From contig NZ_LFQR01000082.1 in the NCBI RefSeq assembly GCF_001182895.1, positions 1-63,162 of the forward strand: a stretch of 63,162 nt of DNA, read 5' to 3'. Positions 1 through 63,162 of this stretch are shown here, piece after piece (within the stretch, counting starts at the first letter, position 1; the number at the start of each line of letters is the position of its first letter). Position numbers and translations under genes: made by a program. The notes beneath the pieces are model-generated. The model made no database searches. It saw nothing but the letters and a program-made list of their open reading frames with translations, and was not told the DNA's origin. The DNA comes from Frateuria defendens (GTDB lineage Bacteria > Pseudomonadota > Gammaproteobacteria > Xanthomonadales > Rhodanobacteraceae).

Positions 1-45
1 ACAACAGACGACGAAGAACATGGTGGCGCCCGTCACGAACGGTGG

Positions 46-1011
46 ATGATCAGACCATCCCTAGGGAACGGGGCCAGCATTGCCATTCATAGCGAATTCG
101 CATATCCAACGCTTCATAGCGTCGCCGACGCGAAAGGTTTGCTTCCGACCACCGCGCCAATCTTTGCGAAATTGGGGACGACCGACTTCGAGCATGTTCT
201 GCTCGCCTGCTGGTATGCAGAGCACGTCAACGGAGCATTGGGGACACCATCGGCCGACATCTCTGCGGCTTATGCGGAAGTGCGAACAGCACTGATCGAA
301 GCTGTGCACAGCGTCCATCCGGTACATGCCGATGTCGCCGCCGACCTACAACGGGTCGGTACATTCGCGAGCGCTTTCCCGACTGTCGTCAGCCTGAACT
401 ACGACCTCACCTTGTACTGGGCCATGCTGCTGTTCAATGCAGCAAACGGTAGTTGGTTCAAGGATGCCTTCCATCACGGTGAATTTCAGACGAACTGGGA
501 GTACCTGCGGAGGCCATATGGGCACGCTGCCGGAGCAACGCTGGTGTTCTACCCGCACGGCAGTCTTTCTGTGGCTCGCGACTACATTGGTGACGAGACA
601 AAGATCGCGGCATCCACTGGCGCGACGGGCGATTTGCTCGAAGCGATAACCCGAAAGTGGTCGTCCGGGCACTACGTGCCAGTGTTTGTTAGCGAAGGAA
701 CCAGCAAGGAGAAGGTCGCCGCGATTCGCCGGAGTCACTACCTGACGAACGTGTACGAGGAAGTCCTGCCAGCGATCGGCGAGAGTTTGGTCGTTTATGG
801 CTGGAGTTTTGACGAACGGGACCAGCATGTGCTTGATGCCATCTCGGCGAATCCGCTGAAGCGAATGGCGGTCTCCGTGTTTGCTGGTCAGGCAGATGAA
901 GATCAGCAAGCGTTCTGCCACCAGGTTCTGAAGGCTGCTGGCCGGTCCTTGCCTGACACAGAGGTGAAGTTCTTCGACTCGCGAAGCCCTGGATGCTGGA
1001 ACAACCCATGA
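46..1011 (+). CDS. DUF4917 family protein (SIR2-like fold), possibly 5'-incomplete
   Basis: Function is not established; I recognise the protein as DUF4917. Near the N-terminus (residues 7-13) is LGNGASIA, resembling the glycine-rich nucleotide loop of SIR2-type proteins. SLNYD (Asn118-Tyr119-Asp120) resembles the SIR2 TTNYD motif, FYPHGS (His171) resembles the SIR2 catalytic His region, and VVYGWSFDERD (about 249-259) resembles the late SIR2 glycine/aspartate motif. That suggests an NAD-binding or NADase-like fold, by inference only. The frame stays open to base 1 without another start codon, so the true start may lie outside the window; ATG 46 is the first in-frame start. The gene is visibly less GC-rich than the chromosomal genes further on. 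It converges on the lysis cassette in the mobile region beside ssrA, so a defence role is possible. Confidence 0.7.
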   Translation: MIRPSLGNGASIAIHSEFAYPTLHSVADAKGLLPTTAPIFAKLGTTDFEHVLLACWYAEHVNGALGTPSADISAAYAEVRTALIEAVHSVHPVHADVAADLQRVGTFASAFPTVVSLNYDLTLYWAMLLFNAANGSWFKDAFHHGEFQTNWEYLRRPYGHAAGATLVFYPHGSLSVARDYIGDETKIAASTGATGDLLEAITRKWSSGHYVPVFVSEGTSKEKVAAIRRSHYLTNVYEEVLPAIGESLVVYGWSFDERDQHVLDAISANPLKRMAVSVFAGQADEDQQAFCHQVLKAAGRSLPDTEVKFFDSRSPGCWNNP

Positions 1012-1044
1012 CGTGGTAGGGGCGGCAGCTGCGGTTCTTCGTAG

Positions 1045-1524
1045 CTAGATTGCAGTCTTCGGTTCGGCGATGAGGAGCATGACCTCTGCCTCTCGTCGGG
1101 CAACGAGGCCCGGAAGAATCTTGCCGCCGCCATAGACCCAGCGCCGCAGCTCCTTGCCCGCAGCGTGCCAGTCCCGCTGATTGATCCGTCGCCTCAGGGT
1201 CGATGTCTGAAGCCGCCCCGCGCCGAGGTTGAAGGTGAAGTCGACGATGGCCGCGAGTCGCCCCTCTGGTTCAGCGGCCAGCACCGGGCAGTAGCGAAGC
1301 GTGGCGGTGAGTGCTGTGCGCAGGTCCTGACGCAAGTAGATCTCGCCCTCTTCCTCGTTGATCGGTGGATGGTCTGGCTTGCACAAACGGCCGTAGCCGA
1401 TCGTCCAGTAGCCGGCCGGGCAGATATAGGGATGGGCCCGGCGCAGCGGATCTGACCTCGGAATTCGATGAAATCCCTCGAAGCGCTTGGCAAGGGCGAT
1501 AGCTGCCTGGGAAATCTGGCTCAT
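1045..1524 (-). CDS. phage-type endolysin, GH24 lysozyme
   Basis: This predicted muramidase would cleave the glycan backbone of peptidoglycan at the end of a phage cycle. The 159-residue protein begins MSQISQAAIALAKRFEGF, where the Glu of the FEGF segment matches the catalytic Glu of GH24 lysozymes. About 24 residues on, GYWTIGYGRLC matches the T-x-G-Y-G motif. The region FTFNLGAG corresponds to the conserved substrate-cleft helix of the family. There is no obvious export signal, so it would need a holin, and the gene directly upstream encodes a membrane protein that could be one. The chosen ATG overlaps the stop of that gene (ATGA), which favours this start over a longer in-frame extension. 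It is the last gene of a prophage-derived lysis cassette, and whether the cassette is still functional cannot be told. Confidence 0.85.
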   Translation of the reverse strand: MSQISQAAIALAKRFEGFHRIPRSDPLRRAHPYICPAGYWTIGYGRLCKPDHPPINEEEGEIYLRQDLRTALTATLRYCPVLAAEPEGRLAAIVDFTFNLGAGRLQTSTLRRRINQRDWHAAGKELRRWVYGGGKILPGLVARREAEVMLLIAEPKTAI

Positions 1525-1997
1525 GGCTTCACCCGGTCGAACACGCGCCCGATGAACCAAAAGTTCAGCACGCCGGCCCACAGGGCTTGGTCGGCTTCAG
1601 TCCATGCGTGGAGGATGGCAACACTCCAGTCGGCACCGCCTTCAATAGCAGCAACGAAGGCGGCCGTCTTGGCAGCGCAGTACAGCGCCATGAACCAATA
1701 CGTGATGACTGGGCGGACGCTGCTCGACAGGGCATCGGCCCAGCGGACGCCAGTTTTCTCGCCCTGGGTGCGGACGGCTTCGCGCAGCGTCTCGATTGCG
1801 CCCACGTTCCACGCTGCATCGGCTCCGGCGCCGATTTCGTGCATGCGCTGCGCACCGCGTAGCTTCTCGAATTCGAGCGCCTTGTCCTGCATCGACAGCT
1901 CGTGGCCGCGTTCGCTCTTGCGGTCGAGCCACTTGAGAAGTTCAGGTGCCAGGCGAAACGCGCCGCCGAGCAGACCACCAAGAAGGGTCTCGATCAT
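1521..1997 (-). CDS. phage holin-like protein (three-TM GTA holin type)
   Basis: This is a 158-residue membrane protein placed directly before the endolysin. It opens with MIETLLGGLLGGAFRLAPE, a glycine-rich amphipathic segment, followed by a charged helical stretch (about residues 22-85). The C-terminal half has two hydrophobic segments, around 95-120 (VITYWFMALYCAAKTAAFVA) and 138-152 (ALWAGVLNFWFIG). This layout fits the family described as three-transmembrane holins for gene-transfer-agent release (PF11351), recognised from memory. Start and stop both overlap their neighbours by ATGA, so translation is probably coupled with the DUF6127 gene before it and the endolysin after it. A holin role is inferred from topology and position. 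Confidence 0.7.
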   Translation of the reverse strand: MIETLLGGLLGGAFRLAPELLKWLDRKSERGHELSMQDKALEFEKLRGAQRMHEIGAGADAAWNVGAIETLREAVRTQGEKTGVRWADALSSSVRPVITYWFMALYCAAKTAAFVAAIEGGADWSVAILHAWTEADQALWAGVLNFWFIGRVFDRVKP

Positions 1998-2293
1998 TGG
2001 CCACCTCCGAACACCTTGAACTTGATGAGGGCGCCCGCCACCAAGGCCAGCAGGAATCCGGTGGTGACCATCTTGATGACGGTCTGCCAGGCGGTGTGCT
2101 TGGCGGTGTTGAAGGCATCGAGCAGGCCGCGTAGTTCGCGGATGTCGTGGGCGGCGTCGTCACCGTCCAGGCCAACATCGGCCAGGGCACGTTTGGCGCC
2201 GCGTTCGGCGGCGCGATCCAGAAGGTCTTCGAAGTCCTCCTTGCGCAGGAGGAGCATGTTGTCGACCAGCGCGGGATTTTGTGGGTCAGTCAT
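1994..2293 (-). CDS. DUF6127-like small phage membrane protein
   Basis: This is a 99-residue protein of unknown function. The N-terminal two thirds are charged and helical (KEDFEDLLDRAAERGAKRAL, then DIRELRGLLDAFNTAKHTAW), and the end is a single hydrophobic helix, TGFLLALVAGALIKFKVFGG. The DIRELRGLL segment followed by a C-terminal membrane helix is what I recall for DUF6127, a family common in phage lysis regions. The gene is first in a three-gene cassette with four-base ATGA overlaps into the holin and endolysin genes, so an accessory lysis role (spanin-like or second holin) is plausible but unproven. A hairpin terminator lies just upstream and separates it from the DUF2793 fragment. Confidence 0.65.
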   Translation of the reverse strand: MTDPQNPALVDNMLLLRKEDFEDLLDRAAERGAKRALADVGLDGDDAAHDIRELRGLLDAFNTAKHTAWQTVIKMVTTGFLLALVAGALIKFKVFGGGQ

Positions 2294-2314
2294 AGGGCAG
2301 GCTCCAGAAATGCA

Positions 2315-2337
2315 AAACCCGCCACTTGGGCGGGTTT
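2315..2337 (-). terminator. hairpin terminator after the DUF2793 fragment
   Basis: AAACCCGCC and GGCGGGTTT form a perfect 9-bp stem around a 5-base loop. On the minus strand the stem is followed by TTTTGCATTT. It sits between the tail-protein fragment and the lysis genes, as expected for a late phage unit. Confidence 0.6.
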
Positions 2338-2358
2338 CCGGGGTTCAGGGGAAATGGA

Positions 2359-2709
2359 TCAGATGGCGATGCCGGGACTCCAACCGGGGGCCTTGTAGGC
2401 CGAGAGCACTGCCTCGTCCTCGATGAAGCACAGCCAGCCGACTTTGGGGATGTGGTATTCCCAGACGCCCGCGATGCGTGCCGCGATCTGGTCGGTCTTG
2501 CCGCTCCAGACGCCGGTTGCGCCAGCGGGAATGAGGTAGCGATCGCCATTCACCGGGCTAGCCGGCGGGGTCGCCAGATCGCGGTCTTTGACCGACAGGC
2601 TGACGACGGCGCCCAGCCGCTTCAGGTTGGTGATGCCGACCATCTTGGCCGCCGGCGTGGTCAACGTGGCTCCGGAGTAGCCGAGGGCCGCTTGTACCAA
2701 GAGGTTCAA
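2359..2709 (-). pseudogene. DUF2793 phage tail/baseplate protein, 5'-truncated fragment
   Basis: The C-terminal ~115 residues look like a DUF2793 domain of phage tail proteins: VKDRDLATPPASPVNGDRY, then GATGVWSGKTDQIA, then VWEYHIPKVGWLCFIEDE. Upstream, AALGYSGATLTTPAAKMVGI still looks phage-like, but before about position 2706 the frame runs into sequence whose plausible coding content is on the opposite strand. I therefore call this a 3' remnant of a larger tail gene that lost its 5' part in a rearrangement. No convincing start codon or ribosome binding site is seen. The exact upper boundary is approximate. Confidence 0.6.
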
Positions 2710-3129
2710 TCCGCTGACGGTGAGCCGGACATCCTGCAGACCAGCGACGGCAGGCTGACCCTGTCCGTGCCGATCCAGATCAAGCGCCGCAGTGGCCGCA
2801 AGTTGGTCACTCTCCCGAACGGTGAGACTGCACCAGTCAGACCGTGGGACGTGGCGCCAACCTCCATCCAACTGGCGCTGGCCAGGGGCTATCGGTGGCT
2901 GGCCATGCTGGAATCAGGGGAAGCGAAGTCCTTGAAGGAGATCGCCACGCGGGAAGGGATCGACAACAGCTACGTCAGCCGGATGGTCAACCTGACCACG
3001 CTGGCCCCCGACATCGTGGCGGCCATCCTGGACGACGCATTGCCGAACCACATCACGCTGTTTGATCTGGCGGTTGATCCGCCAGCGCTGTGGGATGAGC
3101 AGCGGGAGCGAGTCGGGCTTCCGCGTTGA
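2692..3129 (+). CDS. HTH protein of a recombinase cassette, probably 5'-damaged
   Basis: From about 2722 this encodes a compact HTH protein: a basic opening (VPIQIKRRSGRKLVTLPNG), a central helix-turn-helix (SLKEIATREGIDNSYVSRMV) and a conserved tail (LTTLAPDIVAAILDDALPNH). I recognise this type as the small DNA-binding gene that travels with DUF2924 and serine-recombinase genes on integrated elements; neither partner is seen here. No ATG fits. TTG 2692 is used provisionally and GTG 2767 is the alternative. The first codons overlap sequence homologous to the antisense DUF2793 fragment, so the natural 5' end is probably replaced. Function inferred: DNA binding. Confidence 0.55.
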   Translation: MYQEVQSADGEPDILQTSDGRLTLSVPIQIKRRSGRKLVTLPNGETAPVRPWDVAPTSIQLALARGYRWLAMLESGEAKSLKEIATREGIDNSYVSRMVNLTTLAPDIVAAILDDALPNHITLFDLAVDPPALWDEQRERVGLPR

Positions 3130-3132
3130 AAA

Positions 3133-4050
3133 TCAACCCGCGTCTGCAGGCGACCACGGACCACCTGCCTGCCAGCGGGCTGAAAACACCGCGCTGGCAT
3201 TGGCCGCCTTGATGACGGGAAGCATGAACGCGACCAGTGCAGCAATGACGTCATTCAGCGCCAGCGCTTCCAGGCGGTTCTTTTTCAGGAAGGCCTGCCA
3301 CTGCGCCTGTTTCTGCGCATCTTGCGCAAACGCATCGGTGAGGCCGAATGGGACCTCCCCAGTCAGAGCGGTTTTACGTCGACCGAAGGTCGCCTGAATC
3401 GCTTGGCGAAGGGTGTCGCCATCGAAGTCGGTGTGCTGCGCCAATATCCACAGATCGAAATAATCCTTCATGCGACTGTTGGCGATGCCAAGGGACGACA
3501 GCGCCTCGAATTTCTCGGCCACCACGGTGTAGCGCGGATAGACCCGCAGCTTGGGTGCTGCGAACTCCGCCAGCATGACGGGGTATTCGACATCCTCCGG
3601 GCCAGGCGTCACGGCGTCGCCGAAGCCGATATCGATCTGGATCTGGCAGCGCGCGCCATCGATCACACCGAGCAACGTCACGCGCACACCAGCGTAGTTC
3701 GCCTCCTTGCGAATCTCGGCGGCGTGCACGGTGTCGGGTTGAAACGCCACGCCGTCGTGCGTTTCGATCGCGCAGATATCCCTGAAGACGGCTTCGATGT
3801 GCGGCAGCTCTGCCGAGCCGAATCCCAGAAAATCAGCATCCCTGGTTGGGCGATGTGGAATGTCGAACCACAGGTCAAACAGCAAGGCACCCTTGAGCAG
3901 AAACTGATCCGCGTGCTTCGAGATGCTGATCCGGTACAGCAGCCGCTCAATCGCATAGCGCGTGAGGACCAAGTTGAAATCCTGCTTGGTCTCGCGGGCG
4001 CGGTTGAGCAGACGGGCACGTACTGATGCCGCCACGTTTCGTTCATTCAT
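3133..4050 (-). CDS. abiEii: AbiEii-type nucleotidyltransferase toxin
   Basis: This is the predicted toxin of a type IV (AbiE) toxin-antitoxin/abortive-infection pair; family members are nucleotidyltransferases that arrest growth, for example after phage infection. The 305-residue protein has the MNT fold signature: FLLKGALLFDLWF (G-x-S/A-like loop) followed by RPTRDADFLGFG, where the D-x-D supplies metal ligands. YTVVAEKFEALSSLG and RMKDYFDLWIL are typical of PF08843. ATG 4050 overlaps the stop of the AbiEi gene (ATGA), which decides the start over an upstream in-frame extension. Toxin after antitoxin with coupled translation is the usual AbiE arrangement. The pair lies in the accessory island next to ssrA, consistent with horizontal transfer. 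The stop at 3133 is only a few bases past the convergent HTH gene. Confidence 0.88.
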   Translation of the reverse strand: MNERNVAASVRARLLNRARETKQDFNLVLTRYAIERLLYRISISKHADQFLLKGALLFDLWFDIPHRPTRDADFLGFGSAELPHIEAVFRDICAIETHDGVAFQPDTVHAAEIRKEANYAGVRVTLLGVIDGARCQIQIDIGFGDAVTPGPEDVEYPVMLAEFAAPKLRVYPRYTVVAEKFEALSSLGIANSRMKDYFDLWILAQHTDFDGDTLRQAIQATFGRRKTALTGEVPFGLTDAFAQDAQKQAQWQAFLKKNRLEALALNDVIAALVAFMLPVIKAANASAVFSARWQAGGPWSPADAG

Positions 4051-4646
4051 GACAGGCTTTCCATGTAGGGGCGCATCACATTGGCCACGCGGCACAGGGT
4101 GGCATAGCGCCAGAGTTCGTCCATGCTCACGCGCTTGGCACGCCAGGCTTCCTGCAGCGCTTCCATCGCCACATCGAGGCCGATCTTGTTGCGGAACTTG
4201 AAGCAGTCGGCCACGGTGCGAGCAATGTTGGTCACGCGCACGGTCACGCCATCGATCTGGTGTTCTTCAATCCCATCGGTCAGCGCGGGGCCAGAAAAGC
4301 GCACGATGCGCAGCGGCGGGTAATCCATCTTCGGCGCACGAGCCTTGTTGGGTATGGCGAGCCAGACCTCGAACGGTGACTGCGTGGTGAGGTCGTGCAA
4401 CCGCAGAGCCGACAGCAGGCAGACGATGGCTTGCGGGTGTTTGCGTGCCACCTCGGCCAGCGTGCCATGCTCGGATACGCTGCGATCAGGACGGGCATAC
4501 AGACCGCGACCCACGCGGGTGAGCAGGCCCTGCCGAACCAGCCGCGTGAGGGCGACACTGGGCAGACCCAGCGCATCGAGATCGCGCGGGCGTATCAGGC
4601 CGCGCTGGGCGGCGAGATCCAGAATGGTCTGATGTGAAGTTTCCAT
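4047..4646 (-). CDS. abiEi: AbiEi-type antitoxin and autorepressor
   Basis: This is the predicted AbiE antitoxin, which in studied systems counters AbiEii and represses its own promoter by binding inverted repeats. The N-terminal ~55 residues form a winged helix (ILDLAAQRGLIRPRDLDALG, then LTRLVRQGLLTRVGRGLY). The C-terminal domain carries AIVCLLSALRLHDLT, VWLAIPNKARAPKMDY and VRVTNIARTVADCFKFR, all typical of AbiEi. I chose ATG 4646 (METSHQ); ATG 4664 and TTG 4682 are in-frame alternatives, and none has a strong ribosome binding site. A perfect 8-bp inverted repeat lies just upstream. The gene overlaps the toxin by ATGA. Confidence 0.87.
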   Translation of the reverse strand: METSHQTILDLAAQRGLIRPRDLDALGLPSVALTRLVRQGLLTRVGRGLYARPDRSVSEHGTLAEVARKHPQAIVCLLSALRLHDLTTQSPFEVWLAIPNKARAPKMDYPPLRIVRFSGPALTDGIEEHQIDGVTVRVTNIARTVADCFKFRNKIGLDVAMEALQEAWRAKRVSMDELWRYATLCRVANVMRPYMESLS

Positions 4647-4667
4647 GCCGCCATGATGTTGCATTAC

Positions 4668-4693
4668 GTCGGTAGTTGTCAATATCTACCGAC
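4668..4693 (-). promoter_or_regulatory. inverted repeat upstream of abiEi, candidate operator
   Basis: GTCGGTAG and CTACCGAC form a perfect 8-bp inverted repeat with a 10-base spacer that, on the minus strand, includes TTGACA. AbiEi proteins bind inverted repeats in their own promoters, so this is the likely autoregulatory site. A clear -10 element was not identified. Confidence 0.55.
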
Positions 4694-4699
4694 AAAACA

Positions 4700-4957
4700 C
4701 AACGTAAGCGGTTTCCTTTGCTATCCGATGCTGTAATCCAACCGCTTGATTCGTCCGCGCGTAACCCTTTGATCTATATGGCGCTGACTTGTGGCCTTTG
4801 TGGACTTCGGGCCAGTTCCAGGGAGCGAGGCCGGAGCGAGGGATGGCCAGGAGAGAGTGGAATGTGGCCGGGAACGGCCAATTCGGGCGGCTGGCGAAGT
4901 CCGCAGGCTTCCGCAGGAACCCCCAGCAACACGCGGGAACCGGCGCGATCGGGCAAG
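4700..4957. other. non-coding island edge beside ssrA
   Basis: About 258 bases lie between the AbiE upstream region and the tmRNA terminator. I see no credible gene. Reading frames crossing it run into the tmRNA and are low in protein-like content. An island boundary would be expected here or inside the tmRNA 3' end. No obvious second copy of the tmRNA 3' sequence is visible inside the window, so the other attachment site, if there is one, must be upstream of base 1. Confidence 0.4.
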
Positions 4958-4989
4958 AAAAAACCCCAACCGAGAACGGTTGGGGTTTT
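4958..4989 (-). terminator. ssrA terminator
   Basis: A 13-bp stem (AAAACCCCAACCG with CGGTTGGGGTTTT, loop AGAA) is followed on the minus strand by a run of T. It begins a few bases beyond the tmRNA CCA end, as expected for an intrinsic terminator. Confidence 0.85.
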
Positions 4990-4994
4990 GTTAT

Positions 4995-5347
<353 letters not shown>

Positions 5348-5373
5348 GGGGAAAAGAGCTGGTCAGCATGGCA

Positions 5374-5403
5374 AGTATATGGGGTCGGCGGTTGCGGCTT
5401 CAA
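5374..5403 (-). promoter_or_regulatory. ssrA promoter
   Basis: On the minus strand TTGAAG (5403-5398) and TATACT (5379-5374) are separated by 18 bases. The tmRNA 5' end is 26 bases further on, leaving a short leader for RNase P to remove. Confidence 0.6.
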
Positions 5404-5517
5404 TGCGCCAGACCTTGCTCCCGTCGCCTCGATCCGAATGGCCATGGGGTCGCCGCCCGATTCCTCCCGCCAGAACGCCACGGGCAGAAGCCAGCGCGGA
5501 GATTCGATCACCGAAAA

Positions 5518-5542
5518 CGAAAAAGGCGGCACGAGGCCGCCT
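5518..5542 (-). terminator. terminator after tRNA-Cys
   Basis: AGGCGGC and GCCGCCT form a 7-bp stem with loop ACGAG. On the minus strand it is followed by TTTTT and more T-rich sequence. It closes the tRNA-Gly/tRNA-Cys transcript. Confidence 0.65.
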
Positions 5543-5558
5543 GATTCCGCATTCGCAA

Positions 5559-5632
5559 TGGAGGCCAGGGTCGGAATCGAACCGGCGTACACGGCTTTGC
5601 AGGCCGCTGCATGACCACTCTGCCACCTGGCC
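5559..5632 (-). tRNA. tRNA-Cys(GCA)
   Basis: This 74-nt tRNA reads cysteine UGC/UGU codons. The acceptor starts GGCCAGG at 5632 and pairs with CCTGGCC before the encoded TCCA. The anticodon GCA is at 5600-5598 within CTGCAAA, and the T loop is GGTTCGATTCC. It lies downstream of a tRNA-Gly gene, with which it is probably cotranscribed, although a hairpin lies between them. Confidence 0.95.
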
Positions 5633-5676
5633 ATTGCGCACGGATCACTACGGCAACGCCATCATGATCCGCCGAT

Positions 5677-5704
5677 AAAATAAAACCCCGGCGATCCGAG
5701 GTTT
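5677..5704 (-). terminator. hairpin between tRNA-Gly and tRNA-Cys
   Basis: AAACCCCGG and CCGAGGTTT form a 9-bp stem (one G-U pair in RNA) with loop CGAT. On the minus strand it is followed by TTTTATTTTAT. It could end the first tRNA-Gly transcript or act as a processing or attenuation site. Confidence 0.55.
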
Positions 5705-5713
5705 CACGTGAAC

Positions 5714-5789
<76 letters not shown>

Positions 5790-5802
5790 GTCAGAGCTAG
5801 AA

Positions 5803-5830
5803 AGCATAGCAGAACAGCGGCGGATGTGAA
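5803..5830 (-). promoter_or_regulatory. promoter of tRNA-Gly copy 1
   Basis: On the minus strand TTCACA (5830-5825) and TATGCT (5808-5803) are separated by 16 bases. The -10 element ends 13 bases before the mature tRNA, a good distance for a short leader. Confidence 0.6.
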
Positions 5831-6050
5831 GCCCTTGCGGGGAAATTTTTCATCTTTTCGACATCTTCACCCTGCCCTCGGCGCGACATCGCCCTCCCAT
5901 ACGCGCATGGTCCGCGCGCTTGAAGAAGCCTCCGATGATGCCATGGCAGATGCCGCCCAAAACGACTCAAAAAACGAAGGCCGTCCGAAGCACACCTGGC
6001 ATGGCGCACATACATGAGAGGCACCCGGCTTCACGACAGCCGCAGAAACG

Positions 6051-6076
6051 AAAAAAGGGCCTTAAGGCCCTTTTTT
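6051..6076. terminator. bidirectional terminator between the tRNA-Gly genes
   Basis: The 26-base perfect palindrome has A6, the arm GGGCCTT/AAGGCCC and T6, so it would terminate on either strand. On the minus strand it follows tRNA-Gly copy 2. The remaining sequence between the two tRNA-Gly genes (5790-6118) holds only the copy 1 promoter. Confidence 0.8.
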
Positions 6077-6118
6077 CGAAGACTCGGTGGATTCGTTCGA
6101 ACCCCACGAGCCGGTATT

Positions 6119-6194
<76 letters not shown>

Positions 6195-6207
6195 ATCGGA
6201 GCCGCGC

Positions 6208-6235
6208 ATTCTAATGCGTGGCACGGAATCGTCAA
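6208..6235 (-). promoter_or_regulatory. promoter of tRNA-Gly copy 2
   Basis: On the minus strand TTGACG (6235-6230) and TAGAAT (6213-6208) are separated by 16 bases. The mature tRNA begins 13 bases after the -10 element. It lies in the short gap after pgsA. Confidence 0.7.
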
Positions 6236-6246
6236 GCCCTCTCGTT

Positions 6247-6861
6247 TCAATCGTCGGACTTCGTACCGGACACGGCCGTATGCGGCGCATCGCCCCGCAG
6301 GTAGGGCCATGCGGCGACCAGATAGTAGAGGCCGGACCAGATCGTGAGGATGCCGGCCAGCACCAGCAACGCCTCGCCGATGTGGTAGAGCCGCAGCGCC
6401 TCGGCATCCTTCTCGTGCTGCAGGATCAGCACCACCAGCGCCACCATCTGCATCACGGTCTTCAGCTTGCCGATGAAGGCCACCCTGACGGTGGCGCGCA
6501 TGCCCAGTTCGGCCATCCATTCGCGCAGGGCCGACACGCTGATCTCGCGCCCCACGATGATCGCCGCCGTCACTGCCATCACGATGCCCGGCCAGCCGCC
6601 GCGGTGCGATTCCACCAGCAGGAACAGTGTCACCGCCACCATCAATTTGTCGGCCACCGGGTCGAGGAAGGCGCCGAAGGCCGAGGTCATGTTGAGCCGG
6701 CGCGCCAGGTAGCCGTCGAACCAGTCGGTGATCGCCGCCAGCACGAACACCACCGCCGCCGTGAAGTTGTGGCCGCGGAACGGCAGGTAGAACACCACCA
6801 CCATCACCGGCAGCAATGCCACGCGGAACAGGGTGAGCCAGGTCGGCAGGTTGATGTGCAT
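6247..6861 (-). CDS. pgsA: CDP-diacylglycerol-glycerol-3-phosphate phosphatidyltransferase
   Basis: PgsA is an inner-membrane enzyme that joins CDP-diacylglycerol and glycerol-3-phosphate to make phosphatidylglycerol phosphate, the committed step to phosphatidylglycerol and cardiolipin. The 204-residue protein carries the CDP-alcohol phosphotransferase motif, visible as DGYLAR, a G eight residues later, then FLDPVADK (about residues 50-72). Several hydrophobic segments fit a six-helix membrane protein, beginning with LPTWLTLFRVALLPVMVVVF. Length is slightly above E. coli PgsA (182). It follows uvrC by 52 bases on the same strand, the same uvrC-pgsA order as in E. coli, and the two are probably cotranscribed. 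Confidence 0.95.
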   Translation of the reverse strand: MHINLPTWLTLFRVALLPVMVVVFYLPFRGHNFTAAVVFVLAAITDWFDGYLARRLNMTSAFGAFLDPVADKLMVAVTLFLLVESHRGGWPGIVMAVTAAIIVGREISVSALREWMAELGMRATVRVAFIGKLKTVMQMVALVVLILQHEKDAEALRLYHIGEALLVLAGILTIWSGLYYLVAAWPYLRGDAPHTAVSGTKSDD

Positions 6862-6913
6862 GCAGCGTGTCCTTTACTCCGCCGTCAGTGTCGCATGGAA
6901 CGCGCGGCTACGA

Positions 6914-8740
6914 TCACCCGTGCAGGGCCGCATAGATGCGCTCGGCCAGGCCGCGGTCGATGCCCTTCACCCGGGTCAGCTCCTCGACGCCGGCGGCCTC
7001 CACGCCGGGCAGGCCGCCGAAGGCTTTCAGCAGCGCGGTGCGGCGGCGCGCGCCGATGCCGGGCACGTCCTCCAGCACGCTGCGCTCGCGCGCCTTCTCG
7101 CGCCGCTTGCGGTGGCCGCTGATGGCGAAGCGGTGCGACTCGTCGCGCACCGCCGCCACCAGGTGCAGCGCCGGCGACGCCGGGCCCGGATGGATCTCGC
7201 GCCCGGCGCTGGCGAGGATCAGGGTTTCCTCGCCGGCGCGCCGCCCCGGTCCCTTGGCGACGCCGACTACTTCGATGCCGGTCACGCCCAACTCGCGCAG
7301 CACGTCCAGCGCCTGCGCCACCTGGCCGCTGCCGCCGTCGATCAGCAGCACGTCGGGCTTGGCGCCCTCGCCTTCTGCCACCCGGCGGAAGCGGCGTGTG
7401 AGCGCCTGGTGCATGGCCGCGTAATCGTCGCCCGGCGTGATGCCGGCGATGTTGAAGCGGCGGTAGTGCGATTTCTCCGGGCCTTCCGGACCGAACACCA
7501 CGCACGAGGCCACCGTGGCCTCGCCGCGCGTGTGGCTGATGTCGAAGCACTCGATGCGCCGTGGCGGCTCGGCCAGCTCCAGCACGCGCTGCAGGTCGGC
7601 GAAGCGCGCGCCCAGCGTCTGCCGGCTGGCGAGGCGCGAGGTGAGCGAGGCCTGCGCGTTACGCTCGGCCATCTGCAGGAACTGCGCGCGTTCGCCGCGC
7701 ACGCGGGTCTTGAGTTCCACCGCATGCCCCGCCTGCCCGGCGAGCAGTTCGGCGAGGATCTCCTGGTCGGAAATCGCCTCGCCCAGGACCAGCTCATACG
7801 GCACCGGGCGATCGAGGTAATACTGCGCCACGAACTGCGCCAACACGTCGGCCGGCTCGGCATCCAGCGGCAGGCGCGGGAAGAAGTCGCGCGTGCCCAG
7901 GCTGATGCCGTTGCGGAAGAACAGCACGCTGACGCAGGCGAGGCCCGCCTCGATGCGGCAGGCGATCACGTCCATGTCCGCGCTGGCGCCCTGCACGTGA
8001 TGCTGCGCCTGCAGGCGGCGCAGCGCGGCCACCTGGTCGCGCAGCGCCGCCGCGCGCTCGAAATGCAGGGCGGCGCTGGCGCGCTCCATGGCGCCGACCA
8101 GTTCGTCGATCACCGCGCTGCTGCGCCCTTCCAGGAACATCTCGGCGTGGCGCACGTCGCTGCGGTAGTCCTCCACGCCGATCAGCTTGACGCACGGCGC
8201 CGTGCAGCGGCCGATCTGGTGCTGCAGGCACGGCCGCGAGCGGTTGCGGAAATAGCTGTCCTCGCACTGGCGCACCTTGAACAGCTTCTGCATCAGACTG
8301 AGGCTTTCGCGCACGGCGAAGGTGCTGGGATACGGCCCGAAGTAGCGCCCGGGCTGGTTGCGCGCACCACGGTGGAAGGCCAGCCGCGGGTAGTCCTCGC
8401 CGCCGGAGAGGTAGATGTAGGGGTAGCTTTTGTCGTCGCGCAGCAGGATGTTGTAGCGCGGCTTGAGCGACTTGATCAGCTGCGATTCCAGCAGCAGCGC
8501 CTCGCCCTCGGTGCGCGTCACCGTGATCTCGCAGCGCGCGATCTGCGCCACCATCGCACCGATGCGCGGCTCCATCCGCGGCTTGAGGAAATAGCTGCCG
8601 ACGCGCTTCTTGAGGTTGCCGGCCTTGCCCACGTAGAGCAGCTCGTCGTCCCCGTCGAAATAGCGGTAGACGCCGGGCGAAGTGGTCAGGGTGCGGACGA
8701 AGGCCTTGCCGTCGAAGGCGGGCATCGGAAGGGACTGCAT
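6914..8740 (-). CDS. uvrC: excinuclease ABC subunit C
   Basis: UvrC makes both incisions around DNA lesions in nucleotide excision repair after UvrA/UvrB load onto damage. The 608-residue protein starts with a GIY-YIG nuclease domain (SPGVYRYFDGDDELLYVGKA). A UVR domain (about residue 200) binds UvrB, and an RNase H-like endonuclease domain (IECFDISHTRGE through LIDGGSGQ) makes the 5' cut. The end is a pair of helix-hairpin-helix motifs (VPGIGARRRTALL, RVKGIDRGLAE). ATG 8740 (MQSLPMPAF) was chosen because it follows a G-rich stretch and gives nearly the E. coli length (610); ATG 8725 is the alternative. The 200 bases upstream hold no recognised feature. Confidence 0.96.
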   Translation of the reverse strand: MQSLPMPAFDGKAFVRTLTTSPGVYRYFDGDDELLYVGKAGNLKKRVGSYFLKPRMEPRIGAMVAQIARCEITVTRTEGEALLLESQLIKSLKPRYNILLRDDKSYPYIYLSGGEDYPRLAFHRGARNQPGRYFGPYPSTFAVRESLSLMQKLFKVRQCEDSYFRNRSRPCLQHQIGRCTAPCVKLIGVEDYRSDVRHAEMFLEGRSSAVIDELVGAMERASAALHFERAAALRDQVAALRRLQAQHHVQGASADMDVIACRIEAGLACVSVLFFRNGISLGTRDFFPRLPLDAEPADVLAQFVAQYYLDRPVPYELVLGEAISDQEILAELLAGQAGHAVELKTRVRGERAQFLQMAERNAQASLTSRLASRQTLGARFADLQRVLELAEPPRRIECFDISHTRGEATVASCVVFGPEGPEKSHYRRFNIAGITPGDDYAAMHQALTRRFRRVAEGEGAKPDVLLIDGGSGQVAQALDVLRELGVTGIEVVGVAKGPGRRAGEETLILASAGREIHPGPASPALHLVAAVRDESHRFAISGHRKRREKARERSVLEDVPGIGARRRTALLKAFGGLPGVEAAGVEELTRVKGIDRGLAERIYAALHG

Positions 8741-8940
8741 GCCCCCCATTCTAGCGGAACAGTCCACGCCGGCTGGCGGACCTGCTGCGTAGATTCGGCG
8801 CCATGAAGGTCCACAGGGCATGGCGAGGCGGCCAGTCGACGGCCTGCCAAGCCGTCGACGCGGGCTCACCATCTCGCGGCCGCGCTCCTGCCACCTGGCT
8901 TGCCGTCAATCCCGGATGTTTTCGCCTGCCGGCCAGGCGC

Positions 8941-9714
8941 TCAGCCCGGTCCGTGCAGCCATGCCTCGGCGCGCTGCAGGTCGGCCTCGGTGTCGATGCC
9001 CGGCGGGAACGGTTCCGGCGTCAGCCGCACGGCGATGGCGTGGCCGTGTTCGAGCACGCGCAGTTGCTCCAGCGACTCGGCCTGCTCCAGCGGCGTGCGC
9101 GCCAGCCGCGTGTAGCGGCGCAGGAAGCCGGCGCGGTAGGCGTAGATGCCGATGTGGCGCAGGAACGGCACCCCGGCCGGCAGCGCCTCGCGGCCGGCGG
9201 CAAAGGCATTGCGCGCCCACGGCAGCGGCGCACGACTGAAGTACAACGCCCGGCCGTTCGCTGCGCGCACCAGCTTCACCACATTGGGGTCGAACAGCTC
9301 ATGAGCGTCGGCGATCGGCGTGGCGAGCGTGGCCATCGGCGCCGCGTCCTCGGCCAGCGCGCGCGCCACCTCGCGGATGCCGGCGGCGGGCGCGAACGGC
9401 TCGTCGCCCTGCAAGTTCACCACGATGGCCTCGTCGGCCCAGCCGTAATGCGCGGCGCACTCGGCCAGGCGGTCGCTGCCGGAGGCGTGGTCGACGCGCG
9501 TCATGCACACGTCCACGCCCTGCCCCGCCAGCGCCTCGGCGATGCGCGCATCGTCCACCGCCACCACCACCTGCGCCGCCCCCGCCTGCAAGGCGCGCTG
9601 CGCCACCCGCACCACCATCGGCACGCCGGCGATGGCGCGCAGCGGCTTGGCCGGCAGACGGGTGGAGCCGTAGCGGGCGGGAATGGCGACGATGAAGGGT
9701 GGGACGGCCGGCAT
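8941..9714 (-). CDS. kdsB: 3-deoxy-manno-octulosonate cytidylyltransferase
   Basis: KdsB activates Kdo with CTP to CMP-Kdo for the inner core of lipopolysaccharide, in the cytoplasm. The 257-residue protein begins [19 protein letters not shown], the nucleotide-binding loop of the family. [10 protein letters not shown] supplies the metal-binding Asp, and [10 protein letters not shown] and [12 protein letters not shown] are typical of the C-terminal half. Length equals the usual ~250 residues. ATG 9714 is used because upstream residues are not family-like. In some relatives kdsB sits with lpxK and msbA; here it lies between aroA and uvrC on the same strand, separated by 241 and ~200 bases, so it is probably transcribed separately. 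Confidence 0.95.
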
Positions 9715-9906
9715 GGCTACCTCATGGCGTGAGCGCGCAAGCCTACCCGTTGCGGCGGCGGCGTTCGAGCCCCGGTCGCCCCAGGAACTGTTCACGATGC
9801 CTTGCGAGACGCGCGCACCTTGCCCCGCAACCGGGCGTCGCGGCGTTGCCGCCGAGCAAGCGCGCTACAGGTCCGGCACGCCAGCGGCAAGAGCATATGA
9901 ACCGGC

Positions 9907-9942
9907 GCCAAGAACCCGCCTTGCACAAGGCAGGCTCTTGGC
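9907..9942 (-). terminator. long hairpin after aroA
   Basis: GCCAAGAACCCGCCTTG pairs with CAAGGCAGGCTCTTGGC (17 bp, two imperfect positions) around a 2-base centre. It lies 13 bases past the aroA stop, but no T run follows on either strand. It may be a terminator, an mRNA-stabilising hairpin or a repeat remnant. Confidence 0.45.
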
Positions 9943-9955
9943 GGTCACCGCGGCC

Positions 9956-11269
9956 TCACTCCGCCGCGGCGAGCGCGAAGCCGCAGCCATTCGCCAGTTC
10001 GATGAAGCCGGGGAAGGAAGTGGCGACGTTGCGGCAGTCGCCGATGGTCACCGGCCCTTCCGCCACCAGGCCGGCCACCGCGAAGCTCATGGCGATGCGA
10101 TGGTCGCCGTGGCTCTCGACCCGGCCGGCACCGAGGCGTCCGCCCTGGATGATCGCGCCGTCCGGCGTCTCCTCAATGGCCACGCCCAGCGCACGCAGGC
10201 CGGCGGCCATGCTGGCGATGCGATCCGATTCCTTCACCCGCAGCTCGGCCGCGCCGCGGATCACCGTGGCGCCCTCCGCCACCGCGGCGGCGACAAACAG
10301 CGCGGGGAACTCGTCGATCATGTCCGGCACCAGCGCCTCCGGCAGCTCGATGCCGTGCAGGCGCGCGTGGCTGATCACCAGGTCGCCCACCGGCTCGCCG
10401 CCGCTCTCGCGCTCGTTCTCGATGACGATGTCCGCGCCCATCAGGCGCAGCGCCTGCAACAGGCCGGTGCGGCGCGGATTGAGGCCCACCGCGGCAAGGC
10501 GCAGCTGCGAGCCCGGCACGATGCTGGCGGCGACCTGGAAGAAGGCCGAGGAGGAGAAGTCCGCCGGCACCGTGATGTCGGTCGCCCGCAGCCGATGGTT
10601 GCCGCCAAGCCTGGCATGGCCGGGCGCGAAAGTAATCGGCCAGCCGAAGGCGGCCAGCATGCGTTCGGTGTAGTCGCGGGTCGGGTGCGGCTCGATCACC
10701 TCGGTCTCGCCTTCGGCGTACAGGCCGGCCAGCAGCAGCGCCGACTTCACCTGCGCGCTGGCCACCGGTAACTCGTAGCGGATGCCGTGCAGCGCGCGGC
10801 CGCCGCGCACGGTGAGCGGCGGCAGGCCGTCGTGGCTGTCGATCTGCGCGCCCATGCGCGCCAGCGGCTCGGTGACGCGGCGCATCGGGCGCTTGGAGAG
10901 GGACTCGTCGCCGACCAGCGTGCTGTCGAACGCCTGCCCCGCCAGCAGGCCGGCGAGCAGGCGCATGCCGGTGCCGGCGTTGCCGCAATCGAGCGGCTGC
11001 GCGCAAGCGCGCAGGCCATGCAGGCCCACGCCGTGCACCACGCGCTCGCCCTCGGCCGGCGTCTCGAAACGCACGCCGAGCTGCGCCAGCACCGCGGCGG
11101 TGGCGCGGGTGTCCTCGCCCTCCAGGAAGCCCTTGATGTGCGAGCTGCCCTCGGCCAGCGCGCCGAACATCAGTGCGCGGTGCGAGACGGACTTGTCGCC
11201 GGGAACGTCCACGCTGCCGTGCAGGGGACCGGCCGGGCGGCTGGTCCAGTCGAGGCCGCCGCCGCTCAC
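9956..11269 (-). CDS. aroA: 3-phosphoshikimate 1-carboxyvinyltransferase (EPSP synthase)
   Basis: AroA transfers the enolpyruvyl group of PEP to shikimate-3-phosphate, the sixth step of the shikimate pathway to chorismate. The 437-residue protein shows VPGDKSVSHRALM near the start (the Lys-Ser substrate motif), LDCGNAGTGMRLLAGLLAG (PEP site), and RVKESDRIASMAAGL plus GDHRIAMSFAVAGL in the C-terminal half. The start is GTG 11269, which overlaps the pheA stop as GTGA; a much longer in-frame extension exists but is only a shadow of pheA. The serC-pheA-aroA order is typical of gammaproteobacteria and suggests one transcript that makes serine and aromatic precursors. Confidence 0.95.
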   Translation of the reverse strand: MSGGGLDWTSRPAGPLHGSVDVPGDKSVSHRALMFGALAEGSSHIKGFLEGEDTRATAAVLAQLGVRFETPAEGERVVHGVGLHGLRACAQPLDCGNAGTGMRLLAGLLAGQAFDSTLVGDESLSKRPMRRVTEPLARMGAQIDSHDGLPPLTVRGGRALHGIRYELPVASAQVKSALLLAGLYAEGETEVIEPHPTRDYTERMLAAFGWPITFAPGHARLGGNHRLRATDITVPADFSSSAFFQVAASIVPGSQLRLAAVGLNPRRTGLLQALRLMGADIVIENERESGGEPVGDLVISHARLHGIELPEALVPDMIDEFPALFVAAAVAEGATVIRGAAELRVKESDRIASMAAGLRALGVAIEETPDGAIIQGGRLGAGRVESHGDHRIAMSFAVAGLVAEGPVTIGDCRNVATSFPGFIELANGCGFALAAAE

Positions 11270-12354
11270 GGCAGGGCCACGGGGTAGGAGCCGAGCACGC
11301 GCACGTGCGCAGCGGCTGGTTCTATTTCGGCCAGCGCAACCTTCATCTGCTCGTCGTCGACATGGCCGGAGACGTCGATGAAGAAGGCGTATTGCCAGTT
11401 GCCCGTGTGGGCGGGGCGGGATTCGATGCGGTTCATGCTGATGCCGTGGCGGGCGAACGGGCTGAGCACGTCGTACAGCGCGCCGGGCTTGTCGTTCACC
11501 GTGATGAGCAGGGAGGTGCGGTCGTTGCCCGAGGGCGGGAACAGCGAGCGGCCGATGACCAGGAAGCGAGTGGTGTTGTCGGCGCGGTCCTCGATCGCCG
11601 AGGCGACGGTCTTCAGGCCGTAGATCTTGCCCGCCGTCTCGCCGGCGATGGCGGCCGCGTCGTCGATGTGCCGCGCCAGCCGCGCGCCTTCCGCATTGCT
11701 GCTGACCGCGATGCACTCGGCGTTGGGCAGGTTCAGGCGCAGCCAGGTCTTGCACTGCTGCAGCGACTGCGCGTGGCCGTAGACGCGGCGGATGTCCTCC
11801 AGCCGGCCGCTCACCGAGTGCAGGCACTGGTGCACACGCAGCTCCACCTCGCCGCAGATGCGCGCCTCGGAGGTGAGGAACATGTCCAGCGTGACCTGGA
11901 TCATGCCCTGGCCGGAGTTCTCCACCGGCACCACGCCGAAGTCGGCATGGCCGGCGGCGACCTCCTGGAACACCTCCTCGATGCTGCCCAGCGGCAGGCC
12001 GTAGGCGGCATGGCCGAAGTGCTTGCGCACGGCCTGCTCGCTGAAGGTGCCCTCGGGGCCGAGGAAGCCGACCTTGAGCGGGTCCTCCTGCGCCAGGCAG
12101 GAAGACATGATCTCGCGGAACAGCCGCACCATCTCGGTGTCCGACAGCGGCCCCTGGTTGCGGTCCACCACCATGCGCAGCACGTGGGCCTCGCGCTCGG
12201 GGCGGTAATAGTCGATCGCCGAGAGACCCTCGCCCTTCACCCTGGCCACCTCGCGCGCCCAGTTGGCGCGCTCGGAGATCAGTTCCTGGATCTGCCGGTC
12301 GATGCTGTCGATACGCTCGCGCACCTCGCCGAGCGAGAGCTTCGGTTCGTTCAT
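11266..12354 (-). CDS. pheA: bifunctional chorismate mutase/prephenate dehydratase
   Basis: PheA converts chorismate to prephenate and then to phenylpyruvate for phenylalanine. The 362-residue protein has an N-terminal AroQ-type mutase domain (LGEVRERIDSIDRQIQELIS, about 8-95). The prephenate dehydratase domain follows (VGFLGPEGTFSEQA, then FGVVPVENSGQGMIQ, and TTRFLVIGRS). The end is an ACT domain (SLLITVNDKPGALYDVLSPF, with GISMNRIESRP) that normally gives phenylalanine feedback inhibition. ATG 12354 gives the usual length; upstream residues are not family-like. It sits 82 bases after serC and overlaps aroA by four bases. I see no attenuator-type leader. Confidence 0.95.
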   Translation of the reverse strand: MNEPKLSLGEVRERIDSIDRQIQELISERANWAREVARVKGEGLSAIDYYRPEREAHVLRMVVDRNQGPLSDTEMVRLFREIMSSCLAQEDPLKVGFLGPEGTFSEQAVRKHFGHAAYGLPLGSIEEVFQEVAAGHADFGVVPVENSGQGMIQVTLDMFLTSEARICGEVELRVHQCLHSVSGRLEDIRRVYGHAQSLQQCKTWLRLNLPNAECIAVSSNAEGARLARHIDDAAAIAGETAGKIYGLKTVASAIEDRADNTTRFLVIGRSLFPPSGNDRTSLLITVNDKPGALYDVLSPFARHGISMNRIESRPAHTGNWQYAFFIDVSGHVDDEQMKVALAEIEPAAAHVRVLGSYPVALP

Positions 12355-12436
12355 GGGATGGATGTCCAGGCGTAAAGCCGTCCAAGGGGACCGCCAATGG
12401 TGCCGCAAAACCGGCGGCTTGTGTGCACGGGCAATC

Positions 12437-13522
12437 TCAACCGTGGCGCGTCGCGAAGTCGCGCATGAAGGCCACCAGCGCCTCAACCGCCTCCGGTGGC
12501 ACCGCATTGTAGAGCGAGGCGCGCATGCCGCCGACCGCCTTGTGGCCCTTGAGCGCGAGCAGGCCCGCCGCCTCCGATTCCTGCAGGAACAGTGCATCGA
12601 GCGCGGTATCGTGCAGGGTGAAGGGCACGTTCATGCGCGAGCGCGAGGCCGGGTCGATCGGGTTGCGGTAGTAGCCGCCGGAGCCGTCGATGGCCGCGTA
12701 GAGCTGCCCGGCCTTGGCCTCATTGCGCGCCGCCATCGCGGCCAGGCCGCCCTGCGCCTTCAGCCATTCGAAGGTCAGCCCGGCCAGGTACCAGCCCCAA
12801 GTGTTGGGCGTGTTGAGCATCGAGCCCTGCGCGGCGTGCGCGGCGTAGCGGAAGATCTTCGCCATCGGCCGGCCCGCGCGCTCGAGCAGGTCGCGCCGCA
12901 CGATCATCACCACCAGGCCGGACGGGCCGATGTTCTTCTGCGCGCCGGCGTAGATCAGCCCGTAGCGGCCGACGTCCAGCGGACCGGACAGGATGTTGGA
13001 GGACATGTCCACCACCACCGGCACGTCGCCGGCGGTGGGGATGTCATGGAACTCGACGCCGTGGATGGTCTCGTTGGCGACCACGTGCACGTAGGCCGCG
13101 CCGGGATCGAGCTGCCAGCCGTCGCGGGCCGGCACCTGCCGGTAGTCGTCGGCGCGGTTGCTGGCGGCGATGTTCACCTTCACGTACGGCGCCGCCTCGC
13201 TGGCGGCCTTCTCGCTCCAATGGCCGGTGATGACGTAGTCGGCGCGCTCGCCCTGGCCGGCCAGGTTCATCGGGATCTGGGCGAAGTGTTGAGTGGCGCC
13301 GCCCTGCAGGAACAGCACCGCGTAGTCCTCGGGCACCGCCAGCAGCTCGCGCAGGTCCGCCTCGGCCTGCTCGGCCATGGCGATGAAGCGCTTGCCGCGA
13401 TGGGACTGTTCCATCACCGAGGAACCGCTGCCGCCCCAGTCCAGCAGCTCGCGCTGCGCCCGCTCGAGCACCGCCAGCGGCAGCGCCGCCGGTCCCGCAC
13501 TGAAGTTCCACGCCCTGCCCAC
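12437..13522 (-). CDS. serC: 3-phosphoserine/phosphohydroxythreonine aminotransferase
   Basis: SerC is a PLP enzyme of serine biosynthesis (3-phosphohydroxypyruvate to phosphoserine) and also serves pyridoxal phosphate synthesis. The 361-residue protein begins [19 protein letters not shown], the family signature. The PLP-lysine lies in [12 protein letters not shown], and [16 protein letters not shown] carries the PLP-ring Asp. The C-terminal [21 protein letters not shown] is well conserved, and length equals E. coli SerC (362). It is the first gene of the likely serC-pheA-aroA operon. The 146 bases between it and the FHA gene contain nothing I recognise beyond palindromic GC-rich stretches. 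Confidence 0.96.
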
Positions 13523-13668
13523 GTTCGGTTTTCCTAGCCTGAGAAACAGGCCGGCATTATGACGCTGCGCAACAAGCCCGGGTCAATGCACGGCATGTCG
13601 CAAGCGGGCGGGGCAGCACCGGCGTCGATGCCGGCCTGCCGGGCCTTGGCCGCAGGCTCCGGCGGCTT

Positions 13669-14436
13669 CTAGAACCGGAACAGCAGGACCAGGGCGATGC
13701 CCAGCGCCAGCACGGCGGCCGTGAGGATCAGCCACCAGACCTCGCCGCGCGGGCCGGCCTGCGCCTCGGGCGATGGCGGCGCGGGCGGGTCGGGCATCAC
13801 GATCTTGGGTATCGGGCGCAGCCCGGGCGCGTCGATCACGAAGCGGTGGACGCCGATGCCGAGCTGGTCGTCCGGCCGCAGCCTCGCCTGGCGCACCGGC
13901 GCGCCGTTGACCCGCAGCGGGTAGCGCTCCGGCAGGCTGCGCGCCTCAACCTCCAACTGGCCGTCGCGCCAGCCGAGCACGAGGTCGGCGCTGGCGCCCT
14001 GCGGCAACTCCAGCGGCACCTCGCCGGACGAGCCCAGCTCCAGACGCTCGCGCAGGGGAAACACCCGCCCCGACAGCGGCCCGGCCACCGCGCGCAGCGC
14101 CGCCGTGCAGCGGGCGGCGTCGGCCAGGGCCTGCGGCGCGCGCCGGCCCGGATCCTCGTCCGCGCGCAGCTGGAGGCGGCATTCGCCGATGCTCAGCACG
14201 TCGCCGGCGCGCAGCAGCGCCCGCTCGCGCACCGGGCGCGCGTTCACGTAGATGCGGCCGCCGGCGGGCAGCACCTGCAGCACCCAGCCGCGCCGGTCCT
14301 GCTCGATGCGCAGGTGGTGGGCGGCCACCTGCGGCGAAGCCAGCACCAGATCGTTGTCGGGCGCGCTGCCCAGGCGCAGCGACGCCTGCGTCCAGCGGAA
14401 ATCCTCGCGGGTGGAATGGGGAAACTCGATGCGCAT
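13669..14436 (-). CDS. two-FHA-domain protein with C-terminal membrane anchor
   Basis: FHA domains bind phosphothreonine peptides; the partner here is unknown. In 255 residues there are two FHA-like modules: residues ~18-92 (LRLGSAPDNDLVLASPQVAAHHLRI shows the family G-R/S-x-D-N-D-L and S-x-x-H pattern) and ~125-205 (a weaker copy with LGWRDGQLEVEA, LRVNGAPVRQARLRPDDQLGIG). A proline-rich linker leads to one C-terminal transmembrane segment, WWLILTAAVLALGIALVLLF, ending with RF. The FHA domains would be cytosolic if the protein is tail-anchored. No kinase or secretion gene is adjacent, so no pathway can be assigned. It is divergent from the PHA-type gene at 14558. Confidence 0.75.
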   Translation of the reverse strand: MRIEFPHSTREDFRWTQASLRLGSAPDNDLVLASPQVAAHHLRIEQDRRGWVLQVLPAGGRIYVNARPVRERALLRAGDVLSIGECRLQLRADEDPGRRAPQALADAARCTAALRAVAGPLSGRVFPLRERLELGSSGEVPLELPQGASADLVLGWRDGQLEVEARSLPERYPLRVNGAPVRQARLRPDDQLGIGVHRFVIDAPGLRPIPKIVMPDPPAPPSPEAQAGPRGEVWWLILTAAVLALGIALVLLFRF

Positions 14437-14557
14437 CGGTAAACCGCTCGGCGAACGGCCGGACTCTAACAGATGCGCGCGCCGCGCCGGCGAAGCGTGC
14501 CGGCGAACGACGCCGCGCGTCGCTTATGATGGCCGGCTACGCATCCGGAGACCACCC

Positions 14558-14842
14558 ATGCCCAGCATCGACATCCATCGCCCCCACCAGCTCCCGCTCG
14601 CCGACGCCCGCGCCGTGGTCGAGCAGGTCGCCGCGCGCATGCGCGAGAAGCTCGGCGTGGAGAGCCGCTGGCAGGGCGACACCCTGCTCTTCTCGCGCCA
14701 GGGCGTGGACGGATCGATCGCGGTGAGCGCCGACGCGGTCCACGTCAGCGCCAGGCTGGGCCTGCTGCTAGCGCCCCTCAAGGGCATGGTGGAAGAGGAA
14801 ATCCGCCGCAAGCTGGACGAGCATTTCGGCGGCCTGGCCTGA
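14558..14842 (+). CDS. polyhydroxyalkanoic acid system family protein
   Basis: This 94-residue protein resembles the small PF09650 family found in PHA-granule regions: MPSIDIHRPHQLPLADARAV, then ARMREKLGVESRWQGDTLLF, VSARLGLLLAPLKGMVEEEI and KLDEHFGG. Function is not established even for the family; a SRPBCC-like fold and granule association have been suggested. The ATG has a good ribosome binding site (GGAG, seven bases before). A TATGAT sequence at 14525-14530 could be the -10 element. No PHA synthase or phasin gene is in the window, so the name rests on sequence resemblance alone. Confidence 0.75.
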   Translation: MPSIDIHRPHQLPLADARAVVEQVAARMREKLGVESRWQGDTLLFSRQGVDGSIAVSADAVHVSARLGLLLAPLKGMVEEEIRRKLDEHFGGLA

Positions 14843-14848
14843 GCATTC

Positions 14849-14883
14849 TTCAACCAGGCGCCAGGACATGCCATAATGGCATG
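14849..14883 (+). promoter_or_regulatory. infA promoter region with overlapping palindrome
   Basis: CATAAT (14872-14877) can serve as a -10 element, with a weak TTCAAC -35 17 bases upstream. The -10 is the core of CATGCCATAATGGCATG (14867-14883), a perfect 8-bp inverted repeat around one base. That could be an operator, or chance in a short gap. Confidence 0.4.
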
Positions 14884-14929
14884 CTAACGCGGCCATGTCG
14901 GCCGTGCTCGCACACATCCGACGGAACGC

Positions 14930-15148
14930 ATGGCCAAAGACGACGTCATCGAAATGGAAGGCTCGGTCCTCGAGACCCTGCCCAACACCATGTTCCGCGT
15001 GCAGCTGGAAAACGGGCACGTGATCATCGCCCATATCTCCGGCCGCATGCGCAAGCACTACATCCGCATCCTGACCGGCGACAAGGTCAAGGTCGAGATG
15101 ACCCCGTACGACCTGACCAAGGGTCGCATCACCTACCGCATGAAGTGA
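14930..15148 (+). CDS. infA: translation initiation factor IF-1
   Basis: IF-1 binds the ribosomal A site during initiation together with IF-2 and IF-3. The 72-residue protein is a single OB-fold and matches the family end to end: [20 protein letters not shown], then [40 protein letters not shown] and [19 protein letters not shown] precedes the ATG. It converges on clpA, with a perfect palindromic terminator between them. In many gammaproteobacteria infA lies near aat and clpA, and this position agrees. Confidence 0.97.
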
Positions 15149-15216
15149 TGCCCGCCGCGGGAGCGCGCCTGCGGCGCGAGTGACCCGCAAAGCGACATCC
15201 GGCAGCGCCCGAAACG

Positions 15217-15246
15217 AGAAGGCCGCGTCCATGGACGCGGCCTTCT
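15217..15246. terminator. shared terminator between infA and clpA
   Basis: This 30-base perfect palindrome (arm AGAAGGCCGCGTCCA) lies in the gap between the convergent infA and clpA genes. It lacks a long T run but the stem is very stable, and it could serve both directions. Confidence 0.7.
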
Positions 15247-15270
15247 GCCATGCCCGCAAAACGGCCGGGT

Positions 15271-17538
<2,268 letters not shown>

Positions 17539-17601
17539 CCGGACCGTCTCCGTTTCAAGACCTGGGCGGCAACTGCCGCGATGGCTACAAAGTGGGGTCG
17601 T

Positions 17602-17934
17602 TCAGAGCTTTTCCATAGTGCACAACAGAGGATGTTGGTTGGCGCGTGAATAATCGTTCACCTGCGTCACCTTGGTCTCCGCCACCTCGCGGGTAAACAC
17701 GCCGCATACGCCCTTGCCGCGCGTATGGACATGCAACATCACCTGTACGGCTTTCTCCTGATCCATGCCAAAGAAGCTTCGCAACACCTCTACCACGAAG
17801 TCCATGGGAGTGAAATCATCATTCAGCAGTAGGACCTGATACAGCGGCGGCCGCACCACCTCCGGCTTGGCCGTTTCGACCGCCAGACCGTGTCCGCTGC
17901 CGTGCTCTTGTTCGGGTTCGTGCGCCATGGTCAC
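17602..17934 (-). CDS. clpS: ATP-dependent Clp protease adapter protein ClpS
   Basis: ClpS delivers N-degron substrates to ClpA. After a flexible acidic/His-rich start, the core is [20 protein letters not shown], with the DDFTPM segment of the N-degron pocket, then [21 protein letters not shown] and [18 protein letters not shown]. The length is 110 residues from ATG 17934, or 108 from ATG 17928; E. coli ClpS has 106. On the minus strand TATACT at 17964-17959 is a possible -10 element, without a clear -35. It is divergent from nudJ and leads into clpA. Confidence 0.96.
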
Positions 17935-18055
17935 CGTGGATAGCTCGCCTTCGGAGTCAGTATACGCCGCGGCTTTCGGGCCGTTCGGGCGTCGTCGGCT
18001 TGAGGTGATGGCACAATGTCGCCATTTCCAGTGCCTCTCGCCGTCCCCTGCCTAA

Positions 18056-18544
18056 ATGACCTCTTCCGCTTCCGCCGCCGAGATCTGGCGCCCCCATGTA
18101 ACCGTGGCCTGCGTGGTCGCCGACGGCGACCGCTACCTCATGGTCGAGGAGGAGGTCGGCGGCCGGCTGGTCTACAACCAGCCGGCCGGCCATCTGGACG
18201 ACCATGAAAGCCTCGCCAGCGCCGCCGTGCGCGAGACGTTGGAGGAAACCGGCTGGACGGTGGCGTTGACCGACCTGATCGGCGTGCACCAGTGGCGCAG
18301 CACCGAGCATGGCGACGGCGTAGTGCGCTTCAGCTTCGCCGCCCGCGCGCTGTCCCACGACCCGCGCCGGCCGCTGGACACCGGCATCCACCGCGCGCTG
18401 TGGCTGACCCGCGGCGAGATCGCCGCGCTGGGCGAGCGCGTGCGCAGCCCGCTGGTGCTGCTCAGCATCGACGCCTGGCTCGCCGGCCAGCGCCTGCCGC
18501 TGTCCTGCGTGGCCAGCCTACTGCCCGAACCGCCCGCGCCATGA
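18056..18544 (+). CDS. nudJ: Nudix phosphohydrolase, NudJ-like
   Basis: NudJ hydrolyses nucleoside di- and triphosphates and, in E. coli, HMP pyrophosphate. The Nudix box is complete: [20 protein letters not shown] followed by TGW, with the REx2EE catalytic residues (about residues 45-66). The protein is 162 residues, the usual NudJ size. The strongest support is context: nudJ-mnmA-hflD in the same order as in E. coli, with an ATGA overlap into mnmA. Substrate is not fixed by sequence, so a general Nudix hydrolase is the safe reading. Confidence 0.88.
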
Positions 18545-19650
18545 AGGTGATGCTGGGCATGTCCGGCGGCGTCGATTCCTCGGTCGCCGCCCTGTTGTTG
18601 CAGCAGGCCGGCCACGAGGTCGAGGGCCTGTTCATGCAGAACTGGGAGGAAGACGAGCGTACCGGCCCCTGCACCGCCGACGCCGACCGCAAGGACGCCG
18701 TAGCCGTGTGTGGCCGCCTGGGCATCCCCTTCCACGCCCGCAATTTCGCCGCCGAGTACTGGGACGGCGTGTTCGAGCACTTCCTGGCCGAATACCGCGC
18801 CGGCCGCACGCCCAACCCGGACGTGCTGTGCAACCGCGAGATCAAGTTCAAGACCTTCCTGGACGAGGCCCGCGCGCTCGGCGCCGAGAAGATCGCCACC
18901 GGCCACTACGCCCGCGTGGACTTCCGCGACGGGCAGTACCGGCTGCTGCGCGCGGTCGACCAGGCCAAGGACCAGACCTATTTCCTGCACGCGCTGGGCC
19001 AGGCCCAACTCGCCGCCACGCTGTTCCCGGTGGGTGAGATCGAGAAGGCCCGGGTGCGCGAGATGGCCCGCGCGGCCGCCCTGCCCACCCACGCCAAGAA
19101 GGACTCCACCGGCATCTGCTTCATCGGCGAGCGCGACTTCCGCGCCTTCCTCGGCCAGTACATCCCGGCCCGCCCGGGCGAGATGCGCACGCCCGAGGGC
19201 GTGCGCATCGGCGAGCACCAGGGCGCGATGTACTACACCCTGGGCCAGCGCAACGGGCTGGGCATCGGCGGGCGCGCCGGCGTCGGCGGCGCGCCGTGGT
19301 ACGTGGTCGGCAAGGACGTCGCCGCCAACGTGCTCTACGTGGCGCAGGGCGGCGAGAACCGCTGGCTGTACTCGCGCCGGCTGCGCAGCGAGGCGCCCAG
19401 CTGGGTGGCCGGCGGGCCGCCGGCGGCGCAGTTCCGCTGCACCGCCAAGACCCGCTACCGCCAGCACGACCAGGCCTGCACGGTCAACGTGCTCGGCGAC
19501 GGGCTGGAGGTGATGTTCGACGTGCCGCAGCGTGCGGTGACGCCCGGCCAGTCGCTGGTGCTCTACGATGGCGAGGCGTGCCTGGGCGGCGCGGTGATCG
19601 CCGCCACCGACGCGCCGTTCGGGGGCCTCCCCACCCCTCACGGGATCTGA
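18541..19650 (+). CDS. mnmA: tRNA-specific 2-thiouridylase MnmA
   Basis: MnmA adds sulfur at position 2 of wobble uridine 34 of tRNA-Lys, -Glu and -Gln, using persulfide relayed from IscS/TusE. The 369-residue protein begins [18 protein letters not shown], the PP-loop ATP pyrophosphatase motif. The catalytic cysteines are in [12 protein letters not shown] (about Cys98) and [11 protein letters not shown] (about Cys195). [10 protein letters not shown] and the C-terminal beta-barrel ([10 protein letters not shown]) complete the family layout. ATG 18541 overlaps the nudJ stop by ATGA and marks translational coupling. It belongs to the nudJ-mnmA-hflD operon. Confidence 0.97.
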
Positions 19651-19653
19651 TTC

Positions 19654-20295
19654 GTGCTTGAAACCTTTGCAACCAACGAAAAGCGCGTGCTGGCGCTGGC
19701 CGGCCTGTTCCAGGCCGTGCGCCTGGCGCAGCAGCTGGCCAGCGAGGGCCGCTGCGACGAGTTCGCCATGGCCGCCGGCGTGGCTAGCGTGTTCCGCCTC
19801 GACTCGCCGTCGGTCGCGGCGGTGTACGGCAACGCGGCCGGCGTGCGCCTAGGGCTGCGCGAGTTGATCACCCAGCTCGACGACGGCAGCCGCGACATGG
19901 CGGTGACTCGCATGGCGGTCACCGTGATGCGGCTGGAGCGCAGCCTGGCGCGGCATCATGCGCTGCGGGACAAGCTGCGCGACGGCATCCAGCTGGCGCA
20001 GCGGCAGGTGGCCCATTTCGGGCAGGATTCGCCACAGGTCATACGCCGGCTGGCCGACCTCTACGTGCAGACGCTGTCCACGCTCAAGCCGCGGGTGATG
20101 GTCACCGGCGATCCGCAGCAATTGCAGCAGCCGGCGGTGGTGGAGAAGGTGCGCGCCAACCTGCTGGCGGCGGTGCGCTCGGCGGTGCTGTGGCGGCAGC
20201 TGGGCGGGCGGCAGTGGCAGCTGATCGTGAGCCGCCGCCAGAGCATCATGCTCGCCCGCGGCCTGCTGACCGGGGCCACCCTCGACAACGGCTGA
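19654..20295 (+). CDS. hflD: HflD-like high-frequency lysogenization protein homolog
   Basis: HflD is a mainly helical peripheral membrane protein; in E. coli it binds phage lambda CII. Its cellular role is unclear. The 213-residue protein starts with GTG and reads ALAGLFQAVRLAQQLASEG, then VYGNAAGVRLGLRELITQLD and RLADLYVQTLSTLKPRVMV, all typical of the family. It starts three bases after mnmA, so the two are surely cotranscribed. In E. coli purB follows hflD; here purB is 25 kb away at 45979, so that part of the order has been broken. Confidence 0.93.
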   Translation: MLETFATNEKRVLALAGLFQAVRLAQQLASEGRCDEFAMAAGVASVFRLDSPSVAAVYGNAAGVRLGLRELITQLDDGSRDMAVTRMAVTVMRLERSLARHHALRDKLRDGIQLAQRQVAHFGQDSPQVIRRLADLYVQTLSTLKPRVMVTGDPQQLQQPAVVEKVRANLLAAVRSAVLWRQLGGRQWQLIVSRRQSIMLARGLLTGATLDNG

Positions 20296-20328
20296 GGCCG
20301 CGCCGCCTACCCGGCCGGCGGCGCCCGC

Positions 20329-21240
20329 TCACTCCACGTCGACGGGCTTGAGCCCCGGCCGCTGCCGCGCCAGCTTGCGCAGCAGCTCGGCGAAGCGCTG
20401 CAGGTCCTCGTGCCAGGGCGAGGCCTCGCGCCAGTACAGGGTGATCGTGCGCCCCGGCGCCTGGCCCTTGAGCTTCGCCAGCACGATGCCGGGCATCGAG
20501 GCGAGCCGCTCGCGCGCCAGCGCCGGCACCAGCGCGTAGCCGCCGCGCAGCACCACCAGCGCGGCCAGGCTTTCCAGGCTCACGTCCTGCACGTGGGCGC
20601 CGCGGCCGGCCATCGCCTCGTCGTGGCTTTCGGCCATCAGCGTGGCGTCGGCGGCGTCGAGCTGGTCCAGGTCCACGCTGCGCCGGTTGGCCAGCGGGTG
20701 GTCGGCGCGCAGCACCAGCTCCCACGGCTCGAAGAACAGCGGCCGCATGGCGATGCCGCTGGCCGGGTTCGCCGGCGGCCCCAGCACCGCATCCAGCTCG
20801 CCCTCGTGCAGCCGGCGCAGCAGGCCGCGCGGCTTGCCCTCCGACAGGCTGAGCCGGGCGCCGGGGAAATGCTGCGGAAACGGCCCGACCAGGTGCGGCA
20901 GCAGGTACGGCCCCAGCGTTACCGGCACGCCGAGGCGCAGCTCGCCGCCGAAGGCCACCGCGCCGGCACGGGCCACCTGCTGCAGCTGCTCGCCCGCGGC
21001 CAGCACCGCCGCGATCTGCACCAGCAGCCGCTGCCCGCCCGCGGTGGGCACCACCTGCCGGCCGCCGCGCTCGAACAGCGGCGCGCCCAGCGCCTGCTCC
21101 ACCTTCTGTACCTGGTGCGACAGGCCCGAGGGGCTGATGTGCATGGCGCGCGCGGCGCTGTTGAAACTGCCGTAGCGGTGCACCGCCTGCACCAGCGCGA
21201 GATCGCGCAGGGACACCGCCGAGAGACTGCTCGAGATCAT
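20329..21240 (-). CDS. OxyR-like LysR-family regulator without cysteines
   Basis: This 303-residue LysR-type regulator has an N-terminal winged HTH (residues ~10-70: LVQAVHRYGSFNSAARAMHI, SPSGLSHQVQKVEQALGAPL). Its effector domain opens LRLGVPVTLGPYLLPHLVG and continues RLHEGELDAVLG, a pattern that most resembles the OxyR branch. No cysteine is present anywhere, so the peroxide-sensing disulfide of OxyR cannot form and it must respond to something else or be constitutive. It lies 111 bases downstream of acnB on the same strand and converges with hflD. Whether it controls acnB is only a suggestion from position. Gene name left empty because the ligand is unknown. Confidence 0.85.
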   Translation of the reverse strand: MISSSLSAVSLRDLALVQAVHRYGSFNSAARAMHISPSGLSHQVQKVEQALGAPLFERGGRQVVPTAGGQRLLVQIAAVLAAGEQLQQVARAGAVAFGGELRLGVPVTLGPYLLPHLVGPFPQHFPGARLSLSEGKPRGLLRRLHEGELDAVLGPPANPASGIAMRPLFFEPWELVLRADHPLANRRSVDLDQLDAADATLMAESHDEAMAGRGAHVQDVSLESLAALVVLRGGYALVPALARERLASMPGIVLAKLKGQAPGRTITLYWREASPWHEDLQRFAELLRKLARQRPGLKPVDVE

Positions 21241-21351
21241 CCGCCAGGACCTTGGCCGCCCATGCGGCCGAAGGCGTGCATGCTACGCCGCCGGCGCCAA
21301 ACGACGAAGCCCGGCATGCGCCGGGCTTCGCGGAACGGTCCCGCCTGCGGA

Positions 21352-23943
21352 TCAGGCGGCGACGGTGTCGGCCGCCTGCTTGAAGTCCGCAATCTGGTCG
21401 AAGTTCATGTAGCGGTAGATCTTCTCGCCGTTGGCGTTGATCACCCCGATGTCGGCCATGTACTCGGCCTTGGTCGGGATGCGGCCCAGCCGCGAGCAGA
21501 TCGCCGCCAGTTCGGCCGAACCCAGATACACGTTGGAGTTCTTGCCCAGGCGGTTGGGGAAGTTGCGGGTGGAGGTGGAGAACACCGTGGCGCCCTCGCG
21601 CACCTGCGCCTGGTTGCCCATGCACAGCGAGCAGCCGGGCATCTCCATGCGCGCGCCGGCGGTGCCGAGCACGCCGTAGTGGCCTTCCTCGGTGAGCTGC
21701 TGCTGGTCCATCTTGGTCGGCGGGGCCACCCACAGCTTGGTGGGGATGTCGCGCTTGCCCTCCAGCAGCTTGGACGCCGCCCGGAAATGACCAATATTCG
21801 TCATGCACGAGCCGATGAACACCTCGTCGATCTTGGCGCCGGCCACCTCCGAGAGCGTCTTCACGTCGTCCGGGTCGTTCGGGCAGGCCACGATGGGCTC
21901 GTGCACGTCGGCCAGGTCGATCTCGATCACCGCGGCGTATTCGGCGTCGGCGTCGCGCTCGAGCAGCTGCGGGTTGGCCAGCCACGCCTCCATCGCCTTG
22001 ATGCGGCGCTGCAGGCTGCGGGCGTCCTGGTAGCCCTGCGCAATCATGTATTTGAGCAAGGTGATGTTCGAGTTGAGGTACTCGATGATCGGCGCCTTGT
22101 CGAGGTGCACGGTGCAGCCGGCGGCCGAGCGCTCGGCCGAGGCGTCGGACAGCTCGAACGCCTGCTCCACCTTGAGCTTGGGCAGGCCCTCGATCTCCAG
22201 GATGCGGCCGGAGAAGATGTTCTTCTTGCCCTGCTTGGCGACCGTGAGCAGGCCCTGCTTGATGGCGTAGAGCGGGATCGCGTTGACCAGGTCGCGCAGC
22301 GTGACGCCCGGCTGCAGCTCGCCCTTGAAGCGCACCAGCACCGACTCGGGCATGTCCAGCGGCATCACTCCGGTGGCCGCCGCGAAGGCGACCAGGCCGG
22401 AGCCGGCCGGGAAGGAGATGCCGATCGGGAAGCGCGTGTGGCTGTCGCCGCCGGTGCCCACGGTGTCGGGCAGCAGCATGCGGTTGAGCCAGGAGTGGAT
22501 CACGCCGTCGCCCGGGCGCAGGCTGATGCCGCCGCGGGTGGCGATGAAGGCGGGCAGCTCGTGGTGGGTCTTCACGTCCACCGGCTTGGGGTAGGCCGCG
22601 GTGTGGCAGAACGACTGCATCACCAGGTCGGCCGAGAAGCCCAGGCAGGCCAGGTCCTTCAACTCGTCGCGGGTCATCGGGCCGGTGGTGTCCTGCGAGC
22701 CCACCGAGGTCATCTTCGGCTCGCAGTAGGTGCCCGGGCGCACGCCCTGGCCTTCCGGCAGGCCGCAGGCGCGGCCGACCATTTTCTGCGCCAGGGTGAA
22801 ACCCTTGCCGGTGTCGGCCGGCTGCTGCGGCAGGCGGAACAGGGTGGACACCGGCAGGCCCAGCGCCTCGCGCGCCTTGGCGGTGAGGCCACGGCCGATG
22901 ATCAGCGGAATGCGGCCACCGGCGCGCACCTCGTCGAACAGCACCTCGGACTTGACCTGGAACTCGGCGACCACCTCGCCGTTCTTGAGCGCCCTGCCCT
23001 CATAGGGGCGCAGCTCGATGACGTCGCCCATCTCCATCTTGGAGACGTCGAGTTCGATCGGTAGCGCGCCGGCGTCTTCCATGGTGTTGTAGAAGATCGG
23101 CGCGATCTTCGAACCCAGGCACACGCCGCCGAAGCGCTTGTTCGGGATGAACGGGATGTCCTCGCCCGTCCACCACAGCACCGAGTTGGTGGCCGACTTG
23201 CGGCTGGAGCCGGTGCCCACCACGTCGCCCACGTAGGCCACCAGGTGGCCCTTGTCCTTGAGGTCCAGGATCTGCTGGATCGGGCCGCGCTTGCCGTCCT
23301 CCTCCGGCTGGAACGGCGCGCCCTCGCGCTTGTTCTTCAGCATCGCCAGCGCGTGCAGCGGGATGTCCGGGCGGGTGGTGGCGTCGGGCGCGGGCGAAAG
23401 GTCGTCAGTGTTGGTCTCGCCCGGCACCTTGAACACGGTGACGGTGAGGCTCTCGGGCACTTCCGGGCGGCTGGTGAACCACTCCGCGTCGGCCCAGCTC
23501 TCAAGCACCGCCTTGGCGTTGGCGTTGCCCTGGTCGGCCTTGTCCTTGACGTCGTGGAAGGCGTCGAACATCAGCAGGGTCTTCTTGAGCGCCTCGGCGG
23601 CGATGGCGCCCACCTGCGCATCGTCCAGCAGCTCGATCAGCGGATGGATGTTGTAGCCGCCCAACATGGTGCCCAGCAGCTCGGTGGCGCGCTCGCGACT
23701 GATCAGCGCGCTCCGCTCGCTGCCGAAGGCCAGCGCGGCGAGGTAGGACGCCTTGACCTTGGCCGCGTCGTCCACGCCGGCCGGCACGCGGTGGGCGATG
23801 AGATCGACGAGAAACGCTTCCTCGCCCGCCGGCGGTTGCTTGAGCAGTTCGATCAGCTCGGCGGTCTGCAGCGCGGTGAGCGGCAGCGGCGGGATGCCCA
23901 GCGCGGCGCGCTCGGCGAGGTGTTGGCGATAGGCAGTGAGCAT
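21352..23943 (-). CDS. acnB: bifunctional aconitate hydratase 2/2-methylisocitrate dehydratase
   Basis: AcnB interconverts citrate and isocitrate in the TCA cycle and can also act in the 2-methylcitrate cycle; apo-AcnB binds RNA in E. coli. The 863-residue protein has the AcnB layout: an N-terminal HEAT-like domain (about 1-160), the swivel domain, then the three Fe-S core domains. Cluster ligands are visible in [13 protein letters not shown] and [11 protein letters not shown] near the C-terminus. Length matches E. coli AcnB (865). It is divergent from acnA across a 394-base gap, so both aconitases may be controlled from one region. ATG 23943 lies next to GGTCTCATCC with no strong ribosome binding site. 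Confidence 0.97.
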
Positions 23944-24337
23944 GAGGTCTCATCCGTTGAAAAGCGTAGGGCGCAGAGCCTGCTTCCCATGGTGCGGACG
24001 GCCCGTGGGAATGGGCCAGCGCAGCCTCTGCGGAAACCGGAACGGGCCCGCTCGGACCCGCTCTCCATACCGCCGGGGGCGGCATATTCGGCTGACAATT
24101 TTGCCAGCCGGCCGCAAGGCGCCGCAATGCAAAGCAACGTTTCCGGCAGCGTTCGAAAACTTGCAACGGGCAACGGGGCTCGCTGGCGCACAAATCACTT
24201 GCATGCCACGCTCAAGGGCCCAAACTCTTGCCGCATCGCTGGCAGGCAGGTTTCCCCGCCCCGACCGCCGCGCGCTCCTGACGGTTTCCCAGCCACGCTT
24301 CGTGCAGTAGCCAAGTTACGCAACAAGGAGTCATCCC
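23944..24337. other. acnB-acnA divergent intergenic region
   Basis: These 394 bases should hold the promoters of both aconitase genes. I see no gene and no promoter good enough to name on either strand. AAGGAG seven bases before the acnA ATG is a clear ribosome binding site. A partial repeat (TTGCAACGGGCAACGGGGC, near 24160) is the only structure noted. Confidence 0.5.
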
Positions 24338-27088
<2,751 letters not shown>

Positions 27089-27102
27089 AACGGCCGCCGG
27101 CC

Positions 27103-27144
27103 GGCACGGCGAGGCCACGGTACGAGCCGGGCCTTCGCCGTGCC
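27103..27144. terminator. hairpin between acnA and the lipoprotein gene
   Basis: GGCACGGCGAGGCC pairs with GGCCTTCGCCGTGCC (one bulged base) around an ~11-base loop in the gap between two convergent genes. No T run follows, so it is a likely but not certain terminator. Confidence 0.5.
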
Positions 27145-27147
27145 GCG

Positions 27148-27573
27148 CTACATTGCGCGCTCCCAGGTCGCCGCATAGCAGTGCCAGTCGCCGTCCTCCA
27201 CCCGCCAGGCCGACTCGATGCGGTAGATGCCGGCCTGGTCCGGCAGCAGCCCGCCGCCGCCGGTGAGCGTCACCGTCACGCGCGCCACCCGGCGCTCGCC
27301 GCGCGCCTCGATCTCGACCGGGCCCATGGTCACGCCGATGCGTTCGTGGCGCAGCCGGAACACGCGCACCAGGTTGCCCAGCGCGCGGCGATCCAGTTCG
27401 CCGTGGTTGCCGTCGAAGTCCTCGCTGAGCGGCGCCGTCACGCCGCCCACGTCCGCGGCCTCGGCGGCCTGCGCCACGCGGTCGATCGCCGCGCGCAGCC
27501 GCGCCTCGTCGGGCGGGCGGTGACAGCCGGCCAGGCAGGCCAGCATGGCGGCGGCAGCCAACAGCCGCCGCAC
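27148..27573 (-). CDS. small predicted lipoprotein, function unknown
   Basis: This is a 141-residue exported protein of no recognised family. GTG 27573 gives a compact lipoprotein signal, [17 protein letters not shown], with lipobox LAGC and Cys17 as the expected lipidated residue. The mature part begins [20 protein letters not shown] and has a mixed alpha/beta region with [20 protein letters not shown], then the end [11 protein letters not shown]. The fold might be NTF2/SnoaL-like (helical start followed by a curved sheet), but that is a guess. Upstream in-frame codons are not protein-like, which favours the GTG. It is divergent from fadD with 124 bases between the starts. Confidence 0.72.
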
Positions 27574-27697
27574 CCTTTCCAGACCGCGCCGTGGCGCGGC
27601 ATCCTCGCTGCGCCGCGGCTTGCTGCTATACGCGGCCGTATGCTCCAATTTGATGATCACTTGCGCGCCCCTTCGCGAATCGGAAACAGGATCGAAC

Positions 27698-29383
27698 ATG
27701 AGCCTTGAGCGTCCCTGGCTGGCCCAGTATCCAGCCGGCGTCCCTGCCGAGATCGACATCGGCCAATATGCCTCGATCGTGGCCCTGCTCGACGAAGCGT
27801 TCGAGCGTTTCCGCAGCCGCCCCGCCTTCGCCAACTTCGGCAAGCAGCTCAGCTACGGCGAGCTCGACACGCTGAGCCGGCAGTTCGCCGGTTACCTCAC
27901 GGGCGTGCTCAAGCTCGGCCGCGGCGACCGCATCGCGATCATGCTGCCCAACATCCTGCAATACCCGATCGTGCTGTTCGGCGCGCTGCGCGCCGGCCTG
28001 GTGGTGGTCAACACCAACCCGATGTACACCGCGCGCGAGCTTAAGCATCAGCTGGAGGACAGCGGCGCCAAGGCCATCGTGGTGGTGGACAACTTCGCCG
28101 GCACGCTGGCGGAGGTGGTGGCCGAGACGCCGGTCAAACACGTCGTGACCACCGGCATCGGCGACCTGCTCGGCTTCCCCAAGGGCGCGCTGGTCAACTT
28201 CGTGCTCAAGCACGTCAAGAAGCTGGTGCCGGACTACAGCCTGCCGCAGGCGGTGCGCTTCCGCGACGCGCTGGCACAGGGCGCGCCGCACCCGCTGCCA
28301 CGGCTGGAGCTGGGCCACGAGGACATCGCCTTCCTGCAGTACACCGGCGGCACCACCGGCATCGCCAAGGGCGCCATGCTGACCCATGGCAACATGATCG
28401 CCAACATGCTGCAGGCCGGCGCCTGGATCGGCACCAACGCGAAGCTGGGCGAGGAGGTGATCATCACCGCCCTGCCGCTTTACCACATCTTCTCGCTGAC
28501 CGCGAACGGCCTGGTGTTCATGCGCCTGGGCGGCCTCAACTGGCTGGTCACCAACCCGCGCGACATGCCCGGTTTCGTCAAGGAGCTGAAGGCCTCCGGC
28601 TTCACCGCGATCACCGGCGTCAACACGCTGTTCAACGGCCTGCTCAACACCCCGGGCTTCGCCGGGCTGGACTTCTCCCGCCTGCACCTGAGCCTGGGCG
28701 GCGGCATGGCCGTGCAACGCCCGGTGGCCAAACGCTGGAAGAAAGTGACCGGCTGCACCCTGGTCGAGGCCTACGGCCTCACCGAGACCTCGCCCGCGGC
28801 CTGCATCAACCCGCTGGACCTCGCGGCCTACAACGGCTCGATCGGCCTGCCGGTGCCTTCCACCGACGTGGCGATCTGGTCGGAGGAGAACCAGCCGCTG
28901 CCGGTCGGCGCGGTGGGCGAGCTGATGGTGCGCGGCCCGCAGGTGATGAAGGGCTACTGGAACAAGCCGGAGGAGACCGCCAAGGTGCTCGGCGCCGACG
29001 GCTGGCTGCATACCGGCGACATCGCCCGCATGGACGAGAACGGCTACTTCTACATCGTCGACCGCAAGAAGGACATGATCCTGGTGTCGGGCTTCAACGT
29101 GTACCCGAACGAGATCGAGGACACGCTGATGCAGCACCCGGGCGTGGCCGAGGTGGCCGCGGTGGGCGTGCCCGACGAGCACTCCGGCGAAATCGTCAAG
29201 CTGTTCGTGGTGAAGAAGGATCCCGCGCTCACCGTCGAGGCGCTCAGGCAGTTCTGCCACGACAACCTCACCGGCTACAAGCGCCCGAAGCTGATCGAGT
29301 TCCGCGACAGCCTGCCGAAGTCGAACGTGGGCAAGATCCTCCGCCGCGAGCTGCGCAACGAGGGCAAGGGCCAGGCCGCCTGA
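27698..29383 (+). CDS. fadD: long-chain-fatty-acid-CoA ligase
   Basis: FadD activates fatty acids to acyl-CoA at the inner membrane for beta-oxidation or lipid synthesis. The 561-residue protein (same length as E. coli FadD) begins [20 protein letters not shown]. It carries the AMP-binding P-loop [19 protein letters not shown] (about residue 210), the linker/adenine motif [11 protein letters not shown], then [20 protein letters not shown] and [20 protein letters not shown]. The C-terminal [13 protein letters not shown] contains the catalytic Lys. ATG 27698 gives the best N-terminal match. It is probably a single-gene unit, and no FadR-type site was identified. Confidence 0.95.
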
Positions 29384-29432
29384 CACCTGCGGCGCGGGCG
29401 CCCGTCACGCTGCCGCGGCGGGTGCCCGGTCG

Positions 29433-29801
29433 TCATTCCTCGCGCCACTGCTCCAGGATGTCGGCGTAGCCGCCCAGCAGATTCCACAGCGGCGCCTGCT
29501 TCTCTTCCGGGATGCGGCTGTAGGCCATGCCGATGTGCCGGTCGGAGATGCGCGCGACCACCGCCTCGAGGTGGATGTGCAGGTCGCGCCCGAAGATCAT
29601 GTCGAGCATCCACGGCTGCCCCAGCTCGCCCACCCAGCCCAGCGGTCGGCGCAGCATCGCGCCGGTGGCCGAGATGTCCACCAACTCGGTGGGATGCGAC
29701 TGCTCGCCGTGACTCATCAGCACCGTGGTCTCGATGCGCATGCGCGCGGAACGCAGGTGCCTGGAATCCGGGCCGTCCCTGCCGCTGTCGTTGATCGTCA
29801 T
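29433..29801 (-). CDS. PilZ domain protein, putative c-di-GMP receptor
   Basis: This 122-residue single-domain protein resembles the PilZ family. It begins TINDSGRDGPDSRHLRSARM, then RIETTVLMSHGEQSHPTELV, DISATGAMLRRPLGW and DLHIHLEAVVARISDRHIGM. The D-x-S-x-x-G element (DISATG) is the second c-di-GMP motif. The usual RxxxR motif is weak (RHLRSARMR may stand in for it), so binding is likely but not certain. GGAGAG precedes ATG 29801. A longer open frame upstream is Arg/Ala/Pro-rich and not protein-like. It converges with fadD. Confidence 0.8.
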   Translation of the reverse strand: MTINDSGRDGPDSRHLRSARMRIETTVLMSHGEQSHPTELVDISATGAMLRRPLGWVGELGQPWMLDMIFGRDLHIHLEAVVARISDRHIGMAYSRIPEEKQAPLWNLLGGYADILEQWREE

Positions 29802-30644
29802 CTGCTCTCCAAAGTCCTGGCATCCCCGGTCTGCACCGGAACTCCGAACCCCGCGCCGCGATTGCGGACGGCCATACCGCCAACCCCAATGTCGCCGATT
29901 GTCGCGCTTCCGTTGCGGGACTGCTCGGTTTCGACCGGGGCGGAAGACGGCGCCCGCCGCGCGCCGCACGGCGGCCCCGGCCCGATAAAGCAATCGGCGT
30001 GCCACCTGCCCCGGATGCCGCGCCGGCGGCGCCCGCCACGCCGGGAAACGCGCAGGCGAGGCTCGCTGTGGACACGGGCGGGCTGGCGGCCGCGTTGCGG
30101 CCGGCCTTGCGGGCGGCGGGCCGACGTGCCGTGTCACTTCCTGCCCTGCCCGCGAAGCGCCGACGAGCCCCGCCGCCGGCACGGCACGCCGGCGCATGGC
30201 GGCTATGGACTTGCCGCTTCGCAGCGGCTAACCTGTGGGCCATGCAAGGGTCCGCGCACGCGGCTCGTCACAGCCGATCCGGGTTTCAGGCGCACTGCCC
30301 CGGCCGCACCCAGCAAACCGTTGAACCGTTGAACCGCCAGTGGCGCCTGCGTCGCAGGGTTCGGCTATTGCCATGACCCCGACCGCAGCCTTGGCAAAAA
30401 GGTACCGCAGTGGTTGCCTGCGGCCAGCCGGACCGGAACCCTGAGGGGCGTTCCATCCAGCCGCCGCCGTACCGACCGACCGGCTTGGGTCGGGCATCGG
30501 GTAAGCCGTCGACCGTTCCATAGGCCGCCGCGGAAGGCGCGGCCGAAACAGGGGCATCCCGGGGAACCGTCCAGGCAAGCCATCGCGGGTAACGAACGTG
30601 TTGAAGCATTGCTGCCGCCCAGGGCGGCCCGACGACAGGCATTG
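29802..30644. other. 843-base gap upstream of scpA
   Basis: This is by far the longest stretch in the core part of the window without a credible gene. Open frames on both strands are Arg/Ala/Pro-rich without recognisable domains. I see no tRNA, rRNA or riboswitch signature. A short direct repeat (GTTGAACC twice, near 30320-30335) is the only regular structure. It should contain the PilZ and scpA promoters and may hold a decayed gene. Confidence 0.5.
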
Positions 30645-31559
30645 ATGAGCACCGCGCCAGCGCCTCAGCCCGCAGACAAACAGGATGCCTTCGCATCGGT
30701 GCCGCAGCAGCAGGAAATGCCGCTGGCCATCGTGCGCGGGGAGCCGTTGCTGCAGATGCCGCAGGACCTGTACATCCCGCCGGACGCGCTCGAAGTCATC
30801 CTGGAGGCGTTCGAGGGCCCGCTGGACCTCTTGCTGTACCTGATCCGCCGGCAGAACCTGGACATCCTGGACATCCCGGTCGCCGAGATCACCAAGCAAT
30901 ACCTCAACTACATCGACATGATGCAGGACATGCGGCTGGAGCTGGCCGCCGAGTACCTGCTGATGGCCGCCATCCTCGGCGAGATCAAGTCGCGGCTGCT
31001 GCTGCCGCGCCCCCCCGCGGAGGAAGGCATCGAGGAGGACCCGCGCGCCGAACTGGTGCGCCGCCTGCAGGAGTACGAGCGCTTCAAGAAGGCCGCGGAG
31101 GACATCGACGCATTGCCGCGCCTGGAGCGCGACATGGCGGTGGCGCAGGCGGACACCGGCGAGCGCAACGTGATCAAGCTGCCGCCGCCGCTGGACCTCA
31201 AGGAACTGCTGCTGGCGCTCAAGGACGTGCTGCATCGCGCCGAGCTGTTCGGCCACCACGCCATCAAGCGCGAGGCGCTCAGCGTGCGCCAGCGCATGGG
31301 CGAGCTGCTGGGGCGGCTGCAGGGCGGCGTCTTTCACCGCTTCGAGACGTTGTTCGAGGTGGAGGAAGGCCGGCTCGGCGTGGTGGTGACCTTCCTCGCC
31401 ATGCTGGAGCTGGCCAAGGAAATGCTGGTCGAGATCGTGCAGGAAGAACCCCTGGCGCCGATCTACCTCAAGGCCAAGGCCTCGCTGGCCGAGGAAGACA
31501 CGGAGGCTGCCGGCGCCGACGCGGCGGACGGCCTCTCCGCCGCCTCCGCGGCCGAATGA
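30645..31559 (+). CDS. scpA: segregation and condensation protein A
   Basis: ScpA is the kleisin that joins SMC and ScpB in the bacterial condensin complex. After an N-terminal extension of ~45 residues, the 304-residue protein has FEGPLDLLLYLIRRQNLDIL, then DIPVAEITKQYLNYIDMMQD and LAAEYLLMAAILGEIKSRLL, the family core that contacts the SMC neck. The end has VVTFLAMLELAKEMLVEIVQ, the winged helix that binds the SMC head. ATG 30645 was chosen because the upstream extension is low-quality sequence. It is followed after 36 bases by scpB and then rluB, a common scpA-scpB-rluB operon. No smc is in the window. Confidence 0.94.
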   Translation: MSTAPAPQPADKQDAFASVPQQQEMPLAIVRGEPLLQMPQDLYIPPDALEVILEAFEGPLDLLLYLIRRQNLDILDIPVAEITKQYLNYIDMMQDMRLELAAEYLLMAAILGEIKSRLLLPRPPAEEGIEEDPRAELVRRLQEYERFKKAAEDIDALPRLERDMAVAQADTGERNVIKLPPPLDLKELLLALKDVLHRAELFGHHAIKREALSVRQRMGELLGRLQGGVFHRFETLFEVEEGRLGVVVTFLAMLELAKEMLVEIVQEEPLAPIYLKAKASLAEEDTEAAGADAADGLSAASAAE

Positions 31560-31595
31560 CGCCGCGCTGACCATTCACCCATCGACCCCGAGTCT

Positions 31596-32474
31596 ATGCA
31601 GATCGAGCAACTCAAAGCGATCATCGAGGCAGCCCTGCTGGCCGCCTCGCAGCCGCTCACCGTCGCGCAGCTGGGCGAGCTGTTCGTGGAGGAAGACGGG
31701 GTCGACCGGCAGCAGATCGCCCAGGCGCTGCAATCGCTCGCCGAGGACTGCGCCGGGCGCGGCGTCGAGCTGAAGGAGGTCGCCTCCGGCTTCCGCTACC
31801 AAGTGCGCCAGGGCATGCACCCGTGGGTGTCGCGCATGTGGACCGAGCGGCCGAGCCGCTACTCGCGCGCCCTGCTGGAAACGCTGGCGCTGATCGCCTA
31901 CCGCCAGCCGATCACCCGCCCGGAGATCGAGCAGATCCGCGGCGTGGTGGTGTCCTCCAACATCATCAAGACGATGGAGGAGCGCGAGTGGATCCGCGTG
32001 GTGGGCCACCGCGACGTACCCGGCCGGCCGGCGCTGTTCGGCACCACCCGCCTCTTCCTCGACTACTTCAACCTGAAGTCGCTGGACGAGCTGCCGCCGC
32101 TGTCGGAGATCCGCGACATGGAAGACCCGCAGCTGCGGCTGGACGAGGAGCCGGTGCCCGCCCGCGTGGCGCGCGACCTGCCGATCGACCCCGAGGCGGA
32201 AGCCGAAGCCGAGGCCGCCATCGACGTGGCCGCTGCGAGCACAACGGGCGACGACGAGGCCGCACCCGCCACCACCACGGAGGCCTTGACCACGGCCGCC
32301 GCCGAAGACACCGCCCCGCAAGCCGGGGCCGACGACGCCACGCCCGCCATCGCCGGCGAGGCGTCCGACCCATCACCGACCATCCACCCCACTGCCGACG
32401 AGGCAGCGACCCGTGCAGACGCCGCAGAAACCGGCGACGCCGACGAGCAGGACACCGAGGAGTACCGCGCATGA
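31596..32474 (+). CDS. scpB: SMC-Scp complex subunit ScpB
   Basis: ScpB is the dimeric winged-helix partner of ScpA in condensin. The 292-residue protein has two winged-helix domains: residues ~1-80 (LKAIIEAALLAASQPLTVAQ, GELFVEEDGVDRQQ) and ~85-165 (RYSRALLETLALIAYRQPIT, then RPEIEQIRGVVVSS). The last ~110 residues are an Ala/Thr/Asp/Glu-rich disordered tail, longer than in many ScpB proteins. The stop overlaps the rluB start by ATGA, linking chromosome organisation with ribosome modification in one transcript. Confidence 0.94.
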   Translation: MQIEQLKAIIEAALLAASQPLTVAQLGELFVEEDGVDRQQIAQALQSLAEDCAGRGVELKEVASGFRYQVRQGMHPWVSRMWTERPSRYSRALLETLALIAYRQPITRPEIEQIRGVVVSSNIIKTMEEREWIRVVGHRDVPGRPALFGTTRLFLDYFNLKSLDELPPLSEIRDMEDPQLRLDEEPVPARVARDLPIDPEAEAEAEAAIDVAAASTTGDDEAAPATTTEALTTAAAEDTAPQAGADDATPAIAGEASDPSPTIHPTADEAATRADAAETGDADEQDTEEYRA

Positions 32475-33856
32475 ATGCGCCACAGAAAGCCGTTTTGACC
32501 CTGAAGCGCGAACCGCGCACCGACAACACGCCGCCGCTGGAGGAGCGCCTGCACAAGGTGCTGGCCAACGCGGGCTTGGGCTCCCGCCGCATGCTGGAGC
32601 AGCGTATCCAGTCCGGCGAGGTCGAGCTCAACGGCACGCCCGCCGGCATCGGCGCCAGCGTGCACGCGGGCGACCGCGTCACCCTCGACGGCAAGCAGTT
32701 CGTGGTCGCCACCGACAGCCGCGACGAGGCCGAGGTGCTGCTCTACCACAAGCCCGATGGCGTGGTGACCACCCGCGAAGACCCCGAGGGCCGCCCCACC
32801 GTGTTCGAGCAGCTGCCGCGCCTGAAAGGCGCGCGCTGGGTCGCCGTGGGCCGCCTGGACATCAACACCACCGGCCTGCTGCTGCTCACCACCGACGGCG
32901 CGCTGGCCAACGCCCTGATGCACCCGAGCAGCGGGCTGGAGCGCGAGTACCTGTGCCGCGTGCACGGCGAAGTGCCGGACGAGGTGATCGAGAAGCTCAA
33001 GGCCGGCGTGGAACTGGACGACGGTCCCGCCCGCTTCGACGAGATCGCCATCATCAGCCGCGGCGGCAGCCACAGCTGGTTCCGCGTGGTGATCCGCGAA
33101 GGCCGCAACCGCGAGGTGCGCCGCCTGTGGGATTCGCAGGGCTTCCTGGTCAGCCGCCTGAAGCGCATCCGCTACGGCAACGTCGAACTGCCCCGCCTGC
33201 TGCGCCGTGGCGATTGCGAGACGCTGGGCGAGGAGTCGGTGAAGGAGCTGCGCCAGGTCGCCGGCCTCGGCGCGCCGCAGCCGGTGCTCACGCTGAGCCC
33301 GGTGCTGCACCAGCGCCGCGCCAGCCGCCACGTCACCGAATACCGCCCCGAGCGCGGCGCCGGCACGGCCTGGAGCGGCGCCTACCACGACGAGGCCCGC
33401 GAACTGCGCGCCTTCGACCGCATCCGCGAGGAACCGCCGCGCGGCCGCGCCAAGCAGCGCCGTCCCGGCAAGGAAGTGAACGGCAACGTGGCCCGCCCGG
33501 AACGCCCGGCCAAGCCCGGCGGCAACCGCAAGCGCGGTGGCGTGGCCCCTGGGCAGGAACTGCCCTCGGTGCGCAGCTGGTTCGCCGGCGAAAGCCGCGA
33601 AGGCGGCCGCGCCGGCGGCTATGCGCCCAACAGCGGCAATCGCGGCCGCGGCGGTGGCGGCGGTGGCCGTCCGGGCCAGGGCGGCCGGCCGCAAGGCCAG
33701 GGTCAAGGTGGACGCCCTCAGGGTCAGGGCGGTCGCCCGCAGGGCCAGGGCCGGCCACAGGGCGGACGTCCCCAGGGCAGCCGTCCGCAGGGCCAGGGCG
33801 GCAATCGTCCGCAGGGTGGCGGCGGCCGCGGCGGCAACCGCCGCGGCAACCGCTGA
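32471..33856 (+). CDS. rluB: 23S rRNA pseudouridine(2605) synthase RluB with long RGG/QGG tail
   Basis: RluB makes pseudouridine 2605 in 23S rRNA. An N-terminal S4 domain (RLHKVLANAGLGSRRMLEQR) precedes the RsuA-type catalytic domain, where VAVGRLDINTTGLLLLTTDG contains the catalytic Asp and REGRNREVRRLWDSQGF is the second family motif. The 461-residue protein is well above the ~290 of E. coli RluB; the extra ~150 residues are a basic tail that ends in repeats of GRPQGQGG and RGGNRRGNR, likely disordered and RNA-binding. The ATG overlaps the scpB stop (ATGA). RluE or RluF are less likely given the gene order. Confidence 0.93.
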   Translation: MNAPQKAVLTLKREPRTDNTPPLEERLHKVLANAGLGSRRMLEQRIQSGEVELNGTPAGIGASVHAGDRVTLDGKQFVVATDSRDEAEVLLYHKPDGVVTTREDPEGRPTVFEQLPRLKGARWVAVGRLDINTTGLLLLTTDGALANALMHPSSGLEREYLCRVHGEVPDEVIEKLKAGVELDDGPARFDEIAIISRGGSHSWFRVVIREGRNREVRRLWDSQGFLVSRLKRIRYGNVELPRLLRRGDCETLGEESVKELRQVAGLGAPQPVLTLSPVLHQRRASRHVTEYRPERGAGTAWSGAYHDEARELRAFDRIREEPPRGRAKQRRPGKEVNGNVARPERPAKPGGNRKRGGVAPGQELPSVRSWFAGESREGGRAGGYAPNSGNRGRGGGGGGRPGQGGRPQGQGQGGRPQGQGGRPQGQGRPQGGRPQGSRPQGQGGNRPQGGGGRGGNRRGNR

Positions 33857-33867
33857 ACCCACGCGCC

Positions 33868-34221
33868 ATGGGCAGGCCCCTGCGCATCTACCACAACCCG
33901 CGCTGCTCCAAGTCACGAGCGGCGCTGGCCCTGCTGGAAGAGCGCGACCTGCACCCGGAGATCGTCCACTACCTGGACACGCCGCCCAGCACCGCCGAAC
34001 TGCGCCAGCTGCTGGACCGGCTCGGCATGACGCCGCGCCAGCTGTTGCGCACCGGCGAGGCCGAGTACGCGGAACTGGGCCTGGCCGATCCCACGCTGGG
34101 CGATGAGGCGATCATCGCCGCGATGGCGGCGCATCCGCGCCTGATCGAGCGCCCGATCGTGGTGTCCGGCGACAAGGCCGCGCTCGGGCGGCCGCCGGAA
34201 GCCGTGCTCACGTTGCTTTAG
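33868..34221 (+). CDS. ArsC/Spx-family thioredoxin-fold reductase
   Basis: This 117-residue protein belongs to the ArsC/Spx family: RIYHNPRCSKSRAALALLEE carries the single catalytic Cys at the N-terminal CX3-type position, followed by VHYLDTPPSTAELRQLLDRL. RPIVVSGDKAALGRPPEAVL corresponds to the substrate-binding Arg region of glutaredoxin-dependent arsenate reductases (ArsC, YffB). It starts 12 bases after rluB and may be cotranscribed. No arsR or arsB is nearby, so real arsenate reduction is uncertain. Confidence 0.85.
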   Translation: MGRPLRIYHNPRCSKSRAALALLEERDLHPEIVHYLDTPPSTAELRQLLDRLGMTPRQLLRTGEAEYAELGLADPTLGDEAIIAAMAAHPRLIERPIVVSGDKAALGRPPEAVLTLL

Positions 34222-34241
34222 GAGCGGCGAGCAGAACCCTC

Positions 34242-34271
34242 GCGGCCGCGGCGCAAGCCGGGCGCGGCCGC
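34242..34271. terminator. GC-rich hairpin after the ArsC-like gene
   Basis: GCGGCCGCG and CGCGGCCGC form a perfect 9-bp stem around a 12-base loop, 20 bases after the stop. No T run follows. A second small hairpin (TGGAGC, GCTCCA near 34284-34299) follows it. Confidence 0.4.
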
Positions 34272-34325
34272 ACCGCCGCCAGTTGGAGCTGACGCTCCAG
34301 CCGGCGCTTCAACGCACGCTACTGG

Positions 34326-34345
34326 ATGCCGGTCTACGCCGGCAT
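34326..34345. repeat. REP-like hairpin ATGCCGG-N6-CCGGCAT
   Basis: This is a 7-bp inverted repeat with a 6-base centre in the gap between the ArsC-like gene and the convergent omega-amidase gene. It has the same arms and spacing as the hairpin inside the larger element at 39970-40076, so the two probably belong to one repeat family. Confidence 0.5.
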
Positions 34346-34434
34346 AACGGGTTCGTGTTGCGGGTGGTGGCTTGCTTGCGGCATCAGGCCCGATGCCCAT
34401 TCGCCACCACGACGGCGGCCCGACCCGTCTCGAC

Positions 34435-35238
34435 TCAATCCACCTCGACGGTGAACGTGTCGGCGTCCATCCAGGCCGGGAAGCGCTCGCGGTGGGCCAG
34501 CAGCGGGGCGGGGTCCAGCTGCACCGTGACCACCTGCTCCTGCGCGCCCAGCTCGACCAGCGGCTCGCCCACCGGGTCGATCACCGCGCTGTCGCCGGCG
34601 TAGGGCAAGTCGTTGCCGTCCACGCCCACGCGGTTCACGCCGACCACGTAGGCGAGGTTCTCGATCGCCCGCGCGCGCAGCAGGGTGCGCCACGGCTGCC
34701 GGCGCGGCGCCGGCCAGTTGGCGACGAACAGCGCCAGGTCGTAGTCCATGCCGCCCGCGGCGCTTTCCAGCCGGCGGTTGCGCAGCCACACCGGGAAGCG
34801 CAGGTCGTAGCAGACCTGCGGCAGGATGCGCCAGCCCTTCAGCTCCACGATCAGCCGCTCGCTGCCGCCGCCGTAGCGGGTGTGCTCGCCGGCCATGCGG
34901 AACAGGTGGCGCTTGTCGTACTGCGCGTAGCTGCCGTCCGGCCGCGCCCACAGCAGGCGGTTGTAGACGGTGCCGTGCTCGCGGATCGCCAGGCTGCCGG
35001 TGATCACTACGCCGGTTTCCGCAGCCAGCGCGCGCAGCCAGGCCACGCCCTCGCCGTCCATGCTGCCGGCGCTGGCGCCGGTGTCGTTGCTGAAGCCGGA
35101 GAGGAAGGTCTCCGGCAGCACGACCAGGTCGCTCCGCCCCGCCACGCCGCGCACCAGGGCGCCGTAGTAGTCGCGGTTGGCCGGCGCGTCGTGCCAGCGC
35201 GTGGCGCCCTGCACCAGCGAGACGTTCAGAGGCTGCAT
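34435..35238 (-). CDS. omega-amidase (carbon-nitrogen hydrolase, YafV/Nit2-like)
   Basis: Omega-amidases hydrolyse alpha-keto-glutaramate or -succinamate produced by glutamine/asparagine transaminases. The 267-residue nitrilase-fold protein shows the catalytic triad: Glu in VVLPETFLSGFS, Lys in YDKRHLFRMAGEH, Cys in LPQVCYDLRFPVWLRNR. It begins [17 protein letters not shown] 35238 was chosen for the family N-terminus. It overlaps the preceding aminotransferase gene by 13 bases, so they are cotranscribed. A glutamine-dependent aminotransferase plus an omega-amidase is the known pairing for recycling ketomethylthiobutyrate to methionine, which I infer here. The E. coli YafV homolog has this activity. 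Confidence 0.9.
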   Translation of the reverse strand: MQPLNVSLVQGATRWHDAPANRDYYGALVRGVAGRSDLVVLPETFLSGFSNDTGASAGSMDGEGVAWLRALAAETGVVITGSLAIREHGTVYNRLLWARPDGSYAQYDKRHLFRMAGEHTRYGGGSERLIVELKGWRILPQVCYDLRFPVWLRNRRLESAAGGMDYDLALFVANWPAPRRQPWRTLLRARAIENLAYVVGVNRVGVDGNDLPYAGDSAVIDPVGEPLVELGAQEQVVTVQLDPAPLLAHRERFPAWMDADTFTVEVD

Positions 35239-36371
35239 AGATGCTCCGCGGCGGCCTGCATGGTGGCGTCGCTCTTGGCGAAGCACAGCCGCACCAGGCG
35301 CGTGTCCAGCGCGGTCTCGTAGAACGGCGTCAGCGGGATCGCCGCCACGCCGCCCTCCTTCACCAGCCACTCGCAGAAGGCCACGTCGTCCTCGTCGCGG
35401 ATCGCCGAATAGTCGACCAGCTGGAAGTAGCCGCCCTGCACGTCGAGCAGCTTGAGGCGCGAAGGGGCGAGCAGCGCGCGGAAACTGTCGCGCTTGGCCT
35501 GGTAGAACGCCGGCAGCTCCAGGTAATGCTCCGGCGTGCTGGCGAGGAATTCGGCGAACGCCGCCTGCGCCGGGTGGAAGGTGCAGAAGGTCAGGTACTG
35601 GTGCACCTTGCGGAACTCCGCCGACAGCGCCGCCGGCGCCACCGCGTAGCCCACCTTCCAGCCGGTGCAGTGGTAGGTCTTGCCGAAGCTCGACACCACG
35701 ATGCTGCGCGCGGCCAGTTCCGCGTGGCGCAGCACGCTCTGGTGCGCGGCGCCGTCGTAGACGATGTGCTCGTACACCTCGTCGGAGAGCACCACGATGG
35801 GCGTGTCGCGCACGATCGCGGCCAGCTCGTCGAGGTCGGCCGCCGAGAGCACCGCGCCGGAGGGGTTGTGCGGGCTGTTGATCAGGATCATGCGTGTCTT
35901 CGGCGTGATCGCCTCGCGCACGCGCTGCCAGTCCACCGCGAAGCTCGGCGCCACCAGCGGGATGTGCACCGTGCGCGCGCCCTGCAGCTCGATCGCCGGC
36001 TCATAGCTGTCGTAGGCCGGGTCGAACACGATCACCTCCTCGCCCGCGCGTACCACCGCGGCGATCGCGGCGAACAGCGCCTCGGTGGCGCCGGAGGTCA
36101 CCGTGACCTCGGTGTCCGGGTTCACCGTGCGGCCGTACAGGCGCACGGTCTTGAGCGCGATCTGCTCGCGCAGCGGCGCGGTGCCGATGCCCGGCGCGTA
36201 CTGGTTGCGGCCCTCGGCCATCGCGCGGGCCAGCGCCTCGCGCAACGGCTCGGGCGGCTCGAAGTCGGGAAAGCCCTGCCCAAGGTTGACGGCCTTGTGC
36301 TCCACCGCCAGTTGGCTCATCACGCTGAAGATGGTGGTGCCCACCTTGGGCAGCTTGGTTTCGATGTTCAT
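35226..36371 (-). CDS. methionine/glutamine aminotransferase (YbdL-like, PLP)
   Basis: This class I/II PLP aminotransferase resembles E. coli YbdL, which prefers methionine and aromatic amino acids; in methionine salvage such enzymes transaminate KMTB. The 381-residue protein has [20 protein letters not shown] (family start), then [34 protein letters not shown] carries the PLP-ring Asp/Tyr and [18 protein letters not shown] the Schiff-base Lys. ATG 36371 fits the family start. A perfect 7-bp inverted repeat, GTTTGGA-AG-TCCAAAC, lies 12 bases before the start (36383-36398) and may be an operator. Cotranscribed with the omega-amidase gene. Function by homology and context. Confidence 0.9.
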
Positions 36372-36408
36372 TCGGCTCGGCGGTTTGGAAGTCCAAACGG
36401 CAAGACTA

Positions 36409-37404
36409 TCACGACAGGTATGGCTGGCCATGCGGGGCGGAGGGCCGGTCGGGCGGACGCTTGGAGCATTCCTCGTGGTTGCGGCGGGTGGCGTCGGGCA
36501 GCCGCTCGGCCAGGAAGTCCACCAGCGCGCGCACGCCGGGCAGCATGCCGCGGCGGCTGGGGTAGACGAAGTGCATGGTGCCATCCGGCGCGCTCCAGTC
36601 GGGCAGCACCACTTCCAGCTCGCCGCTGGTGATCAGCGGCGCGCAGACGAATTCGGGCAGCAGCGCCACGCCCATGCCGCGGCGCGCCGCCTCCAACAGG
36701 ATCACGAAGTCGCCGCTGATCAGCCGTGCGCCCATCTCCACCGAGGCGCGCTGGCCGTCGGCGTCGGACAGCTCCCACACCTGCGCGCCCTCGTGCTCCT
36801 GGATCGACAGCGCCGGCAGGCGCGCCAGCTCGGCCGGCGTCTGCGGCCGGCCCAGGCTGTTCAGCAGCGCGGGGCTCGCCACCGCCAGCACGCGCGACAT
36901 GCCGAAGGTGCGCATGACCAGGTTGGCGTCGGTGTCGAGCTTGGTGCGCACGCGGATGGCGATGTCCACGCCCTCGCCCACCACGTCCACCCGGCGGTTG
37001 CTGGCCTGCACGCGCACCTGCACCTTGGGGTACTGCGCGAGGAAATCCGGCAGCACGTCCGCCAGCACCGTCTGCACCAGCGAGATCGGGCAGCTGATCC
37101 GCACCACGCCGCGCGGCTCGACGCGCAACTCGTCCACCGCGTCCTGCGCCGCGCGCGCCTCTTCCAGCACCGCGCGGCAGTGGCCGTAGAAACGCTCGCC
37201 GACCTCGGTGACCACGAAGCGGCGCGTGGTCCGCTGCAGCAACCGCACGCCCAGGCGTTCCTCCAGCTGCGCGATGCGCTTGCTCAGGCGCGACTTGGGG
37301 ATGCCGAGCGCCCGGCCCGCGGCGGAGAAGCCGCCGTGCTCGACCACCGCGGCAAAGAAATACAGGTCGTTGAGATCCTGCAGGGCGCCTTCGAGTACGG
37401 CCAT
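36409..37404 (-). CDS. LysR-family transcriptional regulator
   Basis: This 331-residue LysR regulator has an N-terminal winged HTH ([40 protein letters not shown]) and a periplasmic-binding-type effector domain beginning [20 protein letters not shown]. The tail after about residue 300 is a short disordered segment. It is of the group usually found divergent from its target; the divergent neighbour is azoR, 118 bases away, so it probably controls azoR in response to quinones or electrophiles, by inference. The gap contains the 10-bp palindrome ATCGGCCGAT. Confidence 0.9.
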
Positions 37405-37448
37405 GACTGTTTCCTTCGCGAAACGACACGTTCCATCCTAGCCGACTT

Positions 37449-37458
37449 ATCGGCCGAT
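37449..37458. promoter_or_regulatory. palindrome in the lysR-azoR gap, candidate operator
   Basis: ATCGGCCGAT is a perfect 10-bp palindrome centred in the 117-base gap between two divergent starts. CGACAC and GTGTCG repeats flank the area. LysR proteins often bind such dyads near their own promoter, but no footprint-sized site can be defined by eye. Confidence 0.4.
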
Positions 37459-37521
37459 TGTGTCGCTTTTATCGTGGCAACCGTCGCCGGCTGGTCCGGC
37501 TCGGCTCCCGGAGCACCTCCC

Positions 37522-38103
37522 ATGAAACTGCTGCATCTCGACTCCAGCGCGCTCGGCGCCCATTCCGTCTCGCGCCTCCTCAGCGCCGACATCGTCGCCC
37601 TCCTCAAGCGCACAAACCCCGACCTGGACGTGACCTATCGCGACCTCGCCGCACAGCCCCTGCCGCACTGGACGCCGGTCGCCGACGCCAGCGATCCGGG
37701 CGCGCTGCTGGGCGGCGAAGTGCTGGAAGAATTCCTCGCCGCCGACGTGATCGTGATCGGCGCGCCGATGTACAACTTCTCCATCTCCAGCCAGCTGAAG
37801 GCCTGGATCGACCGCGTGCTGGTGGCGGGCAAGACCTTCCAGTACGGCGCCAACGGCCCCGAGGGCCTGGCCGGCGGCAAGCGCGTGATCGTCGCCTCCA
37901 GCCGCGGCGGCGTGTACAGCAGCGGCCCGGCCGCCCCGATGGATTTCCAGGAGCCGTACCTGCGCGCCGCGCTGGGCTTCATCGGCATCACCGACATCGA
38001 GTACATCCGCGCCGAGGGCGTGGCGCTGGGCGAGGAGCAGAAGGCCCAGTCGATCGCCGCGGCGCGCGAAGCCATCGACGCCCTGGTGGCCGAGGCGGCC
38101 TGA
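37522..38103 (+). CDS. azoR: FMN-dependent NADH-azoreductase
   Basis: AzoR is a flavodoxin-fold quinone/azo reductase that uses NADH to make two-electron reductions, protecting against thiol-reactive quinones. The 193-residue protein begins [20 protein letters not shown] (FMN phosphate loop), continues [24 protein letters not shown], and has [14 protein letters not shown] near the FMN-ring site and [20 protein letters not shown]. Length is close to E. coli AzoR (201). It is divergent from the LysR gene and followed by a good intrinsic terminator, so it is probably a single-gene unit. Confidence 0.93.
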
Positions 38104-38146
38104 CCTTCACCGCAACCCCCGATCGCTTCCCCGCATCGATCCCCTT

Positions 38147-38181
38147 CGCCCCGCTCTTCCCCAGGAGCGGGGCGTTTTCTT
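38147..38181 (+). terminator. azoR terminator
   Basis: CGCCCCGCTC and GAGCGGGGCG form a 10-bp perfect stem around an 8-base loop, followed by TTTTCTT. It starts 43 bases after the azoR stop. Confidence 0.85.
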
Positions 38182-38251
38182 GCGCGGCACGATGGAAAAA
38201 TCCGCCGCCGGCCGACACACTGCGTGCCCGTGCCGCCACCGGAATCCACGC

Positions 38252-39913
38252 ATGAACCGCCCGCTGCGTTTCTCCCTGCTCGCCCTGCTGGCGATGGCGC
38301 CGGCGCTCCACGCGGCCGACCTGCTGGTGCGCCACGTCAACGGCTACACGCTGGACGGCCAGGGCACGCTGCAGCGCTTCGACGCGCTGCTGGTGGACCA
38401 GGGCAAGGTGGTCGCCACCGGCCGCGGCGCCGACCTCGCCAAACACGCCGGCAAGACCCGGGTGGTGGACGGCCAGGGCCGCACCCTGCTGCCGGGCCTG
38501 ATCGACGCCCACGGCCACGTGATCGACCTGGGCTACGTGCGCAACCAGGTCGATCTCTCCGGCACCGGCTCCCTCGACGCGGTGCTGGCGAAGGTGAAGG
38601 CCTACGCGGCCGGCCATCCGGATCGACCGTGGATCCTCGGCGGCGGCTGGAACCAGGCCGGCTGGACGCCCGCTCGCTTCCCCACCGCGAAAGACCTCGA
38701 CGCCGTGGTCGCCGACCGGCCGGTGTGGCTGAACCGCGTGGACTACCACGCGGCCTGGGCCAACACCACCGCGATGCGTGCGGCCGGCATCACCCGCGAC
38801 ACCCGCGACCCGCCGGGCGGGCGCATCGAGCGCGACGCCCAGGGCAACCCCACCGGCGTGTTCGTGGACGCCGCCACCGCCCTGGTCGCCCGCAAGATCC
38901 CGCCGCCGACCGCCAAGGACATGGCCACCGCACTCGACACCGCGCAAGCCGAACTGGCGAGCGTAGGCCTGACCGGCGTGGACGACGCCGGCATCGACCT
39001 CGCCACCTACCGCCTGTACCGGCAGTACGCCGACCAGCACAAGCTCACCGCGCGCGTCTACGCCATGATCCACGGCACCGACGCGGACTTCGACGCGATC
39101 AGCGCCGAGGGCAAGCTGGCCGGCTACGGCGGCGGCTTCCTCACCGTGCGTGCGGTGAAGCTGTTCGCCGACGGCGCACTGGGCAGCCGCGGCGCGGCCA
39201 TGCTCGCCCCCTACACCGACGACCCGCGCAACAGCGGCCTGCTGTTCCTCACCCCCGCGCAGATGACCGCGGCGATCGGCAAGGCGCTCGGCAAGGGCTA
39301 CCAGGTGGGCGTGCACGCCATCGGCGACCGCGCCAACCGCGAGGTGCTGGACAGCTTCGCCGCGGCCTACGCGCAGCACGGCGGGCAGAACCTGCGCAAC
39401 CGCATCGAGCACGCCCAGGTGGTGGCGCCCGGGGACATCCAGCGCTTCGCCGCGCTGCACCTGATCGCCTCGATGCAGCCCACCCACGCCACCTCCGACA
39501 TGAACATGGCCGAGGCGCGCATCGGGCCGGAGCGGCTCAAGGGCGCCTACGCCTGGCACAGCTTCCTCAAGCTGGGCACGATGATCGCCGGCGGCTCGGA
39601 CTTCCCGGTGGAATCGCCCAATCCGTTCTACGGCCTGTACTCGGCGGTGACCCGCCAGGACCACGCCGGCCAGCCGCCCGGTGGCTGGCACGCGGAACAG
39701 GCGATGACCCTGCCCGAAGCCTTCCGCGCCTTCACGCTCGACGCCGCCTACGCCTCGCACGCCGAGCGCACGCAGGGCACGCTGGAGCCGGGCAAGTGGG
39801 CCGACTTCATCCTGGTCGACCGCGACATCTTCGCAGGCCCGCCGGCGGACCTGTGGAAGACCAGGGTGCTGGAGACCTGGGTGGGCGGCCGGCAGGTCTA
39901 TCGCGCGCAGTAG
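38252..39913 (+). CDS. exported amidohydrolase (YtcJ-like, amidohydrolase 3 family)
   Basis: This 553-residue metal-dependent hydrolase has a signal peptide, MNRPLRFSLLALLAMAPALH, cut around AxA before ADLLV, so it acts in the periplasm. The catalytic barrel shows LLPGLIDAHGHVIDLG (metal HxH), AVKLFADGALGSRGAAML (bridging Lys), GVHAIGDRA (His), NRIEHAQVV (His) and IAGGSDFPVE (Asp). The end, LEPGKWADFILVDRDIF, belongs to the flanking beta domain. The true substrate (cyclic amide, imide or N-acyl compound) is unknown. ATG 38252 is supported by the signal peptide. It seems to be a single-gene unit. Confidence 0.88.
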   Translation: MNRPLRFSLLALLAMAPALHAADLLVRHVNGYTLDGQGTLQRFDALLVDQGKVVATGRGADLAKHAGKTRVVDGQGRTLLPGLIDAHGHVIDLGYVRNQVDLSGTGSLDAVLAKVKAYAAGHPDRPWILGGGWNQAGWTPARFPTAKDLDAVVADRPVWLNRVDYHAAWANTTAMRAAGITRDTRDPPGGRIERDAQGNPTGVFVDAATALVARKIPPPTAKDMATALDTAQAELASVGLTGVDDAGIDLATYRLYRQYADQHKLTARVYAMIHGTDADFDAISAEGKLAGYGGGFLTVRAVKLFADGALGSRGAAMLAPYTDDPRNSGLLFLTPAQMTAAIGKALGKGYQVGVHAIGDRANREVLDSFAAAYAQHGGQNLRNRIEHAQVVAPGDIQRFAALHLIASMQPTHATSDMNMAEARIGPERLKGAYAWHSFLKLGTMIAGGSDFPVESPNPFYGLYSAVTRQDHAGQPPGGWHAEQAMTLPEAFRAFTLDAAYASHAERTQGTLEPGKWADFILVDRDIFAGPPADLWKTRVLETWVGGRQVYRAQ

Positions 39914-39969
39914 GCCAGGCGCCGCCGAGCCGCGGGCGGCGTGCCGCAGACCGGCCGGCGCGCCAATGC

Positions 39970-40076
39970 GCCGTCATGCCGGCGAAGGCCGGCATCGCGT
40001 GGCGTCGAGGCGCCGGGTGGCAGTGCCCGCCCCGGCTTCAGAGCGGCGCCGTTCTTGCCACGTCCGGCATGACGGC
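39970..40076. repeat. REP/MITE-like palindromic element
   Basis: This ~107-base element has GCCGTCATGCCGG at one end and its exact inverse CCGGCATGACGGC at the other, with an inner hairpin ATGCCGG-N6-CCGGCAT. It lies in the 257-base gap after the amidohydrolase gene. The layout suits a REP doublet or a miniature inverted-repeat element. The rest of the gap (39914-39969, 40077-40170) shows nothing recognisable. Confidence 0.6.
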
Positions 40077-40170
40077 CATTCGAGGGCGGGCGCGTCCGGG
40101 CTGCGCCGCCTTCGTGTGCCACGCCGTATCGAGCCTCCGCAGCACGCCGCATCGTGCGGCCACCTCCGGC

Positions 40171-40962
40171 TCACTGCTTGATCGCCACGGCCGACATGGT
40201 CTTCCCGCGCAGCTTGTCGTCGATCGAGAGCGTCATGCTCCTGCCGTCCGGCGCCACCGTCATCCGAGTCACGCCGACCACCCTGCCGTCGCGGAAGTCG
40301 GTTTCCTCCACCGCCTGCCGGCCGAGCTTCTTCAGCGCCACGGCGGTGATGCCCGGGTCGCCGCGGTACGGTGCCCGGATGCCGTCCAGCCGCGCGGTGT
40401 AGGCCTGGCCGGTGGGGCTGCTCATGCTCAGGCTGTCGCCGTCCATGTGCAGGCTGAAGACCAGGGCATTGTCGGAAACGGCCTGGTAGCCCGTGGTGCG
40501 CCAGGTGCCCGACAGCGCGTGTGCGCCCGCCGGCGCCTTGCCCTCGCGCGCCATGCTGCCCTTGCCTGTCACCGGGGCGCTGTCGCTGTTGCTGCGGTCG
40601 CTGAATTCGAAGTCGGCCCGGCGGCCGTCCGGCGAGACCATGGTGGTCGAGGTGGCGACCACCTTGCCGGCCTTCTTCTGCGTCACCTGGACGGTGTGCT
40701 CGTCGACGACCTTGACCGCCATGGTGTCGAAGTACGGATAGCCGCCCACCGCATGGTCGGCGCCGTCCGCCGTCACGCCGATGGCCGGCGCACAGGTCCT
40801 GCATTCGTACCTGCCCTCCTGGAGCAGCAGCACGTCGGGCTTGGCCGGCAGTTGCAGCTTGCCCAGGTCGATCTTCCAGGTGCCGTCGAAAGCGCTTTGT
40901 GCCAGCGCCGCGGCAGGCGCCAGCGCCAGGGCCCACAGCAGCGCAACGGATGTCTTGCTCAT
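40171..40962 (-). CDS. secreted protein of unknown function
   Basis: This 263-residue protein has a Sec signal (MSKTSVALLWALALAPAAAL, cut near ALA-QS). The mature start is AFDGTWKIDLGKLQLPAKPD. YECRTC (about residues 51-56) offers a CxxC pair, which may form a disulfide or bind metal. The rest is beta-rich with repeated short segments such as VQVTQKKAGKVVATSTTMVS and GKTMSAVAIKQ, suggesting a lipocalin- or beta-barrel-like fold, but I do not recognise the family. It stands alone between the amidohydrolase and the YtrA operon, convergent with the former. ATG 40962 is chosen by the signal peptide. Confidence 0.75.
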   Translation of the reverse strand: MSKTSVALLWALALAPAAALAQSAFDGTWKIDLGKLQLPAKPDVLLLQEGRYECRTCAPAIGVTADGADHAVGGYPYFDTMAVKVVDEHTVQVTQKKAGKVVATSTTMVSPDGRRADFEFSDRSNSDSAPVTGKGSMAREGKAPAGAHALSGTWRTTGYQAVSDNALVFSLHMDGDSLSMSSPTGQAYTARLDGIRAPYRGDPGITAVALKKLGRQAVEETDFRDGRVVGVTRMTVAPDGRSMTLSIDDKLRGKTMSAVAIKQ

Positions 40963-41202
40963 GGCCGTTCCTCCGTCGGGTTCATGCGGTCGCAAGGCCT
41001 GGGGGAACGCAAGGGCGGACTGCCTTCGGCGGCCTCCAGCACGCCGACGCTACGCCGGCCGCAGCCGGCACCCCATACCGCGAAGGACCTAGCCGGCGGC
41101 ACGCCCCCGCTCAACCCAATGCCCGCTCCGCGCATCCCACCGCAGCCCTCGCCAGGTTCCGGTGGCGGCGAGGGTGCAGGCCGCCTAGGCCATTGGTCAT
41201 AA

Positions 41203-41242
41203 TTGACGGCTCCTGCCTTGGTGTTATAGTTCACTACAACAC
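41203..41242 (+). promoter_or_regulatory. promoter and candidate YtrA-type operator
   Basis: TTGACG (41203-41208) and TATAGT (41225-41230), 16 bases apart, form a near-consensus promoter. The -10 lies inside GTGTTATAGT-TC-ACTACAACAC (41221-41242), a 10-bp inverted repeat with one mismatch. Including flanks it reads GGTG-N16-CACT. The GntR protein encoded 350 bases downstream probably represses from here. Confidence 0.7.
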
Positions 41243-41272
41243 TGGTCCACGAGATCACTAAGGAGGCTCGCC

Positions 41273-41587
41273 ATGCAAGCGCAGAAACTCATCGCCCTGG
41301 CTGCTGCCGGTCTGTTCACCCTGACAGGCCTGGTCGCGATCCATTCCAACACCACCGTCGTGCCGCCCCGCGAGGTCAACGGCACCAAGGTCGTCGATTT
41401 CGCGCCGGTGCAGGTCACCCCCAGCGCGGCGGACCTGCACGCCGCCGGCGTCGCCGCCACCGGCCTGGGCGCCGCGCCGGCGCTGGTGCACAAGACCGAG
41501 CGCGGCGCCGCCGCGCTGATCGGGGCGCAGCTGGCCATGCCCTACTATTCGTTTGGCAGCAAGCTGGTCCCCGTAGGCAAGGAATAA
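41273..41587 (+). CDS. small exported or membrane-anchored protein, unknown
   Basis: This 104-residue protein begins MQAQKLIALAAAGLFTLTGL, a signal peptide or single N-terminal anchor, followed by an extracytoplasmic part with VVPPREVNGTKVVDFAPVQV and a mainly disordered-looking middle. It is not in a family I recognise. A very good ribosome binding site (AAGGAGG) and a strong promoter precede it, and the GntR gene starts three bases after its stop, so it is the first gene of the YtrA operon. That it is made in large amounts is inferred from those signals. Confidence 0.75.
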   Translation: MQAQKLIALAAAGLFTLTGLVAIHSNTTVVPPREVNGTKVVDFAPVQVTPSAADLHAAGVAATGLGAAPALVHKTERGAAALIGAQLAMPYYSFGSKLVPVGKE

Positions 41588-41590
41588 CGT

Positions 41591-41968
41591 ATGTCCATCA
41601 CCTGGAACGACAGCGTCCCGATCTATCGCCAACTGCGTGAACACGTGGTGGCGATGATCCTGGACGGCGCCTTGAGCGAAGGCGACCCGCTGCCGTCGGT
41701 ACGCCAGGTGGCCGCGGATTTCCAGATCAATCCGCTGACCGTTTCCAAGGCCTATCAGGAGCTGGTCGACGATCAACTGGTGGAAAAAAGGAGGGGACTT
41801 GGCATGTTCGTCACCGATGGCGCCCGCGAGGCGCTGCTCAAATCCGAGCGCGAGCGTTTCCTGCGCGAGGAATGGCCCGCGTTGTACGCCCGTCTGCAGC
41901 GCCTGGGCCTGGACCTGAAGGCCCTGCTGCGCGAAGCGCCCGGCGGCGACAAGGAGAAGCAGCCATGA
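41591..41968 (+). CDS. GntR-family (YtrA subfamily) transcriptional regulator
   Basis: This 125-residue repressor-type regulator has a GntR winged HTH at residues ~10-75 (PIYRQLREHVVAMILDGALS, EGDPLPSVRQVAADFQINPL, TVSKAYQELVDDQLV). Only a short helical C-terminal part remains (RERFLREEWPALYARLQRLG), as in the YtrA subfamily, which lacks a large ligand domain and typically controls an adjacent ABC transporter operon. Its stop overlaps the ATPase start by ATGA. The inverted repeat over the operon promoter is the likely binding site. The signal it senses is unknown; in Gram-positive YtrA systems it is cell-wall antibiotic stress. Confidence 0.93.
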   Translation: MSITWNDSVPIYRQLREHVVAMILDGALSEGDPLPSVRQVAADFQINPLTVSKAYQELVDDQLVEKRRGLGMFVTDGAREALLKSERERFLREEWPALYARLQRLGLDLKALLREAPGGDKEKQP

Positions 41969-42822
41969 ACGCCGTCGTGACCGCCCGCGGCCTCGGCAAG
42001 CGCTACAAGAACACCGTGGCGCTGGACGACGTCAACTTCCAGATCCAACCCGGGCGCATCGTCGGCCTGATCGGCCCCAACGGCGCCGGCAAGACCACGG
42101 CGCTCAAGGCCATCCTGGGGCTCACCGCCTTCCACGGCCAGCTCGACGTGCTCGGCTTCGACCCGCGCACCCAGCGCGACAAGTTGATGGAACAGGTCTG
42201 CTTCATCGCCGACGTGGCGGTGCTGCCGCGCTGGATCCGGGTGCGCGAGGCGGTCGACTTCGTCGCCAACGTGCACCCGCGCTTCGACCGCGCCAAGTGC
42301 GAGCGCTTCCTGGCCCGCACCAAGCTCACGCCGGCGCAGAAGGTCAAGCAGATGTCCAAGGGCATGATCGTGCAGCTGCACCTCGCCCTCGTGATGGCCA
42401 TCGACGCCCGCCTGCTGGTGCTGGACGAGCCCACGCTGGGCCTGGACATCCTCTACCGCAAGCAGTTCTACCAGAGCCTGCTGGAGGACTACTTCGACGA
42501 GCACAAGACCATCATCGTCACCACCCACCAGGTGGAGGAGATCGAGCACATCCTCACCGACCTCATCTTCATCCGCGACGGCAGGATCGTGCTGGACACC
42601 GACATGGACGCCATCGGCGAGCGCTTCGCCGAGGTGATGGTGGGCGCCGACAGGGCCGCCGCCGCCCGCGCGCTCGGCCCGCTGGACGAGCGCCAGGTAT
42701 TCGGCAAGAGCATCTTTCTGTACGACGGCGCCGACCGCGCCGTGCTGGAGGGCCTGGGCGAGCTGCGCCGCCCCTCCGTCAGCGACCTGTTCGTCGCCAC
42801 CATGAAGGGAACCTACGCATGA
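41965..42822 (+). CDS. ABC transporter ATP-binding protein with atypical signature
   Basis: This 285-residue ATPase subunit has Walker A GLIGPNGAGKTTALKAILGL (about 37-56), Walker B RLLVLDEPTLGLDILYR and the H-loop IIVTTHQVEEIEHIL. The C-loop is MSKGMIVQLHLAL rather than LSGGQ, a deviation shared by several YtrB/GntR-linked exporters I know of. Start and stop overlap the neighbouring genes by ATGA. With the permease it would form a two-plus-two ABC-2 type exporter of unknown substrate; the GntR context suggests envelope or antibiotic stress. Confidence 0.92.
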   Translation: MNAVVTARGLGKRYKNTVALDDVNFQIQPGRIVGLIGPNGAGKTTALKAILGLTAFHGQLDVLGFDPRTQRDKLMEQVCFIADVAVLPRWIRVREAVDFVANVHPRFDRAKCERFLARTKLTPAQKVKQMSKGMIVQLHLALVMAIDARLLVLDEPTLGLDILYRKQFYQSLLEDYFDEHKTIIVTTHQVEEIEHILTDLIFIRDGRIVLDTDMDAIGERFAEVMVGADRAAAARALGPLDERQVFGKSIFLYDGADRAVLEGLGELRRPSVSDLFVATMKGTYA

Positions 42823-43781
42823 AAACCTTCTACTGGCTGGTCAAGCGCGAGTTCTGGGAGAACCGGGGCGGCTTCCTGTGGGCGCCGGTGATCACCGGCG
42901 GCGTGTTCCTGCTGCTCAACCTGATGGGCATCGTCACCGGCGAGGTGATGGGCGGCCGGCACGGCTTCAATTTCGCGTTCGGCGGCGCCGACAACAACAT
43001 GCGACTGCTCCAAAAACTGGACACGCAATCCGCGGAAGCGGTCGGCGCCGGGCTGGACATGATGATGTGCTCGCCGGCCATGATCATCAGCATCGTGATG
43101 GGCTTCGTGGTGTTCTTCTACTGCCTTGGCGCACTGTACGACGACCGCCGCGACCGCAGCCTGCTGTTCTGGAAATCGCTACCGATCTCGGACACCGCCA
43201 CCGTGCTGTCCAAGGTGGCCGCGGCCACCGTGCTGGCGCCGCTCATCACCGTGATCGTCGGCGCGCTGGTCGGCGTACTGATGATGCTGATGTACGCCAT
43301 CGCACTGTCCTTCCACAGTGTGAGCGTGTGGCGCCTGCTGCTCCTGGCGCACCCGCTGCAGGTTATCGCCAACCTGGTCGGCTCGATCCCGCTGTACCTG
43401 CTCTGGGCCTTGCCGACCGTGGGCTGGCTGATGCTCTGCTCGGCCTGGGCGCGCAACAAACCGTTCCTGTGGGCGGTGGTGCTGCCGGTGGCCGTGGGCA
43501 TCGCGCTCGGCTGGTTCAACCTGCTGGGCACGGTCAACGTCCAGAACAGCTGGTACTGGCGCAACGTGGCGGGCCGCATCCTGCTGAGCGTGTTCCCGGG
43601 CGGCTGGTATACCCAGACACCGCATATCGGCGGCCATGGCCCCGCCGAAGTCCTGTCCAGCCTGGGCTTGCTCAACGCCTACGGCGCATTGGCCTCGCCG
43701 ACGCTCTGGATCGGCGTGGCGACAGCCGCCGCCATGCTGGCCGCCGCAACCTGGCTGCGCCGCTGGCGCGACGACAGCTGA
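42819..43781 (+). CDS. ABC-2 type permease subunit
   Basis: This 320-residue inner-membrane protein has an N-terminal cytoplasmic amphipathic start (MKTFYWLVKREFWENRGGFL) and about six hydrophobic segments, for example PVITGGVFLLLNLMGIVTG, MIISIVMGFVVFFYCLG, VLAPLITVIVGALVGVLMML and LWAVVLPVAVGIALGWF. DDRRDRSLLFWKSLPIS between segments is the conserved ABC-2 coupling region. It overlaps the ATPase gene by ATGA and is the expected membrane partner. No substrate can be assigned. Confidence 0.88.
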   Translation: MKTFYWLVKREFWENRGGFLWAPVITGGVFLLLNLMGIVTGEVMGGRHGFNFAFGGADNNMRLLQKLDTQSAEAVGAGLDMMMCSPAMIISIVMGFVVFFYCLGALYDDRRDRSLLFWKSLPISDTATVLSKVAAATVLAPLITVIVGALVGVLMMLMYAIALSFHSVSVWRLLLLAHPLQVIANLVGSIPLYLLWALPTVGWLMLCSAWARNKPFLWAVVLPVAVGIALGWFNLLGTVNVQNSWYWRNVAGRILLSVFPGGWYTQTPHIGGHGPAEVLSSLGLLNAYGALASPTLWIGVATAAAMLAAATWLRRWRDDS

Positions 43782-43806
43782 ACCCTTTTCGGACGGAATG
43801 GCCCCC

Positions 43807-44376
43807 ATGTCGAAACAAGCACTGCTCATCCCCCTGCTCGCAGCCGGCCTGCTCGCCGGCTGCGGCAAGGGCCCGGGCGACGCCGCCATCAACCTCGGCG
43901 ACACCAGCATCGCCGACGGCGCCATCAAGCTGCGGCACGGCGAAGTCGCCCTGCATGCGCAGGGAGCGCCGGAGGCGGTGATCGATGCCGCGGGCACGCT
44001 GCGCATCGGCGGCCAGGCGATCGCCACCACGCCGGCCCAGCGCGCACAGATCCAGCGCTACTACCGCAACGCCCTGGCCGTGCGCGAGCACGGCATCGCC
44101 ACCGGCAAGGCCGGCGCGGCAGTCGCCGGCCAGGCGGTGGCCAGCACGCTCAAGGGCCTGGCCAGCGGCAACACCGACCAGATCGACAAGGACGTCGATG
44201 CCTCGGCCGAAAAAGTCCAGCAGGCCGCGCTGAAGATCTGCGACGACCTGGACGGCATCAAGGCCGCACAGGACGACCTCGCCGGGCAACTCGCGGCGTT
44301 CAAGCCCTATGCCGGCCTCATCGGCGCCGGCGACGTCAAGGAGTGCCGCCAGGACGATGACGACAAGGACGACTGA
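43807..44376 (+). CDS. predicted lipoprotein, DUF2884/YggN-like
   Basis: This 189-residue lipoprotein begins MSKQALLIPLLAAGLLAGCG, with lipobox LAGC and Cys19 as the lipidated residue. The mature protein is mostly helical (TPAQRAQIQRYYRNALAVRE, VQQAALKICDDLDGIKAAQD) and ends in an Asp-rich tail. The RIGGQAI and QIQRYYRNALAVREHGI segments remind me of the YggN/DUF2884 family, a tentative assignment. It is the last gene of the YtrA operon, 25 bases after the permease, so it may work with the exporter as a periplasmic partner. ATG 43807 is preferred; ATG 43798 is possible. Confidence 0.72.
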   Translation: MSKQALLIPLLAAGLLAGCGKGPGDAAINLGDTSIADGAIKLRHGEVALHAQGAPEAVIDAAGTLRIGGQAIATTPAQRAQIQRYYRNALAVREHGIATGKAGAAVAGQAVASTLKGLASGNTDQIDKDVDASAEKVQQAALKICDDLDGIKAAQDDLAGQLAAFKPYAGLIGAGDVKECRQDDDDKDD

Positions 44377-44400
44377 TCAGGCCAGGACGATCTCCCCGAT

Positions 44401-44428
44401 GACGGCGGGCACTTCGGTGCCCGTCGTC
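44401..44428. terminator. terminator between the YtrA operon and fumC
   Basis: GACGGCGGGCAC and GTGCCCGTCGTC pair (11 of 12) around a TTCG tetraloop, followed by GTTT. It separates convergent genes and may serve both. Confidence 0.65.
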
Positions 44429-44444
44429 GTTTCCGCCACTGCGC

Positions 44445-45827
44445 TCATTCGCCACGGATGCCGCCGCGGGTCAGCGCCAGCGGATCGAGCAACTTCGCCA
44501 GCTCCGCCTTCGGCAGCCCCGTGGCCTCCAGCGCCACGTCGAGGATCGGCCGCTTCTCCTTGTAGGCCCGCTTGGCGATCGCCGCGCCCTGCTCGTAGCC
44601 GATCACCGGGTTGAGCGCGGTGACCAGGATGGGGTTGAGCGCCAGCGCCTCGTTGACACGCGCGGTGTTGACCTTGAAGCCGGCGATGGCCTTGTCGGCC
44701 AGCAGCCGCGACACGTTGGCGAGCAGCCGGATCGACTCCAGCAGGTCGTAGGCGATCAGAGGCAGCATCACGTTGAGCTGGAAGTTGCCGGACTGGCCGG
44801 CCACGGTGATCGCCGCGTCGTAGCCGATCACCTGCGCCGCCACCATCGCCGTGGCCTCCGGGATCACCGGGTTGACCTTGCCCGGCATGATCGAGGAACC
44901 CGGCTGCAGCGCCGGCAGCTCGATCTCGCCCAGGCCGGCCAGGGGGCCGGAGTTCATCCAGCGCAGGTCGTTGGCGATCTTCATCAGCGCCACCGCCAGC
45001 GTCTTCAGCGCGCCGGACAGCTCCACCGCCGCGTCCTGCCCGGCCATGCCCTCGAAATAATTCTCCGCCGGCTCGAACTTCACGCCGGTGAGTTGCTTGA
45101 GCGCCTTCGACAACGCAGGCGCGAAGTCGGGGTCCGCGTTGATGCCGGTGCCCACCGCGGTGCCGCCCTGCGGCAGGCGCCGCATGCGCTTTAAGCTGTC
45201 CTCGATGCGCTCGGCGGCGCTGCCGATCTGCGCCGACCAGCCCGACAGCTCCTGCCCGAAGGTCACCGGCATCGCGTCCATCAGGTGCGTGCGGCCGGTC
45301 TTGGGCACGTTGCGCAGTTCGCGGGCGCGCTTGTCGATGACCTTCTTCAGGTGCTTGAGCGCGGGCAGCAGGTCTTCCGTGGCGCTCAGGGTGGCGCCGA
45401 CGTGGATGGCGGTGGGGATCACGTCGTTGGAGCTCTGCCCGTAGTTGACGTGGTCGTTCGGGTGCACCTTGGCGCCACCCCGGGAGGCGAGGTGGGCGAT
45501 CACCTCGTTGGCGTTCATGTTGCTGCTGGTGCCCGAGCCGGTCTGGAACACGTCGATGGGGAACTGCTTATCGTGCTCGCCCTCCGCCACCGCCAACGCG
45601 GCCTTGCGGATCGCCGCGGCCTGGCCCTTCTTCAGGTGCCCGAGCAGCAGGTTGGCCTCGGCGGCGGCGGCCTTGATCAGCCCCAGCGCGCGGATGAAGG
45701 CGCGCGGCAGCGGCCGGCCGGAGATGGGGAAATTGTCGATGGCGCGCTGCGTCTGCGCGCCGTAGAGGGCGTCGGCGGGCACCTTCAGCTCGCCCATGCT
45801 GTCGTGCTCGATACGGAAACCGCTCAT
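44445..45827 (-). CDS. fumC: class II fumarate hydratase
   Basis: FumC hydrates fumarate to malate in the TCA cycle and, lacking an Fe-S cluster, works under oxidative stress. The 460-residue protein begins FRIEHDSMGELKVPADALYG, then AQTQRAIDNFPISGRPLP. It has VFQTGSGTSSNMNANEVIAH, THLMDAMPVTFGQELSGW and the family signature GSSIMPGKVNP, which contains the mobile catalytic loop. Length is close to E. coli FumC (467). It is divergent from purB with 151 bases between starts. No class I fumarase is in the window. Confidence 0.96.
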   Translation of the reverse strand: MSGFRIEHDSMGELKVPADALYGAQTQRAIDNFPISGRPLPRAFIRALGLIKAAAAEANLLLGHLKKGQAAAIRKAALAVAEGEHDKQFPIDVFQTGSGTSSNMNANEVIAHLASRGGAKVHPNDHVNYGQSSNDVIPTAIHVGATLSATEDLLPALKHLKKVIDKRARELRNVPKTGRTHLMDAMPVTFGQELSGWSAQIGSAAERIEDSLKRMRRLPQGGTAVGTGINADPDFAPALSKALKQLTGVKFEPAENYFEGMAGQDAAVELSGALKTLAVALMKIANDLRWMNSGPLAGLGEIELPALQPGSSIMPGKVNPVIPEATAMVAAQVIGYDAAITVAGQSGNFQLNVMLPLIAYDLLESIRLLANVSRLLADKAIAGFKVNTARVNEALALNPILVTALNPVIGYEQGAAIAKRAYKEKRPILDVALEATGLPKAELAKLLDPLALTRGGIRGE

Positions 45828-45945
45828 CGGCCGGACTCCTTCGCGTTGCGGGGAAGCCGGCCGTGCGCCGGCGTACCCGGGCCACGATGGGCGCCGCCCC
45901 GGCGCGAATCAAGGGCCGGGGCGGATGGCCGCCCGGCCGTTGTAG

Positions 45946-47346
<1,401 letters not shown>

Positions 47347-47364
47347 AGCCACGCCGCCCTCTTG

Positions 47365-47394
47365 CGACAGGGCCCGCGCGAGCGGGCCCTGTCG
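47365..47394. terminator. shared terminator between purB and cysK
   Basis: CGACAGGGCCCGC and GCGGGCCCTGTCG form a perfect 13-bp stem with a GCGA (GNRA) loop, 19 bases after the purB stop. It separates convergent genes. Confidence 0.8.
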
Positions 47395-47418
47395 TATCCG
47401 GCGCAACGTGACGTGGCT

Positions 47419-48360
47419 TCACTCCACCTCGTCCGACCCTTCGTTGACGCCCTCGAACAGGAAGGTGGAGAGGTAACGCTCGCCGGTGTCCGGCAGCATC
47501 GCCAGCAGCACCGAGCCCTCCGGCGCCGTGGAGGCGGTGTGCAACGCGGCGGCCAGCGTGGCGCCGGCGGAGATGCCGACGAAGATGCCCTCCTGCTGGG
47601 CCAGCGCGCGCGAGGTGTCGCGGGCCAGCACGTCGTCGATCGGCAGGATCTCGTGTGCCACCTCGCGGTTGAGCACGGCCGGCACGAAGTCCGGCGTCCA
47701 GCCCTGGATCTTGTGCGGCTGCCACTCCTTGCCGGAGAGCAGCGCGGCGCCGGCCGGCTCGCTGGCGATCACCTTCACTTCCGGGCGCGCCACCTTGAGC
47801 ACCTCGCCCACGCCGGTGAGCGTGCCGCCGGTGCCCCAGCCGGTGACGAAGTAGTCCAGCCGCCGGCCGGCGAAGTCGCGCAGGATCTCCGCCGCGGTGG
47901 TGTTGCGGTGGTAGGCCGGGTTGGCCGGGTTCTCGAACTGGCGGGCCAGGAACCAGCCGTGCTTGTCGGCCAGCTCCTTGGCCTTGCGCACCATGCCGGA
48001 GCCGCGTTCGGCCGCCGGAGTCAGCAGCACCTTGCCGCCGTAGGCGCGGATCAGCTTGCGCCGCTCGATCGAGAAGGTCTCCGTCATCACTGCCACAAAG
48101 GGGTAGCCGCGCGCCGCGCACACCGCCGCCAGCGCCACGCCGGTATTGCCCGAGGTGGCCTCCACCACGGTCTGGCCGGGCTTGAGCGTGCCGCGCTGCT
48201 CGGCGTCGAGAATGATCGCCAGCGCCAGGCGGTCCTTCACGGAGCCTGCGGGGTTGAAGGCTTCCACCTTCACGTAGAGCTCGACGTGCTTGGGCGCCAG
48301 CCGGTGCAGCTTCACCACCGGGGTGTTGCCGATGGTGTCGAGGATGCTGTCGTAGATCAT
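47419..48360 (-). CDS. cysK: cysteine synthase A (O-acetylserine sulfhydrylase)
   Basis: CysK joins sulfide and O-acetylserine to cysteine using PLP. The 313-residue protein begins YDSILDTIGNTPVVKLHRLA. The PLP Lys is in EAFNPAGSVKDRLAL, and the substrate loop is EATSGNTGVALA. TETFSIERRKLIRAYGG and GWGTGGTLTGVGEVLK follow the CysK rather than the CysM pattern. GGAG precedes ATG 48360. It is 67 bases downstream of cysG on the same strand, forming a siroheme-to-cysteine operon opposite cysB. Confidence 0.94.
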   Translation of the reverse strand: MIYDSILDTIGNTPVVKLHRLAPKHVELYVKVEAFNPAGSVKDRLALAIILDAEQRGTLKPGQTVVEATSGNTGVALAAVCAARGYPFVAVMTETFSIERRKLIRAYGGKVLLTPAAERGSGMVRKAKELADKHGWFLARQFENPANPAYHRNTTAAEILRDFAGRRLDYFVTGWGTGGTLTGVGEVLKVARPEVKVIASEPAGAALLSGKEWQPHKIQGWTPDFVPAVLNREVAHEILPIDDVLARDTSRALAQQEGIFVGISAGATLAAALHTASTAPEGSVLLAMLPDTGERYLSTFLFEGVNEGSDEVE

Positions 48361-48427
48361 GGTCACTCCTTGGACGGAAGGGGGAAGCGGGCCCGGCGAT
48401 GATGCGCGGGCCCGGCTGATGATTTCG

Positions 48428-49909
48428 TCAAGCGCGGTGCAGCGCGGCCAGCACATCCGGCGACGATACCGGCTTGCGGCCGCGCCGGGGAGGCGACAGT
48501 TCGTGCGCCGGCGCGGCGGCGCCCAGCGGCGGCTGGCCGAACCAGGCCAGCGTCTCGGCCAGCGCGGCCACCTCGCCCAGGATCAGCAGCGCCGGCGAGC
48601 GCACCATGTGCGCCGCGGCGCGCTCGGGCAGCTCGGCCAGCGTGCCGGTCACCACGCGCTGACCGGCGCGCGAGCCGTTCTCCACCAGGGCGAACGGCGT
48701 CGAAGGCGCGCGGCCATGGGCCAGCAGGCGCGCGCGCAAGCCGTCCAGCTCGCCCACACCCATGTACACGGCCAGGGTCTGGCGCTCCTGCGCCAGCGCG
48801 GGCCAGTCCAGCGTGTCGAGCGAATCGCGGCAGTGCGCGGTGACCAGGCGCACCGACTGCGCGTGGTCGCGGTGGGTCAGCGGCACGCCGGCATAGGCCG
48901 CGCAAGCGAGCGCGGCAGTGATGCCGGGCACCACCTCGTAGGGAATGCCGTGGGCGCGCAGGTATTCCAGCTCCTCGCCGCCGCGCCCGAACACGAACGG
49001 GTCGCCGCCCTTGAGCCGCACCACGCGCTTGCCGGCGCGCGCGTGTTCGAGCAGCAGCGCGTGGATGCGCTCCTGCGTGGTGTGATGGTTGCCGGCCTGC
49101 TTGCCGACCTCGATGCGCTCGGCGTCGCGCCGCGCCAGCGCCAGCACCGCCTCGCTCACCAGCCGGTCGTGCAGGATCACGTCCGCCTCGTTCAGGGCGC
49201 GCAGCGCGCGCAGGGTGAGCAGGCCCGGATCGCCGGGGCCGGCGCCGACCAGCACCACGGAACCCCGCCGCTCGCCCGGCTCCTGCGCCAGCGCGCGCTC
49301 CGCCGCGGCCTGCGCGGCCTGCGGCTGGTTCTGGCGCAGCAACTCGGCGACCTCGCCGGCAAACAGCCGCTCGTAGAAGCGCCGCCGCGCCGCCGGCGCC
49401 GGCAGCTGCGCGCGGATGCGCCCGCGCAGGCGCGCCGCGAGCGCGGCCAGCGCGCCGAGCGAGTGATCGAGCAGCGCCTCCAGCCGCTCGCGCAGCAGCC
49501 GTGCCAGCATTGGCGCCTCGCCGCCGCTGGAGATGGCGATGGTGAGCGGCGCGCGGTCGATCACCGCCGGCACGTGGAAGCTGGAGAGCGCCGCGTCGTC
49601 CACCACGTTGACGAAGATCCGCCGCAGCCCGGCCAGCGAGGCCACCAGGCGGTTGGTCTCGGCATCGTCGGTGGCGGCCACCACCAGCCATACCCGATCC
49701 AGCCAGCTCTCGCGGAAGGCTTCGTCGGCATGCGCGATACGCCGTTCGGCCACCCAGCGCCGCAGCGTGGCGGTGAGTTCGGGCGCGTTCACCGTCACCT
49801 GCGCCCCCGCCTCGAGCAGCGCGGCCACCTTGCGCTCGGCCACGGCACCGCCGCCGACCACCAGGACGGCGCGTCGGGAGAGGTCGGCGAACAACGGATA
49901 GAGCTTCAT
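48428..49909 (-). CDS. cysG: siroheme synthase (uroporphyrinogen methyltransferase / precorrin-2 dehydrogenase / ferrochelatase)
   Basis: CysG makes siroheme, the prosthetic group of sulfite reductase, from uroporphyrinogen III. The 493-residue protein has an N-terminal Rossmann dehydrogenase/ferrochelatase part ([20 protein letters not shown], ~14-33, catalytic Asp in [13 protein letters not shown]) and a SUMT domain from ~residue 217 ([20 protein letters not shown], then [18 protein letters not shown]). Length is near E. coli CysG (457) plus a short tail. ATG 49909 begins [18 protein letters not shown], a typical start. It is divergent from cysB and immediately upstream of cysK; the intergenic repeats may control both directions. 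Confidence 0.95.
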
Positions 49910-49966
49910 CGGGTACTGCGCGGCATGAGCGGGGACATCTTCACGCTAGACCGCACGCCGCGGCGC

Positions 49967-49981
49967 CACAAATGATTTGTG
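49967..49981. promoter_or_regulatory. inverted repeat CACAAAT-G-ATTTGTG in the cysG-cysB gap
   Basis: This perfect 7-bp inverted repeat around one base lies 58 bases before cysG and 41 bases before the cysB -35 element. Its place between divergent cys genes makes it a candidate regulator site, perhaps for CysB itself; its binding protein is unknown. Confidence 0.45.
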
Positions 49982-50021
49982 CCTGCGGCCATATGCCTCT
50001 GGGTTATGTCGTCCGTTGGAT

Positions 50022-50055
50022 TTGACAAAAAAGTGTTACGGACGTATAGACGTCT
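50022..50055 (+). promoter_or_regulatory. cysB promoter overlapping two met-box-like 8-mers
   Basis: TTGACA (50022-50027) and TATAGA (50045-50050) are 17 bases apart, a near-consensus promoter. GGACGTAT (50040-50047) and AGACGTCT (50048-50055) are adjacent 8-mers; the second equals the E. coli MetJ met box exactly and the pair covers the -10. The same pattern precedes cysJ. A repressor binding here would block cysB. Confidence 0.65.
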
Positions 50056-50093
50056 ACTTATGTTTTCGCCGATCCGGACACGTCAGAGCCGTC

Positions 50094-50118
50094 GCCTCGA
50101 GGCTTATGCCCTCGAGGC
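50094..50118 (+). other. hairpin in the cysB leader
   Basis: GCCTCGAGG and CCTCGAGGC pair perfectly over 9 bp with a 7-base loop, ~37 bases after the predicted transcription start and 87 bases before the cysB ATG. It lacks a T run. A role in mRNA stability or leader regulation is possible. Confidence 0.4.
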
Positions 50119-50204
50119 ACTGGCGTGCCAGATCCGCAAGCGATGTACCCGGGCCGGTTGCCGCGTTTCCATCGCCACCCACGACCGTCCACGAGAACCT
50201 CGCC

Positions 50205-51197
50205 ATGACCCTGACCCAATTGCGATACCTGGTCGCCATCGCCGACGCCGGCCTCAACATCACGCTCGCCGCCGAGCGTGTCCACGCCACCCAGCCCGGA
50301 CTCAGCAAGCAGCTGCGGCAGCTTGAGGACGAGCTCGGTTTCCTGCTGTTCGTCCGCAAGGGCAAGAGCCTCGACGCGGTGACCCACGCCGGCCAGCACG
50401 TGCTGGCGCGCGCCCGCACCGTGCTCGGCGAGGTCGGCAACATCCGCTCGCTGGCGGCCAACCTGCGCAACGAAGCGCGCGGCGAGCTGCGCATCGCCAC
50501 TACCCACACCCAGGCGCGCTTCGCGCTGCCCACCGCCATCGCGGCGCTCAATACGCTGTACCCGGAAGTGAGCGTGCACCTGCAGCCGGCGCGCGACGCG
50601 GAGATCCTGGCCCAGCTGGAAGCCGGCCGCGCCGACCTCGCCGTGATCAGCACCGTCGGCGCCCCGCCCAGCGGCGGCATCGCCCTGCCCGCCTACCGCT
50701 GGCAGCGCCTGATCGTGGCGCCGCAGGGCCACCCGCTCGCCGCGCTCAAGCGCCCGCTCACGCTGGACGACCTGGCCGCGCATCCGCTGGTCAGCTACGA
50801 CTCCTCGCGCCGGCCCGAATCCTCGTTGCGGCGCGCCTTCGAGGCCGTGGGCCTGCACCCGCAGATCGCCATGACCGCCGGCGACGCCGACCTCATCAAG
50901 ACCTACGTGCGCGCCGGCCTCGGCGTCGGCGTGCTGGCCGAGATGGCCCTGCAGGCGGAAGACACCGACCTGCGCCGGCTGCCGGCCGAGCACCTGCTGC
51001 CGGCCTGCACCACCTGGCTGGTGCTGCGGCGGGACGCGGTGCTGCGCGAATACGTGCTGGAGTTCATCGCCCGCTTCGCCCCGCATCTGGACCGCCGCGA
51101 CGTGGCCCGCGCCCTGGCCGACGCCGAGCCGCGCGACTGGCCGGCGGTGCCGCACTGGCGCGAGCGCTCGGGCCCGACGCTGTCGGTTGCGGCCTAA
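50205..51197 (+). CDS. cysB: CysB-like LysR regulator of sulfur assimilation
   Basis: CysB activates sulfate-assimilation genes in response to O-acetylserine or N-acetylserine. The 330-residue protein begins TLTQLRYLVAIADAGLNITL, then AAERVHATQPGLSKQLRQLE, the winged HTH in CysB/Cbl style. The effector domain opens ELRIATTHTQARFALPTAIA, with the TTHTQARY-like motif that marks CysB. Length is near E. coli CysB (324). Divergent from cysG and followed by a terminator, it sits between the cysGK and cysJIH-sat units it should control. The start ATG 50205 is family-matched; the predicted leader is ~150 bases. Confidence 0.95.
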   Translation: MTLTQLRYLVAIADAGLNITLAAERVHATQPGLSKQLRQLEDELGFLLFVRKGKSLDAVTHAGQHVLARARTVLGEVGNIRSLAANLRNEARGELRIATTHTQARFALPTAIAALNTLYPEVSVHLQPARDAEILAQLEAGRADLAVISTVGAPPSGGIALPAYRWQRLIVAPQGHPLAALKRPLTLDDLAAHPLVSYDSSRRPESSLRRAFEAVGLHPQIAMTAGDADLIKTYVRAGLGVGVLAEMALQAEDTDLRRLPAEHLLPACTTWLVLRRDAVLREYVLEFIARFAPHLDRRDVARALADAEPRDWPAVPHWRERSGPTLSVAA

Positions 51198-51243
51198 AGT
51201 TCGCCGACGGCGCACCAGCCGCCGCCACGAAGCCCGCCCGCAA

Positions 51244-51268
51244 AAAGGCCCGGCCATGCCGGGCCTTT
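51244..51268. terminator. shared terminator between cysB and the sat/cysC gene
   Basis: AAAGGCCCGGC and GCCGGGCCTTT form a perfect 11-bp stem with loop CAT, flanked by A and T runs on the two sides. It can terminate both convergent units. Confidence 0.85.
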
Positions 51269-51353
51269 CCTTTGCGCTCCGTGCCGACGACATCGCCAGC
51301 GTGTACCGGCGGCGCACCCCATGCCCTGCGGCACGGCATGACGCCGCCCGCCC

Positions 51354-53099
51354 TCACGCCCCGATCAGGCCGCGGTTGCGCAGCAGGGTGAGGATGTGCC
51401 GCGCCAGCGTCACCGGCTCGGCGCTGCTGGCGTCCACGCGCAGCTCCGGCTGCTCGGGCACCTCGTAGGGGTCGCTGATGCCGGTGAAGCCGGCGATCTT
51501 GCCCGCCCGCGCCTGCGCGTAGAGGCCCTTGCGGTCACGCGCCTCGCACACTTCCAGCGGCGTCTCCACGTGGACCTCCACGAAGTCGCCGTGCGCCTCC
51601 ACCAGCGCGCGCGCCTCGGCGCGGGCGTCGGCATAGGGCGCGATCGGCGCGCACACCGCGATGCCGCCGTGGCGCACGATCTCGCTGGCCACGTAGCCGA
51701 TGCGGGTGACGTTGGCGGCGCGGTCCTCGCGCGAGAAGCCCAGGCCGCGCGAGAGGTGCTTGCGCACCTCGTCGCCGTCCAGCACCGTCACCGGCCGGCT
51801 GCCCTGCTCCAGCAGCTGGGCGATCACCGCCTGCGCCAGGGTGGACTTGCCGGCGCCGGAAAACCCGGTGAAGAACAGCGCGAAGCCGCGCTGCGCCTGC
51901 GCCGGGTGCCGCTCGCGCAGGATCCGCACCACCTCCGGGAAGGTGAACCACTCCGGGATCGCCTCGCCCGCGTGCAGGCGGCGGCGCAGCTCGGTGCCGG
52001 AGATGTCGCGCACCTCGTCCTGCGGCGTCACTTCGGTGGAAGGCAGGTAGGCGTCGCGGTTGGCCGCGTAGACCATCGCCGGGAACGGCACGATGGCGAT
52101 GCCCAGCTCGTGCTGGTGGCGCTCCAGCAGCGCCTGCGCCTCGAACGGGTCGTAGAACGGCTTGCCGCTGGCGTCCTTGCCGGGGCCGGCGTGGTCGCGG
52201 CCCACGATGAAGTGGCTGGCGCCGTAGTTCTTGCGGATGATCGCGTGCCACAGCGCCTCGCGCGGGCCGCCCATGCGCATCGCCAGCGGCAGCAGCGAGA
52301 GCTTCACGCTGTCCTCGGGGTAATGCGGCAGCAGCGCCTGGTAGCAGCGCACGCGGGTGTAGTGGTCCACGTCGCCCGGCTTGGTGCGGCCCACCACCGG
52401 CTGCAGCAGCAGCCGGGCACCGGCCAGCTCGGCAGCGCGCAGGGTCAGCTCGCGGTGCGCGCGGTGCATCGGGTTGCGGGTCTGGAAGGCCACGATGCGG
52501 TCCCAGCCGTTGGCCGCGAACCACTCGCGCAGGCCGCGCGGGGTGTCGCGCAGTTCGCCGAAGTCATAGTGCGCCGGCGGCTGCACGCCGCGCACGCGCC
52601 CGCCCACGTAGGCCGGGCCGGTGCGGTCGAGCAGCTCGGCCACGCCCGGGTGCAGGCGGTCGGTGGTGCCGAACACCTGCTGCGCCTCGTGCAGGCGGTC
52701 GGGCCAGTAGATGTCGCTCACCTCCAGCACCGCCAGCGGCACGCCCTGGCTGTCGCGCAGGGCGATCTCGCTGCCGGCCTCGAGCCGGGCGGCGAAGGCC
52801 TCGCTCACGTCCAGGGTGATCGGCATCGGCCACAGCGTGCCGTCGGCCAGACGCGACTCGGCCACCACGCGGTCGTAGTCGCGCCGGGTCAGGAAGCCCT
52901 CCAGCGGCGAGAAGGCGCCGTTGAGCAGCAGCTCCAGGTCGCACAGCTGGCGGGCGTTGAGGTCGAGGCCGGGCAGCTCGGCGCTGCGGCGCTTGAGCGC
53001 CTCGGCCTCGGCCTTCGGCAGGTAGAGTTCCTTCAGTACGCCGCCGTGCGGCGCGACGAGCGGGTCGCCGATTACCTCGGCAAGGGCAGTACGGGTCAT
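51354..53099 (-). CDS. bifunctional ATP sulfurylase/adenylylsulfate kinase
   Basis: This fusion protein makes APS from sulfate and ATP and then PAPS. The 581-residue protein has an N-terminal homodimer-type ATP sulfurylase (Sat): LYLPKAEAEALKRRSAELPG, FQTRNPMHRAH (about 205-215, nucleotide site), then GRDHAGPGKDASG. A C-terminal APS kinase domain begins around residue 405 with the P-loop GFSGAGKST (412-420), DGDEVRKHLSRGLGFSREDR and FVEVHVETPLEVCEARDRKG. Sat-type differs from the CysDN heterodimer used by E. coli, and none of cysD/cysN is in the window. It follows cysH by 66 bases and is the last gene of the cysJIH unit. ATG 53099 was chosen for the family start. Confidence 0.93.
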   Translation of the reverse strand: MTRTALAEVIGDPLVAPHGGVLKELYLPKAEAEALKRRSAELPGLDLNARQLCDLELLLNGAFSPLEGFLTRRDYDRVVAESRLADGTLWPMPITLDVSEAFAARLEAGSEIALRDSQGVPLAVLEVSDIYWPDRLHEAQQVFGTTDRLHPGVAELLDRTGPAYVGGRVRGVQPPAHYDFGELRDTPRGLREWFAANGWDRIVAFQTRNPMHRAHRELTLRAAELAGARLLLQPVVGRTKPGDVDHYTRVRCYQALLPHYPEDSVKLSLLPLAMRMGGPREALWHAIIRKNYGASHFIVGRDHAGPGKDASGKPFYDPFEAQALLERHQHELGIAIVPFPAMVYAANRDAYLPSTEVTPQDEVRDISGTELRRRLHAGEAIPEWFTFPEVVRILRERHPAQAQRGFALFFTGFSGAGKSTLAQAVIAQLLEQGSRPVTVLDGDEVRKHLSRGLGFSREDRAANVTRIGYVASEIVRHGGIAVCAPIAPYADARAEARALVEAHGDFVEVHVETPLEVCEARDRKGLYAQARAGKIAGFTGISDPYEVPEQPELRVDASSAEPVTLARHILTLLRNRGLIGA

Positions 53100-53165
53100 G
53101 GCTGTTTTCTTTTGTTGGTCGGGGGTAGCGCCGCACATGGCGGCAACGATACGGCTAAAGCGGAC

Positions 53166-53888
53166 TCAAGCGAACTCGTGCAGGCCACACTCGCGTTTCA
53201 GGCCGAAGAAACGGGTGTCTTCGAGGTCCATGCCCGGTTCCCAGCGCCGGGTGGTGTGGACGTCGCCGATGGAGAGGTAGCCCTGCTCCCACAGCGGGTG
53301 GTACGGCAGGCCGTGGCGCTTGAGGTAGAGCCCCACGTCGCGGTCGCTCCAGTCGGCCAGCGGGTGCCACTTCCAGCGGCCCTCGCGCCATTCGGCGAAG
53401 TCGATGGCGGCGCGGGTCCTGGCCTGCCCTCGGCGCAGGCCGGCGAACCAGCCGGCGGCGCCCAGCTCCTCCAGCGCACGGCGCATCGGCTCCACCTTGC
53501 GCAGGCGGTTGTAGCGCTCGATGCCGGCCACGCCCTGCTCCCACAGCCGGCCGTAGCGCGCCTCCATGCGGGCCGGGCTGAGCGGCGACTGGTACACCTT
53601 GAGGTTGAGCGAGAGCCGCTCGGCCAGCTCGTCGATGAAACGGTAGGTTTCCGGGAACAGGTAGCCGGTGTCGATCAGCACCACCGGCAGGTCCGGCTGC
53701 AGCTGGGTCAGCAGGTGCAGCGACACCGCCGCCTGGGCGCCGAAGCTGGAGGACAGCACCTGCGGCCCCGGCAGCTGTTCCAGCGCCCAGGCCGCCCGCG
53801 CCTCGGCCGGGCGGCCGGCCAGCCAGCGGTTGAGTTCGGCGCGCGCGGCCGTGTCGTGGCGCGCGCTTTCCAGCAGGGCCCGGCTCAT
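53166..53888 (-). CDS. cysH: phosphoadenosine phosphosulfate (PAPS) reductase
   Basis: CysH reduces PAPS to sulfite with thioredoxin or glutaredoxin. The 240-residue protein has the PP-loop-type site [20 protein letters not shown], then [35 protein letters not shown] and [12 protein letters not shown]. The only cysteine, in KRECGLHEF near the C-terminus (about 234), is the catalytic one, so this is the PAPS-using type without the Fe-S cluster cysteines of APS reductases, consistent with the APS kinase domain encoded downstream. The ATG overlaps the cysI stop (ATGA); a longer in-frame extension is only a shadow of cysI. Confidence 0.95.
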
Positions 53889-55579
53889 GGCGTCACCTCC
53901 AGGGGGATGGCCCGCGACGGCGCCGGCTCGAGCACGCCCGCGCGCAGCAGGAAATCGCCGAAGCGCTCCTCTTCGTCGCGCTCGACCGCGTAGCGCGCGA
54001 ACAGCGGCTCCAGCGCGGCGAGGATGGCGTCCTCGTCCACGTTCTCGCGGTAGACCCGGTTGAGCCGCTGGCCGGTGAAGTCGGCGCCCAGGCGCAGGTC
54101 GTAGCGGCCCGGGCCGCGCCCGACCAGGGCGATCTCGCCCAGGTACGGCCGCGAGCAGCCGTTGGGGCAGCCGGACAGGCGCAGCAGGATCGGCGCCTCG
54201 CGCAGGCCGTGCCGTGCCAGCGCGGCTTCGAGCCGCGGCAGCAGCGCCGGCAGGTAGCGCTCGCTCTCGGCCATCGCCAGGCCGCAGGTGGGCAGCGCCA
54301 CGCAGGCCACCGCGTGGCGGCGGATGCCGCTGTAGCGCTCGCCGCCGTCCAGGCCGTGCTCGCGCACGAGGGCGTCGATGCCCGCGCGGTCCGGCTCCGC
54401 CACGTTGGCCACGATCACGTTCTGGTTGCAGGTGAGGCGGAAGTCGCCCCGGTGCACCTGCGCCAGCTCGCGCAGGCCGGTGAGCCAGCGCCGCGCGCCC
54501 ACGTCGGCCAGGCGCCCGGCCTCGATGTGCAGGGTGAGGTGCCAGCGACCGTCCTGCCCCTGCGTCCAGCCGTAGCGGTCGCCGTTGTGGTCGAAACGGA
54601 AGGCGCGCGCCGGCTCCAGCGCAAAGCCCAGGCGCGCCTCCAGCTCGGCCTTGAAGGCGTCGAGGCCGCGGTGGTCCAGCGTGTACTTGAGCCGCGCGTG
54701 CTTGCGCTCGCTGCGGTTGCCCCAGTCGCGCTGCACCGCCACCACGCCCTCGGCCACCGCGATCAGCTGGTCGGGCGTGGCGAAGCCGATCACGCTGCCC
54801 AGCCGCGGATAGGTAGTGGGATCGCCGTGCGCGGCGCCCATGCCGCCGCCGATCGCCACGTTGAAGCCGAGCAGCTCGCCCTGCTCGATCACCGCGATCA
54901 GCCCCAGGTCCTGGGCGAACACGTCGATGTCGTTGAGCGGCGGGATCGCCAGCCCGATCTTGAACTTGCGCGGCAGGTAGGTGGCGCCGTACAGCGGCTC
55001 CTCCTCCGCCTCGCCGGCGAGCTTCTCGCCGTCCAGCCAGATCTCGTGGTAGGCGCGCGTCCGCGGCGCCAGATGCTCGGACAGGCGCGCCGCCCAGGCG
55101 TAGGCGTGCGCGTGCGCGGCGGATTCCACCGGGTTGGGCGTGCTCACCACCGTGCGCACCACGTCGCCGCAGGCGCCGATGGTGGTGGCGAGCGCGTGGT
55201 GGATCGCCGCGATGGTGGGCTTGAGCCGGCGCTTGATCACGCCGTGCCATTGGAAAGTCTGCCGCGTGGTGATGCGCAGGCTGCCGTTGGCGTACTCGCG
55301 CGCGATGCGGTCGAAGGCCAGCCACTGCGCCGGCGTCACCACGCCGCCCGGCAGGCGCGCGCGCAGCATGAAGGAGAACGCGGGCTCCAGCTTCTGCTTG
55401 CGGCGCTCCTCGCGCAGGTCGCGGTCGTCCTGCTGGTAGCTGCCGTGGAACTTGAGCAGCTTGTTGTCGTCCTCGCTGATCGCGCCGGTGACCGGGTCGG
55501 CCAGCCCCTGCTCGAGGGTGCCGCGCAGGTAGCGGCTCGCGGCCTTGATGCGTTCGAAATCGGAAAGGGGGGCGGTCAT
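53885..55579 (-). CDS. cysI: sulfite reductase hemoprotein beta subunit
   Basis: CysI reduces sulfite to sulfide by six electrons on a siroheme coupled to a 4Fe-4S cluster, receiving electrons from CysJ. The 564-residue protein has paired ferredoxin-nitrite/sulfite reductase domains. Cluster/siroheme cysteines are visible as [18 protein letters not shown] and [16 protein letters not shown] (about 430-480). [20 protein letters not shown] and [18 protein letters not shown] are typical N-terminal features. Length is near E. coli CysI (570). cysG in the next unit supplies the siroheme. The stop overlaps cysH by ATGA and the start lies 8 bases after the cysJ stop, so cysJIH is one transcript. Confidence 0.96.
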
Positions 55580-55587
55580 GGCGTTCT

Positions 55588-57384
55588 TCAGTAGACGTCG
55601 CGGGCGTAGCGGCCCTGTTGCAGCAGTTCGGCGAGCCAGGCGGAGGCGTCCTCGGACGAGAGAGCGCCGTGGGTGGCGATCACCTCGATCAGCGCGGCAT
55701 GGACGTCCCTGGCCATGTGCTTGGCGTCGCCGCAGACGTAGAGGTGGGCGCCCTCGCGCAGCCAGGCGTAGAGCTCACGCCCCTGCTCGCGGATGCGCTG
55801 CTGCACATAGGTTTTTTGTAGCCCTTCTTCCCGCGAGAAGGCGAGATCGAGGCGATGCAGCGAGCCGTCCTTGAGCGCCTGCTGCCACTCCACCTGGTAG
55901 AGGAAATCCTGCGAGAAACGGCGGTTGCCGAAGAACAGCCAGTTGCGCCCGCGCGCGCCCTGCTCCCGGCGATGCTGCACGAAGGCGCGGAACGGCGCCA
56001 CGCCGGTGCCGGGGCCGATCATGATGACGTCGCGGCTGCTGTCCTGCGGCAGGCGGAAGCGCTCGTTGGCCTCGATGAAGACCGGCACGCCAGCGTCCTC
56101 CTCGCTGGCCGCGAGGAAGGCGGAAGCCGCGCCCCAGCGCTGCTCGCCCTGGTTCCGGTAGTCCACCACCGCCACCGTGAGGTGCACCTCCTCGCCCACC
56201 GCCGCCTGGCTGGAGGCGATCGAGTACAGCCGCGGCGTCAGCGGGCGCAGCGCGGCCACCAGCGCGGTGGCGTCCCACGCGGCCGGGTGGCGGCGCAGCA
56301 GGTCGATCGGCTGCTCGCGCTCCAGCACGGCCGCCAGCTCGACGGCGTGTTCCGGGCGCAGCAGGCCGCGCAGCGCCTCGTCGCCGGCGGCCTCGGCGTG
56401 GGCGGCCAGCCAGCCGCGGCCAAGCCGGGTCAGCTCGCGCTCGCGGCCCAGCCACTGCGCCAGCGGCAGGCTGCGGCCGGCGTGGGTCACCGGCTGCTCG
56501 CCGTCCAGTTTCAGGGCGTCGAGCCACTGTGCCACCAGCGCCGGCGGATTGACCGGCCACACGCCCACCGCATCGCCCGGCTCGTAGCGCAGCCCGGCGC
56601 CTTCCAGCGAAAGTTCGAGATGGCGGATGTCGCGCTCGTCGTCGCGGGCCACGATGCGCTGGTTGGCCAGCACCGCCGCCGGGTAGGGGCGGTCGCGGTC
56701 ATGCGCCGCCACGCTCGGCACCGCGTGCAGGGCCGGCACCCGCGCCGCCGGCGCCTCGGCCTTCAGCGCCTCGCGCGCCAGGGCCAGCGCCTGCGCCGCC
56801 CACGGCGCCGCCACCGTCTCCACGTCCACGTCGGCCTCGCCCAGCGGCGCCAGCCGCGTGCCGCCGAGCTCGGCCAGGCGCGCGTCCAGCTGGCGGCCGA
56901 TGGCGCAGAACTGCGGGTAGCTGGAATCGCCCAGGCCCAGCACGGCGAATTTGAGCGCGGGCAGCTTCGGCGCGCGCTTGCCGGTGATGAACTCCACCAG
57001 CCCGCGCGCGTCGTCCGGCGGCTCGCCCTCGCCCTGGGTGCTGATCACCATCACCAGGTGGCGTTCCTGCGCCAGCTCGCGCTGCGGGTAGGCGTCGGCG
57101 CGCAGCAGGCGCACTGGCAGCCCGGCCGCCTCGAGCTCCTTCACGAGCCGCTCGGCCACGCGGCGGGCGTTGCCGGTCTGGCTGCCGTACACCACCGTCA
57201 GCGGCGAGGACGCCTGGGACGCTGCGGCCGGCGCCGGCGCCCGGCCTTCCGCCCTGGCGGCAACCCAGGCGGCCACCCAGTAGAGTTCGGCCGGCCCGAG
57301 GCCGTCGACCAGCTTCCCGAGCAAGGCGATCTTCCCGGCATCGAGGGCGGGGGCGGCAAGCTCGGGCACGGCGACAGCGTTCAC
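55588..57384 (-). CDS. cysJ: sulfite reductase flavoprotein alpha subunit
   Basis: CysJ moves electrons from NADPH through FAD and FMN to CysI. The 598-residue protein has a flavodoxin domain ([20 protein letters not shown], ~64-83), a connecting FAD-binding domain ([20 protein letters not shown]) and an NADPH-binding domain ([20 protein letters not shown], then [20 protein letters not shown], ending ARDVY, with Tyr last as in the family). Length matches E. coli CysJ (599). The start is GTG 57384, preceded by AAGGAA eight bases upstream; a much longer in-frame reading frame is not protein-like. Met-box-like repeats lie directly upstream. Confidence 0.95.
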
Positions 57385-57396
57385 AGCAATTTCCTT

Positions 57397-57420
57397 GGAC
57401 GTCCATACGTCTGGCCGTCC
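57397..57420 (-). promoter_or_regulatory. three tandem met-box-like 8-mers before cysJ
   Basis: On the minus strand GGACGGCC, AGACGTAT and GGACGTCC follow each other without gaps, ending just before the cysJ ribosome binding site. They match AGACGTCT at 5, 7 and 6 of 8 positions. The last two share 13 of 14 core bases with the cysB site. Confidence 0.6.
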
Positions 57421-57421
57421 A

Positions 57422-57450
57422 AAATTAGTCACCCCTATACATATAAACAA
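57422..57450 (-). promoter_or_regulatory. possible cysJIH-sat promoter
   Basis: On the minus strand TTGTTT (57450-57445) and TAATTT (57427-57422) are 17 bases apart, in an unusually AT-rich stretch. Transcription would start inside the met-box-like repeats. The elements are weak, as expected if an activator such as CysB is needed. Confidence 0.4.
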
Positions 57451-57624
57451 AGGACATCTCGGCATGTGCTTATGCCGATGCCTTATTTCCCCCCGTCCCT
57501 GCCGGCGCCTAGGCTTCGTCCCAGGCTTCATCCGTCCATCGAACCCGCCGCCGGCCCCATCCCCTAACGGCGAGCACCGTCCGGGCCTGCTGGCCCGGCC
57601 GATGCGTGCGGCTACAATCGGCGG

Positions 57625-58818
57625 ATGAAGCCAACCATCCCGCCCCCCATCGAAGTCCGCGGCTCCGCCAGGCAGCCGCTGGGCATGCCCCCGGCGCAGT
57701 TCCTGCGCGACTACTGGCAGAAGCGGCCGCTGCTGGTCCGCCACGCCTTCCCCGGCTTCCAGCCGCCGATCGCGCCGGAGGACCTGGCCGGGCTCGCCTG
57801 CGAGGAAGGCGCGCTGTCGCGCCTGATCGTCCACGACGCCGCCCGCGAGCGCTGGAAGGTGAAGACGGGCCCGCTCGCCGAGGCCGACTTCGCCCGCACC
57901 GGCGACGCCAACTGGACCCTGCTGGTGCAGGACGTGGACAAGTGGGACGCCGACGTGGCGGCGCTGCTGGAGCCCTTCGCCTTCCTGCCCAGCTGGCGCG
58001 TGGACGACATCATGATCTCCTACGCCGAGCCCGGCGGCGGCGTGGGCGCCCACGTGGACCAATACGACGTGTTCCTGATCCAGGGCCAGGGCCTGCGCCA
58101 CTGGGCGATCAGCACCGACCCGGACGCGCCCCGGGACGTCCGCCCCGACGTGGAACTCAAGCAGCTGGCCCATTTCGAGCCCACCCACGAATGGCTGCTC
58201 GAACCGGGCGACCTGCTCTACCTGCCGCCCGGCGTGCCGCACGACGGCGTGGCCTTCGGCGGCCCCTGCATGACCTTCTCGGTGGGCATGCGCGCGCCCT
58301 CGCAGGCCGAGCTCACCGGCGACCTGGCCGACTACCTCGCCGAGCGCCTGCCCGACGAGCTGCGCTACGCCGACCCCGACCTCGCCCCGGCCAAGGCCCC
58401 CGGCGAGATCGACCGCGCCGCCCTCGCCCGCGTGAAGGCCGCGCTGCCGTTCGCCGCCGCGCTGGACGAGGACACCCTGCGCGACTGGTTCGGCCGCTTC
58501 ATCACCCGCTACCGCCTGGCCCAGCAGCCGGCGGCGCCGGCCCGCCCGCCCGGCGAGGCCGCCCTGCGCAAGCAGCTCGACGCCGGCGCCGAGCTGCTGC
58601 GCCATCCGTGGACGCGGCTGGCCTGGAGCCGCGGCCGCCGCGGCGCCACCCTGTTCGCCAACGGCGAAGCCTGGCCCGCGCCGCCGGCGCTGGCCGCCCG
58701 GCTGTGCGCCCAGCGCGCGCTGCGGCTGGAAGCCAGCCCGGGCGAAGCGGAGCTGGCCCTGCTGCACGCCCTGGTCGAGGGCGGCCACCTGGTGCTACGC
58801 AAACCCCGGCGGCGATGA
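57625..58818 (+). CDS. roxA: ribosomal protein uL16 3-hydroxylase (JmjC/cupin, RoxA/YcfD-like)
   Basis: RoxA is a 2-oxoglutarate/Fe(II) oxygenase that hydroxylates an arginine of ribosomal protein uL16 in E. coli. The 397-residue protein has the cupin core MISYAEPGGGVGAHVDQYDV, where H-x-D gives two iron ligands, and DLLYLPPGVPHDGVAFGG with the third His. The C-terminal helical region (LRDWFGRFITRYRLAQQPAA and after) fits the dimerisation/winged-helix part. Length is near E. coli YcfD (373). A TACAAT at 57613-57618 would put the transcription start about at the ATG, possibly a leaderless mRNA. ATGA overlap with the GNAT gene. Confidence 0.92.
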   Translation: MKPTIPPPIEVRGSARQPLGMPPAQFLRDYWQKRPLLVRHAFPGFQPPIAPEDLAGLACEEGALSRLIVHDAARERWKVKTGPLAEADFARTGDANWTLLVQDVDKWDADVAALLEPFAFLPSWRVDDIMISYAEPGGGVGAHVDQYDVFLIQGQGLRHWAISTDPDAPRDVRPDVELKQLAHFEPTHEWLLEPGDLLYLPPGVPHDGVAFGGPCMTFSVGMRAPSQAELTGDLADYLAERLPDELRYADPDLAPAKAPGEIDRAALARVKAALPFAAALDEDTLRDWFGRFITRYRLAQQPAAPARPPGEAALRKQLDAGAELLRHPWTRLAWSRGRRGATLFANGEAWPAPPALAARLCAQRALRLEASPGEAELALLHALVEGGHLVLRKPRRR

Positions 58819-59765
58819 GGCTGGAAGCGTTCCACCTCGCACGCGCGCACTGGTCCCGCGACGCCGATCGCGAGGCACTGCGCGCGGTCCGGCTGGAAGT
58901 GTTCGTGCACGAGCAGCAGGTGCCCGAGGCGCTGGAGTGGGACGAGCTCGATGCCGAGGCCATCCACGTGCTGGCCCGCGACGAGGCCGGCCAGCCGGTG
59001 GGCTGCGGCCGCCTGACCACCGAGCGCAAGATCGGCCGCATGGCGGTGCGCCGCCCCTGGCGCGGCAGCGGCGCCGGCGCGGCGCTGCTGCGCGAGCTGG
59101 TAGCCCAGGCCCGCGCCCTGGGCTGGCCGGAGGTGGCGCTGGACGCCCAGGTGCAGGCCATCGGTTTCTACGAGCGCGAGGGCTTCGTGGCCGAAGGCGA
59201 GGTGTTCGACGACGCCGGCATACCCCATCGCCGCATGCGCCGCGCGCTGGCGCCGACCGCGCCCATCGCCGACGCGCGACCCGCGCCGGCACGCCTGCCG
59301 GCCGGCAACCGCCACGAGCTCGCCGCCAGCCGCTTGCAGCTGCTGGCGGCGGCCCGGCGCCAGGTGGCGATCCGCCTGCCCCGGCTGGGGCCCGACGCCT
59401 ATCAGGACGAGGCGGAGCTGGCCGAACTGCGCCGCCTCGCCGTCGCCGGCCGCGGCGCGCAGATCCGCCTGCTGCTGGGCGACCCCGCCGCCGCGCTGCG
59501 CGAGGGCCACCGACTGGTCGCCCTGGCCCAGCGCCTGCCGAGCGTGATCCAGATCCGCGTGCCCACCGCCGAGGGCGAACTGGCCGACCTCTCCGCCTGC
59601 CTGCTCACCGACACCGGCGGCTACCTGTTCCAGGCCGACGCCGCCCAGCCGGCCGGGCACGGCGCGCTCGAGGACCGCGCCGCGCAGGCGCCGCTGCGGC
59701 GGCAGTTCGAGGCCGCGTGGGAACGCGCCGTGCGCGCCACGGCGATTCAGCCGCTGGACATCTAG
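58815..59765 (+). CDS. GNAT acetyltransferase fused to a PLD-like C-terminal domain
   Basis: The N-terminal ~150 residues are a GNAT domain: VRLEVFVHEQQVPEALEWDE, then VGCGRLTTERKIGRMAVRRP, the acetyl-CoA loop WRGSGAGAALLRELVAQARA, and AIGFYEREGFVAEGEVFDDA. This resembles the ElaA/YjcF type. Residues ~175-316 are a second domain (RRQVAIRLPRLGPDAYQDEA, then AELRRLAVAGRGAQIRLLLG), which looks like the DUF7931/phospholipase-D-like module often joined to GNAT, without visible HKD motifs. Acetyl acceptor unknown. Its ATG overlaps the roxA stop, so it may be made together with the ribosome hydroxylase. Confidence 0.82.
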   Translation: MRLEAFHLARAHWSRDADREALRAVRLEVFVHEQQVPEALEWDELDAEAIHVLARDEAGQPVGCGRLTTERKIGRMAVRRPWRGSGAGAALLRELVAQARALGWPEVALDAQVQAIGFYEREGFVAEGEVFDDAGIPHRRMRRALAPTAPIADARPAPARLPAGNRHELAASRLQLLAAARRQVAIRLPRLGPDAYQDEAELAELRRLAVAGRGAQIRLLLGDPAAALREGHRLVALAQRLPSVIQIRVPTAEGELADLSACLLTDTGGYLFQADAAQPAGHGALEDRAAQAPLRRQFEAAWERAVRATAIQPLDI

Positions 59766-59857
59766 CCGCCCCGTCCGATGGCCGCCGAGCAACGCCGCGC
59801 TTGCCACGACCTTGAAAAACGCGCCAGGGGTATCGACCTTTGGCTAGCCGCGACAGG

Positions 59858-59888
59858 TTGTCGCATCGCAGCAGCCCGCGGCTATAAT
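59858..59888 (+). promoter_or_regulatory. sucA promoter
   Basis: TATAAT (59883-59888) is a perfect -10, with TTGTCG (59858-59863) 19 bases upstream as a fair -35. The predicted start is ~22 bases before the sucA ATG. It stands in the 152-base gap after the GNAT gene. Confidence 0.65.
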
Positions 59889-59917
59889 TAACGAGTTTCT
59901 CATCCGCCACCTCCCCC

Positions 59918-62794
59918 ATGGCCGACGCACCCCTCCCCTTCGGTGTTGACGTGACTACCAATCTGATTCGCGAGTTTTCCGAAACCTCCCAGCTCGCCGG
60001 CACCAATGCCGACTACGTTGAATCACTCTACGAAGCCTGGCTGGCCGATACCGCCTCGGTACCGGCCGAATGGCAGAAATACTTCGAGACCTTCAAGGGC
60101 CGCGAGTCGGGAGACGTCTCCCACTACGCGGCCATCGCGCGCATAGAGGCGGCGCAGAAGCACCGCAACGGCGCCGCCCTGGCCGCCGCGCCGGTCAGCG
60201 ACGAGCACGCGCGCAAGCAGGCCGGCGTGCTGCGCCTGCTGACCGCCTACCGCTCGCGCGGCCACCTCGCCGCCAACCTCGACCCGCTCGGCCTCGCCGG
60301 CAAGATGGAGGCGCCCGACCTCGGCCTCGCCTTCCACGGCCTCTCCGAGGCCGACCTCGACACCGAGTTCGACTGCGGCACCTACGCCGGCGGCGGCCAG
60401 CGCCTGAAGCTGCGCGAGCTGCTGGCGCGGCTGAAGAAGGTCTACACCGGCACCGTCGGTCCGGAGTTCATGTACATCTCCGACCACGCCCAGCGCAGCT
60501 GGATCTACACCCGCCTGGAGGAGGCCAACGGCAAGGCCGGCCTCGACACTGCCGGCAAGCAGCACCTGCTCGACGGCCTCACCGCCGCCGAGGGCCTGGA
60601 GCGCTACCTGCACACCAAGTACGTGGGCCAGAAGCGCTTCTCGCTGGAAGGCGGCGACAGCCTCATCCCCATGGTGGACGAGGTGGTGCGCGCCGCAGGC
60701 GACAACGGCGTCAAGGACGTGGTGATCGGCATGGCCCACCGCGGCCGCCTCAACGTGCTGGTCAACATCCTGGGCAAGCCGCCCAAGACCCTGTTCAACG
60801 AATTCGAGGGCAAGTTCGAGCACCCGGACGACCCGGCCCACTCGGGCGACGTGAAGTACCACATGGGCTTCTCCGCCGACGTGAAGACGCCCAAGGGCGG
60901 CGTGCACGTGGCGCTGGCGTTCAACCCCTCGCACCTGGAGATCGTCAACCCGGTGGTGGCCGGCTCCGTGCATGCGCGCCAGCTGCGCCGCGGCGACAGC
61001 GAGCGCACGCAGTCGCTGGCCGTGCTGATCCACGGCGACGCCGCCTTCGCCGGCCAGGGCGTGAACATGGAGCTGCTGAACATGTCGCAGGCGCGCGGCT
61101 TCCGCATCGGCGGCACGCTGCACATCGTGGTCAACAACCAGGTGGGCTTCACCACCTCCAACCCGCAGGACGCGCGCTCCACGCTGTACTGCACCGACCT
61201 CGCCAAGATGGTCAACGCGCCGGTGTTCCACGTGAACGGCGACGATCCGGAGGCGGTGATCCAGGTCACCCGCCTGGCCTACGAGTTCCGCAAGACCTTC
61301 CGCAAGGACGTGGTGATCGACCTGGTCTGCTACCGCCGCCACGGCCACAACGAGGCCGACGAGCCGGCGGCGACGCAGCCGGTGATGTACCAGATCATCC
61401 GCAAGCGCCCCACCGCCCGCGACCTCTATGCGCAGCAGCTGGTGAAGGAAAACGTGATCGCCGACGGCGACGCGCAGCGGCGCTTCGACGCCTATCGCGA
61501 CCGCCTCGAGGCCGGCGCGCCGATGACCGACCTGCATGCGTCGCTGGCGAAGGACGTGGAAGTGGACTGGAGCCGCTTCCTCGAGGGCAAGCTGTCCAGC
61601 GCGTACGAGTCCGCCGTGCCGAAGGCCAAGCTGGTCGAGCTGGCCGGCAAGCTGGTCGAGCTGCCCAAGGACATCGCCCTGCACCCGCGCGTGGCGAAGA
61701 TCTACGACGACCGCCGCAAGATGGCCGCCGGCGAGCTGCCGGGCGACTGGGGCTTCGCCGAGAACCTGGCCTACGCCACCCTGGTCGACGGCGGCAGCAA
61801 CCTGCGCCTGGTCGGCCAGGACTCCGGCCGCGGCACCTTCTTCCACCGCCACGCGGTGCTGCACGACCAGAAGGACGGCCGCACCTTCCTGCCGCTGGGC
61901 ACGCTGCGCGAGGGCGCCAACGTCGAGGTGATCGACTCGCTGCTGAGCGAAGAGGCGGTGATGGCCTTCGAATACGGCCACGCCACCACCGACCCGTTCA
62001 CCCTGCACATCTGGGAAGGCCAGTTCGGCGACTTCGCCAACGGCGCCCAGGTGGTGGTGGACCAGTTCCTGAGTTCGGGCGAGGCCAAGTGGGGCCGCCT
62101 GTGCGGGCTGGTACTGCTGCTGCCGCACGGCTACGAGGGCCAGGGCCCGGAGCACTCCTCCGCCCGCCTGGAGCGCTACCTGCAGCTGTGCGCGCTGGAC
62201 AACATGCAGGTGTGCGTGCCGACCACGCCGGCGCAGGCCTACCACATGATCCGCCGCCAGGTGCTGCGCCCCACGCGCAAGCCGCTGATCGTGATGACGC
62301 CCAAGTCGCTGCTGCGCCACAAGCTGGCCGTCTCCACGCTGGACGAACTCGCCAACGGCGAATTCCAGCTGGTGATCGGCGAGCACCGCAAGCTCAACGC
62401 GAAGAAGGTCAAGCGCGTGGTGCTGTGCTCGGGCAAGGTCTACTACGACCTGCTGGGAGAAGCCGGGAAGCGCGGCATCGAGGACGTCGCCCTGGTGCGC
62501 GTGGAGCAGCTCTACCCGTTCCCGCGTCCCGAGGTCACGGCCGAGCTGGAGAAGTACCCGGCCGCCAAGGAAGTGATCTGGTGCCAGGAAGAGCCGATGA
62601 ACCAGGGCGCCTGGTTCCAGATCCGCCACCACCTGCAGGCCAGCATCGGCAGCAAGCACAGCCTCTCCTACGCCGGGCGCGCGCGCTCGCCGGCGCCAGC
62701 CGCCGGCCACCTCAATACGCACGTCGCCGAGCAGGCCGCGCTGGTCGAGCAGGCGCTGGCCGCGCCGGTCGGCACCGACCATTCCGCAGAGTAA
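59918..62794 (+). CDS. sucA: 2-oxoglutarate dehydrogenase E1 component
   Basis: SucA is the thiamine-diphosphate E1 of the 2-oxoglutarate dehydrogenase complex and decarboxylates 2-oxoglutarate onto the SucB lipoyl group. In the 958-residue protein, YVESLYEAWLADTASVPAEW is the conserved N-terminal SucB-binding stretch. VVIGMAHRGRLNVLVNILGK and VHVALAFNPSHLEIVNPVVA hold substrate His residues, and VLIHGDAAFAGQGVNMELLN is the GDG ThDP motif ending in N. The C-terminal region has LPHGYEGQGPEHSSARLERY. Length is a little above E. coli SucA (933). sucB follows after 82 bases. Confidence 0.97.
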   Translation: MADAPLPFGVDVTTNLIREFSETSQLAGTNADYVESLYEAWLADTASVPAEWQKYFETFKGRESGDVSHYAAIARIEAAQKHRNGAALAAAPVSDEHARKQAGVLRLLTAYRSRGHLAANLDPLGLAGKMEAPDLGLAFHGLSEADLDTEFDCGTYAGGGQRLKLRELLARLKKVYTGTVGPEFMYISDHAQRSWIYTRLEEANGKAGLDTAGKQHLLDGLTAAEGLERYLHTKYVGQKRFSLEGGDSLIPMVDEVVRAAGDNGVKDVVIGMAHRGRLNVLVNILGKPPKTLFNEFEGKFEHPDDPAHSGDVKYHMGFSADVKTPKGGVHVALAFNPSHLEIVNPVVAGSVHARQLRRGDSERTQSLAVLIHGDAAFAGQGVNMELLNMSQARGFRIGGTLHIVVNNQVGFTTSNPQDARSTLYCTDLAKMVNAPVFHVNGDDPEAVIQVTRLAYEFRKTFRKDVVIDLVCYRRHGHNEADEPAATQPVMYQIIRKRPTARDLYAQQLVKENVIADGDAQRRFDAYRDRLEAGAPMTDLHASLAKDVEVDWSRFLEGKLSSAYESAVPKAKLVELAGKLVELPKDIALHPRVAKIYDDRRKMAAGELPGDWGFAENLAYATLVDGGSNLRLVGQDSGRGTFFHRHAVLHDQKDGRTFLPLGTLREGANVEVIDSLLSEEAVMAFEYGHATTDPFTLHIWEGQFGDFANGAQVVVDQFLSSGEAKWGRLCGLVLLLPHGYEGQGPEHSSARLERYLQLCALDNMQVCVPTTPAQAYHMIRRQVLRPTRKPLIVMTPKSLLRHKLAVSTLDELANGEFQLVIGEHRKLNAKKVKRVVLCSGKVYYDLLGEAGKRGIEDVALVRVEQLYPFPRPEVTAELEKYPAAKEVIWCQEEPMNQGAWFQIRHHLQASIGSKHSLSYAGRARSPAPAAGHLNTHVAEQAALVEQALAAPVGTDHSAE

Positions 62795-62876
62795 GCTTTT
62801 CCGCATCGTGCGGCCGGGACGGCCGCTTCGTGATACCCGCGCTCAGGGACGAGCGCCCACCCCCTAAGGACCCGTC

Positions 62877-63162
62877 ATGTCCATCGAAGTCAAAGTACCC
62901 GTCCTGCCCGAGTCCGTCTCCGACGCCACCATCGCTACCTGGCACAAGCAGGCGGGCGAGGCGGTCAAGCGCGACGAGAACCTGGTCGACCTCGAAACCG
63001 ACAAGGTGGTGCTGGAAGTGCCCTCGCCGGTCGACGGTGTGCTGAAGGATCTCAAGTTCCAGTCCGGCGACACGGTGACCAGCCAGCAGGTGATCGCGGT
63101 GATCGAGGAAGGCGCCACCGCGGCGGCCCCCGCACCGGCCGCGGCGCCCGCCCCGGCGGCCG
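62877..63162 (+). CDS. sucB: dihydrolipoyllysine-residue succinyltransferase (E2), 3' part outside the window
   Basis: SucB is the core of the 2-oxoglutarate dehydrogenase complex and transfers the succinyl group to CoA. Only the first 95 residues are visible. They are the lipoyl domain: IEVKVPVLPESVSDATIATW, then VKRDENLVDLETDKVVLEVP, where the Lys of ETDKV is lipoylated, and VTSQQVIAVIEEGATAAAPA. An Ala/Pro-rich linker follows and the window ends in it. The ATG is preceded by AAGGA. The catalytic domain cannot be checked. Confidence 0.94.
   Translation, partial: MSIEVKVPVLPESVSDATIATWHKQAGEAVKRDENLVDLETDKVVLEVPSPVDGVLKDLKFQSGDTVTSQQVIAVIEEGATAAAPAPAAAPAPAA

Follow-up and report, generated by a model that had tools for sequence, protein, structure and literature searches.

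Which protein reads the tandem 8-bp repeats that precede cysB and cysJ in Frateuria defendens, and what could it do there? The original prediction, made on a contig of 63,162 nucleotides (NZ_LFQR01000082.1; the window, i.e., the whole stretch of DNA analyzed), named a MetJ-like or other methionine-pathway repressor that acts on cysB and on the cysJIH-sat operon. We examined the repeats, searched for MetJ and followed the motif through related genomes.

Tandem repeats at cysB and cysJ

The window contains, in order, cysK, cysG and the divergent cysB, and a minus-strand row of cysJ, cysI, cysH and sat/apsK. The cysB gene (50205–51197, plus strand) encodes a CysB-family LysR regulator that scored 460.3 bits against NF009325, just below the cut-off of 482. 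Gene calls and family scans identified the others on the minus strand, i.e., cysG for siroheme synthase (48428–49909), cysJ, with a GTG start, for the flavoprotein subunit of sulfite reductase (55588–57384), cysI for its hemoprotein subunit (53885–55579), cysH for phosphoadenylyl-sulfate reductase (53166–53888) and sat/apsK for a bifunctional sulfate adenylyltransferase/adenylylsulfate kinase (51354–53099). The latter is presumed to be the last gene of a cysJIH-sat operon.

Positions and letters of both repeats had been given correctly. Two adjacent met boxes, GGACGTAT-AGACGTCT (50040–50055, plus strand; sequence GGACGTATAGACGTCT), lie in the divergent cysG-cysB intergenic region, 149 bp from cysB and 130 bp from cysG, and are kept at orthologous cysB loci. 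Three adjacent boxes, GGACGGCC-AGACGTAT-GGACGTCC (57397–57420, minus strand; sequence GGACGGCCAGACGTATGGACGTCC), are found 12 bp upstream of the cysJ start and are kept at family cysJ loci. As claimed, they stand directly 5' of the ribosome-binding site, with AAGGAAA and the GTG of cysJ after them, and the core shared by both sites agrees at 13 of 14 positions. The repeats match the met-box consensus AGACGTCT in the available part of PMC4239095.

A two-box score of at least 14.5 was reached at three starts in the 63-kb window, every one at the cysB or cysJ site, compared with a mean of 0.15 starts in 20 shuffled windows, where the top score did not occur. We rejected a chance origin of the motif from shuffled windows, reversed-pattern counts and other windows of the same loci. 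A repetitive or mobile element was rejected as well; by eye, the flanks of the sites in this genome have no longer sequence in common.

The cysB repeat had also been said to overlap a −10 element. In a candidate cysB promoter, TTGACA-17-TATAGA (50022–50050, plus strand), the putative −10 TATAGA spans the junction of the two boxes, but a consensus promoter scan called no promoter there, because the scan requires a final T. TTGAC recurs at about the same spacing in 13 of 25 cysB loci in our own reading. An overlap of the box pair with the −10 element is plausible, and cysG is a possible second target of this pair. Upstream of cysJ, the consensus scan found no promoter.

A MetJ with a basic tail in Rhodanobacteraceae

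The prediction had left in doubt whether MetJ exists in this bacterial group. An ortholog search found one MetJ in the genome, on a contig outside the window (C274). It passed the cut-offs of PF01340 (E 4.8e-35; 119.2 bits, cut-off 25) and of NCBIfam NF003622 (125.2 bits, cut-off 110) and matched the solved E. coli MetJ in the PDB with E 1.8e-30. PF01340 was above cut-off in 72 of 250 genomes of the order and in 52 of 52 sampled Rhodanobacteraceae, which removes the doubt; in the other family genomes, MetJ is defined by PF01340 only. Among the matches listed for a single family MetJ were Dyella, Luteibacter, Rhodanobacter, Frateuria, Dokdonella, Tahibacter, Oleiagrimonas and Mizugakiibacter, and nine loci from enteric, Vibrio and Pseudoalteromonas species stood at the end of the 80 MetJ loci listed.

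In the available parts of PMC4239095 and PMC3228920, the MetJ regulon ranges over Enterobacteriales, Pasteurellales, Vibrionales, Aeromonadales with Psychromonadaceae, Alteromonadales and Shewanellaceae. Leyn et al. (2014) detected MetJ in six other gammaproteobacterial groups (62 genomes) and in none of four Xanthomonadales, and proposed that it arose in the ancestor of those groups and was not transferred to others (PMC4239095, accessible sections). The presence of MetJ outside its published range is new. Literature searches found no paper linking MetJ to Rhodanobacteraceae, nor to Rhodanobacter, Dyella or Luteibacter among the matches listed. They also found no report of MetJ acting on cysB or cysJIH-sat; matches for MetJ with sulfate assimilation and cysJ concern E. 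coli, as far as their excerpts go. The words cysB, cysJ and sulfate are missing from the main texts of PMC4239095 and PMC3228920, and with histone H1 terms MetJ was in none of the matches listed.

The metJ gene (L009:1210-1764, minus strand) encodes a MetJ whose reading frame continues into a histone H1-like tail rich in Lys, Ala and Pro. The protein has 184 residues, with the Lys/Arg-rich tail replacing the normal C-terminus from about residue 79, and does not have the standard form of about 105 residues with a normal C-terminal part. Judged from its sequence, it is a non-standard variant of the MetJ family. All 52 sampled family proteins carry such a tail, of 48–190 residues and 30–44% Lys+Arg. 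Outside the family, 19 of 19 MetJ proteins examined end within 9–26 residues of the same point (from a sample of 20, in which G038, with one internal TGA, was left out). The tail shares low-complexity Lys/Ala/Pro repeats with histone H1-like bacterial proteins (HC2; NF038053), but unlike these it is fused to a sequence-specific repressor. It scored below cut-off for both HC2 (26.5 against 40) and NF038053 (28.7 against 80), and we rejected membership of the HC2 nucleoproteins on the curated cut-off.

K23 and T25, which we take to be DNA contacts of MetJ, are invariant in all 52 family proteins. The residues E39 and R42 were crucial SAM partners of E. coli MetJ in a simulation study (available part of PMC2775130); the F. 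defendens protein has L and H at these positions and thus lacks both SAM contacts. Positions 39/42 are LH, LY or LE in 19 of the 52 family proteins, EH in one and ER in the other 32; all 19 proteins examined outside the family have ER. When 16 family members were placed on a two-gene tree, proteins with altered residues were spread over its branches, and the tree pointed to no definite number of origins. With L and H in place of E39 and R42, MetJ of this species may be altered in SAM sensing. AlphaFold on this MetJ, with a 9-row alignment, gave a pLDDT of 51, too low to be informative.

Conservation of the repeats and candidate regulators

Absence of the motif at orthologous cysB and cysJ genes, a point that would weigh against the prediction, is excluded. 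We searched 33 family genomes and obtained CysJ in 23 and CysB in 24 at E≤1e-60; the window locus was then added. Four genomes taken as Luteibacter (G074, G100, G159, G194) had neither CysJ nor CysB at this threshold. A box pair within 300 bp upstream of the gene was significant (p≤0.05 against 200 shuffles per locus) at 22 of 24 cysJ and 24 of 25 cysB loci, the cysB loci L190 (p 0.05) and L200 (p 0.04) being weak; two cysJ loci and one cysB locus had no significant pair. Scores of at least 14 occurred in 19 of 23 cysJ and 21 of 24 cysB regions; of the 507 remaining windows at these loci, two scored as high.

Outside the family but within the order, 23 of 33 genomes searched had CysJ, 11 of them without MetJ and 12 with a tail-less short MetJ. 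The cysJ upstream site was present in nine of the 12 genomes with tail-less MetJ, missing in the other three, and found in none of the 11 MetJ-less genomes. When MetJ genomes were pooled, the ratio was 31/36 against 0/11 (Fisher p 2.5e-7, calculated on related and hence non-independent genomes). Two genomes outside the family, G113 and G212, have metJ immediately 5' of cysJ, where the site is present (L222:1498-3655 and L073:3-1743). E. coli K-12 has no site upstream of cysJ (p 0.74) or cysB (p 0.16); the model MetJ regulon therefore has no branch at these two genes.

Sites were also found at methionine genes. In F. defendens they lie upstream of metX-metB (281 bp) and metJ (158 bp), each preceded by at least two adjacent met boxes, the arrangement by which we recognized an operator. 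A further site lies 203 bp upstream of a small gene that is followed by a TonB-dependent receptor gene. In relatives, sites precede metX (G090, G184, G198; metX assigned by eye), aspartokinase (G031 and G115 by family scan; G184, G198 and G206 by eye), a cysteine synthase-like gene (G100, by eye) and, at 403 bp, metE (G115, family scan). The metJ upstream pair at about −155 is common, and degenerate in Luteibacter and some Dyella.

Two further gene neighborhoods were observed. On L043:1-1915, a perfect pair lies 85 bp upstream of a phosphate-selective-type porin gene, which is followed by a gene for a sulfate-binding protein. In three genera, the met-box site separates metX from a divergently oriented gene for a 2OG-Fe dioxygenase (L013:2168-2893, identified by PF10014 scan; L229 and L231, by eye).

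We propose that the repeats are very probably operators of the genome's own MetJ, which would repress cysB and cysJIH-sat as well as metXB and metJ, and aspartokinase in relatives. The genome's own MetJ, the kept pairs, the missing cysJ site in 11 of 11 MetJ-less genomes and the sites at methionine genes support the predicted MetJ-type repressor; binding, repression and SAM as the signal we infer. MetJ dimers would occupy adjacent 8-bp boxes. At cysB, MetJ would cover the −10 region and exclude polymerase, because the pair overlaps the putative −10, and might also act on the divergent cysG. At cysJ, MetJ bound just 5' of the ribosome-binding site would block initiation or early elongation of cysJIH-sat; boxes that abut this site fit a repressor rather than an activator. 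The same repressor would act on metXB, on metJ itself and, in relatives, on aspartokinase.

The cysB and cysJ genes are classical targets of CysB, and the conserved motif could alternatively be a CysB binding site through which CysB regulates itself and cysJ. We consider this very unlikely. Although the site is kept at both cysB and cysJ, it also precedes metX, metJ and aspartokinase, and G184, in which neither CysB nor CysJ was found at E≤1e-60, keeps it at metX and aspartokinase (by eye), which contradicts the objection that CysB might explain all binding. Moreover, the cysJ site is missing wherever MetJ is missing among the 11 genomes compared (sorted by MetJ and CysJ only), the spot abutting the ribosome-binding site would be odd for an activator, and the motif matches the met box AGACGTCT (PMC4239095, available part).

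It is likewise highly improbable that the boxes are bound by some other regulator, i.e., a different ribbon-helix-helix protein or one resembling SamR/SahR. The loss of E39 and R42 from MetJ would agree with such a protein, and SamR is reported for Xanthomonadales in the accessible sections of PMC4239095, but the SamR site is described there as a 24-bp palindrome, ATC-10nt-GAT. Furthermore, all 31 genomes with a perfect pair have MetJ, metJ adjoins cysJ in G113 and G212, and every family protein (52 of 52) retains K23 and T25. That the repeats are RNA hairpins (a leader structure or terminator) and no protein sites is extremely unlikely: GGACGT-ATAG-ACGTCT is able to pair and was flagged as terminator-like, but the letters are kept beyond mere pairing, no Rfam family matches the region 49800–57700, the motif co-occurs with MetJ and the cysB copy spans the putative −10.

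Dispersed copies and known regulatory systems

The motif is frequent in F. defendens. With at most one mismatch, GACGTATRGACGTC had 49 strand matches in the whole genome, compared with one for the reversed pattern. At the same tolerance, RGAYGTWTRGACGTCY had 51 strand matches here, 5–27 in ten family relatives and 0, 1, 1 and 0 in four MetJ-less genomes (reversed control 0–3), and GGACGTCYRGACGTCC, which also catches some promoter-type pairs, occurred at 43 places here, 3–22 in ten family relatives and none in four MetJ-less genomes (reversed control 0–3). The perfect pair GGACGTCTGGACGTCC was found in 31 of 250 genomes, i.e., 30 of 52 in the family and one other, all with MetJ, and in 0 of 178 MetJ-less genomes. 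F. defendens has 19 copies, where about 0.003 are expected from a Markov model of the genome sequence; family relatives have 0–6. The further objection, that the motif might be no more frequent than at random, is excluded for the motif itself.

Many copies lie inside ORFs or between convergent genes, and we rejected the idea that all are promoter operators. Eleven of the 19 perfect pairs are inside ORFs, and five of the other eight lie between convergent genes (L019, L021, L025, L039, L040), 10–271 bp from the 3' ends. A first box containing GTCT was present in 22 sites, 14 of them in ORFs, and eight of the 21 others were in ORFs, compared with 84% coding in the window. Placement was by site midpoint for L001-L043, with the two window sites left out and L003/L004 perhaps being one place at two contig ends; the metJ site was counted as 'other' because the gene caller's metJ is too short. 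Many perfect pairs sit where repression of methionine genes has no obvious sense, which counts against the MetJ operator explanation, as do the replaced SAM contacts and the absence of sites at cysJ and cysB of E. coli K-12.

In frame, the exact pair reads GRLDV, as in 5 of the 11 in-ORF copies here and in 17 of 22 among 39 copies from nine relatives. A purely coding cause of the in-ORF copies is partly true in view of GRLDV, but was rejected as a full account, as the comparison of edd genes (by eye) speaks for a constraint at the DNA level. In this genome and five relatives, edd encodes GRLDV as GGA CGT CTG GAC GTC, where GGA makes up 2% of Gly codons and CGT 9% of Arg codons in family edd genes. 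These edd copies (L028:2000-2015, L335, L340, L342, L343, L344) lie about 140 bp before the next gene. In the other family relatives (15 compared), three have GRLDV/GRLEV in other codons and seven a different peptide; among MetJ-less edd loci, 0 of 15 have GRLDV at that place. The codon pattern hints at, but does not prove, a constraint on the DNA itself of some in-gene pairs. In a UbiH-like comparison, the peptide itself differs between families, and a carboxylase-like copy in common with G198 is probably due to peptide constraint.

In this family, MetJ could serve a dual purpose, with its lysine-rich tail making it nucleoid-like and the protein occupying dozens of dispersed pairs, many of them within genes and at least one maintained as DNA in spite of codon preference, in addition to control of methionine and sulfate-reduction genes, and without SAM or with another signal where E39/R42 are lost. 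We regard this as rather unlikely.

The system shares with the published MetJ regulon a MetJ domain with K23/T25, tandem 8-bp boxes of the consensus AGACGTCT and the targets metX/metB, metJ, aspartokinase and metE. It differs in its proposed targets cysB and cysJIH-sat, in the Lys/Arg-rich tail, in the loss of E39/R42 in some species and in its lineage, where MetJ was found in 0 of 4 genomes (PMC4239095, available part). The layout works like that of McbR-CysR in Corynebacterium glutamicum, where a methionine/sulfur repressor acts on the sulfate-reduction activator as well as on the reduction operon. In C. glutamicum, McbR, which responds to SAH, is paired with the ROK-type CysR, in contrast to MetJ and CysB here (accessible sections of PMC2580772); by membership the regulator is MetJ.

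Action of MetJ on cysB and cysJIH-sat would mean that methionine sufficiency lowers both the activator CysB and its target operon, and the repeats hence suggest that methionine status controls sulfate reduction. New are a proposed sulfate-reduction branch of MetJ, absent from E. coli K-12 at cysB and cysJ, the tail carried by every one of the 52 family proteins, and the replacement of E39 and R42 together in 19 of these, F. defendens included. This raises the questions of what role a histone-like tail has on a textbook repressor and how MetJ functions after its co-repressor pocket has changed.
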